A stretch of 39,743 nucleotides of DNA. It comes from a virus. A program made the translations under genes and the position numbers. Of the stretch, positions 1 to 39,743 are shown piece by piece (position 1 is the stretch's first letter; the number at the start of each line of letters is the position of its first letter). The notes beneath the pieces are model-generated. The model did no database searches, had not been told where the DNA came from, and was given only the letters and a program-made list of their open reading frames with translations. The DNA lies in IMG/VR virus record IMGVR_UViG_3300044824_000144, positions 1-39,743 of that record; one strand, written 5' to 3'.

Positions 1-127
1 GGTGACATTTTTGTCGTCCCTTAGAAATTCTTTTAAAAGTTTCGATAATGTAGATTTTTCGAGAAGAACCAGAATGAGTTGTCTGCATTTCTAATTCAAT
101 GAACCCTTCTTTTTTTAAGGACTCTAA
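1..127. repeat. Terminal direct repeat, left copy (assembly overlap)
   Basis: This segment is identical over its full length to the last 127 bases of the window. An exact 127-base overlap is what a de Bruijn assembler with k=127 leaves at the ends of a circular contig, so I read it as proof of circularity or circular permutation rather than a biological terminal repeat. It lies inside the replication initiator gene, which stays open when the ends are joined. Confidence 0.95.
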
Positions 128-379
128 CCATCTTTGAATTGTACGAGGATTTGTTTCATATAAACTTGAAAAATAATCATTGGAAGCCCAGCAATAACCT
201 TCTTTATTACACAAAGCTGTAATCTCTGCATAAAGAAGTTTTGCTGCAGGAATCAGCTTTTTGCAATACCTAACTTCGGCAGTAAGAACAGCGTAATAAT
301 TAGGTTTTTCTTTTTCTTCTGAATTAGGTGTTGAATTAAATGAAGGGATTGAATTATGATTTTCTGCACGACGGTTCAT
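1..379 (-). CDS. Replication initiator-like protein, N-terminal part (winged helix-turn-helix)
   Basis: This is the N-terminal 126 codons of a gene cut by the window edge; it continues at the right end of the window, giving about 327 residues on the circle. The start ATG follows an AAAGGA ribosome site. Residues about 25-110 form a helix-turn-helix domain (AAKLLYAEI, then WASNDYFSSLYETNPRTIQRWL) of the kind at the front of phage replication proteins (lambda O / DnaD-like, PF13730 type). Such proteins bind the origin and recruit the host helicase. It follows the early operon genes after a 103-bp gap that holds a hairpin. The role is inferred from domain and context; a plain transcription regulator is the alternative. 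Confidence 0.8.
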   Translation of the reverse strand, partial: MNRRAENHNSIPSFNSTPNSEEKEKPNYYAVLTAEVRYCKKLIPAAKLLYAEITALCNKEGYCWASNDYFSSLYETNPRTIQRWLESLKKEGFIELEMQTTHSGSSRKIYIIETFKRISKGRQKCH

Positions 380-390
380 CGTAGTCCTTT

Positions 391-414
391 GGGTAGAGAG
401 TAATGGCTCTACCC
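391..414 (-). promoter_or_regulatory. Hairpin just upstream of the replication gene ribosome site
   Basis: GGGTAGAG and CTCTACCC form a perfect 8-bp stem with an 8-base loop. On the minus strand it ends two bases before the AAAGGA ribosome site of the replication gene. No T-run follows it on that strand, so it is more likely a translational control element or 5' mRNA structure than a terminator. It sits in the 103-bp gap between two early genes. Confidence 0.5.
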
Positions 415-482
415 TGTTTTATTTAGGTCAATGTTTAATAAAGTCAGTGTTCTACACTAAATCTCATTTCTTTAAAATAAAT

Positions 483-752
483 TTATTTGAATATTCTCTT
501 AAACTCAACAGCCTCTTGATAAGACATGCTGAATTTTCTTTGAAGAAGTGGAATTGAGCAGTCTTTCATTTCATTAACTTTCTTTGCTTCAGAATTGTTC
601 TTGTTCTTTTCTCTTTTTTCTTGATTTGACTCAGCATGCTTGATTCGAAAGCAATCATTGCATAGCTTTTCTTCGCCTGTACGCAATCGTCTTGCATATC
701 GGAATGGAGATTCATTGAATGAACATTTGCAATATTGGCAGTTATCTTTCAC
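483..752 (-). CDS. Small zinc-finger protein, hypothetical
   Basis: This 89-residue protein is unrecognised. An N-terminal CQYC and a CNDC pair (residues about 5-34) suggest a four-cysteine zinc site, followed by a highly charged Lys/Glu/Asn stretch (about 43-62) and a short C-terminal helix. The start is GTG, which overlaps the TGA of the upstream phosphoesterase gene (GTGA), so translation is probably coupled. It is the last gene before the replication initiator. It may bind nucleic acid, but nothing beyond the cysteines supports that. Confidence 0.7.
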   Translation of the reverse strand: MKDNCQYCKCSFNESPFRYARRLRTGEEKLCNDCFRIKHAESNQEKREKNKNNSEAKKVNEMKDCSIPLLQRKFSMSYQEAVEFKRIFK

Positions 753-1432
753 AAAATTATTCTCACAGGTTTATTGATTGGCTCATAAAATTCATTTACA
801 TGAGAGGCATTAACCATGATGGTTGCTGTAGTATTAATTGACTTCCCACCCCATTCATGAATGTGACCAAAAACGGCTAATTTAGGTTTGATTTTAAATA
901 TGATTTCTCGTAATGATTTGCTGCCGACGTGTTCGATTTTAGGACCGTCATTTACATTTGTATGTCGCGAAACCTGATCTAATATTCCATAAGGAGGATT
1001 GTGAGTTATCAATATATCCACATCATGAGGTATCAAGGAAAACTTACTACCTAATTCTTCTTCTTTATCGCAAGTAAAAGCTTTGCAATTTTTATTCATT
1101 CCCGGGAATGTTTTAGTCCAAGGACTACCCCATATCTTTAATCCTTTGAACTCTGTGCCTGAATCACAAAGATATTCAATATTCCACTCTAATGGAGTTT
1201 TTATTTCTCCATATCTATTTTTATCATAAAGGAAGTTATCATGATTTCCTGCTATATAAATTATTTTTTTATATTTATTTCCAAATTTTTGATCCAGTCC
1301 AATCCATTCTATAAAATCTAAATGCTCTATATCTGAATCTTTAGCCGTCAAATCACCCGCCACAATAAGAAGATCACCGCCTTCAAGTTTAGGATAAAAA
1401 CCATGTAGGTCGCTAATGCAGTCGATTATCAT
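749..1432 (-). CDS. Calcineurin-like metallophosphoesterase
   Basis: All core motifs of the metallophosphoesterase superfamily are present: SDLHG (D8, H10), GDL (D27), GNHD (residues 62-65), a THNPPYG histidine near residue 144 and GHIHEWGG near 190. The 227-residue length fits compact phage and bacterial members. These enzymes use two metal ions to hydrolyse phosphomono- or diesters; the substrate here cannot be read from sequence. It is in the early operon, starts after a CAGGA ribosome site and is coupled to the zinc-finger gene behind it. Nucleotide or RNA processing, or disabling a host nucleotide signal, are possible roles (inference). Confidence 0.88.
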   Translation of the reverse strand: MIIDCISDLHGFYPKLEGGDLLIVAGDLTAKDSDIEHLDFIEWIGLDQKFGNKYKKIIYIAGNHDNFLYDKNRYGEIKTPLEWNIEYLCDSGTEFKGLKIWGSPWTKTFPGMNKNCKAFTCDKEEELGSKFSLIPHDVDILITHNPPYGILDQVSRHTNVNDGPKIEHVGSKSLREIIFKIKPKLAVFGHIHEWGGKSINTTATIMVNASHVNEFYEPINKPVRIIL

Positions 1433-1433
1433 A

Positions 1434-1766
1434 TCAATCCTGGGGGGGTAACCATTTATTTAAATTTTCACGTGAAAGATTGTTTTTCTGCCAATCCTCA
1501 ATGTATTTACCTCTATTCATTCCTCTAGCATATCCAGATGATAGATCGACAATAGATTCTTTTAAAAACTTAACAAGAATCCAATACATTTGATTTGAAA
1601 GAGTGTTAACAGCAATATCGTTATGTTTATTTTTACCCTTTAGTCTGATAATTATGATTCTTTTGCAATGTGGACAGATTAAATCTCCATTTTCTATATA
1701 TCCTCCTGGACATAGTTTTAATCTGCACCATTTTATCCCAAACAAATAATATAGTATGAGTCTCAT
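1434..1766 (-). CDS. Hypothetical protein with CPHC zinc-site
   Basis: This 110-residue protein is unrecognised. A cysteine pair near residues 14-19 and a CPHC motif near 31-34 resemble a small zinc ribbon; the rest is basic and amphipathic with a WILVKFLKES helix. An AAAGGA ribosome site lies a few bases before the ATG. The leader resembles that of the next gene upstream (see findings). It is part of the leftward early operon, ending just before the phosphoesterase start. Confidence 0.65.
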   Translation of the reverse strand: MRLILYYLFGIKWCRLKLCPGGYIENGDLICPHCKRIIIIRLKGKNKHNDIAVNTLSNQMYWILVKFLKESIVDLSSGYARGMNRGKYIEDWQKNNLSRENLNKWLPPQD

Positions 1767-1791
1767 AAATCCTTTATTCTGATAATTGTGA

Positions 1792-2010
1792 TTATTTTAT
1801 TTCCTGTATACAATCATTTAAAACTTTTAACACTTTTATATGTATTTTTGATTTTTCTAAATATTCAACTACATCTTTTTCTAAAAATCTCCATGAACCA
1901 TCTATCTTAATTGCAAAAGGTAATTGTCCTTTTGAAAGCATTCTATAAAGTGTACGCTGGGATATTTTTAAAAACGTACATAATTCTTTTGGAGTAAAAA
2001 TATTATCCAT
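1792..2010 (-). CDS. Excisionase-family (MerR-like) DNA-binding protein
   Basis: The protein is 72 residues. The stretch IFTPKELCTFLKISQRTLYRML followed by LPFAIKIDGSWRF is the usual pattern of helix-turn-helix 17 / excisionase-type domains: a winged helix whose wing carries the SWRF segment. I chose the ATG preceded by AGGA at good spacing; an ATG ten codons upstream overlaps the previous gene by TAATG and cannot be excluded. With no integrase in the genome, a regulator of early transcription or a replication accessory is likelier than a true excisionase. Confidence 0.75.
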   Translation of the reverse strand: MDNIFTPKELCTFLKISQRTLYRMLSKGQLPFAIKIDGSWRFLEKDVVEYLEKSKIHIKVLKVLNDCIQEIK

Positions 2011-2039
2011 ATTTATCCTATTTAGTCTGATAATTGTCA

Positions 2040-2189
2040 TTATGTTGTGCTGTCTGGTTCATTCCAATTATGCGGTTCATATTTGTAAATCTCACACAAT
2101 AGGCAATTCGGATAATCGTCATTTATCATAGGAGATCCGCATAAAGGGCATTTAGGCAGATCGCAAATTCTTACATCTTTATATTCCAC
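2040..2189 (-). CDS. Small zinc-ribbon protein
   Basis: This 49-residue reading frame starts with GTG overlapping the upstream TAG (TAGTG) and ends with a TAA that overlaps the next possible ATG. It has CPLC near residue 14 and CLLC near residue 29, a typical spacing for a zinc ribbon, with an acidic C-terminus. The tight fit between two genes and the cysteine pattern argue that it is real. Function unknown. Confidence 0.6.
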   Translation of the reverse strand: MEYKDVRICDLPKCPLCGSPMINDDYPNCLLCEIYKYEPHNWNEPDSTT

Positions 2190-2515
2190 TAAAAATCTTT
2201 TGGTTTAACTAAATTATCTTTCAAATTTTCAGTGCCCTCAGGAATATTTATAGGCAAATATAAAGATTTGTCATTTTTACCAATCATATCTAATGAAATC
2301 ATATCTGCATGCAATGAAATTATTTGTTGAGCTTGTGAATTTTTTATTTTAAAACCGTAAAGATTAAAATTTAAAATGACTTGCTTTGTTAACACCTCTA
2401 ACATATTTTTTAAATCTTCTTCAGTCGTGATTTTATCAGACCAATATATTGTAGCCTTCATAAAATCTTCAAAAGTATCATAGAATTTTTCTTTATAATA
2501 AAATTGGAATGTCAT
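2189..2515 (-). CDS. Hypothetical early protein
   Basis: This 108-residue protein is unrecognised. It is mixed alpha/beta in appearance (TFQFYYKEKFYDTFEDF, then charged helices), with no cysteine motif and no membrane segment. I chose the ATG; a GTG three codons upstream is an alternative. The start lies inside the end of the previous gene, so translation is probably coupled, and the stop codon overlaps the following zinc-ribbon gene. Confidence 0.65.
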   Translation of the reverse strand: MTFQFYYKEKFYDTFEDFMKATIYWSDKITTEEDLKNMLEVLTKQVILNFNLYGFKIKNSQAQQIISLHADMISLDMIGKNDKSLYLPINIPEGTENLKDNLVKPKDF

Positions 2516-2684
2516 TTTTTTCACATGTTTTGCATTTAGTAGTTAAAATATATTTATAAACATCCCACACACTTGCATTCGTTGCTAAGGCTAAGGCGAT
2601 CATCTCAGGATTTAATTGCCAAAAGTTTTTGCAATTATAACAATATATTACCAATTCACACGTTCCATCTTCCTCATCATTCAT
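2493..2684 (-). CDS. Small zinc-ribbon protein
   Basis: This 63-residue protein has a cysteine pair near residues 15-18 (CYNC) and another near 51-54 (CKTC) with a helical insert (ALALATNASVWDVYKYI) between, as in a zinc ribbon or knuckle. It overlaps the upstream HNH-like gene by ATGA and runs 23-32 bases into the next gene. Function unknown; it is one of several cysteine-paired small proteins in this operon. Confidence 0.62.
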   Translation of the reverse strand: MNDEEDGTCELVIYCYNCKNFWQLNPEMIALALATNASVWDVYKYILTTKCKTCEKNDIPILL

Positions 2685-3148
2685 AAAGCCATAAAGTTAA
2701 ATGTTAATTGATCATTCACAACAGGAAATTCTTCCACTATCTTTCGTCTGATTATTTTCGATATAGGTAAATTGCTCTTTTTAGATACTTTTTTTAAGTG
2801 TATAAAAAATTCTATAGGTATTGTGATGTTCAATGAAACATGTTCATGTTTACGCCATAATATATTTGTGGGAGTTTGAATATTGTTAAGGGGATTCAAA
2901 GGATGGTTTTTCCTATGTACTTTGCCATGACAACAATCACAAAGCCATATTATCGATAAAGGTTTTCCATAATCAACGTGATGAGCAGAAGTATATATTT
3001 CTTCTTTGCATATTTCACAATGAGAATTTCTTTCCAACGTTTTAGATCTAATAGCTCGATTAACTATTTGTCTAGCTGACATCTTACGCTTGTATTCGTG
3101 AATATCTTTCGATGTCACAACGAATGAGTTTTTATTTATTTTTTTCAT
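2681..3148 (-). CDS. HNH-like zinc-binding protein with ribbon-helix-helix tail
   Basis: The protein is 155 residues. A CEIC pair (C44, C47), AHH (H56, H57) and CDCCHGKVH (70-78) form the zinc and active-site layout of a phage HNH-type fold. Residues about 107-142 (VSLNITIPIEFFIHLKKVSKK then PISKIIRRKI) look like a ribbon-helix-helix DNA-binding segment. It may be a nicking endonuclease or only a zinc-structured DNA-binding protein; the HNH metal asparagine is not obvious. First gene of the leftward early operon. Confidence 0.68.
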   Translation of the reverse strand: MKKINKNSFVVTSKDIHEYKRKMSARQIVNRAIRSKTLERNSHCEICKEEIYTSAHHVDYGKPLSIIWLCDCCHGKVHRKNHPLNPLNNIQTPTNILWRKHEHVSLNITIPIEFFIHLKKVSKKSNLPISKIIRRKIVEEFPVVNDQLTFNFMAL

Positions 3149-3210
3149 ATGCTCAATTTTATTTTAAATAAAAGTTTGATATATATAAGTTAAGTAACCA
3201 AAGGCCGTAT

Positions 3211-3339
3211 ATGAAAAAGGTTTGGGAAGAAATCAAGAGTGAGTTCATGCAAGATATATTTATGCGTGTATGTATGAGCATATTTATTACTGTATCTATA
3301 TTCATGACTGTTATCATAACAATATTATTATGTACTTAA
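3211..3339 (+). CDS. Small single-pass membrane peptide
   Basis: This 42-residue frame has an AAGG ribosome site seven bases before the ATG. Residues 1-16 are charged and the rest (CMSIFITVSIF onward to the end) is a long hydrophobic membrane helix. It lies alone on the plus strand between two minus-strand genes. It could be a small inner-membrane effector or a holin-like peptide; nothing in the sequence decides. Confidence 0.5.
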   Translation: MKKVWEEIKSEFMQDIFMRVCMSIFITVSIFMTVIITILLCT

Positions 3340-3393
3340 TAAATTCATTAAATTATCGACTCTCTCCCAAACCTCCAAGATCACATATCGTTA

Positions 3394-3645
3394 TTACGTT
3401 GATTCTTGTTTTATTTCTTCTTCTTTTTGTTTAAGCCTTTCATTTTCGCTAATATGAAATGTCATTAAAATTTCTTCTTTCGTCACATTTCCCCCAGTTA
3501 TTTCGACGATATCTTTTAACAATCTATTTCCTGGTTTTACATTTCCATGAATGATAGATGATAAATACCCTCGAGTACATCCAATCATTCGACAAAAATC
3601 AGCTCTAGATATATTTCTTGCAACTAAATAAGTTTTCAAATTCAT
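3394..3645 (-). CDS. XRE/Cro-type helix-turn-helix regulator
   Basis: The protein is 83 residues with one lambda-repressor-like fold: SRADFCRMIGCTRGYLSSII is the helix-turn-helix and PGNRLLKDIVEITGG the following helix, with a charged Lys/Glu tail. It has no C-terminal peptidase or dimerisation domain, so it is Cro-sized. It is transcribed divergently from the recombination operon and has a clear promoter in the shared 142-bp gap, so it most likely sets the early switch by binding there (inference). Confidence 0.85.
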   Translation of the reverse strand: MNLKTYLVARNISRADFCRMIGCTRGYLSSIIHGNVKPGNRLLKDIVEITGGNVTKEEILMTFHISENERLKQKEEEIKQEST

Positions 3646-3677
3646 GTAACATCCTATTTTTATAATTTATTTTTCCA

Positions 3678-3706
3678 AATATATATTAAGGATTATTTCT
3701 AGTCAA
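3678..3706 (-). promoter_or_regulatory. Sigma70-type promoter of the XRE regulator
   Basis: On the minus strand TTGACT and TATATT are separated by exactly 17 bases, close to the bacterial consensus. It points at the XRE gene, whose ATG is about 33 bases downstream of the -10 box. Confidence 0.7.
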
Positions 3707-3742
3707 CGAAAATAAAAATGAAAAGATTCGCTTGCACAAAAA

Positions 3743-3771
3743 TTGAACATGTGTTAACTTTTTAATCATAA
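3743..3771 (+). promoter_or_regulatory. Candidate promoter of the recombination operon
   Basis: TTGAAC and TCATAA are 17 bases apart on the plus strand, followed within a few bases by the AAAGGAG ribosome site of the first gene. The -10 box is weak, which would fit a promoter that is activated or repressed by the neighbouring XRE protein. The leader would be very short. Confidence 0.4.
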
Positions 3772-3787
3772 AATAAAAGGAGATCTG

Positions 3788-4021
3788 ATGAATACGAAAA
3801 AGATAAAGAACGATCTGAATATGTTGAAGATGCATATTGATCAAATGGACAACTTGTTATCTCAAACAATAACCATGATTTATTCAATAGAAGAAAAGTT
3901 GATCGATATGGAAGAAAAAAATATTGATCTCTCTTTTTTGGAAACAGAAAGATATGAAAAATATATAAGAAATACTAGTATGAAAAATTTTGAAATTCAG
4001 GAGGCAGTATGCAAGTTTTAG
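3788..4021 (+). CDS. Hypothetical protein, first gene of recombination operon
   Basis: This 77-residue charged protein is unrecognised. Heptad-like hydrophobic spacing (LNMLKMHIDQMDNLLSQTITM) suggests a coiled coil over most of its length. It has a strong AAAGGAGAT ribosome site. Its end overlaps the next start by 13 bases. Its position ahead of Bet and exonuclease genes suggests an accessory role in early DNA metabolism. Confidence 0.7.
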   Translation: MNTKKIKNDLNMLKMHIDQMDNLLSQTITMIYSIEEKLIDMEEKNIDLSFLETERYEKYIRNTSMKNFEIQEAVCKF

Positions 4022-4311
4022 ACTATCACGATCGTATGTCATATGAACAAATGTACGATCAATATATCGAAAGGAAAATGGAAGCACAGCGAAAAGAAAG
4101 TATAAAAGCTATCGGTACAATAATCCGCCAAGATCTAGCCGAAGACTTTTCTAAGATTCTAGTCGCTGCATATGAATCTGGTTCCATTGAAGCAGAAAAG
4201 ATATATGACATGTTTGGTTTTAATCAATCAAATTTATTTTCCATCGATAATAATTTCAAGGCTTATAAAGAAGATTTTGAACAAAACCAACTAGACAGGG
4301 ATCATGAGTAA
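4009..4311 (+). CDS. Hypothetical early protein
   Basis: This 100-residue, largely helical, charged protein is unrecognised. A CAGGAGG site lies five bases before the ATG and the end overlaps the bet-like gene by eight bases. It contains the segment RQDLAEDFSKILVAAYESGSI. Co-translation with the recombination genes suggests a linked role; no domain could be named. Confidence 0.7.
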   Translation: MQVLDYHDRMSYEQMYDQYIERKMEAQRKESIKAIGTIIRQDLAEDFSKILVAAYESGSIEAEKIYDMFGFNQSNLFSIDNNFKAYKEDFEQNQLDRDHE

Positions 4312-5131
4312 AATTATGGCATTACAATCATATAATGACGCCCAAGTGGCAAATAATGGAAATCAACATTTCAGTTCTAAACAGATTGAAATACTTAAAA
4401 ACTCGATATGTCGTGGAGTTAGTAATGAAGAGTTCGAAATATTTTTGATGGCATGTACCAAGACTCAATTAGATCCTTTCATGAAACAGATTTATGCCGT
4501 AAAGCGTAAATCAAAGAAACCTGACGGAAGTTGGGGAGAAACAATGACAATCCAAACTGGAATAGACGGTTACCGTTTAATTGCAGAAAGAACGAGTTGT
4601 TATGCTCCCGGGCCTGAACCAACATATACATATGATGGTGAAGGAAAGGTTATGTCTTCTACCGCTTATATTAAAAAGCAAACACGTGATGGAACATGGC
4701 ATATTGTTTCTGCTAGTGCCTTCCTTGATGAATATTGTCAAAAGACAAGAGACGGAAATCCTATAGGCATGTGGGGTAATATGCCTAGGACCATGTTAGC
4801 TAAATGTGCGGAAGCTCAGGCATTAAGAAAAGCCTTTCCTGCTGAGATGTCAGGTATTTATACAAAAGAAGAAATGGAGCAAGCAGATGTCATAACTATT
4901 CCAAAAATAACATTTGATCAAGTGGAAGAGTTGGAACAAATATTAACTGAATGCGATCCAAAATATAAAGATTGGGTTTATTCATATATCAAAAAAATGT
5001 ATAAGGCCAATTCGATTGGAGAAGTTCCCATAGAATGGTATGAGAAAATGCGATCTGCCGCCATAAAGAATAAAGAAGAGAATCTTATGAAACAGAAAGA
5101 AATCAATTTAGTTCCTCAAGAGGTGTCATGA
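4304..5131 (+). CDS. bet: Phage recombination protein Bet (RecT family single-strand annealing protein)
   Basis: The protein is 275 residues, close to lambda Bet (261). Recognisable family blocks are TQLDPFMKQIYAVKRK, then TIQTGIDGYRLIAER, and NMPRTMLAKCAEAQALRKAFP, which is the conserved core of the RecT/Bet family (PF03837). It anneals complementary single strands and works with the exonuclease encoded two genes on. The C-terminal ~80 residues are less conserved and charged. It overlaps the 56-residue gene behind it by ATGA. Confidence 0.93.
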   Translation: MSKIMALQSYNDAQVANNGNQHFSSKQIEILKNSICRGVSNEEFEIFLMACTKTQLDPFMKQIYAVKRKSKKPDGSWGETMTIQTGIDGYRLIAERTSCYAPGPEPTYTYDGEGKVMSSTAYIKKQTRDGTWHIVSASAFLDEYCQKTRDGNPIGMWGNMPRTMLAKCAEAQALRKAFPAEMSGIYTKEEMEQADVITIPKITFDQVEELEQILTECDPKYKDWVYSYIKKMYKANSIGEVPIEWYEKMRSAAIKNKEENLMKQKEINLVPQEVS

Positions 5132-5298
5132 ACGCACAACAAATAATCAGTGAAGTTCAGGAACGTGCTTCTGAATATTTAGAAATGAGTCAAGACCCAG
5201 CAATGTTTGTTGCTGGGATATTGGCAAATAGAATAATTGAACTTAATAATCATATTGAATATTTAGAACGTAGGGTTAGTTATGCTGAAAGAACATGA
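5128..5298 (+). CDS. Small hypothetical protein between bet and exonuclease
   Basis: This 56-residue, predicted all-helical protein has a heptad-like end (IIELNNHIEYLERRVSYAE). Its ATG overlaps the bet stop (ATGA) and its end overlaps the exonuclease start by 17 bases in another frame. The strict coupling on both sides argues for a real product, perhaps a partner of the recombinase pair (inference). Not recognised. Confidence 0.7.
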   Translation: MNAQQIISEVQERASEYLEMSQDPAMFVAGILANRIIELNNHIEYLERRVSYAERT

Positions 5299-6145
5299 GA
5301 TACCTCTTGAATATATCCAAGGTACCGCAGAATGGCTCGCATTAAGAAAAACTAAGATTACTGCAACTGACGCTAATAGTATCATGAATTGCAATCCTTG
5401 GAAAAATAAGAAAAAACTGTATTTAGAAAAAATATCAGAAGAAAATAACACATTTGTAAATGCTGCAATGCAAAGAGGACTTGATCTAGAACCTATTGCA
5501 AGAGAACTTTTCACAATAAAAACAGGAATAGAAGTTTTTCCTAAAGTCATTGTTAAAGATTGGATGATGGCTTCTTTAGATGGAATTAGTGCTTGTGGTA
5601 AGTATGTAGTGGAGATTAAATGTCCAGGGGATAAAGATCATAAAATTGCTCTTTCAGGAAAAGTTCCCGATCATTATTATGCTCAACTACAACATCAAAT
5701 GTATGTAGCAGGAGTTAAAAAAATGTGTTATTTCAGTTTCGATGGAACTGACGAGGCTATGATTGAAGTCAATATAAATACTCAATATGTTGAACAAATG
5801 ATAGAAGAAGAAAGAAAATTTTACACTTGTATAACTAATAAAATTCCTCCTGATGATCAAAAAAAAGAATATAAAATAAGAGAAGATGATTTCTGGCAAG
5901 CAGGATATCTGGAATTAAAAATGATTGCGGATGAAATGTTACAGCTTGAAAAAAGAGGAAAAGAGTTAAAAGAAAGTTTAATATCTTCGGCTAATCATGA
6001 AGATACAAAAGGATGCGGTTTATCCATTTGTAAAGTAAAACGAAAAGGTAATATTGACTATTCAGCTATTCCAGAATTAGAAAAAGTAGATTTAGAGAAA
6101 TATCGTAAACCTGCAATAGAGATGTGGAAGGTTTGTCTAGAATAA
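5282..6145 (+). CDS. YqaJ-type viral recombinase / lambda-exonuclease-like nuclease
   Basis: The protein is 287 residues. The PD-(D/E)XK core is visible: E70 in GLDLEPIARELF, D100 in MMASLDGI, then E111 and K113 in VVEIKCP, with a downstream QLQHQMYVAG helix typical of YqaJ (PF09588). It degrades double-stranded ends 5'->3' to make the strands that Bet anneals. The C-terminal part is helical and charged, as in related phage enzymes. An AGGG site lies six bases before the ATG. Last gene of the operon, just before a strong terminator. Confidence 0.93.
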   Translation: MLKEHEIPLEYIQGTAEWLALRKTKITATDANSIMNCNPWKNKKKLYLEKISEENNTFVNAAMQRGLDLEPIARELFTIKTGIEVFPKVIVKDWMMASLDGISACGKYVVEIKCPGDKDHKIALSGKVPDHYYAQLQHQMYVAGVKKMCYFSFDGTDEAMIEVNINTQYVEQMIEEERKFYTCITNKIPPDDQKKEYKIREDDFWQAGYLELKMIADEMLQLEKRGKELKESLISSANHEDTKGCGLSICKVKRKGNIDYSAIPELEKVDLEKYRKPAIEMWKVCLE

Positions 6146-6152
6146 GTCTTAA

Positions 6153-6191
6153 ACCATATTGCCGACATCGGCAATATGGTATTTTTATTTA
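6153..6191. terminator. Bidirectional rho-independent terminator
   Basis: ACCATATTGCCGA pairs perfectly with TCGGCAATATGGT around a tiny ACAT loop, and a T-rich run follows on the plus strand. The minus strand has a weaker T-run beyond the hairpin. It sits eight bases after the exonuclease stop and just before the end of the convergent lipoprotein gene, so it separates the recombination operon from the fibre region. Confidence 0.88.
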
Positions 6192-6370
6192 GTCTGTGTA
6201 TTATCTAAATTCAAAGAAATAGAAATATTAGACTGCTTCTGAATAGCTTCTTTAGACATGATAATCTTGATAGCATCATCATCCGCAATATCTTCCATAC
6301 TTTGATAAAGCTGTGGAAGGGCGGCGCAACCTGACAATAAAAACATAAAATTAATAAGAAGATATTTCAT
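6185..6370 (-). CDS. Small lipoprotein, possible outer-membrane spanin
   Basis: This 61-residue protein starts with a signal peptide ending in the lipobox LLSGC (lipidated cysteine at residue 15), followed by a short soluble domain (EDIADDDAIKIIMSKEAIQ, then NISISLNLDN). Lipidation and outer-membrane targeting follow from the lipobox. Size and type match Rz1-like spanins, but the proline-rich stretch typical of many Rz1 proteins is absent. It is translated after the 64-residue gene upstream, sharing one base. Confidence 0.65.
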   Translation of the reverse strand: MKYLLINFMFLLSGCAALPQLYQSMEDIADDDAIKIIMSKEAIQKQSNISISLNLDNTQTK

Positions 6371-6564
6371 TATTTTGCCGCTGGTGAGTTTGTTACAGGT
6401 GTCTTATGAGCTTGAAGAATTTCAACAATAGCATCAATTGCATCGTTTTTAGCATTTGGACCTTTCGCTTCTGTTTCTAGATGAGCAATTAGATTAACCA
6501 CCCATGTGATGATGGCTTGAAGTGAACCCATTCCTGATATACTCGCAAATAATTTATTGAACAT
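6370..6564 (-). CDS. Small phage protein, hypothetical
   Basis: This 64-residue protein carries an N-terminal amphipathic to hydrophobic region (SLQAIITWVVNLIAHL) and an alanine-rich helical second half. I chose the ATG preceded by AAAGGAAAATAAC; a longer frame upstream has no support and overlaps the preceding gene. It may associate with the membrane and act with the lipoprotein that follows, but this is only positional. Confidence 0.65.
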   Translation of the reverse strand: MFNKLFASISGMGSLQAIITWVVNLIAHLETEAKGPNAKNDAIDAIVEILQAHKTPVTNSPAAK

Positions 6565-6565
6565 G

Positions 6566-6718
6566 TTATTTTCCTTTTTTCTTGGGTATTTTTGATCCTG
6601 CACGGCGAGAAACATCTAAAGCAATAGCTATCGCTTGCTTTTTCGGTTTTCCCGCATTTTCTTCAATTTTTATATTCTTTCCGATTGCGGCTTTACTTTT
6701 AGATTTCACTAGTGGCAT
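6566..6718 (-). CDS. Small conserved basic phage protein
   Basis: This 50-residue, Lys/Arg-rich protein begins MPLVKSKSK and contains AGKPKKQAIAIALDVSRRAG, a pattern I know from short basic proteins in many phage genomes (unnamed). A CAGGT element precedes the ATG and the stop lies one base before the next start. Possibly DNA-associated because of charge. Function unknown. Confidence 0.7.
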   Translation of the reverse strand: MPLVKSKSKAAIGKNIKIEENAGKPKKQAIAIALDVSRRAGSKIPKKKGK

Positions 6719-6725
6719 AATATAC

Positions 6726-6890
6726 CTGAAAATAATTTGTTGTGATGACTGTAATAGAACCTTATTTCCTGACCCATCTAGATTTGCTTTCCACTCAGGT
6801 AAAATTCATTATATATACAATTGCTACCATTGTGACAATATTTATTTTGTTGAACATCACGAAGATGAATCATCCAACTCTTGTAGCTGA
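6726..6890 (+). CDS. Possible zinc-ribbon protein with non-canonical start
   Basis: An open plus-strand frame reads IICCDDCNRTLFPDP, then SGKIHYIYNCYHCDNIYFVE, with paired cysteines (CDDC, CYHC) at zinc-ribbon spacing and an acidic tail. No ATG, GTG or TTG opens it; the first plausible codon is CTG, which I used as a nominal start. It overlaps the end of the spike gene by 21 bases, tail to tail. It may be real with an unusual start, a decayed gene, or chance. Confidence 0.35.
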   Translation: MKIICCDDCNRTLFPDPSRFAFHSGKIHYIYNCYHCDNIYFVEHHEDESSNSCS

Positions 6891-8192
6891 AATTCTTCCT
6901 ATACAATTACAACTTCCAGTAGAAAATGTTACTTGTGAAACTAAATAATATGTAGTAGTTGAAGATAAAGATACCCTGTATGAAGGTATTGATAAAAAAT
7001 TAACTGAAAAAACCCCAGAAGTGTAATTGACTTGACTGTAACTATCGTTATTTACTCCACCAGTAAATGAATTATTTGTTGGAGAAATTCCAGATATAAA
7101 TACTGTACTGTTTCCAGAAAACTGAGCTTGGCCCACCGAAGAGATATCCCAAATTCCAGCTGTCAAAGATATACTTGTTATTGTTGTTGGTGTATTATTG
7201 GAAACAGCAACTGTTCCAGAAACGGCTCTTATTTGTTCACCTAAATAACCAGATGTAGGTGCAGTTCCCGATCGATCTCCAACAAGTAATCCTCCTGTTT
7301 TTGTGGTTACACTATTAGAAACCGATGCATTTGTTCCTGGTTGTAGACCAGTGAAAATAATAGCACCAGCACCACTCACATAGTTTGTGTTTGATGAAGC
7401 AAATGTACAAAAAGTGCAATTTAATGTAGATCCCGTTCCTATTGTGCATGCTGTAGCAGATCCAGAATTTAATGAAAGATATGTTGCTCCATGAGTTGCA
7501 CTTCCTGTAATTGCAAGTGCAGTGGTACCCAAAATACCAATCTCACTATTATAAAAACCTAAAGCTCCTGTAGAAGTGCTTCCTATAGGTGAATTAAAAA
7601 TGGAATTATTAAACACAGCATTTCCTGCAGAAATTGTTGTATTTGTTGTAGATGAACCTGTGTTTGTAAAGTTACTAAAGTTGTATGTAATTGTACCCGT
7701 ACTGGATGAAGAATGAAAACCGATTCCAGTAGTCCCTAGATTTCCAGAACAATATGAAATATTTATCGCTGCACTAGTGTTGGCTGCGGAAAAGGAAATA
7801 CCAGTAGCATTAGTACAATTTAAGTAACAATTGTTAAGATTAACAATTGAAGCGGCAGACCCCGAGACCGTTAGTAGCGCTGCTGAATTTGTCTGAAGTT
7901 GTATTCCTGAAATCGTTACAGATCCAGCAGTTGACATTGTACAGTTACCAGAAATAATTACTAATCCAGTGGCATTCAAGGATGAATCTGATCCAAAAGC
8001 TGTTAGATTAACTCCGGCTTTAAGTGTTAGGTTCTCTGTATATGTTCCAGGATAGATAAAAATTGTATCCCCTGAAGAGGCGGCTGTAATTGCTGCTTGA
8101 ATCGTTGTTTGAGTTCCTGAACCTAATATAGGATCTACAATCCATTTAGCTGGTCCGAATAAGTCTGTTCCGGTTTGAATTACTGCTGTCAT
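6870..8192 (-). CDS. Tail spike / fibre with parallel beta-helix
   Basis: The 440-residue protein opens with a region like secreted beta-helix enzymes (DTIFIYPGTYTENLTLKAGVNLTAFG), then regular Ser/Thr/Asn-rich coils typical of a right-handed parallel beta-helix. The last ~100 residues form a separate C-terminal domain ending GRISATRVG. No catalytic residues could be placed. Likely host-surface binding. I chose the ATG that overlaps the upstream stop (TAATG); a GTG/ATG five codons earlier is less likely. Last of three fibre genes in a row. Confidence 0.78.
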   Translation of the reverse strand: MTAVIQTGTDLFGPAKWIVDPILGSGTQTTIQAAITAASSGDTIFIYPGTYTENLTLKAGVNLTAFGSDSSLNATGLVIISGNCTMSTAGSVTISGIQLQTNSAALLTVSGSAASIVNLNNCYLNCTNATGISFSAANTSAAINISYCSGNLGTTGIGFHSSSSTGTITYNFSNFTNTGSSTTNTTISAGNAVFNNSIFNSPIGSTSTGALGFYNSEIGILGTTALAITGSATHGATYLSLNSGSATACTIGTGSTLNCTFCTFASSNTNYVSGAGAIIFTGLQPGTNASVSNSVTTKTGGLLVGDRSGTAPTSGYLGEQIRAVSGTVAVSNNTPTTITSISLTAGIWDISSVGQAQFSGNSTVFISGISPTNNSFTGGVNNDSYSQVNYTSGVFSVNFLSIPSYRVSLSSTTTYYLVSQVTFSTGSCNCIGRISATRVG

Positions 8193-10423
8193 TAGGTTAT
8201 CCCCCATGCACCAACAGGTGAAACGTTAGCATACCATGTGGTATCTGTTAGTCTATAAACCAACTCCATAGCATCACCTATTTTAGTGCTTTTTGCTGTT
8301 CCTGCTACTGCTGAAAGCACATTACCTACTCTTATTCTTTGACCGGCATTAGCAAGGATTGTTACAACGCTGGCTGTGGCTGATTGTATTTTAACGACAT
8401 CCTGATTAGCAGGAAAGGCTGGAAGCGTGGCTGTTGCAACTGCTGTAACGAAATAACCATTATTTGAAGAAGCATTAAAACTTCCTGCTTCATCGGACCA
8501 AGGGAATGCGGTGCTTGTTCCCACTAAATTTAAAGTACCACCCAAAGTTACATTACCTCCTCCAGAAATACTTCCAGAGGTGTTTATAGTGATATTATTC
8601 GCAGTTACCAAACCCGCCGATACACTAAAATTATTACTATTAAATTCGGCTACACCGAAATTGTTAGCAATAGGTGTAAGACCGCTACTGGTGCCTGCTA
8701 ATTGAACTTGTATTTCTAAAGTATTGACAGCAGTGCTCACCGTTCGTATTGATCTAGCCGTAGTACCAGTTGAGTAGTTTGGACCTGTTCCGGAACCTGT
8801 AACGATGATATCACCGCTACCATTTGGTAGGACTGGAGAAGTTCCAGTTCCCGTAACTGAATCGGGAGTGAGTCCAGTCATTGTTCCTCCACTACCGACT
8901 ATGGATAATGTGCCTCCTAGATTAACACTCGAACTTCCTGTTAAACCGCCAGACAAGGCCACAGTGATCGCATTTGATGTGACAGCACCAGCACCAGAAA
9001 CCGTAAAATCAGTAGCATTAAATGAAGCGACGCCAACAGTGGTCGAAGTGGAATTGACACCAGACACCACAACTGCGCCTGTTGTTGGTGAAGCAGTGAC
9101 GCCATTTGATCCCGTAACTGACGTAACGGAACTAGCCCCAGCATTTTGCCATGAAGGGGAACCTGCAGTTGCGGTTAAAATCTGACCAGGTGTTCCGTTA
9201 GCTAACCAAGATGGCACACCAGTTGAGCTTGTTATAAGAACGCCGTTATTTCCTGTTGCTAGACCTGTTACCGTATTTGCTGCTGATGAATAAAGTATTT
9301 GATTTATAGTAGTTGTAGAAGGATATGTTGCGGTTGAATAGGTAGGATCATTGCTAGCATTATTTTGTAGTATTTGTCCTGTGGTCGAAGAAGGTCCCAC
9401 ACTACTAATCGAACTGGTTCCTTCACCCAATAAAACGCTATGAGCTGGATAAGTAGATGGTGTATATGGACCAATTAAGCTTAATATAACTGCGCCGGTT
9501 GTCGGAGAAGCAAGAATTTGATTTGCTGTGCCTGTAACGCTGGTTACTCCCCCTGTTGCTAAGGTTGTCCAGACTGGGTCTGTTGCAGTCGCAGTTAAAA
9601 CTTGACCCGCAGTCCCGTTAGGCACAGACGTAAGTGACCCGGTTGAATTCCCTACTTGTACATCATGGTTTGTCGTTCCAGTGACATTAAATGAAGCTGT
9701 ACCGCCTAAAGAAAGAGGTCCTCCACCTGTAACGGTAATATTATTTCCACTATTCAATGTTACAGAACTATTTACCAATGCCCCATTGGGCACTTGACCA
9801 AATGTAGGGGATGAAGCTGTATGCCCTAATAGAACGGTATTATTTGTTCCAGCTGCAATAGGAACTGATGGAGTCGTAATGCCAGTCCCGACCAGAATAG
9901 TATTTATTGGACTTACCACATCTTCAGTGAGAGTGCCTGGCGTTCCAGTGATATAGATTGTTGTTCCGCCGACAACATTAATATTTCCTGCAACAGGGGC
10001 GATTGGACCACCTGTATTACCTGTCAAGGTCTCTGTTGTTCCGTTTGTAACTGTAAAAGTAATTGAATTAGTCAAAGGATTGCTTATAATGGTTAAATTA
10101 CCATTTGCTGATACTAATTGAATATTGAAAGGAGGTGTACCAGTTGATAAGGAAGGATGTACAACCGTATCAACCGTGTCTGATAATGTATTTAAAATTC
10201 CATTAACTGAGATTTCTTCCCAAGTAGATTGCAATGCTCCTGAAATATTACTTTGAGAAAGAAGATACCATAGAGTTATACCTGCCTGATTTATCCAGAA
10301 TTTTCCTATAGGATAGTAAATGTCATTAGGTGTAGGATCCCGCTGATCTATAATAGGATAATTCGTTGAATTAGTTCCTACAGCTACTGAATAAGCTTGC
10401 TGCGATCCATCTCGTTGTGTCAT
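8192..10423 (-). CDS. Large repetitive tail fibre protein
   Basis: The 743-residue protein has an N-terminal domain (about residues 20-75: DQRDPTPNDIYYPIGKFWIN, W-Y-L, TWEEIS) that is paralogous to that of the next fibre gene, and probably attaches it to the virion. The rest is low-complexity Thr/Gly/Ser/Val repeats, including two copies of a block GVASFNATDFTVS / GVAEFNSNNFSVS. The end (about 640-743) is a compact domain beginning AFPWSDEAGSF, typical of fibre tips. Function: adsorption. Confidence 0.82.
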   Translation of the reverse strand: MTQRDGSQQAYSVAVGTNSTNYPIIDQRDPTPNDIYYPIGKFWINQAGITLWYLLSQSNISGALQSTWEEISVNGILNTLSDTVDTVVHPSLSTGTPPFNIQLVSANGNLTIISNPLTNSITFTVTNGTTETLTGNTGGPIAPVAGNINVVGGTTIYITGTPGTLTEDVVSPINTILVGTGITTPSVPIAAGTNNTVLLGHTASSPTFGQVPNGALVNSSVTLNSGNNITVTGGGPLSLGGTASFNVTGTTNHDVQVGNSTGSLTSVPNGTAGQVLTATATDPVWTTLATGGVTSVTGTANQILASPTTGAVILSLIGPYTPSTYPAHSVLLGEGTSSISSVGPSSTTGQILQNNASNDPTYSTATYPSTTTINQILYSSAANTVTGLATGNNGVLITSSTGVPSWLANGTPGQILTATAGSPSWQNAGASSVTSVTGSNGVTASPTTGAVVVSGVNSTSTTVGVASFNATDFTVSGAGAVTSNAITVALSGGLTGSSSVNLGGTLSIVGSGGTMTGLTPDSVTGTGTSPVLPNGSGDIIVTGSGTGPNYSTGTTARSIRTVSTAVNTLEIQVQLAGTSSGLTPIANNFGVAEFNSNNFSVSAGLVTANNITINTSGSISGGGNVTLGGTLNLVGTSTAFPWSDEAGSFNASSNNGYFVTAVATATLPAFPANQDVVKIQSATASVVTILANAGQRIRVGNVLSAVAGTAKSTKIGDAMELVYRLTDTTWYANVSPVGAWGIT

Positions 10424-10437
10424 TGATTACCTTTTAA

Positions 10438-10652
10438 TTATGCCACTCTTAAGGCTGAAATCCGTCCATAAGCAGAAATAGAACCACCTGAAAATGTACT
10501 TTCAGCAGTCAAATAATTTGATTTTTAAGAATAATAACAACTGGTTCATTAGTTAATGTTCCGATTAACTGTGAGCTTCCTGTAAATGTCGAAGCGGCAA
10601 TAGTTAATTCGGTATCGAATGCTAATTTTTGATCAACTGACATATTAGTCAT
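10438..10652 (-). pseudogene. Frameshifted fibre-associated small gene
   Basis: From an ATG with an AGAGGTG ribosome site the frame runs 47 codons (MSVDQKLAFDTELTIAAS, then VVIILKNQ) and stops at TGA. The coding signal continues in the -1 frame as YLTAESTFSGG, AYGRISALRVA and a TAA. This end resembles the C-terminus of the beta-helix spike (GRISATRVG). One extra A in the AAAAA run at the junction would restore a single ~71-residue product. It may be a real mutation, an assembly indel or frameshifting; a remnant of a larger deleted gene also fits. Confidence 0.6.
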
Positions 10653-10662
10653 ATAACACCTC

Positions 10663-11688
10663 TTAGTTTACAATGAACCATGCAATGGTTGATGTGTCGG
10701 TTGCCTGTGAAGCGGTAATTACAAAGCTTGTGGAGGCTGTTTTAGCGGTTACGGCTAAAGCACTAGCTACTGCGACAGTGCCCAAAGCTTGAGATGTCAA
10801 AAATATTAAAGAATTTGCTGTAACGGCTGTTGTAGCAACGGTTGCAGTCCCGCCAACTAAGGCAACTGAACCAAATGAATTGGCTCCGCCTGTTGTGGTA
10901 GTTGCAACACTTGTGCTTAAAATTTTATTTCCTGCTGTACCTAAAACTAAATTTCCGTTAGTAGCGGTAATTGGTCCTAAAGTGGCTGTGAGAGATGTAG
11001 TAGCAATTAAGGAACCTGTAACGGCTGTGTTACCTGTTTCATTACCGATTCGTGTTGCACCTGTTCCACCTGTTCCAATTGTGGTTATTGATCCGCCAGA
11101 GGTATTGATATTAGCAACGCCCAATTGAGTTAGTGCGCCTAAAGTTGTAGTTCCTGTAACTCCCAAAGTACCACTAAATGTCCCGTTGGTTGCCCCTACG
11201 GCTGCTAATGTGGTTGTGCCTGTTACACCTAATGTAGTGCCCACAGTTGCGCTTGTGGCGACGGATAAAGATGTTCCAGACGCGAGAGTTGTTGTGGAGG
11301 CTATGGAACCCGGGGCAATGAAAGTAGAAGGAATAGTGAAAGTTATCGTGCTTCCTGCGCCTGCCGTAGTAATCTGATTAGCCGTCCCCAATAGATTAAT
11401 ATTTGCACCAGAGGGGATAATAGCTCCCCCTGAAGATGCTGTGAGTGTGTTTAAAGGTCCTGAAAAAATCCCCAGAAGGTTCCAAATAGCAGAAGTTACC
11501 CCTCCAATTGTCGTAATACCAACAAGTGTATATTCGTTCAGACCAACTGTATCAATCCATCTTTTACCTATAGGGTAAAGAAAATCTAATGTATTTGGTG
11601 CTCTAAGATCTAAATGAGGCACTTCAACTGATTCTGGACGACTTGCGAATGATTGAGTATAAAGAACGGCACCTGGTTGAAACGTCAT
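10663..11688 (-). CDS. Tail fibre protein, repetitive
   Basis: This 341-residue protein has an N-terminal domain (HLDLRAPNTLDFLYPIGKRW, then SAIWNLLG) paralogous to that of the 743-residue fibre. The middle is a Thr/Gly-rich repeat region with GVTGTTTL occurring twice. The C-terminal domain (about 255-341, ending TSTIAWFIVN) is common on phage and bacterial repetitive surface proteins. An AAGGAG ribosome site precedes the ATG. First gene of the leftward fibre set, facing a divergent plus-strand island. Confidence 0.8.
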   Translation of the reverse strand: MTFQPGAVLYTQSFASRPESVEVPHLDLRAPNTLDFLYPIGKRWIDTVGLNEYTLVGITTIGGVTSAIWNLLGIFSGPLNTLTASSGGAIIPSGANINLLGTANQITTAGAGSTITFTIPSTFIAPGSIASTTTLASGTSLSVATSATVGTTLGVTGTTTLAAVGATNGTFSGTLGVTGTTTLGALTQLGVANINTSGGSITTIGTGGTGATRIGNETGNTAVTGSLIATTSLTATLGPITATNGNLVLGTAGNKILSTSVATTTTGGANSFGSVALVGGTATVATTAVTANSLIFLTSQALGTVAVASALAVTAKTASTSFVITASQATDTSTIAWFIVN

Positions 11689-11773
11689 AAAAAATCTCCT
11701 TGATATATATTTTATATTTAAATGATGGCAGAATAAAAAAGAAGAGAGCTGATAGAAAAAAATTCAGATTTTT

Positions 11774-11779
11774 TATAAT
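11774..11779 (+). promoter_or_regulatory. Possible -10 box for the 11830 island
   Basis: A perfect TATAAT lies in the 141-bp gap between the divergent fibre gene and the plus-strand island, about 50 bases before the first ATG of the island. No good -35 box is visible at the usual distance, so this is only a candidate. Confidence 0.3.
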
Positions 11780-11829
11780 GTTGAAAATAGATACAATGTT
11801 ATGAAAATGAGAATGATAGATAGGAATTT

Positions 11830-12027
11830 ATGGACTGGACACAAGTTTTAACAGTTTTTGCGGTGATTGCGACTAATTTAGGAACAGTAATAGCATTGTA
11901 TATTCAAACCGATACAAAACTTACAGCTATTCAACAAGAAATGAAAGACTTTCACACAAGATTGGCACTTCAAGATTTAGAATTTAAAATGCGTCTTTGC
12001 GCAATTGAAGAAAGGAATAAGAAGTGA
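11830..12027 (+). CDS. Small membrane protein with coiled-coil tail (holin/spanin-like)
   Basis: This 65-residue protein has one membrane helix (about residues 5-25, VLTVFAVIATNLGTVIALYI) and a charged heptad-patterned tail (KLTAIQQEMKDFHTRLALQDLEF). Topology and size resemble small holin, XhlA or spanin-type phage proteins, but no family motif is present. A TAGGA ribosome site precedes the ATG. First of five plus-strand genes; its TGA overlaps the next GTG. Confidence 0.68.
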   Translation: MDWTQVLTVFAVIATNLGTVIALYIQTDTKLTAIQQEMKDFHTRLALQDLEFKMRLCAIEERNKK

Positions 12028-12416
12028 CTTCCCAAATAAGTTCTACTGGGCCAAAAGCTAAAAGAGAGCCTGAAATGATTGAAGAAGTTACATATGGTTG
12101 CAATTGGTTATGCTTTAAATGTTGTAAATCTACTCAAATGATTCCTAAACCTACTTCTATAGAAGCAGAAAAATATATTGCCGTTTCTTATAAGCCTACT
12201 CATCAAAGAGAACGAACTTGGGGCATGATAGGGAATAAAATGACTTATAGATCAGATGAACCTAAAGAAGAAGAGAAAAAATCTCCTGAAAAGGTGATAA
12301 AATCGGTAGAAATAGTGAAAAGTGATACAGGAAGCAAGGAAATTAGGGAATTAACCACTACGATAAGTCCTGACGGAGTAAGTAGTACAACATTAAGAAT
12401 AAGTTTTGAGAAATAG
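12024..12416 (+). CDS. Hypothetical protein, Cys-rich segment and charged tail
   Basis: This 130-residue protein is unrecognised. The start is GTG overlapping the previous stop (GTGA). Residues about 26-36 contain CNWLCFKCC, which could bind metal or be membrane-associated. The middle is Lys/Glu-rich and the C-terminus (SDTGSKEIRELTTTISPDG) is beta-like. No lysis or nuclease motif is visible. Confidence 0.62.
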   Translation: MTSQISSTGPKAKREPEMIEEVTYGCNWLCFKCCKSTQMIPKPTSIEAEKYIAVSYKPTHQRERTWGMIGNKMTYRSDEPKEEEKKSPEKVIKSVEIVKSDTGSKEIRELTTTISPDGVSSTTLRISFEK

Positions 12417-12424
12417 GAAATAAT

Positions 12425-12619
12425 ATGAATGATTTTATAAATTTATTAATAAAATTAGATTGGCAAACCGTAATAGCAATGTTCGTTATTGGATGGTATT
12501 TCACGAGAGAAATACGAACATCTCTCACTAAGTTAGAAAATGATGTAAAAGAACAAGGTAGACGTACAGATAAGTTGTACGAGATGTTTATTGATTTGCT
12601 TAAAGAGGGAAGGAAGTAA
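12425..12619 (+). CDS. Small membrane protein with coiled-coil tail
   Basis: This 64-residue protein has the same architecture as the first gene of the island: one membrane helix (WQTVIAMFVIGWYF, about 14-27) followed by a charged helical tail (RTSLTKLENDVKEQ). A TAGGA site precedes the ATG. The two may be paired membrane factors, for example in lysis or exclusion; this is inference from shape only. Confidence 0.66.
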   Translation: MNDFINLLIKLDWQTVIAMFVIGWYFTREIRTSLTKLENDVKEQGRRTDKLYEMFIDLLKEGRK

Positions 12620-12620
12620 T

Positions 12621-12803
12621 ATGTATAATGATAATAATACAGGTACAACAATTTTCTGTACTTTATTAGAAGTGGCTGTTAATTACGGTATGTATAAATT
12701 AGGAAAACATGTCGCATATAAAGAAATTGAGAATAAGCAAATGAAAGAAGATATACAATCTTTTAAAAAAAGATTTAATGAATTGGGAAATCAAAAATAT
12801 TAA
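12621..12803 (+). CDS. Small hydrophobic-segment protein
   Basis: This 60-residue protein has a moderately hydrophobic N-terminal part (TIFCTLLEVAVNYGMYKLG) and a Lys/Glu-rich helical C-terminus. I chose the ATG with a GGAAGGAAG site; an upstream frame start overlaps the previous gene without support. Third membrane-type protein in the same island. Function unknown. Confidence 0.62.
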   Translation: MYNDNNTGTTIFCTLLEVAVNYGMYKLGKHVAYKEIENKQMKEDIQSFKKRFNELGNQKY

Positions 12804-13016
12804 ATGAAATATAAATTTGTAATAAAAAAAATTCAATATGCTTACGTTGAAGATCAATTTGATTCAGATACAACGATTGAGCAAGCTATGGAAAAGCTTG
12901 CTCAATTAGGTGAAGACGAATTAAATTTTAGTGAACCTGAATATCATCTAGAAGTTATTACAAAAGAAATCGGAAAAGTTTCAAAAATTATTTGGAAGAA
13001 CGATTCTTGTTTTTAA
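12804..13016 (+). CDS. Hypothetical protein
   Basis: This 70-residue acidic protein is unrecognised, with a beta-helix-beta look (KYKFVIKKIQYAYVEDQ, then TIEQAMEKLAQLGEDEL). It starts directly after the stop of the previous gene. Its last 29 bases overlap, tail to tail, the end of a small gene on the other strand. Confidence 0.62.
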   Translation: MKYKFVIKKIQYAYVEDQFDSDTTIEQAMEKLAQLGEDELNFSEPEYHLEVITKEIGKVSKIIWKNDSCF

Positions 13017-13122
13017 GTTCTTTTCTTACTCTATGATCAAAAAATTTCAAAACTGTTATTGCATCGGTTAACTCAGGGTTTTTTCCGTTTTTTAGGTACT
13101 TGAATGTTTCCTTCTGAGTCAT
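12988..13122 (-). CDS. Small basic protein overlapping the ejection gene end
   Basis: This 44-residue frame begins MTQKETFKYL and contains AITVLKFFDHRVRKEL. An AAAGGA site six bases before the ATG supports it. It starts inside the last ~50 bases of the 666-residue virion gene in another frame and ends antisense to the convergent plus-strand gene. Predicted helical and very basic. Function unknown. Confidence 0.55.
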   Translation of the reverse strand: MTQKETFKYLKNGKNPELTDAITVLKFFDHRVRKELKNKNRSSK

Positions 13123-15073
13123 ATTTTTCCTTTGATATTTTATGTAAAATATTTTGAATTGAATGCATTACACCGTATTCACTAGTGGCATATCCCCATG
13201 TAATGCCTTTATTTTCTTTTGAATATTTAGGATTCATTTTTATTTCTGTATGGAATCCTGCACCTCTTGAATCTAATACACCAGGTTTATATTTTCCTAT
13301 TCCTGTTGTCGCTTCGCCTTTAGGTTCATATGTTCCTAATGCGATACTATGATAAACATTTTCGGGAACATCTTTATACCATGCCCACTTACCATCATAA
13401 AATTGTGTTAATAATAAATTTAATCCTTCTAATGGAACATGCACCATTGTTTGTAGAGCTGTTGATTTCATGCCTTCGGGAATACTATTTACAATATCTC
13501 TAACCGCATCTTCTATGCCTTTAGGTTCTTGTTTAATTTCACTAAGTTTTTTATCTTGAATTTTTCCATTTATATTTATTTTAGCAATACCATTTTTGAC
13601 TGATTCAACTTCTCCAATATCACCCTTTGGCATTACCGCTAGATTACCTATTGTTATTGGCTCTGGTTGAGATTGTATTTTTTCAATTTTTATTTCTGGT
13701 TTTTTTTCCTTTTCAAGAGTTTTTATTTTTTTAGAAGGTCCAAAAATTTGTGTAAAAAGATAATTGTAATATTCTTTTTGTTCCTCAGTTTCAGGTATTC
13801 CTTGCCATTCAAAAATATTTCTCATTATTTCGGTTTGAATTTCTTCTAAAGTTAATCCTTTTTCTAAACCTTCATTTATAATTTTATTTACTTCTGGTTT
13901 ATTTTTCGGAAGGTCCATGTTAATAAATTTATCGATTTTATCTTGGATTTTCCATCCTAAACTTTGTTTTTTTCTATTTTTTTCGTTATTTTCTTTTTTT
14001 TCTTTTTGTGATTTTAAAATTTCCTGATTTCTATTTTTAGGGGTAAACATTTCTTGTGGTTGTTCAGGAATTGCTTGAGGATTGATAGATTTCTCAACTA
14101 AATTATCCATCATAGGTTCAGGCGATATTTCCTCTTGAGCAATTGCTTCTTCTTGCTGTGCCATCTCTTGAAATTGTTCTTGAATATCAGGAGCGGGTTC
14201 GTTTTGAAGAGTTTGTTGTATTTGATCTGGATTCATTTGAGAAGGATTCTGAATTAATTCGGGAGGATATTCTTGTCTTTGTCCTTCTTGTAAACCTTGA
14301 AAAGCAGGATTAACGGCAGGAGGATTATTTTCAATAAATTGTTTATAGTCTTTTACAACTTGCTCTAAGCCCCCTTCTATTTTATCAAGAACTTGAATTT
14401 TTCCTCTAGGGATAACCTGTCTCAACATTTGAGCGGTTGTATAGGGATCTAAATTATTTTTAAGAATTGTTTGAAAATTTGTATCTACTTTTAGATTATT
14501 TACAAGTTGTACGCTTCTTTCAAAAGTTGGTGTTGTAGGAGTATTTGGAGTTAATGTCTGTCCTCCTGGTTGAGGTTGTGGCGAAGGAGGTCTATTTTGT
14601 GGAGTTGGGGGATTTCCTGGAGATGAGGGAGGATTTCTAGGAGAAGGTCTTTGTGGGGGTAAATTAGGCAATGCCAGTTGCTGTCTTCCGGGTAATTGTC
14701 TTTGCGTTTGATTTTGTGGTAAAGGAGGTAATATTTGACCTCTTACCGCTTGATTTCTTGTTGCATATCCAATAGCACCAGCTGCGACAGCTCCCGCAGT
14801 TCCTAATACTCCTAATGCTTGTAATGCAGCTTTTTTCTTTTGTTTAGTATCTCTTTTTTGTACTTGTTCATGTTCAGTAAGATAATCGTCGGTATCTTCA
14901 GGATATGAATTATCTTTTTGTGAAACATTTTTAAGAATCATATCCGCAGAATATCCCGCTGCTTGTGCCGCTTGGATTTTTCCTGCATGTTGAGGATATT
15001 GTCGCATTACTTGATTTAAGATAACCCTTGCAGGATATCCATTTAATAATGCGTTTGCGATATGTGAACCCAT
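13073..15073 (-). CDS. Internal virion / DNA ejection protein, P22 gp16-like position, KTSC-like C-terminus
   Basis: The 666-residue protein has an N-terminal helical segment (about 1-50), a glycine/alanine hydrophobic stretch (AALQALGVLGTAGAVAAGAI, about 83-102) able to enter a membrane, a proline-rich linker (about 112-185) and long Gln/Glu-rich coils. Near 560-620 the pattern FYDGKWAWYKDVPENVYHSI followed by GKYKPGVLDSRGAGFH resembles the KTSC fold (PF13619). Size and position match P22 gp16, which is ejected with DNA. The role is inferred from order and composition; the KTSC match is from memory. Confidence 0.68.
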   Translation of the reverse strand: MGSHIANALLNGYPARVILNQVMRQYPQHAGKIQAAQAAGYSADMILKNVSQKDNSYPEDTDDYLTEHEQVQKRDTKQKKKAALQALGVLGTAGAVAAGAIGYATRNQAVRGQILPPLPQNQTQRQLPGRQQLALPNLPPQRPSPRNPPSSPGNPPTPQNRPPSPQPQPGGQTLTPNTPTTPTFERSVQLVNNLKVDTNFQTILKNNLDPYTTAQMLRQVIPRGKIQVLDKIEGGLEQVVKDYKQFIENNPPAVNPAFQGLQEGQRQEYPPELIQNPSQMNPDQIQQTLQNEPAPDIQEQFQEMAQQEEAIAQEEISPEPMMDNLVEKSINPQAIPEQPQEMFTPKNRNQEILKSQKEKKENNEKNRKKQSLGWKIQDKIDKFINMDLPKNKPEVNKIINEGLEKGLTLEEIQTEIMRNIFEWQGIPETEEQKEYYNYLFTQIFGPSKKIKTLEKEKKPEIKIEKIQSQPEPITIGNLAVMPKGDIGEVESVKNGIAKININGKIQDKKLSEIKQEPKGIEDAVRDIVNSIPEGMKSTALQTMVHVPLEGLNLLLTQFYDGKWAWYKDVPENVYHSIALGTYEPKGEATTGIGKYKPGVLDSRGAGFHTEIKMNPKYSKENKGITWGYATSEYGVMHSIQNILHKISKEKYDSEGNIQVPKKRKKP

Positions 15074-16554
15074 TATCTACCTATTAATTTTAATCCATGT
15101 AATATTTTTTCTAAATTATTTAAAGGAGCGTAATCCATTGTATCTAATTGGCTAAACTGATCGTCATTTAATTTAATCTGACCATCAAAAATCAAATTAT
15201 TTAAAGAATCTTTAAATGTTTGCCAATCGACACCTTTTTCTTCATATGCTTTTCTTAAAAGAATTAAATTTGTAGAAGGATCGTTTTTAAATACGTCTTC
15301 TATATTTTGATTGATTTTTTCAATATCTTGTTCATTATAATTTGTTTCTTGTTCAGCTAATCTTGAAGCAATAGCGCTTCCAGTTTCTCCCAAAAATGCT
15401 TGTCCCAAACCTTTTGCGCCTAATTCAATAGCATGTTGTTTTAAACTTTTTTTTGGTTTTTCTATTTTTGGAAGTTGAGCTAAAGTTTTTTTTGTATTTT
15501 CTCCTAAATCCGTAATAATTGATTCACGTTCTTCTGGATGATATCCTAACCCGCTAAGAAGATTTCTAGATGTATCATATAAACCTTCTTTAAGTAATGG
15601 TTGTAATTTTATCCTGATATCATTTCTTACTTTATCAAATTCTCTAGATTCACCTAAAATATTTGATTTTATATTTTGTAATAGTCTAGGAGCGGGAACG
15701 CTTTTTTTCACATTAGCGATTGTATTTTTAAACTTTCTAGCTTCAGCTGCAACAATACGTTTTATATCTGCTTCACTTTTATTCTCTCCCGCCTTCTCCT
15801 CGCCTTTCTTCATAAAATAAGCGCGTTGTTCATCCGTAGCTTTTGGAAGCAGTTTTAATAAAGCTGATTCAGCAATTTGCCCATATTTCTCTTGTGATTT
15901 AACTCTTTGTTCAGTATCAGCTTCTACGTTTTGATTATATAATTGTTTTTGTTGTTCGTTCTTCAAAGCTAATTGTATACCTTCATCTTTCGTAGTAGGT
16001 ATTCCCTGTGCAGTTCTTTCTTTAGCTATTCTAGTTCCATTCTGTTCTATTTCTTGAGGAGTAGCTAAAGGATAAATATTACCTTTAGTTTGTGGTTGCG
16101 GAAGATTCCCGGGAGTTTCTTTATTGCCTACAACATCAGGAAAAAAATTATTCTTTTCTTGAATATTTTGAATTGCATTTTCAGGTAATTTTTGTCTTGC
16201 AGAAGGTTTATTTTCTTCAAGAAAATTTCCCATTTCTGTTGATCGATTCCTTCGTTGAGGAGGAGGTTCTTCATTTTGTATCTCATTTCCATATTGGACA
16301 TTTTGAGTTGCTTTAGACATTTGATTTTTTTGTCCAAAAGCTAAAGCGTTTGATAGTGCTTTTTCTCTCATATTAGGATTATGAATCGATGATATATCAA
16401 TGCCTAGATTATTTTTTACAAATTCATTTTCTTTTTGTCTTTGAGATTCACCTACAATGTAATTGGAAAATGATTTTCCCAAACCACCTATAGCATTTCC
16501 TAGTTTTTCTCCTGTACTTGGTCTATGTTCCATTTCTGGTAGAAATTTAGCCAT
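15073..16554 (-). CDS. Internal virion / DNA ejection protein, P22 gp20-like position
   Basis: This 493-residue, Gln/Asn/Lys-rich, mostly helical protein has a weakly hydrophobic C-terminal region (AIELGAKGLGQAFLGETGSA). Length is near P22 gp20 (471) and it lies between the gp7-like and gp16-like genes, so it is likely an ejected pilot protein that helps build the channel for DNA entry. No sequence motif proves this. The start follows AAAGGA; the stop overlaps the next ATG by one base. Confidence 0.65.
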   Translation of the reverse strand: MAKFLPEMEHRPSTGEKLGNAIGGLGKSFSNYIVGESQRQKENEFVKNNLGIDISSIHNPNMREKALSNALAFGQKNQMSKATQNVQYGNEIQNEEPPPQRRNRSTEMGNFLEENKPSARQKLPENAIQNIQEKNNFFPDVVGNKETPGNLPQPQTKGNIYPLATPQEIEQNGTRIAKERTAQGIPTTKDEGIQLALKNEQQKQLYNQNVEADTEQRVKSQEKYGQIAESALLKLLPKATDEQRAYFMKKGEEKAGENKSEADIKRIVAAEARKFKNTIANVKKSVPAPRLLQNIKSNILGESREFDKVRNDIRIKLQPLLKEGLYDTSRNLLSGLGYHPEERESIITDLGENTKKTLAQLPKIEKPKKSLKQHAIELGAKGLGQAFLGETGSAIASRLAEQETNYNEQDIEKINQNIEDVFKNDPSTNLILLRKAYEEKGVDWQTFKDSLNNLIFDGQIKLNDDQFSQLDTMDYAPLNNLEKILHGLKLIGR

Positions 16555-16562
16555 ATCTTCAC

Positions 16563-17216
16563 CTATCCTTTATTACCAAAAAAACCACCCCATGATGAAC
16601 CACCTTGTCCACCACCACCCATACCAGAAAGAGCACTAAAGAAGTTTTGTGTATTTTGTGTTCCACCTTCTGCAATGTCTCCACCAATAGGTGAGATAGC
16701 CCCCAAAGCACCTTGCCACCAAGGTTTCTGCTGATCTTTTTTATATATTTCTCTTTCGTAAGGTCGCTCATTCAATAAACTATGAGATAATCCCATTAAT
16801 TCATGAATAGCTTGTTGTTGCAATCCTTGACGTCTGGATTGAAGATCTTGAGCAAAGTTTGAGTTAGCCGCTGTCATTTCATTTTGAAAACCACTAGATT
16901 TTCTAGATCCTGTCCCACCCATCCCGCTAAATCTCGAAGCCAAGTTACCTTGCATCCCATTAAATTGTCTTTTAGCAGGAGCTTCCATTTCATCAAACAT
17001 TCCTTGATCACCCCCAGCCAATTTAGATAAATAACTATCAGGACCAACATGCGAAAAAGCTTGTTTAAATAATTGCATTTGCTCAGGAGTATAGTTTTGC
17101 ATTTGTGCAGCTCGTGTGCCCTTAGGAATATAATCACCTTGCATTCCACCACGTTTAAGTGTACCTGTGGATGTAGGTTTTCCAAATCCTGTAGCGCCAG
17201 ACATTGAAGAAGTCAT
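16563..17216 (-). CDS. Ejection protein, P22 gp7-like position, Gly-rich
   Basis: The 217-residue protein has a Gly/Met/Gln-rich body and a C-terminal glycine run (SALSGMGGGGQGG...). Near the end PWWQGALGAISPIGGDIAEG could insert in a membrane. Length matches P22 gp7 (229) and it is the first of three ejection-type genes. I chose the ATG with a GAGGT site at good spacing; an in-frame ATG eight codons upstream has no ribosome site. Confidence 0.65.
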   Translation of the reverse strand: MTSSMSGATGFGKPTSTGTLKRGGMQGDYIPKGTRAAQMQNYTPEQMQLFKQAFSHVGPDSYLSKLAGGDQGMFDEMEAPAKRQFNGMQGNLASRFSGMGGTGSRKSSGFQNEMTAANSNFAQDLQSRRQGLQQQAIHELMGLSHSLLNERPYEREIYKKDQQKPWWQGALGAISPIGGDIAEGGTQNTQNFFSALSGMGGGGQGGSSWGGFFGNKG

Positions 17217-17259
17217 AAATACCTCGTTTTCTTTCACCATAAACTATTAAATAATTTAT

Positions 17260-17751
17260 TTAAACTGCCGACAGCCATTCTAATACAATTGTTCCAGAAG
17301 CTAATGCAGGAGCGGCCCCATCAACGACAAATATTATTTGATCGGAAGTCTTAGAACTAGCATTAACATGTAAATAAAATGAAATCTGACCTGGAATTGC
17401 TGTAGGTGTTCCATTAATTAATCCATACCAATCTCCAGAAGTTCCTAAATATTCACCATGCGGTTTTGTAAATCTAGATATAGAAGATATTTTAAACCCT
17501 ATATCTATACTAGCTGTCGTAGTGAAAAGATAAACTTGTCTAAAGTTTTGTTGACGTTGATTATTTCTAATAAACCAACTTTCACCGCCAATGGCTGGAC
17601 GAGTTGTTGGGAATATTCCAATCGTACGGTTATTAACGGCATTAGCAACATCGATGTACATTTTATCAAGGATAACCGGCAAATCTTCTTCGTTTTTAAA
17701 ATCTCTCGAAGTTCTTAGATAAGCGACTGTATTAACAACATTAGTTGACAT
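17260..17751 (-). CDS. Virion structural protein, possibly tail needle or fibre accessory
   Basis: This 163-residue, beta-rich protein starts YLRTSRDFKNEEDLPVILDKMYIDVANAVN, split here as two adjacent segments; the second part (IGGESWFIRNNQRQQNFRQV and after) looks like a compact beta-sandwich ending VLEWLSAV. Similar proteins occur in many podovirus tail regions. The name is uncertain. It overlaps neither neighbour and is two bases from the gp10-like gene stop, so it is translated with it. Confidence 0.62.
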   Translation of the reverse strand: MSTNVVNTVAYLRTSRDFKNEEDLPVILDKMYIDVANAVNNRTIGIFPTTRPAIGGESWFIRNNQRQQNFRQVYLFTTTASIDIGFKISSISRFTKPHGEYLGTSGDWYGLINGTPTAIPGQISFYLHVNASSKTSDQIIFVVDGAAPALASGTIVLEWLSAV

Positions 17752-17752
17752 A

Positions 17753-20700
17753 TTACGCCAGGAGTTGACTTGGGGTTACATCTAAAATAGCTCCGTGAAA
17801 TTCAATTTCCGCAAAAGCGTTAATTCCTGAAACTGCTACAACTGAACCACCGGAAACATAAGGAGTAAATGCGGAAGAATTCACGTTTATTGTTACGGTT
17901 GTTAGAGTGGAACTAACAACTTGATAGTAATTATTGTTAAGTTGAGTCATTCCAACCACTCCAGTAATGAGAATTAGTTGACCTGCTTCAAAGTCTCCAT
18001 TAGTGGTTAAAACTGCTTGGGTGGCTGTTGATACTCCAGTTATTGAGAAAATCGTTCCAATGGCCTCTAAATCACGAATTTGGGCATCTGAAAGAGTTAT
18101 ACCTATTTGAACAGTATCACCTATCAAACTTGTATTCATTCTATGCCATGTTTGTTCTTGTTCTTGAGCCGTTGGCATTTGTAGATTTACATTAAACGGA
18201 GTCAATCCAAGATTCGTACTTTCTGGGCATGTATAAAGAATTGTTGAATAAATAAGAGAATTGTTTATTGCAGGATTCGGAACAATTCCACATTTATTGT
18301 AAGGATTTGCACTATTTTGACTTAGATATATCCATATGCTTACTTGAGCATTGTTTGAAGTAGTAGTAAATAAATATTGTTGGACGCCCAATCTTGTCTT
18401 ACGACCAATATCCCAAGCTAGAGGAAATTGTTTAGTTTGAATAAAAGGGACATATATCCTTGTGATCAATCCACCACCTAAATACGTTCCTGAACCAATA
18501 CTTGGATTTAAAATAAATGTATTGGCTGTTGTCAAACCTACTTGGAATATTTCACCATTAAGAATAGTTCCAATTGTACCTAGAGCACCGGTTATGATAA
18601 TATAATCATTTTCGTTTAATGTATGATTTGGGCTTGTTATTGTGCTTCCAGAAATACTTTGAATATATAATGAAGGAGATTCTCCCGTGCCTTCACCTCT
18701 TTCAACGACAAAACCTTGTTGATTTCCAGCGATAACCTTGGGATTCAATAAAGTAGAACTTCCAGAATTCCAGGGGTCATTCCATGATTGCCATGTTGGA
18801 TAAATTAATCCGACTGTCTGCCATGTAAAACCTGTTTGTTTTCTAAAAGAACCATAGGTTGTATATGCTTCATTAAATATTGCCCACGATTCCTCTCTGT
18901 AATTGTATTGCAAAGTTTGATTTGGAAATTTATACGGGATTCCATCGTTAGATTGTACTTGATTGCTTGGATAAGTAAAATAAATCCATTCGTTTATATA
19001 ATCTCTTTGAGCGCAAAATCTTTCATTACCATTTTGTGTAAGATTTATTTCAAATACTTGATCAGGAATAGATAAATCAATACGTTTTGCTTCATTTTGA
19101 CCCGTGATAATATATCCTCTAGCACCTCGTGTAATAACTCCTTGATCAAGATTTATAATTGAGAATGTGCTATCTGTACCCAATTCCGAATTAATTATAT
19201 AGAAATTGAATGGAACAACATCATTTCCAGTATAAACAATTTTTGCTTGCACAGAGTTACTAAAACCACAAATTAAAACATCCTGATTAGGTGATACACT
19301 TATTAAAGGCCTGTCGAGACCTGCTTGTATATATCCTCCAAAACCCGTTTGATCTTCAAAATAAGCAGATGAAGTAGATGTTTGATTAATAGGTAATAGA
19401 ATTGGATGATAAATATTTTCTATAGATATTGGATTGTCTACAGCTGCATTTGGAGTGTTAGTATATGAAGCCGTATAATATGGAGTTCCATTTTGACTAT
19501 AAATAACGGTGTCTTGTAAATAAATAGGGCTACTAGATGAAGATTGAACTACTGGACCCAAGAAGAGTAACCTATCTTTATAGGTCACAATCATTCTAGC
19601 ACCCACAAGATAATATTGAGCTAAAGGTAAATCGGATATCGAATAATTAAATTCTGATAATGGAGGAGCGAAATTCACCCATCCCATTGTCCCAGTCAAA
19701 GAAGGATTAGTTACATTACCATTAGTGGGATCACCATCATAAAATCTAAGACAGTCTTTCGTAATGTCAGATCTATTTGTAAGATACTGAACGATTCCTT
19801 TCGTGGTGCCTCCTCCTGTTCCTGCTAGAGTGGCAAAAGGTAATTCTATTGTTACAGCTCCCGGAGCTGATCCAGCTATTACATAACCCGTTTGAAAGTT
19901 TATTCCTGTTATTATTGAATTATCAAATTCATTTAAGAATACAAAATCCCCTACAACTAAATTTGAACCAGTTACAGTTATCACAACTGTGTTTCCTGTG
20001 GGAGCGGCAACATTTGTAATTTTGCTAAATTGCATTCCTATGGTAGTTCCAGTAAAAGGAACATCAATACCATTTGTAGCCCATAAAGCGCCCTGGTAAT
20101 TCACAGTCCAAAATTGCTGATAATCCTTTCCATTCCATGTAGTAGCTGTTTCAACGGTTTTAGGTATATATCCTGGAAGATTTGTTGCATCCACTGCAGG
20201 ATTTTTATAAAAACTTACATCATATATAGGATAAGGAAAGGCTGTGAGAATATTATAAGAATATGTTGTATCAAAAAAAATACTTCCTGGAAATTGTGTA
20301 GTATTAATTTGAAAATCTTCTAAACCCATTACAGGTAATGAAGGATAATAAGTAAATATAGCTGTGATAGTTCCCGTAGCTTGGGCGGGTATGAAAATTG
20401 CTCCTGTGGAATAATTTATTGTATTTACCCCTCCATCTGTAGGAGTTAAAAAACCATCTTTTGTCGTATCTGTATATGTTACACTTCCTACCGATCCAAT
20501 AAGTGTTGTTAATCCTGGAACAATATTTCCATTAGTTTGAAGAGAATACCCAGTTAAAAGATTTCCATTTCCACTACTATCAATCGGAATTGTGGCTGAA
20601 CCTGTATTATAAGAAGAAAGCGAAGAATTAAAATATCTTGTTAATCTTGCTAAGAAAGAAGTTCCACGTTTTCTTTTAACGCGACCACGCCATTGATAAG

Positions 20701-20800
20701 CATTAATAAGAGTAGGAAAAGAATCATTATCAATATTAAATTGAGTACGATCTGTTCTTAATCCTTTTTCTATAGGTCCGATAATTAATTTCTGACCCAT
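17753..20800 (-). CDS. Large tail-hub / stabilisation protein (P22 gp10-like position)
   Basis: The 1015-residue protein starts GPIEKGLRTDRTQFNIDND and ALKRKRG-like basic segment (WRGRVKRKRGTSF), typical of phage head-to-tail or stabilisation proteins in podoviruses. A beta-propeller-like central part (LISVSPNQDVLICGF, YINEWIYFTYP, SWAIFNEAYTTYGSF) resembles P22 gp10 but is twice the usual length. Extra length comes partly from at least two FCCH-like inserts (near 260-330 and 910-990, the second with MTQLNNNYYQVVSSTL). Likely forms the tail plug. Confidence in the virion role is high, in the exact homologue moderate. Confidence 0.72.
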   Translation of the reverse strand: MGQKLIIGPIEKGLRTDRTQFNIDNDSFPTLINAYQWRGRVKRKRGTSFLARLTRYFNSSLSSYNTGSATIPIDSSGNGNLLTGYSLQTNGNIVPGLTTLIGSVGSVTYTDTTKDGFLTPTDGGVNTINYSTGAIFIPAQATGTITAIFTYYPSLPVMGLEDFQINTTQFPGSIFFDTTYSYNILTAFPYPIYDVSFYKNPAVDATNLPGYIPKTVETATTWNGKDYQQFWTVNYQGALWATNGIDVPFTGTTIGMQFSKITNVAAPTGNTVVITVTGSNLVVGDFVFLNEFDNSIITGINFQTGYVIAGSAPGAVTIELPFATLAGTGGGTTKGIVQYLTNRSDITKDCLRFYDGDPTNGNVTNPSLTGTMGWVNFAPPLSEFNYSISDLPLAQYYLVGARMIVTYKDRLLFLGPVVQSSSSSPIYLQDTVIYSQNGTPYYTASYTNTPNAAVDNPISIENIYHPILLPINQTSTSSAYFEDQTGFGGYIQAGLDRPLISVSPNQDVLICGFSNSVQAKIVYTGNDVVPFNFYIINSELGTDSTFSIINLDQGVITRGARGYIITGQNEAKRIDLSIPDQVFEINLTQNGNERFCAQRDYINEWIYFTYPSNQVQSNDGIPYKFPNQTLQYNYREESWAIFNEAYTTYGSFRKQTGFTWQTVGLIYPTWQSWNDPWNSGSSTLLNPKVIAGNQQGFVVERGEGTGESPSLYIQSISGSTITSPNHTLNENDYIIITGALGTIGTILNGEIFQVGLTTANTFILNPSIGSGTYLGGGLITRIYVPFIQTKQFPLAWDIGRKTRLGVQQYLFTTTSNNAQVSIWIYLSQNSANPYNKCGIVPNPAINNSLIYSTILYTCPESTNLGLTPFNVNLQMPTAQEQEQTWHRMNTSLIGDTVQIGITLSDAQIRDLEAIGTIFSITGVSTATQAVLTTNGDFEAGQLILITGVVGMTQLNNNYYQVVSSTLTTVTINVNSSAFTPYVSGGSVVAVSGINAFAEIEFHGAILDVTPSQLLA

Positions 20801-20801
20801 T

Positions 20802-21443
20802 TTAAATCCCTATTGCCATCCAATAAAATCCAATAACATTTCCACTAGAAGATGTACTTGCTAAAAAATTAGTTGTAGTCGTTGATCCAGATACAATAGC
20901 CGCTGTTTGATCATTACTTGAACCTGATGAAATAACCGTTGCTGTAATTTGAATTGAATATGGAACATTCGTGAAGGCAATAGGAAAATTCACTGTTGTT
21001 GTACCAGGATTATGCGTTGGATTAATATTTCCCCATTGTAATAACATTCCACCAGGGAGAAATGTCCATCCTCCATTTGTTGTTATAGGCGTTATATAAT
21101 TAGTATTTGTTGCAAATTTAGAAAATTGAGTTGTTATCGTTCTAGTGAGTTGATATTCATTTAAAGTATTATCGGGATTATAAAATAGTGTACTTTCATT
21201 GTTTGACGGAGTAGTTGCAGCAGTTTTTGTATATACGGTTCCTTCATTTGCTATACCAATTGGTCTTGAATTTAAAACAGGCATATGTACTTGTTTATGA
21301 AATCCACCATTACTTAAATTAAATTCAATATGATCTACAGCTAAAAGATCATTAACAGCTTTTGTATTAGTTTGCATTCCTGGCTGGTCATTCGATGGAT
21401 TATCAGGACCATTAGGTAAATTTAAATTATATTGAAAACTCAT
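20802..21443 (-). CDS. Tail fibre-like protein with gp53-like C-terminal domain
   Basis: This 213-residue protein has an N-terminal part (NTKAVNDLLAVDHIEFNL, HMPVLNSRP) likely for virion attachment and a C-terminal domain (WTFLPGGMLLQWGNIN, then VNFPIAFTNVPYSIQITA and FYWMAIGI) that fits the gp53-like tail-fibre C-terminal fold. It is encoded between the connector and gp10-like genes, where P22 has small tail factors. A GGGAGG site precedes the ATG, which overlaps the connector stop. Confidence 0.78.
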   Translation of the reverse strand: MSFQYNLNLPNGPDNPSNDQPGMQTNTKAVNDLLAVDHIEFNLSNGGFHKQVHMPVLNSRPIGIANEGTVYTKTAATTPSNNESTLFYNPDNTLNEYQLTRTITTQFSKFATNTNYITPITTNGGWTFLPGGMLLQWGNINPTHNPGTTTVNFPIAFTNVPYSIQITATVISSGSSNDQTAAIVSGSTTTTNFLASTSSSGNVIGFYWMAIGI

Positions 21444-22891
21444 ATTGTGTTTCCTCCCATGGAATTATTTCCTATCTGTCCCTGATTCGTTCCACCGCTA
21501 TAAATTGTATACGTACGAGTTGCTGTCCATTGTCTTTGACTTCGCTTCCAGACAAGCATTTCTTGTTCTTTAAATAATGGTTCATAGAATTGAAACTGTT
21601 CTACATCTCCCGTGTCGCTTAGAATCTTTCTAGCTGCGCCTCTAGCTATATATTCGCACATGTATGCATAAGGAATAGATTGAGCTTGATTAAAAAATGC
21701 TGCGGGTGACAGGTATGCGTCTAATTCAACAAGATATTGTGTTGAAGGAGGACTTCTGAGTGTTATAGTATTATTATAGTAAAGCATTCCTCGAGGTAAT
21801 CCACTTTGGAAATAGAGACATTGACCTGAGATATTTGCTCCACGAGGAACGGGGGCAGGAAAATATACGTTATATGCAACGCCATGCAAATAATTTATAA
21901 CGTTTTGAAGACTATTTACTGTTCCACCAGAAGAATATGCCGCGAATGTTGTTGAATCTACATTTAGAGTTAATGTAGTTCCTCCGTTAGAGACAATCAT
22001 ATATCTATTATTGTTTAATTGAGTCATTCCTATAATATTTTCAATTAATACTGATTGACCAGGTAGAAAAGTTGTACTAGCTGTTAAAATAAGAGGATTT
22101 GATTGTGTGGCGCCAGTTATAGGAAAAGAAAGATCATAACCACCAGATAAAGCAAGATTGCCATAAGGGGCATTACCTGGTTGCATTAACAAGCCTAAAT
22201 TGGAATGTTTATTTCCTGATACATCTAATAGAAATTGTCCTGAATCACAAATATTATTATTATTGCCAAATTCATCTGTAGATGTGAAATAAACCGCTGG
22301 AAAAATGTTTGTAGTAGCTATTTTGCTATTAATTGTTGTAGCGAATATAGGATCTTGCAAAAGGTTTGTACTATTAGCATTGTCTATAACCCCTTTCATA
22401 TCCACATGACCCCTTATAATCGATTGAATCGGGGGGTTAATAGGAATATCGTTTTCAGGTAATATTCGAAATTTTAATGTATAAGGTCCATTAGTCCCAT
22501 TTCCTTTACATAAAACAACTCCATATTGAGTTACGTTAGGCCATGCATTAAAAAAACTCTGTTTTTGAGTCTCGAAAGCAACTTGAACACCATTAATGTA
22601 TGCTGGGGCTAAAAACCCTTGATATACTGGATAATATCCAATGTCTTGAGATAAAGGACTTCCAGGCGTTTCATACTGGAAGTTATATAAAGGCATGTTA
22701 TATTGATCAACACCGGGCGTTGTCTGAAATTGATATTTAGTCTTCAAATCGAATAATTGCATACGGGCGTCGACGTCCATAATCCAAAATCTATTGATAT
22801 AATCAATCAACAAATTATCGGTTATGGACGTATTAGACGGACTTTTGATAATACGTCTAATGTATGTGATTATATCGCTTAGAAGATTCAT
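21440..22891 (-). CDS. Head-to-tail connector / adaptor protein with FCCH-like insert
   Basis: The 483-residue protein opens SDIITYIRRIIKSPSNTSI and DNLLIDYINRFWIMDVDARM, a helical region common to podovirus connector proteins (P22 gp4 position). An FCCH-like domain lies near 265-335 (GMTQLNNNRYMIVSNGG, then TLNVDSTTFAAYSSGG). The C-terminal third (LVELDAYLSPAAFF, then YEPLFKEQEMLVWKRSQRQW) is conserved-looking. It probably docks the tail to the portal. Confidence 0.7.
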   Translation of the reverse strand: MNLLSDIITYIRRIIKSPSNTSITDNLLIDYINRFWIMDVDARMQLFDLKTKYQFQTTPGVDQYNMPLYNFQYETPGSPLSQDIGYYPVYQGFLAPAYINGVQVAFETQKQSFFNAWPNVTQYGVVLCKGNGTNGPYTLKFRILPENDIPINPPIQSIIRGHVDMKGVIDNANSTNLLQDPIFATTINSKIATTNIFPAVYFTSTDEFGNNNNICDSGQFLLDVSGNKHSNLGLLMQPGNAPYGNLALSGGYDLSFPITGATQSNPLILTASTTFLPGQSVLIENIIGMTQLNNNRYMIVSNGGTTLTLNVDSTTFAAYSSGGTVNSLQNVINYLHGVAYNVYFPAPVPRGANISGQCLYFQSGLPRGMLYYNNTITLRSPPSTQYLVELDAYLSPAAFFNQAQSIPYAYMCEYIARGAARKILSDTGDVEQFQFYEPLFKEQEMLVWKRSQRQWTATRTYTIYSGGTNQGQIGNNSMGGNTI

Positions 22892-22893
22892 TA

Positions 22894-23007
22894 TTATTTA
22901 GCCATCTTCGCTTTCATAGCCATTTTGTGTTCTTTTTCTTTCTTATGACCTTTTTTTTCTTCATGCTTAGGTTCTTTCTTAGAGTGTTTTTCTTCGTGTT
23001 TTTTCAT
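22894..23007 (-). CDS. Tiny Lys/His-rich protein
   Basis: This 37-residue protein is composed mainly of Lys, His and Glu (MKKHEEKHSKKEPKHEEKKG start) with an AMKAKMAK end. It sits between two virion genes; its stop is separated from the next ATG by two bases. Similar highly basic micro-genes occur in other phages without known role. It could neutralise DNA or be packaged, but this is guesswork. Confidence 0.6.
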   Translation of the reverse strand: MKKHEEKHSKKEPKHEEKKGHKKEKEHKMAMKAKMAK

Positions 23008-23050
23008 ATAATCCCTATATTTTTTTTGTAAATTTCAATGTAAATCCGCT

Positions 23051-23689
23051 TTACATCGATGATAAAAATTTTCTAGCACCCATAAATATTGATTTTCTGT
23101 TAGATACTGGTATTGCGTCTAAACGTTGCACTATAGAATCAACTGCCATAGATCCGTAATATTGATTTCCTCTTTCATCACCGCCTCTTGTGACAGTCTC
23201 TTCCATTTTCAAACGGTGATATTTAGCATTCTTAATCTGTTCAGCTAAATATCGAGGTCCCCAGACTACTTTATTAACTGGCACATCCCACATTTCGCAA
23301 TTAGTTCCTGGAAAAGCTTTAGTCCAAATGTCTTTAATCGTATCTCCTGGACATTCTTTGTGTTCAGCTATGAACTGGACATATTCTTTTGCAAATTCAT
23401 ATTCTTCTCTAAATCTCTCATTAAACTTTTCTCTTTCACCAGTTTTTGGATTTACTCCAGGCCCTAATGTTTTCTTAGGTTTTAAATAAATATCTTTAGA
23501 TTTTTCAATATCGGATTGAGATAATTTAGTTTGTTGTTCTACTTCTTTTTTAGGAGCTTGATTCATCCTGTCTAATGTCATTTCATTAACATTATTTTCA
23601 AAATCCTTAAATTGTTCTTCCGCTTTATCCAATTCTTTATTCCCTAAAGAATTTAGTTTTTTTGATCTTTTTTCTGTTTCAAGTGCCAT
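23051..23689 (-). CDS. Conserved virion-region protein, hypothetical
   Basis: This 212-residue protein has a charged coiled N-terminal half and a folded second half (KEYVQFIAEHKECPGDTI, KVVWGPRYLAEQI). The pattern of a Cys-containing loop and WGPRYLA segment is what I recall from small structural proteins of related podoviruses, but no name is secure. It has its own promoter and a GAGG ribosome site. Confidence 0.62.
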   Translation of the reverse strand: MALETEKRSKKLNSLGNKELDKAEEQFKDFENNVNEMTLDRMNQAPKKEVEQQTKLSQSDIEKSKDIYLKPKKTLGPGVNPKTGEREKFNERFREEYEFAKEYVQFIAEHKECPGDTIKDIWTKAFPGTNCEMWDVPVNKVVWGPRYLAEQIKNAKYHRLKMEETVTRGGDERGNQYYGSMAVDSIVQRLDAIPVSNRKSIFMGARKFLSSM

Positions 23690-23727
23690 ATAACCTCAAC
23701 TTAAAATTTGAATTACTGTTTAATTCC

Positions 23728-23756
23728 CATATAAAGATATTTTTTAACATTTGCAA
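23728..23756 (-). promoter_or_regulatory. Sigma70-type promoter upstream of the 212-residue gene
   Basis: On the minus strand TTGCAA and TATATG are exactly 17 bases apart, about 40 bases before the ATG. It lies just past the end of the upstream 142-residue gene and would reset late transcription after the terminator at 24250. Confidence 0.5.
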
Positions 23757-23765
23757 TATAAAATT

Positions 23766-24194
23766 TTAAAAAGGAGATATATTTATGAAACTTCCTGGTA
23801 TTTTTGGTTTTGTATGTTTAGGTCCAAACCTATTTATATGACCTGTATTTATATCTCCTATTGCCACTATCTGAGGTTGATTTGGTTGTGTAGAAGATAT
23901 AAATTGACTTACATTTCTGGATGAATCTATTGCTAATTCAACTTGAGTTCTAGAAGGTATTGATATGACATATCCAGTTAACTCATTTAATTCCCTACAT
24001 CCATTTGAAAAAGGGATTAACAATCTAATTAATTGACCTATTACATAATCCATATGATGAATTGTCGTTACAATTGTGGTGATTCCTAATGAAATATTTG
24101 AAATGAAAAACTTTTTTGGTTTGTAATATTCAGGATGTATTGGAGGATTGTTATACGGAGGAATTGGGCCATTTAGAAGTGGAGGTATGCTCAT
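23766..24194 (-). CDS. Small structural protein with FCCH-like domain
   Basis: This 142-residue protein is proline-rich at the start, then has an FCCH-like module (TIVTTIHHMDYVIGQLIRLL, ELNELTGYVISIPSRTQVEL) and a tail (GDINTGHINRFG) that matches the end of the larger protein encoded just upstream (GDVNTGGLQ). It looks like a partial duplicate of that protein's C-terminal half. A GG-rich site precedes the ATG. Probably a virion decoration factor (inference). Confidence 0.65.
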   Translation of the reverse strand: MSIPPLLNGPIPPYNNPPIHPEYYKPKKFFISNISLGITTIVTTIHHMDYVIGQLIRLLIPFSNGCRELNELTGYVISIPSRTQVELAIDSSRNVSQFISSTQPNQPQIVAIGDINTGHINRFGPKHTKPKIPGSFINISPF

Positions 24195-24249
24195 ATAAAC
24201 CTTTTTTTATTTGTATACTCTTGTCAAATAAAAAATTCAATATAGCTAC

Positions 24250-24290
24250 AAAAAAAAGAGAGAAGATTTTTGGTCTTCTCCCTTTTTTTA
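24250..24290. terminator. Rho-independent terminator after the capsid operon
   Basis: GAGAAGA pairs with TCTTCTC across a 7-base loop. On the minus strand it is followed by CTTTTTTTT and on the plus strand by CCTTTTTTT, so it can work in both directions. It lies just downstream of the 383-residue gene behind the capsid gene and would limit readthrough from the strong capsid promoter. Confidence 0.9.
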
Positions 24291-24305
24291 TAGACAGGAT
24301 ATAAT

Positions 24306-25457
24306 CTATTGAGGATAGTTTATATCATGCATATAAGCGCGCCAGAAAATTGTATCCCCGACAGTTCCACTAACACCTAATCCAATGATAAATCCTTGGA
24401 ATGTAGCATTAATGTAAGCGCCTTGGATAGCAGGTCCGTTAATAGTCGACACAGGAACCGTAATGCTTCCTTGATAACCATTAAATACCGTTGGTGATGG
24501 ATATAATTGTGAACCTGCAGAAATCTGCAATCCACCTGTATTTACATCTCCAACAGGAACCACCATAGCGTATTTTAGTCCTGTAAAATTAGCAAAAGCA
24601 ATATTGCTAGTAAACGCAGAAAATGCGGTACTATCAATATTAACAACAAAAGTTGTGCTATTTGTCACAGAAATTACATATCCATATTTTGGAGAACCCG
24701 GAATTACCAAGTTTGGCAACTCATTTAATTGAGTTGTTCCCCAAATAGTTGGGACATGGAATCCAACTTCTTGTCCAACAACTACGTTTGTCGGGGCAGT
24801 TGTTTGGATGGTTGTTGTGGTTCCTGTTGTAATAGCATCAATGTAACCAACACCCGGAGCATATAAAGCAGGATATAAAACTTGCTTAAAGGATGCATTA
24901 GTATTTAAACCGCCAGTTGCAATTGCTGTGTAGTTAGATTGATTAGTATTCCAATTTATAGTGAAAGTTGTAGGGCTTCCAACTGTTTCAACTTCAAAAG
25001 GGATACCAGCAATTTGCTGCATTCCAGTTGAAGATGTTTGATACAAGTTAGAAAATATAACAACATCTCCGACTACTAAATTGTGTGCCGCAGTTGTTGT
25101 AACTAATGGAGCACCCGAATTTTTAGAAATACTTCCAGATGCACCCAGGAATGTTGTAGGGCCATATTGAAGTGCTAAACCTGCTTGAATGGTTGTAAAA
25201 CCAGTCCCGCTGACTAGAGCACCGCTACTTGTTCCACCTACAGGTGCAATAAACTGATCTCCTGTACCGAATGTGTTAAGGAAACCGGCTCCTTGACCCA
25301 TATCAGTTTCCCACCAAGCTCTAGTAACACCTGCACCGGCGACGGCTCTAGTACTATTAGAAATCTCAATGAAATCAGGAATGAAAGGTAAAACAACCGC
25401 AGTTGCTCCACCAGTAGATATTACTTTACCACTTGCTAATCTTGAATATTCAGCCAT
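24306..25457 (-). CDS. Capsid-associated structural protein with FCCH-like domains
   Basis: The 383-residue protein is encoded directly behind the major capsid gene with a strong AAGGAGG site. It starts YSRLASGKVISTGGATAVVL, DFIEISNST, as in many phage virion proteins. Two FCCH-like modules are seen: near 128-180 (AHNLVVGDVVIF, PFEVETVGSPTTFTI) and 210-290 (VVGQEVGFHVP, TQLNELPNL, VDSTAF). Its amount, set by the capsid promoter, suggests a decoration or capsid-stabilising role. Confidence 0.7.
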   Translation of the reverse strand: MAEYSRLASGKVISTGGATAVVLPFIPDFIEISNSTRAVAGAGVTRAWWETDMGQGAGFLNTFGTGDQFIAPVGGTSSGALVSGTGFTTIQAGLALQYGPTTFLGASGSISKNSGAPLVTTTAAHNLVVGDVVIFSNLYQTSSTGMQQIAGIPFEVETVGSPTTFTINWNTNQSNYTAIATGGLNTNASFKQVLYPALYAPGVGYIDAITTGTTTTIQTTAPTNVVVGQEVGFHVPTIWGTTQLNELPNLVIPGSPKYGYVISVTNSTTFVVNIDSTAFSAFTSNIAFANFTGLKYAMVVPVGDVNTGGLQISAGSQLYPSPTVFNGYQGSITVPVSTINGPAIQGAYINATFQGFIIGLGVSGTVGDTIFWRAYMHDINYPQ

Positions 25458-25468
25458 ATAAAACCTCC

Positions 25469-26437
25469 TTAGAATGTTATTCCCGCTAGGCGAGTACTAA
25501 CGACGTTTCGGATAGCTGTATCTTGTGTTATTGCTTGCGCTTGAGCAAACTTAACTGCAAGAGTAGCATTTTGGGCCAACATACCACTGTAGTACGGGTC
25601 ACGATAAATCAAATTCATTGAAAAACCATCTTGATTTATATGAGTCACTGCTTGTTTTCCAACAACTGTATTATAATAAACGTCTTGTCCGTTAGCTGAT
25701 GCACCACGGGCTACAGGAGCTTCGGAACTTGTTAAAATACGGATATTAAATACTGATCCATATTCAGAAGGTAAAGCAGAAGCATTTGTAGGATAATTCC
25801 ACTGTGACAAGAATCCTTGTCCAGTTAATCCGTCAAAGTCTGTTTGTAGTTCTGTGCTAGAAAGCATAAAATATGCTGATCTAACAGGGCCTGTTCCAAA
25901 ACGATCCATACCTTCAATACCTGACATAAACTTATAGGCATTGTTAGTATCGAGAGTAGTAGCAACTAAACTAAAGTCTGATATACCCAAATTTGTTGGA
26001 TTATCGTTATTGCTTCCCCCTCCTGCGTTAATCACCGATGAAGAGGAAACGATATAATCACGAAGGATTAAATCTTCTGCTTGACGCATAGCAACTGCTA
26101 AACGCTCTGACACCCAAGCCAAAACGCCTTCTTGGTCTTGCAAAATAACTTGTTCGTTAATAATGCAACCTGTACCGAAGAATGCCATTTGAGCATCGAT
26201 AATATCTCTTTGAGGAACTTGAGCTGGTGGGTCAATACCTGAGTTTCCTAATTGAACAGTAGGTGGCTGTAATGCGCGTGGACGCATAAATCTGCAAGTA
26301 GTTCCACCTTGTGATGGCATACTGACTTTATCGCAGATAGTAATGTAATTCATGGTTGGCGTTGGAACATAAAGCATTGCAGGCGCGAGCGATTGCAATA
26401 TTAATGGTCCAAGATTGCCGGTTGTCGTAATAGACAT
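25469..26437 (-). CDS. Major capsid protein, N4-gp56 family type
   Basis: This 322-residue protein has an alpha/beta composition and blocks TTCRFMRPRALQPPTVQLG, INEQVILQDQEGVLAWVSER, EDLILRDYIVSSSS and AYFMLSSTELQTDF that fit the N4-gp56 major capsid family (HK97 fold). It lies behind the scaffold in the late order and has the best promoter of the window plus a long structured leader, as expected for the most abundant virion protein. An AGAGGT site precedes the ATG. Confidence 0.87.
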   Translation of the reverse strand: MSITTTGNLGPLILQSLAPAMLYVPTPTMNYITICDKVSMPSQGGTTCRFMRPRALQPPTVQLGNSGIDPPAQVPQRDIIDAQMAFFGTGCIINEQVILQDQEGVLAWVSERLAVAMRQAEDLILRDYIVSSSSVINAGGGSNNDNPTNLGISDFSLVATTLDTNNAYKFMSGIEGMDRFGTGPVRSAYFMLSSTELQTDFDGLTGQGFLSQWNYPTNASALPSEYGSVFNIRILTSSEAPVARGASANGQDVYYNTVVGKQAVTHINQDGFSMNLIYRDPYYSGMLAQNATLAVKFAQAQAITQDTAIRNVVSTRLAGITF

Positions 26438-26547
26438 TTCAACCTCTTTGGTCGAAAGTAAATATTGACGTGATGATCGGGAGACGAGCCTAGTTACGTA
26501 ATTTTTCGATCACATCTTGATGTGGGTGCGATATCCACTACGCGATT

Positions 26548-26563
26548 GTCCATGACGCAGGAC
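26548..26563 (-). promoter_or_regulatory. Leader RNA hairpin of the capsid transcript
   Basis: In the capsid leader GUCC-UGCGUCAU-GGAC can form a 4-bp stem with an 8-base loop, near the expected 5' end of the transcript. An almost identical element with a compensating closing pair (A-U for G-C) stands before the scaffold gene. The leader (~130 bases) is visibly less AT-rich than its flanks and contains a second inverted repeat, CACATC-GATGTG. Confidence 0.55.
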
Positions 26564-26576
26564 TGGCGAGATTTAC

Positions 26577-26605
26577 ATATAATAAATTATTTATTATTAT
26601 GTCAA
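26577..26605 (-). promoter_or_regulatory. Strong capsid-gene promoter
   Basis: On the minus strand a perfect TTGACA is followed after 17 bases by TTATAT. It is the best sigma70-type promoter I found and drives the major capsid gene with a leader of about 130 bases. Strength fits the need for capsid protein; the terminator at 24250 closes the unit. Confidence 0.82.
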
Positions 26606-26668
26606 TATTTGTTCTTCCTTTTTTTTTACTTATTCTTTATCCTATTTTTTAATTAAAACAGGAAAAAC

Positions 26669-27196
26669 ATGAAAATCTGGGTATATAATTTAGGAAATTG
26701 GATAAAAGATGGTTATGAATTATTAGATTGGACTGAGAATGAAAAAAATCAGCAAGATTTTCTTAAAAAAAATGGATTCAATGAATATTGTTTAAAAAGT
26801 TTAGGTTCTGTAGAAAGCAATCAAGTTGAAATTTATTCAAATGAAGATGAAGATATATTTTTAGCTGATATTCCGACTGTTGATTTTAGTTTTTATTTTT
26901 TAATTCCTAATTATCCTTCATATTTAATGTATTTAACAGAATATAAAAATTTATATGAAATAAAAAAGCCAGATTTAATCCAAATTTACGATGGAAACTG
27001 GATAACTAAACAATCTATTACACAAATAAAACTTGAAAATAATAATAAAAGTGAATCTATTTATGCAGAACTTATTGGAGATGATGGATTATTACTTCTT
27101 GAAAAATTTGATTATGTCAAAGATATTAAAGGTAATTTAATTTCAAATCATAAATATTTCGACTGGATTAGAAAATATTTTTATCTTGAGGATTAA
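26669..27196 (+). CDS. Hypothetical protein, first gene of the capsid-side plus island
   Basis: This 175-residue acidic protein is unrecognised. Residues about 1-95 contain WVYNLGNWIKDGYELLDW; residues about 98-170 (LIQIYDGNWITKQSITQIKL and after) resemble the whole of the next protein, so one domain is shared in tandem genes. CAGGA precedes the ATG. The gene starts 232 bases from the divergent capsid gene. Confidence 0.65.
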   Translation: MKIWVYNLGNWIKDGYELLDWTENEKNQQDFLKKNGFNEYCLKSLGSVESNQVEIYSNEDEDIFLADIPTVDFSFYFLIPNYPSYLMYLTEYKNLYEIKKPDLIQIYDGNWITKQSITQIKLENNNKSESIYAELIGDDGLLLLEKFDYVKDIKGNLISNHKYFDWIRKYFYLED

Positions 27197-27197
27197 T

Positions 27198-27434
27198 ATG
27201 AAAAGTAATTTTATAAGAATTGAAGATGGTTCATATGTTAATTTGGATTATATATTGAGAATATATATTGATCGTGAATGTTATTCTAATTGCCCAGAAG
27301 AATATTATGTAAATTTTTCAGTAGAGTATGGAGACGATGTTTTAATTAAAGAATATTCTATACATTCAAATCGTAATGATGCAGAGAAATCTTTGGATGA
27401 ACTTTTCGATAGGAGATTATTAGGAAAAATATGA
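27198..27434 (+). CDS. Small paralogue of the preceding protein's C-terminal domain
   Basis: This 78-residue protein reads FIRIEDGSYVNLDYILRIYI, then FSVEYGDDVLIKEY, and a helical end (AEKSLDELF). It aligns by eye with the second half of the previous protein (LIQIYDGNWITKQSITQIKL ... helix). I chose the ATG preceded by GAGGA; a TTG four codons upstream overlaps the previous gene. Small beta-beta-helix fold of unknown role. Confidence 0.65.
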   Translation: MKSNFIRIEDGSYVNLDYILRIYIDRECYSNCPEEYYVNFSVEYGDDVLIKEYSIHSNRNDAEKSLDELFDRRLLGKI

Positions 27435-27811
27435 AAAATGAATACACAAGAGAATTACCTTTACCAAATTGCCCCCCAAAAATACCTAAAAAAAATGCAT
27501 GGATAGTATGGACTGTTAGCAATGAAGGAACAGGAAGAATTAAGGATTTGCAAGTTTATGAACTTAGTGAATATGAATTTCAAAAAGAAAAAACTCTTGA
27601 ATATGTTAATATGAGAACAAAAGAAAACAAAATTATTTACTTTGATATAGGGTGTATTTGTTCAGATTGGAACGAACATGAACTAAAAGATGTATTATTA
27701 CGACTTTGTGTTAGAGATGGATTTCAAAATCAAAAAACAATGATTGCATGTATGAAGAATCTAGCAACAATTGAAGAATTTCAAAAAGATATTGAAAAAT
27801 GGTTTAGATAA
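27431..27811 (+). CDS. Hypothetical protein
   Basis: This 126-residue protein is unrecognised. It overlaps the previous stop by ATGA, so translation is coupled. It has a proline-rich beginning (LPLPNCPPKIPKKNAWIVW) and several cysteines (CICSDW, RLCVRDGF) without clear zinc spacing. Mixed alpha/beta. Confidence 0.62.
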   Translation: MKNEYTRELPLPNCPPKIPKKNAWIVWTVSNEGTGRIKDLQVYELSEYEFQKEKTLEYVNMRTKENKIIYFDIGCICSDWNEHELKDVLLRLCVRDGFQNQKTMIACMKNLATIEEFQKDIEKWFR

Positions 27812-27858
27812 TGAAATTGAAAAGTTAAATCACTTTTTAAATGGATTGGTAAATTAGA

Positions 27859-28347
27859 ATGTCAAGCACTTGGGATGAGAAAAAGATTAAGAAACAGAAA
27901 TTAGAAAAGCGTTCGGTCAATATCGAAAGTGAATTTATAGGTGAATCGACAGGCCCTAAAAAGATTAAAGAAAAAAAATCAGATTTAACCGATGAAATAT
28001 ATAAATTTATAAATGAACCTAAATCTATAGAAAGTATTAAAAGAATTTTGATACGACTTCAAACACGACTTGATGAAAGAGAGATAGAAACATCTACAAT
28101 TAAAATATATACACTTCCTTCTAGATGTAATGATATTCACTTTTTCATAGTTATAAAAATAAATCATCATCATGGATACGAATATCTTTTGTCATATAGT
28201 GATTTTGTTTCAATCAGAAGTTTTAGGAATGAAAAATGCAACACTTCTCCTCTTAAAAAAGATCTCTGTTGGCATATAAGAAATTGGTTACAAGATAATA
28301 TAAAAACAATAGACCATACTCCTATTTTGCATAAGGAATTAACTTAA
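27859..28347 (+). CDS. Hypothetical protein
   Basis: This 162-residue protein is unrecognised. The first ~45 residues are Lys-rich and probably disordered; the rest is alpha/beta (SIESIKRILIRLQTRLDERE, then DIHFFIVIKINHHHGYEYLL). It has no strong ribosome site, and a 47-base gap precedes it. Its stop overlaps the next ATG by one base (TAATG). Confidence 0.6.
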   Translation: MSSTWDEKKIKKQKLEKRSVNIESEFIGESTGPKKIKEKKSDLTDEIYKFINEPKSIESIKRILIRLQTRLDEREIETSTIKIYTLPSRCNDIHFFIVIKINHHHGYEYLLSYSDFVSIRSFRNEKCNTSPLKKDLCWHIRNWLQDNIKTIDHTPILHKELT

Positions 28348-28640
28348 TGAAATGGATAAATGTTAAAGATAGGTTACCTGAACCTGGTCAAGTAGTATTG
28401 GTAGAATTAAATTATTCGCAACCATTTATGTGTGTTGCTCGTTTTGTGGATCAAATAATCACTTTGGATGGTGATTATAAAAATACTTTTTTTATGTTGG
28501 TTCATCCTAGATTTCCTAAACCTTGGGCATTTTCTAATGAATATAAAAAAATAGCACGATTTAAAAAAGATAAAGTAAAAAGATGGATGAGTATTCCTGA
28601 TTTAATAACTAAATATAAAGAAGATTGGCATGAAAATTAA
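28347..28640 (+). CDS. DUF551-like protein
   Basis: The 97-residue protein begins MKWINVKDRLPEPGQVVLVE, the hallmark of the DUF551 family (PF04448), small proteins frequent in phages and prophages. The typical central aromatic and the C-terminal tryptophan (KRWMSIPDL) are present. No biochemical role is established. It is the last gene of the island, ending at a hairpin and a short tandem repeat. Confidence 0.8.
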   Translation: MKWINVKDRLPEPGQVVLVELNYSQPFMCVARFVDQIITLDGDYKNTFFMLVHPRFPKPWAFSNEYKKIARFKKDKVKRWMSIPDLITKYKEDWHEN

Positions 28641-28654
28641 CCCCTGAGAGGGGT
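28640..28654. terminator. Possible weak bidirectional terminator
   Basis: ACCCCT pairs with AGGGGT around a 3-base loop, directly after the stop of the DUF551-like gene and before the end of the convergent zinc-ribbon gene. A minus-strand TAATTTT run follows; the plus side is weaker, with the T-rich run about 25 bases further on. Confidence 0.45.
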
Positions 28655-28688
28655 CGATTTGGTGATTGAGAGGGGTCGATTTTGTTTC
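28645..28688. repeat. 22-bp tandem repeat, two copies
   Basis: The 16-base core TGAGAGGGGTCGATTT occurs twice at a 22-base period in the gap between convergent genes. Only the first copy has the left arm needed for the hairpin. It may be a slipped duplication of the terminator area. Confidence 0.7.
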
Positions 28689-28693
28689 TTTTG

Positions 28694-28927
28694 TTACATC
28701 TTTTTATTTATATTTTCATATTCATTTTTTAAACATTTTGTACAATACCAATCAAAACTATCTTCTTTTTTTGTATAATCTTTACAAGTTTTACAATAAC
28801 TAGGATGTGAAAAATCTTTCTTTTCAGGTTTTTCTTTGCAAAAATTACAGATAGGTACGGAGTCTCTTACCTTTGTGTATATGAGATCTCCGCATGAAGT
28901 ACATTCTCTAAGATATTTTTTAGCCAT
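28694..28927 (-). CDS. Double zinc-ribbon protein
   Basis: This 77-residue protein carries four cysteine pairs (CTSC, CNFC, CKTC, CTKC), i.e. two zinc sites in a row like the ends of many small regulators. It begins MAKKYLRECTSCGD, the common start of small phage zinc-finger proteins. It is downstream of the scaffold gene with only five bases between. Binding to nucleic acid or protein is likely; role unknown. Confidence 0.72.
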   Translation of the reverse strand: MAKKYLRECTSCGDLIYTKVRDSVPICNFCKEKPEKKDFSHPSYCKTCKDYTKKEDSFDWYCTKCLKNEYENINKKM

Positions 28928-28932
28928 TTAAA

Positions 28933-29574
28933 TCAAATCCTAAGTCTACTTTGTAATTCTTTCATCTTTTCATAGGCGTTTTTCTTGCCACTATTGCTAA
29001 AATCGCCTTGTGAAGAGTATGGCGTACTTCCTGTGCCAGATGGTTGATAAAATGGACTTCTTCTATTTGCATCAACTTTATCTTGAATAGATTGTTGTTT
29101 TACTTCTGGTCTATCTAAACCTAATTCTTTAATACTTTGATAAACAAGTTTTTGTCTTTCAAAGTTATCAGGCATATTTAGAATTGTTTTAGCTAAAGCA
29201 GGAGATCTTTGAGCTAATTTATCTGCATTATTTTTTAATACATCAAAGAAATCGGCATTGTTTTCTAACCAAACTTCTTGCCTTTCTTGCTCACGTGCTT
29301 GTTGAACAGCTTTTTGAATTTCACTAACCGTTTCTTGTTTGATTTGTTGACCAAATTTTGCTTGTTCTCGTCGTAATTTCTTATGATCAACATAAGGTTC
29401 GTTATCATCTTCTTCTTCATGTAAAGCGGGTTTACTTCTCTCTTGTGCGATTCTTTCCGCTTCTATACGAGCAGATCTTTCTTGAGCTAATAATCGTTCG
29501 TACTTCTGTTCTTGATTTCTAAAATTAATTTCTTTATCACTTGGTTTATTTTCTTGATTTTCTTGTGCACTCAT
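28933..29574 (-). CDS. Probable capsid scaffolding protein
   Basis: This 213-residue, highly charged, Gln/Glu/Lys-rich protein has a long predicted coiled coil (about 20-105: KYERLLAQERSARIEAERIA and following), a helical middle and a basic end (AYEKMKELQSRLRI). Composition, size and location between portal and capsid genes fit scaffolds, whose C-terminus binds coat protein. The assignment rests on these features. A conserved hairpin stands just before its AAAGGA ribosome site. Confidence 0.72.
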   Translation of the reverse strand: MSAQENQENKPSDKEINFRNQEQKYERLLAQERSARIEAERIAQERSKPALHEEEDDNEPYVDHKKLRREQAKFGQQIKQETVSEIQKAVQQAREQERQEVWLENNADFFDVLKNNADKLAQRSPALAKTILNMPDNFERQKLVYQSIKELGLDRPEVKQQSIQDKVDANRRSPFYQPSGTGSTPYSSQGDFSNSGKKNAYEKMKELQSRLRI

Positions 29575-29590
29575 GATAATTACATCCTTT

Positions 29591-29606
29591 ATCCGTGACG
29601 CAGGAT
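29591..29606 (-). promoter_or_regulatory. Leader RNA hairpin of the scaffold gene
   Basis: AUCC-UGCGUCAC-GGAU forms the same small stem-loop as in the capsid leader, with the closing pair A-U in place of G-C. The stem ends two bases before the AAAGGA ribosome site of the scaffold gene, a position where a bound protein could block translation. Confidence 0.55.
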
Positions 29607-29617
29607 TGCGGTTGGAT

Positions 29618-29646
29618 TTGTTTTTCTTTTAAATGAATTATTATAT
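29618..29646 (+). promoter_or_regulatory. Candidate promoter of the 29660 island
   Basis: TTGTTT and TTATAT are separated by 17 bases on the plus strand, about 13 bases before the first ATG of this island. The leader would be nearly absent. Confidence 0.45.
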
Positions 29647-29659
29647 ATAGGCAACCAAA

Positions 29660-29938
29660 ATGAAATATAGTGTACAAAAAGTTTTAAGAATTGATTTAAC
29701 CATGGATTCCTCTGAGCTTATTATTTTTGAGAAGGGAGGAAGACATGAAGTTTTAATAAAAAAAGAATATGATCCTGAGGAAGGGGATGATGATGGATGG
29801 TTGGGTAATGAATTAAAAGGCCATTGGGATGAGGTGAAAATTACTGTTCAATCTGAAGATAGAGGGCGATTTAATTTCATAAAAGAATCAGCTGAAAAAA
29901 ATGAACATTTTAAGAGAATGCAAAATGAAATTAAATAG
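29660..29938 (+). CDS. Hypothetical acidic protein
   Basis: This 92-residue acidic protein is unrecognised (RIDLTMDSSELIIFEKGG, EEGDDDGWLGNELKGHWDE). Mainly beta at first, helical at the end. It overlaps the next gene by 14 bases. It could be a DNA mimic by charge, but composition alone does not establish that. Confidence 0.62.
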   Translation: MKYSVQKVLRIDLTMDSSELIIFEKGGRHEVLIKKEYDPEEGDDDGWLGNELKGHWDEVKITVQSEDRGRFNFIKESAEKNEHFKRMQNEIK

Positions 29939-30407
29939 ACTTGAAACTCATGATAGATTAGAACATTTCACAAAACAAGATTTTAACATTGGTGAATGTT
30001 GCCAAAATCTTGTTAATCAAAGACCATTTGGCGATCATGCTTTTTATATTTTTGCACATACACGCACGGATGATGATGGCGTCACTAAAAGATTAATATG
30101 GCAACCACGATTGACTAAACCTAAATCACAAACTAATTCTATGTTGTTTAAGGTTTATCCTGGCTCAGATCAAATAAAAGTAATTTGGATGATTCCAGCC
30201 ACGGAATTATGGTACTCATTCGAGCGTGGAAAAATGACAGAGAATCAAACCATATTAGATAGTATTGAGAAATTCAGATATCATAGGCACTTTCTTGATT
30301 CACCAGAACCCGATGATTTAAGTGATGAAAGAATTAATGAGATCTACAGACAATTATCTATAAGTGCAAGAGAGAAGAAAGCAATGGAGAAAAAAGAGAA
30401 TGAATGA
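29925..30407 (+). CDS. Conserved phage protein, hypothetical
   Basis: The 160-residue protein contains FGDHAFYIFAHTRTDDDGVT, RLIWQPRLTKPKSQTN and VIWMIPATELWYSFERGK, a pattern I recall from uncharacterised podovirus proteins. I chose the ATG preceded by AAGAG within the previous gene; an upstream in-frame ATG exists. No catalytic motif. The next gene starts inside its last eight bases. Confidence 0.65.
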   Translation: MKLNRLETHDRLEHFTKQDFNIGECCQNLVNQRPFGDHAFYIFAHTRTDDDGVTKRLIWQPRLTKPKSQTNSMLFKVYPGSDQIKVIWMIPATELWYSFERGKMTENQTILDSIEKFRYHRHFLDSPEPDDLSDERINEIYRQLSISAREKKAMEKKENE

Positions 30408-30771
30408 TTTGCCATTAATGGAGTTTTCAAATGATAAAAGATTTTCAGATGGAAAACCTTTTAAAGATATAATTCATGATAAAAAAGAAAATGTAATTTT
30501 TAAAGGTGGAATGAATAAAATAGAACCTGAATTTACTAAAGATAGAAGAGAATATTATCTTGCTTTAGATAACATGGAAGATTATATATTACGTAAAGTT
30601 GCTCAGGAAGCAAAAGAAAATCTAAAAAATGATAAAGTCTATTTAAAATTGAAAAATATAGTAGAACAAATAGAAATTGATACTCGCAGTGAAGTTGAAG
30701 AAAAATACGAAAATGAATTAAGTCCTGTCAGAAATGCTATTGAAAAATTTAATTTTAAGCGAGAGACTTAG
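30400..30771 (+). CDS. Hypothetical charged protein
   Basis: This 123-residue, Lys/Glu-rich, mostly helical protein (LDNMEDYILRKVAQEAKENL) is unrecognised. I chose the ATG overlapping the upstream stop; a GTG twelve codons earlier is less likely. It ends 17 bases inside the convergent small structural gene. Confidence 0.6.
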   Translation: MNDLPLMEFSNDKRFSDGKPFKDIIHDKKENVIFKGGMNKIEPEFTKDRREYYLALDNMEDYILRKVAQEAKENLKNDKVYLKLKNIVEQIEIDTRSEVEEKYENELSPVRNAIEKFNFKRET

Positions 30772-30970
30772 GCGGTACTTTTAACTTCTTAGGTGGAACT
30801 GCGTTAAATCCTATAGTATTTTCTCTAACACGACCTATTTTTTGTTTAACCCCAGTTCCATAAAAATCACCCATACCGTATGGAGTATTGGGAGTATGCG
30901 CGAACTTATTCTTTCCGACTTTCTTAGGTTGCTGGCGATTCGGTTGTCCCGCTTGTTGTGCTTGTGCCAT
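30755..30970 (-). CDS. Small conserved virion-region protein
   Basis: This 71-residue basic protein contains YGMGDFYGTGVKQKIGRVRE and ends KKLKVPPKSLA, a layout I recall from short proteins encoded next to scaffold genes in podoviruses with an N4-gp56-type coat. It shares the Y-G-x-G / IG pattern with the 108-residue neighbour. Probably structural or assembly related; not characterised. Confidence 0.65.
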   Translation of the reverse strand: MAQAQQAGQPNRQQPKKVGKNKFAHTPNTPYGMGDFYGTGVKQKIGRVRENTIGFNAVPPKKLKVPPKSLA

Positions 30971-31006
30971 TACCTACTCTTTTTCTTCATTCTATTAATT
31001 CCTTTT

Positions 31007-31198
31007 TTAACCTAAATCATTATCATTCTTTAATTCAATATATTCTGGCTTCATAGAATGAAAATTGGCAAATCTGAGAACTGCATCATGAAATGACATT
31101 TTTAAATCATCTATATAATGGTTAAGCATCATTGTGCTACCACATTTTTCTTCTAATGAATCAAGAAATTCTTTTGTGAATATTTTATTTTTCATCAA
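31007..31198 (-). CDS. Hypothetical protein
   Basis: This 63-residue protein (FTKEFLDSLEEKCGSTMMLN) is unrecognised and mostly helical. It ends NDNDLG, similar to the end of the upstream 108-residue protein (DDDLG). It starts three bases after that gene's stop, so it is translated with it. Confidence 0.62.
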   Translation of the reverse strand: MMKNKIFTKEFLDSLEEKCGSTMMLNHYIDDLKMSFHDAVLRFANFHSMKPEYIELKNDNDLG

Positions 31199-31201
31199 TC
31201 T

Positions 31202-31528
31202 TTAACCTAAATCGTCATCTTGAGTGGTATTCATTCTGGTTTGTGGCAATACATCTACTACACGTTTAGGATTGCCTTTATGACCAATAGGTTGGATTAT
31301 ACCTTTTCCATAATGTGTACCAGCATTAACAAAGTTGCTACTGCGCTGATCATATTGTGGACATCTAAAATCCCATGGTGATTTTACACCATCCTTAGGC
31401 TTATCCTGTGGGTTTTGTTCTTTAATCCTGTCTGGATCAGCAAAACCCGATTTAGTGTTCTTAAGAGTGCTTCTATTCTTTTTTGAAGCAGTATCTTCAT
31501 AAGACTGAATTGTCTTAGTATTTTTCAT
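31202..31528 (-). CDS. Small conserved virion-region protein
   Basis: This 108-residue, basic protein has no hydrophobic core and is probably extended: SPWDFRCPQYDQRSSNFVNA and THYGKGIIQPIGHKGNPKR. This pattern is typical of small proteins near the portal of related phages. A GAGG ribosome site precedes the ATG. It follows a terminator, so an unmapped promoter must lie between. Confidence 0.65.
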   Translation of the reverse strand: MKNTKTIQSYEDTASKKNRSTLKNTKSGFADPDRIKEQNPQDKPKDGVKSPWDFRCPQYDQRSSNFVNAGTHYGKGIIQPIGHKGNPKRVVDVLPQTRMNTTQDDDLG

Positions 31529-31543
31529 ATAACCTCATTGATT

Positions 31544-31576
31544 TAAAAAGAGGGCTACACGTTTCAAGTGTGCCCT
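31544..31576 (-). terminator. Rho-independent terminator after the portal unit
   Basis: On the minus strand AGGGC-ACAC and GTGT-(A)-GCCCT pair around a 7-base loop with one bulged A, followed by CTTTTT. It closes the transcript that carries the portal and the 87-residue gene. Confidence 0.85.
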
Positions 31577-31606
31577 AGTACCATTCTATACTTGGCAGAT
31601 GATAAA

Positions 31607-31870
31607 TTAATTTCTATAGTTTGGCTGCTTCATAGGATGAGCTTTAACCTTCTTCGTGGATTCTACTTGTCCAGCTCTAATAGCCTCAGTAGTATCCTCA
31701 TATTTCATGACTTCTCCGGCACCTTGTGCTGAGCTTTCGTCTTTAGTTTTGTGTGGTCCATCTGGAAATACAGAATCTTTTGAACCTTTACCAGCCCAAA
31801 AAGAATGGTCATCGATACGTTGTCCACCAGATTTAAAAGTACCTGGTCTAGAATCATCATGTTGCTTCAT
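31607..31870 (-). CDS. Small conserved protein downstream of portal
   Basis: This 87-residue protein has the pattern DHSFWAGKGSKDSVFPDGPH, SSAQGAGEVMKYEDTTEAI and an end with basic KAHPMKQPNYRN, which I recall from many phages with P22-like portals. Likely disordered and virion-associated. GAGGT precedes the ATG, seven bases after the portal stop. Function not known. Confidence 0.7.
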   Translation of the reverse strand: MKQHDDSRPGTFKSGGQRIDDHSFWAGKGSKDSVFPDGPHKTKDESSAQGAGEVMKYEDTTEAIRAGQVESTKKVKAHPMKQPNYRN

Positions 31871-31877
31871 AAATACC

Positions 31878-34010
31878 TCACATTTGTTGTTGAGCCATCT
31901 CCTGCCCTTGTTGAGGCATTTGCGGTTGTTGTTGATTATTTCCCATTATACTGTTTCGGAAATCGTTTGCAAGTGCCGTGCGTTTAGCGTCGGCCTTTTC
32001 TTCGTTTTCTTTATCTTGTTGTTGATAGTCAAACGATTCAATTTCATTCATTTTAAGCATTGATTCGACTTCACCATATTTAGCTATGACATCAACGAGT
32101 TTCTCTAATGCTTCCATCTTATCTTTAGTTGCGAGAGCTCTATTGCGTGTTATCTCACTTAGACGCTCCTCAAATAATCCTATATTACTTTCAGCACGTC
32201 CTTGTCTCTCTCTAGCGGTTGCCAGATTGGAAGTTGCTTTAGAGTATAATTCTTTGAGTTTAGCATCTTCAAATGCATGTTGAACCGCAGTTTGTTGATT
32301 TTGTAATTCTTCTGCTTGTTTCTCTTGTCCTTCTAAGAATTCAATAATTTCAGCCTTACCAGTGATATTTAGTTTAGGAATAATCATCGAAGCGGGAAAT
32401 ACTTCTCGTCCGAACCGTTCATTAATATCTAACATTTGCTGAGCTTGAAGGTTTTGTTGTGTTGGAGTTAAGTCAGAAGCTGCTACCTCTACTTGATATT
32501 TAGCAAATATCTTAGAATAGAAATGCGGGGATGGTTCTTCACCTAAATATAATGCAACTTTTGATTCATTCCAGTTATTTAAAACTATTTGTAATAACAC
32601 ATCACCTAATAGTTTGTCTGAAAAGTCCCATTGATCAAAATATTTCTGAAATACCATTAAATTAGCAGCTTGTTTCATCAACAACGTCAATGAAGATATT
32701 TGCTTGTCATTTTGTCCAGAAAAGTTTTCTAAGTTAATTCCAGAGGTTTGGAAAATTAAATCCGACATTTGTTGAGCTAATGCTAAATCAGACTCGGGAA
32801 CTGGATTAGGTAGAATCTTCTCTACGTCGGTCATTTCATAACCTTCGTTGATAACGATATCGTATCCCGTCCCTTTCTTTAGATTGTCCTCATTAGCAAC
32901 TGCACCAGACTTACGTTTATATCCTGAATTAATCGTTGCAGCAGATATATCGTTATTATTGATTACTTTATAGTTAAATAAGAATTGACTCGATCTCATT
33001 GTACGCACTAAAGAACGTACTCTAAGCTCAGGTTGAGAGCCAAGATGAGGGTCATAATTCCAGAAATATGGAATCATAGGGCATACATCAAATCCAAGTG
33101 GATTTTCACCCTGAAACATCAATTGGTCATTTAATACTGTAGCAAGTTTCCAACACGGAACATCGACTGTTACTTCTTCCAAGTCTGGAATATGGTAAAG
33201 AATTTGTTCAAGTTGTCCATCACCACCCGCAAAGTCATAGAACTGATTAGTCGTACGACTATATAAACGTTTCTTCTTCCTTCTCCATTTATACCACACA
33301 TATGATAAGACCATAAGATCATTGCGTGCCATATTATAGTTTTCAGGAAGGAAATAAAAATTCCCATATCTTTGCGGCGTCCCTGACATTGGTTTTACTT
33401 GTTCTAGTTTATCAGGGAATCGAGATTCTGCTTCTTTTTTAGAAATATATTCTTGACACCATACGAAATTCGCATCATTCATATCTGGCGACCTAAAGAA
33501 CGGGTCAATGATAAATGAATTACTTTCCCAAATTTTAACTTTAAGTTCACCTTGTGCTTGATCGCTGCTAGCATAGTCTAAATATGGCTGTGCAAGTACC
33601 ATTCCAGATACACAAGAAAGCTCTTTAGCTTTGCTTTTTTGTTCGTGAATGCAACCAACATTTGCAGCATGTGTGATGATTCTTGTATATTGATCTGTCG
33701 TTAGTGGGTCTGCGCCTTCGGTAGCAATATAATTAAAGTTTTTTCTATGTTGTCTCTCGAATCCAGTAACCATATTCACAGGTTGTTGTATGAGATTAAA
33801 ATAATATTGCTGAGAAGAAGTAGAATTGAAATTAAAATGGCGATTTACAAAACTCTGCGAACCTGCATAGAACATTTCATCAATATGAGATTCATTCCAG
33901 CGCACTTGTTCAAGTGGTTGAAATTTACTATATAAATTGTCTAACCATTGCCTGACATTGCCTCGATTAGGTTCTACGGAATTGTTCCAAGGGGGAGAGT
34001 AAAATGACGT
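31878..34010 (-). CDS. Portal protein, P22-like, apparent ACG start
   Basis: This is a ~710-residue protein. The body (MVTGFERQHRKNFNYI, YWNEADxD-like VRWNESHIDEMFYAG, IPYFWNYDPH) and a long helical C-terminus (EFLEGQEKQAEELQNQQTAV and after, Gln-rich end) fit P22-type portals. The first standard start is GTG at 33905, but without a ribosome site and inside a clearly coding stretch (NRGNVRQWLDNLYSKFQPLE). The frame stays open upstream for 37 more codons to a TAG. The best-placed first codon is ACG at 34010, after AAAAAGG-TTAGG. Either ACG initiates, or the sequence differs from the real ATG by one base. Confidence 0.85.
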   Translation of the reverse strand, partial: TSFYSPPWNNSVEPNRGNVRQWLDNLYSKFQPLEQVRWNESHIDEMFYAGSQSFVNRHFNFNSTSSQQYYFNLIQQPVNMVTGFERQHRKNFNYIATEGADPLTTDQYTRIITHAANVGCIHEQKSKAKELSCVSGMVLAQPYLDYASSDQAQGELKVKIWESNSFIIDPFFRSPDMNDANFVWCQEYISKKEAESRFPDKLEQVKPMSGTPQRYGNFYFLPENYNMARNDLMVLSYVWYKWRRKKKRLYSRTTNQFYDFAGGDGQLEQILYHIPDLEEVTVDVPCWKLATVLNDQLMFQGENPLGFDVCPMIPYFWNYDPHLGSQPELRVRSLVRTMRSSQFLFNYKVINNNDISAATINSGYKRKSGAVANEDNLKKGTGYDIVINEGYEMTDVEKILPNPVPESDLALAQQMSDLIFQTSGINLENFSGQNDKQISSLTLLMKQAANLMVFQKYFDQWDFSDKLLGDVLLQIVLNNWNESKVALYLGEEPSPHFYSKIFAKYQVEVAASDLTPTQQNLQAQQMLDINERFGREVFPASMIIPKLNITGKAEIIEFLEGQEKQAEELQNQQTAVQHAFEDAKLKELYSKATSNLATARERQGRAESNIGLFEERLSEITRNRALATKDKMEALEKLVDVIAKYGEVESMLKMNEIESFDYQQQDKENEEKADAKRTALANDFRNSIMGNNQQQPQMPQQGQEMAQQQM

Positions 34011-34099
34011 ATCTACCTAACCTTTTTAATAAAGTTGATAGGACGACATATATACTAAAGAATTTATTATAGCAATAGACTAAATATGTATTTTTTTAT

Positions 34100-34255
34100 T
34101 TAAGGTTCATGATGATTTTCCATCAAAATCAAATGTACATTTTCAGGTTTTAAAAATAGTTTCCAATGGCATTTAGTACATGCCCAATGTTCTCCATGCC
34201 AAGGATAATCATCTTCATGAAACTTTAATTTACTTGAGCAATTCTCACATTTCAT
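34100..34255 (-). CDS. Small zinc-ribbon protein
   Basis: This 51-residue protein has CENC at residues 3-6 and CTKC near 26-29, with Trp/His-rich surroundings (DDYPWHGEHWACTKCHWK). It overlaps the end of the upstream gene by eleven bases in another frame; an extra ATG one codon earlier is possible. Located between terL and the portal. Unknown role. Confidence 0.6.
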   Translation of the reverse strand: MKCENCSSKLKFHEDDYPWHGEHWACTKCHWKLFLKPENVHLILMENHHEP

Positions 34256-34463
34256 CATGTTCATAATCAAACTCGGCATTTTCTACTATAAAACCAATAA
34301 ATGCTTCCTTAGGAATTTTAAAACTAAGGGCAGCAATGTTTAAAGTTGTTGATAAAATCTCTATAGCTTCAGGATATTCAATTTTTCTTGTTATGAAAAT
34401 ATCTAATATCTCCCTTGATATTTTTATTTTATCATCAATACTAAGTTCTTCTTGTTGGCTCAT
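34245..34463 (-). CDS. Small helical protein downstream of terL
   Basis: This 72-residue acidic, helical protein (DDKIKISREILDIFITRKIE, EAIEILSTTLNIAALSFKIP) is unrecognised. Its second helix pair vaguely resembles the small tandem paralogues on the other side of terL. The ATG lies inside the last 23 bases of terL, so translation is coupled to it. Confidence 0.65.
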   Translation of the reverse strand: MSQQEELSIDDKIKISREILDIFITRKIEYPEAIEILSTTLNIAALSFKIPKEAFIGFIVENAEFDYEHDEM

Positions 34464-35727
34464 ATCTATTCCTTAGGAAAGTGTCTGCTTGTTCTTTCTC
34501 TTTGTATGGATCATATGTATTCACTTTGTGCGAAGCAACGGCATATCTTAAGGCATCGATGGCGTGGTCGTTCTTCTTAATAGGTTTATCTTCGCCTTTC
34601 TCTGCTGCCTTAGAATCCCAAACATATCCTTCGATTTCCTTAATGAGATTAACACACTCATCCATTACAAATAAATTACCTTTTTTCATCTCAGAAGTCA
34701 TGATCCTGATACCATCCTCGACGTCATTGTTGGCATTCACAACATGAACTCCTAGGCGTTGTAATTCTAGTCTAAAAGACGCAGCGCTTGGGTCCATGTA
34801 AAGCTGCTTTACATCATATGGTTCTAGAAACTCTTGGATATCTCTTGCAAATTCACTATTTGTCTTTTGTCTTCCTTGTACTTTAGGGTCCCAATAGTAT
34901 TCCTTCTCTACCCACATTACTTTTCCTGTCTGAGTGCGCATACCTGTCGATACGCCCACCAAAATACACGCGAAGGGATTAACAGCACCATAATCAATGC
35001 CTGCAATCCAATAATCAGCGCCTGCAGGAGGGCGAGAGCATACATATATACTGTGGTCAAAGAAATCAAAAATAGATCCTTCAGCCAAGCACCACATCCC
35101 AAGATAATTTCTTTTATAGAATAAGCCTGACAAGCTGTTCTTGATTCTTTGCTTATAATCAAGATCAACGAAAGGATTATCATCGAGAGTAAAATGAAGT
35201 TCATAATAGTTTTTGTCTCCTGCAATTGCTTTATCAATCCATTTCTTAATCTTATGCGATGGATAGGACGGATTCATACTAGCAAAACCACGACTATGTG
35301 ATGGCGATAAACGTGTGTCAATCATGTCAATAATCGATTCTGGATAAAGAGTCATTTCATCACATAAAACTAAAGAATATGTATCACCTTGAAAATTTTG
35401 AATCGCTCCTTCATCTTTAGCACCCAAAACAGTTATAGTCTTATCTTTAAATCTAAGCTTTCTATTACTCCATGTGCAAAATGGTCTAAAGATAGCCATC
35501 TCTTTTGAGTTTAAAATAAGTGTTATAACATTACGATAGGCTGTTTCTGACGTGTGGCCCACAATATATATTTTTGAATCCGGGCATTCATTTACTGCTT
35601 GCATAAAAGCAAAGGTCGTTGCTACAGTTTTACCAGATCGCACAGAGCCGTGCGTGATGTTCCATTTGCAAGTGCAATTTGCTACAAATTCGAGTTGTTT
35701 TGGGGATAATAATGGAGTCATATCCAT
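34441..35727 (-). CDS. terL: Terminase large subunit
   Basis: This 428-residue DNA-packaging motor has an ATPase with a Walker A-type GSVRSGKT (27-34), a Walker B region ending LCDE (D123, E124), and a C-terminal RNase-H-like nuclease with the first acidic residue in IAGIDYGAVNPFA, the second in QLYMDPSAASF and the last in DHAIDALRYAV. It cuts and translocates DNA into the head with terS and portal. The length is normal for P22/T7-like terminases of this kind. The ATG is only 23 bases from the divergent start of a plus-strand island. Confidence 0.95.
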   Translation of the reverse strand: MDMTPLLSPKQLEFVANCTCKWNITHGSVRSGKTVATTFAFMQAVNECPDSKIYIVGHTSETAYRNVITLILNSKEMAIFRPFCTWSNRKLRFKDKTITVLGAKDEGAIQNFQGDTYSLVLCDEMTLYPESIIDMIDTRLSPSHSRGFASMNPSYPSHKIKKWIDKAIAGDKNYYELHFTLDDNPFVDLDYKQRIKNSLSGLFYKRNYLGMWCLAEGSIFDFFDHSIYVCSRPPAGADYWIAGIDYGAVNPFACILVGVSTGMRTQTGKVMWVEKEYYWDPKVQGRQKTNSEFARDIQEFLEPYDVKQLYMDPSAASFRLELQRLGVHVVNANNDVEDGIRIMTSEMKKGNLFVMDECVNLIKEIEGYVWDSKAAEKGEDKPIKKNDHAIDALRYAVASHKVNTYDPYKEKEQADTFLRNRYEPTRRT

Positions 35728-35750
35728 TCATATAGACAGTATAGGAATTT

Positions 35751-35957
35751 ATGGAAAGAGATAATGCAACAGATTTAATATTTAAAAGTTGTGAACAATT
35801 ATTGAATGATAACGCTATTCATCCCATGTTGGTAGCTAGGGGATATACAGCTTACGTTTTAACACTTTTAAATATGATGGATATTTCTAATGAAGAAGTT
35901 AAAAAAATAACCGATCAAATGTATGAATCCTATGTAAAAAGGGAGAAAAATGAATAA
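35751..35957 (+). CDS. Small helical protein, tandem paralogue 1
   Basis: This 68-residue protein reads DLIFKSCEQLLNDNAIHPML, VARGYTAYVLTLLNMMDISN and EEVKKITDQMYESYVKRE. It aligns over its length with the next protein (IRGYAA / VRGYAACFMSLLRFINVSDEKVKKITEEL), so the two arose by duplication. An AGGA site precedes the ATG. No family recognised. Confidence 0.68.
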   Translation: MERDNATDLIFKSCEQLLNDNAIHPMLVARGYTAYVLTLLNMMDISNEEVKKITDQMYESYVKREKNE

Positions 35958-36159
35958 AGATCGAGAAGAAGTTCAACAAATGATATTTGATTTTTGTGAA
36001 AAATTATCAGAGGATAGGGATATTCGTTATATTGATATAGTTCGTGGATATGCAGCCTGTTTTATGTCTCTTTTGAGGTTTATTAATGTTAGTGATGAAA
36101 AAGTTAAGAAAATTACTGAGGAACTGTATGAGGCTTACGTTAAGAAGAATAATAAATGA
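35950..36159 (+). CDS. Small helical protein, tandem paralogue 2
   Basis: This 69-residue protein is the closest paralogue of the preceding one: shared VRGYxA, S-x-L-x-x-x-x-x-(V/I)S-(N/D)E-x-VKKIT-x-x-(L/M)YE-(S/A)YVK. It overlaps the previous gene by eight bases and the next by four. Such repeated small genes are often specificity variants in phages, e.g. inhibitors; unproven here. Confidence 0.68.
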   Translation: MNKDREEVQQMIFDFCEKLSEDRDIRYIDIVRGYAACFMSLLRFINVSDEKVKKITEELYEAYVKKNNK

Positions 36160-36383
36160 ATGATAAATTTAAAAAAGAAAGTAAAATGCTTTATGAATTA
36201 AACGAAAAGTTTTGTAGAGAAAATAATATAGACGCAGAAATATCTATAAAATGTTTTCTGTCACTTGGTTTTTCGATAGCAGAAACTGCTGGAGTTGATA
36301 TTAAACAATTAAAAAAAATTATTAATATTCTTTTTGATTCATATATTTATTATTCTGCTAATGAAGAGGACAAAGATGAATAA
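36156..36383 (+). CDS. Small helical protein, tandem paralogue 3 (diverged)
   Basis: This 75-residue protein keeps the layout of the two preceding ones: an N-terminal helix, a central IKCFLSLGFSIAETAGVDI stretch aligned to RGYxAxxxxLLxxxxxS, and a C-terminal helix LKKIINILFDSYIYY matching VKKITxxxYExYVK, but with low identity. It overlaps both neighbours. Unknown function. Confidence 0.65.
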   Translation: MNDKFKKESKMLYELNEKFCRENNIDAEISIKCFLSLGFSIAETAGVDIKQLKKIINILFDSYIYYSANEEDKDE

Positions 36384-36591
36384 TGAATTATGTTCCAAGT
36401 GCAAAGAAAGACTAAAACAAAACCTTTACTCTATTAAACAAATGCTTGCTACTTTAGATAATTTGCCTAGTCATGTAATGCAGCAACCTGTAAATCATTA
36501 TGACTTTTATTCTACTTTTTCTTTAATCTCAGAGATTTTAGAAGATTTGTCTTGTAAATCTGATATTTGTCCCATTAAAGATGAAAACTGA
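36376..36591 (+). CDS. Hypothetical protein antisense to the end of terS
   Basis: This 71-residue protein starts ELCSKCKERLKQNLYSIKQM and has two more cysteines near its end (CKSDIC), a possible zinc pair. I chose the ATG with a GAGGA site; an in-frame upstream start lies in the preceding gene. Its last 85 bases are antisense to the last 28 codons of terS; both frames look used, so one of them may have been extended. Confidence 0.62.
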   Translation: MNNELCSKCKERLKQNLYSIKQMLATLDNLPSHVMQQPVNHYDFYSTFSLISEILEDLSCKSDICPIKDEN

Positions 36592-37025
36592 GTATTAATT
36601 TCTTCGCTTACTAGAGTTGTATTTTCATTCTTCTTAGCTATAGTATAGTCGATTTCTTTTTGTTTTTGTTCCCATTCATGATCACGAATTTCCTTAAAGT
36701 AAATGCCTAGAAAACGAGATCCATATGCAGTAGATAGATTCTTATTTTTCATGGTTCTTTTGCCTATCCAATCCATAGCAGCTTTATAATAAGAGGAAAA
36801 GCATGGCCTTGAACAAACGGAGTCTTTCCAATAATCTCTATCAATTCTTTTAATTTCGGAATACCATTCAGATAAGTGAACAACGTCACATTTCTTATCA
36901 GCATCACAATCTTTCATCCACTGCAAAAGTTCTTCTCCCATAACGATTAATTCGTCATTAGAGAAGCCTTCTTTTGGCGGTCTTCCATAACCTACGCCAA
37001 GTTTATTACCTTTCTCAAATGCCAT
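36507..37025 (-). CDS. terS: Terminase small subunit (probable)
   Basis: This 172-residue protein starts AFEKGNKLGVGYGRPPKEGF, the Gly/Lys/Pro-rich opening typical of many small terminases, followed by a helical DNA-binding part with CFSSYYKAAMDWIGKRT and a long C-terminal coiled coil (SSLMGQISDLQDKSSKISEI). It lies before terL in the late order, though a plus-strand island separates the two. An AACAGGAG site precedes the ATG. It recognises viral DNA for packaging. Confidence 0.75.
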   Translation of the reverse strand: MAFEKGNKLGVGYGRPPKEGFSNDELIVMGEELLQWMKDCDADKKCDVVHLSEWYSEIKRIDRDYWKDSVCSRPCFSSYYKAAMDWIGKRTMKNKNLSTAYGSRFLGIYFKEIRDHEWEQKQKEIDYTIAKKNENTTLVSEEINTQFSSLMGQISDLQDKSSKISEIKEKVE

Positions 37026-37092
37026 ATTATCTCCTGTTTAAAAATCACATTATATTATTTATATTATTTTGCAAATAAAATCACAAAAGATG

Positions 37093-37122
37093 TTGCATTA
37101 AATAGTGATATCATGTTATATT
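37093..37122 (+). promoter_or_regulatory. Candidate promoter of the 37225 island
   Basis: TTGCAT and TATATT are 18 bases apart on the plus strand. It points to a 100-base leader with a possible hairpin and then to the 77-residue gene. Confidence 0.45.
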
Positions 37123-37224
37123 GTTATCATAAAAGCGAATAAGTCTCCTTGGTGACTAGCCCTTCAAAGCTAGCAAGTCGAGCGATTAGCTAATATAAAC
37201 AACAATTAAAATAAGGAAATTAAT
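37123..37224 (+). promoter_or_regulatory. Structured leader of the 37225 island
   Basis: In this ~100-base leader CTAGC and GCTAG pair around an 8-base loop, and nearby GACT/AGTC and GCTA/TAGC segments allow other foldings. The stretch is less AT-rich than its surroundings. It may be a 5' regulatory RNA or a small RNA; no known riboswitch was recognised and no tRNA fold fits. Confidence 0.35.
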
Positions 37225-37458
37225 ATGCAATTTGCATTTTATAACGATAATGGTTTTATTTCAGGTCTTCATGATGTTCAAGAAGAAATTAACGAAATTT
37301 CTATTTGCCCAGCTACACAAAAACCGTATGGAGAAAGTGTGAATGATTATGAAATTATGGATATATATGAAATATTAAACGATTTTAGAATTTTACAATA
37401 CTTAGCTAAAGATTATCCAGACGATCTTGTAAAAGCTATAAGACTTATGGAGATATAA
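37225..37458 (+). CDS. Hypothetical acidic protein
   Basis: This 77-residue acidic protein (FISGLHDVQEEINEISICPA, then YEILNDFRILQYLAKDYPDD) is unrecognised. An AAGGA site precedes the ATG. It is divergent from terS and followed two bases later by a ribbon-helix-helix protein gene. This pair has the layout of an acidic protein plus small DNA-binding partner. Confidence 0.65.
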   Translation: MQFAFYNDNGFISGLHDVQEEINEISICPATQKPYGESVNDYEIMDIYEILNDFRILQYLAKDYPDDLVKAIRLMEI

Positions 37459-37459
37459 A

Positions 37460-37624
37460 ATGTCTAAACTTAAATTAATATCATTAAGATTACCTGAGGA
37501 TTTACACACTCAGGCAAAGATGTTATGTGTGATTAAAAAGATTTCTTTGCAAAAATTTGTAAGTGATCTTATTGAAAAAGAAGTTTTCAAACAAGGAATT
37601 GTTGTTGAAAAGATAGAATGTTGA
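37460..37624 (+). CDS. Ribbon-helix-helix (Arc/CopG-like) DNA-binding protein
   Basis: This 54-residue protein has a beta strand (KLISLRLPED), a first helix (LHTQAKMLCVIKK) and a second (SLQKFVSDLIEKEV): the Arc/CopG/MetJ fold. Such proteins dimerise and repress by placing the paired strands in the major groove. With the acidic 77-residue gene before it, it could form an antitoxin-like or regulatory pair, but no toxin motif was seen. Likely target: the 37026-37224 gap between terS and this island. Confidence 0.72.
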   Translation: MSKLKLISLRLPEDLHTQAKMLCVIKKISLQKFVSDLIEKEVFKQGIVVEKIEC

Positions 37625-37630
37625 TATACC

Positions 37631-37674
37631 GAAGTTAAAATAAGCTAAGTAAAATCCATGCTTATTTTAATTTC
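37631..37674. terminator. Long AT-rich inverted repeat between convergent genes
   Basis: Fifteen-base arms (GAAGTTAAAATAAGC and GCTTATTTTAATTTC) pair with a single G-T wobble around a 14-base loop. The element lies at the meeting point of the plus-strand island and the end of the early operon and overlaps the last codons of the minus-strand gene. It probably terminates in both directions, although no clear T-run follows. Confidence 0.5.
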
Positions 37675-37833
37675 AATATGATCAGGGTCGCCGTTAAAAT
37701 TAGCTAAAGTTTGATCAATACAGTCTTTAATTATTGGGTCGACTTCGCTAGTTGTTATTTCATCATAGATAATAAATTTCTTTCTTAAAGACTTTTCATC
37801 ATCTTTGATGATTACTGTTAATTCAGACAACAT
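37645..37833 (-). CDS. Hypothetical protein, last gene of early operon
   Basis: This 62-residue acidic protein (TVIIKDDEKSLRKKFIIYDE, DPIIKDCIDQTLANFNGDPD) is unrecognised; beta-rich start and a helix in the middle. The ATG overlaps the previous TAA (TAATG). Confidence 0.62.
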   Translation of the reverse strand: MLSELTVIIKDDEKSLRKKFIIYDEITTSEVDPIIKDCIDQTLANFNGDPDHIEIKISMDFT

Positions 37834-37961
37834 TATTTTTTACCCTTTTTCATTTCCTTATCACACTTCTCAATTTTTTTATCGCGCGGTTTGTCTTTCT
37901 TAACAAGCGTATCCATCATTTTATCCATCTTTTGCTTATCTTTCTTTATAATTCTGTCCAT
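37833..37961 (-). CDS. Small Lys-rich protein
   Basis: This 42-residue protein is nearly half Lys/Asp/Met (MDRIIKKDKQKMDKMMDT) with one cysteine. It overlaps the end of the DUF1064 gene by 16 bases and the next gene by one. Comparable basic micro-proteins occur elsewhere in this genome. Function unknown. Confidence 0.6.
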   Translation of the reverse strand: MDRIIKKDKQKMDKMMDTLVKKDKPRDKKIEKCDKEMKKGKK

Positions 37962-38350
37962 TTAAAATCCTTTTGAGTTACAATCTTTATTTTAATAGGA
38001 TAAAGGTCTTCAACTTGTTTTATTTTAAGTATTGATGTTGAAGTCATTTTACCCTTAGTATCGATGAATTCAACAGTACCATCCGACAGAAATACAGTAA
38101 AGTCATTAAAATAATGAGTATTACCAGGAAGATCCCATCGTGTTTGTGTGAGGAAGAAGATGACATGTCCGACATTTTGCCAAACTTTTAATTGATCATA
38201 GTATCGTCTTTCGAGTTTGGAAGGAAATTTCTTTCCATCTCTTTCGCAACGAACCGCATTAAATTTGTGTTTAGTCTTATGCTTATATTCATTAGCTAAA
38301 CTTGTTACATGTTTTTGTTGAATCAAATTTGTCACATCTTGTGAATTCAT
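37946..38350 (-). CDS. DUF1064-family phage nuclease-like protein
   Basis: The protein is 134 residues. The core KFNAVRCERDGKKFPSKLERR, TQTRWDLPGNTHYFNDFTVF and DGTVEFIDTKGK fits DUF1064 (PF06356), a PD-(D/E)XK-like family in phages. E47 (SKLE), D in FNDF and the E/D-x-K of EFIDTKGK are the likely active residues. It may be an endonuclease for recombination intermediates. A GGAGG site precedes the ATG. Confidence 0.82.
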   Translation of the reverse strand: MNSQDVTNLIQQKHVTSLANEYKHKTKHKFNAVRCERDGKKFPSKLERRYYDQLKVWQNVGHVIFFLTQTRWDLPGNTHYFNDFTVFLSDGTVEFIDTKGKMTSTSILKIKQVEDLYPIKIKIVTQKDFKWTEL

Positions 38351-38368
38351 ATTCCTCCAAATAATTTC

Positions 38369-38416
38369 CCAACCAGCTGAAAAACCTTAAACCCATAACG
38401 CAAAACAACTGGTTGG
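38369..38416 (-). promoter_or_regulatory. Long-stem hairpin before the DUF1064 gene
   Basis: On the minus strand CCAACCAGTTG pairs with CAGCTGGTTGG (one G-T wobble), an 11-bp stem around a ~26-base loop. The 3' arm lies about 20 bases before the GGAGG site. It overlaps the end of a tiny reading frame, so translation of that frame could open or close the stem. Confidence 0.45.
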
Positions 38417-38440
38417 TACTTTAATTGTCATTTCTTTCAT
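38387..38440 (-). CDS. 17-codon leader-type open reading frame
   Basis: A short frame MKEMTIKVPTSCFALWV follows an AAAGGA site eight bases before its ATG and stops in the loop of a hairpin in front of the DUF1064 gene. It may be a leader peptide that couples translation of the next gene or simply chance. No function can be assigned. Confidence 0.35.
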   Translation of the reverse strand: MKEMTIKVPTSCFALWV

Positions 38441-38453
38441 AATTCGTTTCCTT

Positions 38454-38843
38454 TCAGAATGGAACATCACCATATTCTGAATTGGACGAAGTATTTTGAT
38501 TAGATCCTTGGTTGGACACCTGATATTGATTTTGATTCGTTGTAGGTGCCTTAGAATTCGAATTTGAAGCGTTTGCCATAATACGCTTAACATTGTCGCG
38601 AATCAAATTGATTAATTCAGCCGTTCCATTGTCGGAACCATCTTTTTTTAAAGCTAATCCGAAAGCGTGAATATAGGTATCTCCAACTTTGTAACTTGCG
38701 GGGACGGGGAAGAATCCTTTACCATCTTTAGCAGGTAAGATTTTATATTTATGAAATACCCTGCCGAAAAGCATCACGGTTGCAATACCTAAATGCTTCT
38801 CATTGGGAGTTGGTATATATTCTAAAAATTCGAAGTTACTCAT
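38454..38843 (-). CDS. Single-stranded DNA-binding protein-like
   Basis: This 129-residue protein has a beta-rich first half (LGIATVMLFGRVFHKYKILP, KGFFPVPASYKVGD) like the SSB-like / SpoVG-like proteins of many phages, a Ser/Asn/Gln linker (about 93-122) and the tip YGDVPF, matching the acidic D-x-PF tip of bacterial SSB that binds host replication and repair proteins. It is translated with the zinc-ribbon gene (ATGA overlap), right behind the replication initiator. Confidence 0.75.
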   Translation of the reverse strand: MSNFEFLEYIPTPNEKHLGIATVMLFGRVFHKYKILPAKDGKGFFPVPASYKVGDTYIHAFGLALKKDGSDNGTAELINLIRDNVKRIMANASNSNSKAPTTNQNQYQVSNQGSNQNTSSNSEYGDVPF

Positions 38844-39040
38844 TTTGTACCATATTTTTTTCGTTTATATATTTTTACTGCGAGCTCTTTGGTTGATGTA
38901 TGAGTATCGCATATTGCACACGTCTTTTTTATCTTGCTAAAGCTACAATCATCGAAATCTAATTCATACAAATCAAAGCATTCTCTACATACGAATATGT
39001 AAAATTCCTCGTCAAACGGATGTATTTCGGCTTTTTTCAT
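38840..39040 (-). CDS. Small zinc-finger protein
   Basis: This 66-residue protein has two cysteine pairs (CREC near 18-21, CAIC near 41-44) at zinc-ribbon spacing, with a basic C-terminus (KIYKRKKYGTK). It overlaps the end of the replication gene by 29 bases in another frame. Located between the initiator and the SSB-like gene, it may assist replication, but that is only positional. Confidence 0.68.
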   Translation of the reverse strand: MKKAEIHPFDEEFYIFVCRECFDLYELDFDDCSFSKIKKTCAICDTHTSTKELAVKIYKRKKYGTK

Positions 39041-39743
39041 AAATTGCTTTGCTTAAATTTGATTTAAGTTGATCTTCAAATCCATTTACATTGAATCCTA
39101 AAGTGGTGAACGCCTTACCTATCTTGATTTGAACACCAGTATCGTTAATTTTGCACATAAGATCATCAATGGAAGTATTTTCTTTAATCATCTTTTCAGC
39201 TATTTGCTTGTTTTGCTTTATATTGTCAACTTTTTTATTGTCATCTTTAGCTTTTTGTACTTCTGGAGAAGGTTTCATGAGTTTTGTATAAAGTTTATGG
39301 AAATTTTTTCTCAGACTTGTCACCGAATGAATTGTATTTCTCCAGAATTCGTCAGTTTCTAAATATTCAATGCATTTTTTTATTTCATCAACTGAACGAT
39401 TATCGATACGTCGCATCAAACTCATATCGTGGGCCCACTTCTGAAGTTGAGCTGGCGATTTATTAGGGAACTTAAGGATTGATTTTTTCAAATGATCATA
39501 AAAAAAAGAAACAAGTCCGATGTCCTCATCGGGCGTTATATATTCTTCTTTAGTATTATATTTAGTATTATGGACGGCATTTTTGCCGTGGGGGGGTGAC
39601 ATTTTTGCCGTGGGGGGGTGACATTTTTGTCGTCCCTTAGAAATTCTTTTAAAAGTTTCGATAATGTAGATTTTTCGAGAAGAACCAGAATGAGTTGTCT
39701 GCATTTCTAATTCAATGAACCCTTCTTTTTTTAAGGACTCTAA
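39012..39743 (-). CDS. Replication initiator-like protein, C-terminal part
   Basis: This continues the gene begun at the left end; residues in the terminal 127-bp repeat are counted twice. After the helix-turn-helix comes a short linker made by a tandem DNA repeat (CHPPTAKMSPPHGKN), then a helical domain (VSFFYDHLKKSILKFPNKSP, LQKWAHDMSLMRRIDNRSVD, DEFWRNTIHSVTSLRKNFHK) common to phage replication proteins of the lambda O / DnaD-like type, with a charged C-terminal region. No nuclease or primase motif was seen, so host proteins would do the synthesis. Confidence 0.8.
   Translation of the reverse strand, partial: LESLKKEGFIELEMQTTHSGSSRKIYIIETFKRISKGRQKCHPPTAKMSPPHGKNAVHNTKYNTKEEYITPDEDIGLVSFFYDHLKKSILKFPNKSPAQLQKWAHDMSLMRRIDNRSVDEIKKCIEYLETDEFWRNTIHSVTSLRKNFHKLYTKLMKPSPEVQKAKDDNKKVDNIKQNKQIAEKMIKENTSIDDLMCKINDTGVQIKIGKAFTTLGFNVNGFEDQLKSNLSKAIYEKSRNTSV
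39578..39633. repeat. 22-bp tandem repeat with G7 runs inside the replication gene
   Basis: The unit CATTTTTGCCGTGGGGGGGTGA occurs twice in full and a third time in part. Because 22 is not a multiple of three, gain or loss of a copy changes the reading frame of the replication protein; the G7 runs add another slip site. The left copy of the terminal repeat starts inside this element. Confidence 0.88.
39617..39743. repeat. Terminal direct repeat, right copy (assembly overlap)
   Basis: Identical to bases 1-127. Its presence shows that the window is one full turn of a circular map with the first 127 bases read twice. Confidence 0.95.

What the first reader, a model, noticed from the sequence alone, without database searches (positions are those of the whole stretch)
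26548..29606. Same small RNA hairpin, with a covarying base pair, in the capsid and scaffold leaders
The leaders of the capsid and scaffold genes, 3 kb apart and otherwise unlike, both contain a 4-bp stem with loop UGCGUCA(U/C). Over 18 bases only three positions differ. Two of them are the two sides of the closing pair (G-C in one, A-U in the other), so pairing is kept. In the scaffold leader the stem lies two bases before the ribosome site. This looks like an RNA operator that would let one protein, for example coat or scaffold, tune synthesis of both assembly partners.
Basis: partly seen in the sequence, partly recalled or inferred. Interest (0 to 1): 0.66.

Follow-up and report, generated by a model that had tools for sequence, protein, structure and literature searches.

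The report
Pseudoknot switches in phage capsid leaders
In a large group of uncultured phages, the messenger RNAs for the capsid and its scaffold carry the same tiny conserved RNA knot next to where translation starts; this looks like an undescribed control switch for building the virus shell, although the molecule that works it is unknown.

Summary
Each 4-bp stem is one helix of a compact H-type RNA pseudoknot: an upstream CGC pairs with the loop's GCG (S1), and the reported stem is S2. The scaffold leader has one such knot. The capsid leader has a 5' copy followed by two related modules. In 80 IMG/VR relatives plus contigs found independently, the knots recur at the same two places. Both helices covary: capsid 90% and scaffold 87% of pair cells paired, and 0/500 shuffles reach the covariation score. 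In a hold-out set fetched by portal protein, 21 of 30 new scaffold leaders carry the knot, against 5 of 691 other gene starts. Rfam has no match. In scaffold leaders the knot usually ends one base before the Shine-Dalgarno hexamer and in several it overlaps it, so a translational operator is the best reading. Any ligand is unproven. The zinc-ribbon protein is excluded as a clade-wide ligand, being absent from all 80 relatives. The two copies do not co-vary with each other within a phage, so recognition, if any, must use the invariant core. Closest known: the T4 gene 32 pseudoknot operator. A new variant of a known kind, with no cultured representative found.

The parts
26548..26568 (-). Capsid-leader pseudoknot PK1: S1 CGC 26568-26566 with GCG 26558-26556; S2 GUCC 26563-26560 with GGAC 26551-26548; L3 UCAU
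26522..26543 (-). Second capsid-leader module PK2 (permuted order): GCG 26543-26541 with CGC 26530-26528; GUGG 26538-26535 with CCAC 26525-26522
26467..26516 (-). Third module D3: outer helix GAUGUG 26516-26511 / CACGUC 26472-26467 enclosing PK3 (ACG 26499-26497 / CGU 26486-26484; GG 26490-26489 / CC)
   Evidence: most sequence-conserved part of the leader
26438..26456 (-). Hairpin holding the capsid Shine-Dalgarno (UUCGACC / GGUUGAA), directly before the ATG
   Evidence: >=5 bp in 57 of 73 leaders vs 35.8 on average (max 49) with halves swapped between phages
26576..26605 (-). Promoter-like TTGACA-17-TTATAT ending 8 nt before PK1, so the capsid transcript would start at PK1 (inferred)
   Evidence: sequence
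25469..26437 (-). Major capsid protein gene
   Evidence: PHROG 1357 major head protein, E 1.6e-16
29591..29610 (-). Scaffold-leader pseudoknot: S1 CGC 29610-29608 with GCG 29601-29599; S2 AUCC 29606-29603 with GGAU 29594-29591; L3 UCAC
29585..29590 (-). Scaffold Shine-Dalgarno AAAGGA, directly after the pseudoknot
28933..29574 (-). Putative scaffold gene (213 aa, helical, charged); found in 71 of 80 relatives
   Evidence: position; no PHROG or Pfam match, so 'scaffold' is inferred

Best explanation
The capsid and scaffold mRNAs of this uncultured phage clade carry cis-acting compact H-type pseudoknots (invariant core CG-N ... N'-CG-U-N-A, free but complementary S2 arms). SHOWN by comparative sequence analysis: the pseudoknot, its two locations, and its placement against the scaffold Shine-Dalgarno. 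INFERRED: the folded knot denies the 30S subunit the scaffold start site, and folding or stability is set by a trans-acting factor that also reads the capsid leader, giving coordinated (probably negative feedback) control of shell-protein synthesis. The likeliest factor is an assembly protein such as the capsid protein, bound through the invariant core. GUESS: the identity of that factor.
For: Covariation at fixed geometry: capsid PK1 90.3% of cells paired (shuffled 75.4%), covariation score 0.493 vs 0.202; scaffold 87.4% vs 76.9%, 0.325 vs 0.144; 0/500 shuffles each, and partners slid by 1-3 columns fall to 25-50% paired. S1 third pair: C-G, U-A, U-G, G-C. S2 of >=3 bp in 47/56 capsid leaders vs 19.2 with halves swapped between phages, and 36/43 scaffold leaders vs 24.6. 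Hold-out: 21/30 new scaffold leaders vs 5/691 other gene starts and 1.3% of random windows. Placement: in 27 of 47 scaffold leaders S2 ends 1 nt before the Shine-Dalgarno hexamer; in roughly 10 others it overlaps it (L029 CCU/AGG). RNA polarity: where at least three S2 pairs are Watson-Crick, the odd pair is G-U in 14 cases and A-C in 1. Specificity: both unguided pattern scans hit only the capsid or scaffold leader in this clade.
Against: No ligand or expression data. Roughly a fifth of scaffold leaders lack the knot, so it is not essential there. Loop and stem letters of the two copies are not correlated within a phage. In the capsid leader the knots are far from the Shine-Dalgarno, so direct occlusion does not explain that copy.
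Confidence: 0.6

Rival explanations
1. 5'-end stabiliser: pseudoknots at the very 5' end of late mRNAs shield them from 5'-end-dependent decay; translation is not the target.
For: In capsid leaders a TATAAT-like hexamer is most frequent 7-8 nt upstream of PK1, so the mRNA would begin in the knot; the capsid leader carries two or three modules.
Against: In scaffold leaders the knot is locked to the Shine-Dalgarno (1 nt in 27 of 47) rather than to the promoter (-10-like peaks at 15-16 and 20-21 nt).
Confidence: 0.17
2. Translation enhancer or ribosome docking element: the knot is bound by the 30S subunit or a host ribosomal protein (for example S1) and helps initiation, needing no phage ligand.
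For: Invariant core across phages with otherwise diverged genes; position abutting the Shine-Dalgarno.
Against: S2 overlapping the Shine-Dalgarno in several phages would hinder, not help, initiation.
Confidence: 0.12
3. Small-molecule riboswitch (preQ1-I-like small H-type pseudoknot near the Shine-Dalgarno).
For: Size, H-type topology and position.
Against: No Rfam match; occurs only on virion assembly genes; tandem copies in one leader.
Confidence: 0.04
4. DNA-level operator with dyad symmetry, for example for late transcription.
For: Inverted-repeat arms change together at the DNA level too.
Against: Interleaved S1/S2 pairing is not a DNA dyad; arm sequences vary freely; 14 G-U versus 1 A-C odd pairs; locked to the Shine-Dalgarno, not the promoter.
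Confidence: 0.03

Closest known systems
T4/T2/RB69 gene 32 mRNA pseudoknot operator (PMC3014915, PMC535899)
   Same: Phage mRNA leader H-type pseudoknot upstream of a start site, proposed to control translation. [quoted passage not shown]
   Different: Gene 32 has one knot 67 nt upstream followed by an unstructured AU-rich track, and its ligand (gp32) is known. Here the scaffold knot abuts the Shine-Dalgarno, a second gene shares it, copies are tandem in the capsid leader, and the ligand is unknown.
E. coli rpsO (ribosomal protein S15) pseudoknot operator (PMC4137082)
   Same: Pseudoknot at the ribosome site, thought to act by entrapment.
   Different: Ribosomal protein gene, larger knot, known ligand.
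RNA-phage coat protein operator hairpins (MS2/Qbeta; from memory)
   Different: Bulged hairpin on a replicase gene of an RNA phage; here a pseudoknot on capsid and scaffold genes of a dsDNA phage.
P22 scaffolding protein translational autoregulation (from memory; not found in the searched library)
   Same: Post-transcriptional feedback linking scaffold synthesis to assembly in a dsDNA phage.
   Different: From memory, no conserved pseudoknot is known there and the capsid leader is not involved.

Membership tests
H-type RNA pseudoknot | Two interleaved helices kept by compensatory changes | tested here: met
   S1 third pair and all four S2 pairs show two-sided changes, in both capsid and scaffold sets. 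S1 pairs 1-2 were fixed by the anchor used to collect sequences and are no evidence there; other S1 forms (CGG/CCG, CAU/AUG) are visible.
T4 gene 32-type translational operator | Pseudoknot upstream of the start codon in the mRNA leader | tested here: met
T4 gene 32-type translational operator | Unstructured UUAA(A)-repeat track between knot and ribosome site for cooperative binding | tested here: not met
   The scaffold knot abuts the Shine-Dalgarno; the capsid leader has further structured modules
T4 gene 32-type translational operator | Bound by the protein encoded downstream, repressing its own translation | not testable with these tools
   needs binding and expression assays
Any Rfam 15 family (including riboswitches) | Covariance-model match at or above the gathering score | tested here: not met
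MS2-type coat operator hairpin | Simple bulged hairpin, no long-range pairing | tested here: not met
   the loop GCG pairs with an upstream CGC
rpsO/S15 operator | Located on an S15 gene | tested here: not met
   downstream genes are capsid and putative scaffold

The most novel reading that the evidence does not exclude
A new phage RNA regulator class: a modular pseudoknot with a fixed core and free arms, used singly on scaffold mRNA and in tandem (also in permuted strand order) on capsid mRNA, bound by the unassembled capsid protein, so that shell assembly state sets the translation of both partners.
Probability: 0.3. Interest if true: 0.85.

Novelty: new variant of a known kind. Interest (0 to 1): 0.72.

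Why it matters
Pseudoknot translational operators in phages are nearly a single textbook case (T4 gene 32). A conserved pseudoknot shared by the capsid and scaffold genes across dozens of uncultured dsDNA phages gives a concrete, mutable site for the old question of how tailed phages match coat and scaffold synthesis to assembly. The tandem, permuted modules are also a compact natural series for RNA-protein recognition.

Tried and rejected
Single-sequence folding: unremarkable z-scores, and the minimum-energy fold prefers a nested CGC(PK1)-GCG(PK2) pairing. Rejected because PK1's CGN covaries with its own NCG, as in phages with CGU/ACG or CGG/CCG in PK1 but GCG in PK2, and because the scaffold leader has no second module. 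Zinc-ribbon protein as regulator: absent in 80/80 relatives. Within-phage co-evolution of the two copies: none. Conserved divergent gene 29925-30407 as regulator: present with and without the scaffold knot, a confident model with no PDB relative and only uncharacterised viral matches, so no support either way. Host from MAG contigs: inconsistent phyla. No relative of the capsid, portal or divergent protein among 50,697 phage records. The outer D3 helix is too conserved in most leaders for the half-swapping test (44 vs 42.6); its support rests on a few diverged leaders read by eye. Literature: no report of this element found in six successful searches.

Full report
WHAT IS THERE. The two sites are exactly as described. 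Reading a few bases further upstream shows that each reported stem is one helix of an H-type pseudoknot. Capsid leader, 26568-26548(-): CGC-CA-GUCC-U-GCG-UCAU-GGAC, with S1 = CGC/GCG and S2 = GUCC/GGAC. Scaffold leader, 29610-29591(-): CGC-A-AUCC-U-GCG-UCAC-GGAU, followed by AA-AGGA and the ATG at 29574. A mechanical scan of the whole window for such modules, in either strand order, finds these two, a second module in the capsid leader (26543-26522), and one plus-strand site at 35639 that I take as chance.

RELATIVES. The capsid protein retrieves 80 IMG/VR loci. Printing their capsid leaders shows a common architecture: promoter-like -10, PK1, PK2 (GCGUUA-x-UCGCAA-x'), a conserved domain D3 that contains a third GACG/CGUC module, then a hairpin holding the Shine-Dalgarno and the ATG. 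PK1 and PK2 use the same two half-strands (CGC-side and GCGUNA-side) in opposite order. Scaffold genes found by profile search show one knot immediately before the Shine-Dalgarno in most genomes. About a fifth have none.

COVARIATION. With sequences picked by a sequence-only anchor (CG-N ... N-CG-U-N-A) and partners fixed by distance, every S2 pair and the third S1 pair exceed shuffled partners in both sets. The pair-counting tool gives 90.3% and 87.4% of cells paired, and 29 and 36 two-sided changes. The covariation score is reached by 0 of 500 shuffles, and sliding partners by 1-3 columns destroys the pairing. The first two S1 pairs were required by the anchor and are not evidence in those tables, but S1 also appears as CGG/CCG and CAU/AUG in some leaders. 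PK2: a helix of at least 4 bp in 51 of 70 leaders versus 19.5 with halves swapped between phages. PK3's S1 varies between GACG/CGUC, GCG/CGC and ACG/CGU (read by eye). Odd pairs are G-U far more often than A-C (14 to 1), as expected for RNA of the coding sense rather than a symmetric DNA site.

HOLD-OUT. A later scan with the portal protein, which uses neither the RNA nor the capsid, brought new contigs. Of 30 scaffold leaders not seen before, 24 have the anchor and 21 also a paired S2. The same rule is met by 5 of 691 other gene starts and 1.3% of random windows. Eleven of 13 new capsid leaders show at least one anchored site with a paired S2 (one of these, L279, only by a weak match), and two carry two tandem PK1-type modules with different, self-consistent arms. 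In this clade the two unguided DNA-pattern scans of IMG/VR fall only in capsid and scaffold leaders; the remaining hits are isolated matches in unrelated contigs.

HOW IT PROBABLY WORKS. In 27 of 47 scaffold leaders S2 ends exactly one base before the Shine-Dalgarno hexamer, and in roughly ten others it runs into it. From general knowledge of the 30S footprint, a folded knot there competes with initiation; that makes a translational operator the leading model (0.6). The capsid leader is different: its knots lie about 40-130 nt upstream, near the inferred transcript start, and its Shine-Dalgarno sits in a separate covarying hairpin, so control there would be indirect. The ligand is unknown. The invariant core and the lack of any within-phage resemblance between the two copies mean that a shared factor would have to read the core. 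The capsid protein is the most conserved protein examined (median 89% identity against 49-69%), which fits an invariant core, but loci were selected by capsid similarity, so that number is inflated. The zinc-ribbon protein is ruled out as a clade-wide factor.

WHAT IS KNOWN. Rfam 15 has nothing here. The nearest described system is the T4-type gene 32 pseudoknot, which a 2010 review calls possibly the only viral pseudoknot used in translational autoregulation (PMC3014915). The present element differs in location, number of copies, number of genes and absence of the UUAA track. No GenBank phage in the searched collection has a recognisable capsid or portal of this clade, and the hosts are unknown.

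Noticed in passing
29925-30407 (+): Gene of the LETHDRL family, divergent from and immediately upstream of the scaffold, kept in 67 of 68 scaffold-bearing relatives although it opposes the late genes. AlphaFold pLDDT 89.5; no PDB relative, five uncharacterised uncultured-phage matches.
   Followed up: partly
26669-28640 (+) and 28694-28927 (-): Five plus-strand ORFs plus the zinc-ribbon gene between capsid and scaffold have essentially no counterparts in the 80 relatives (one weak opposite-strand match for 27859-28347): a lineage-specific insertion in the head operon.
   Followed up: no
L092, L094, L096, L097, L106, L112, L113, L114, L122, L123: Capsid reading frames of relatives are cut to about 90-200 aa shortly after the leader, suggesting frequent insertions (introns or inteins) in the capsid gene; the subset scanned with Rfam gave no intron match.
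   Followed up: partly
26438-26456 and the same site in relatives: The capsid Shine-Dalgarno sits in a short hairpin with changing but complementary arms (AACCU/AGGUU, ACCUC/GAGGU).
   Followed up: partly
L083-L088: Capsid relatives in bacterial MAGs are binned to five unrelated phyla, so the bins cannot name the host.
   Followed up: no
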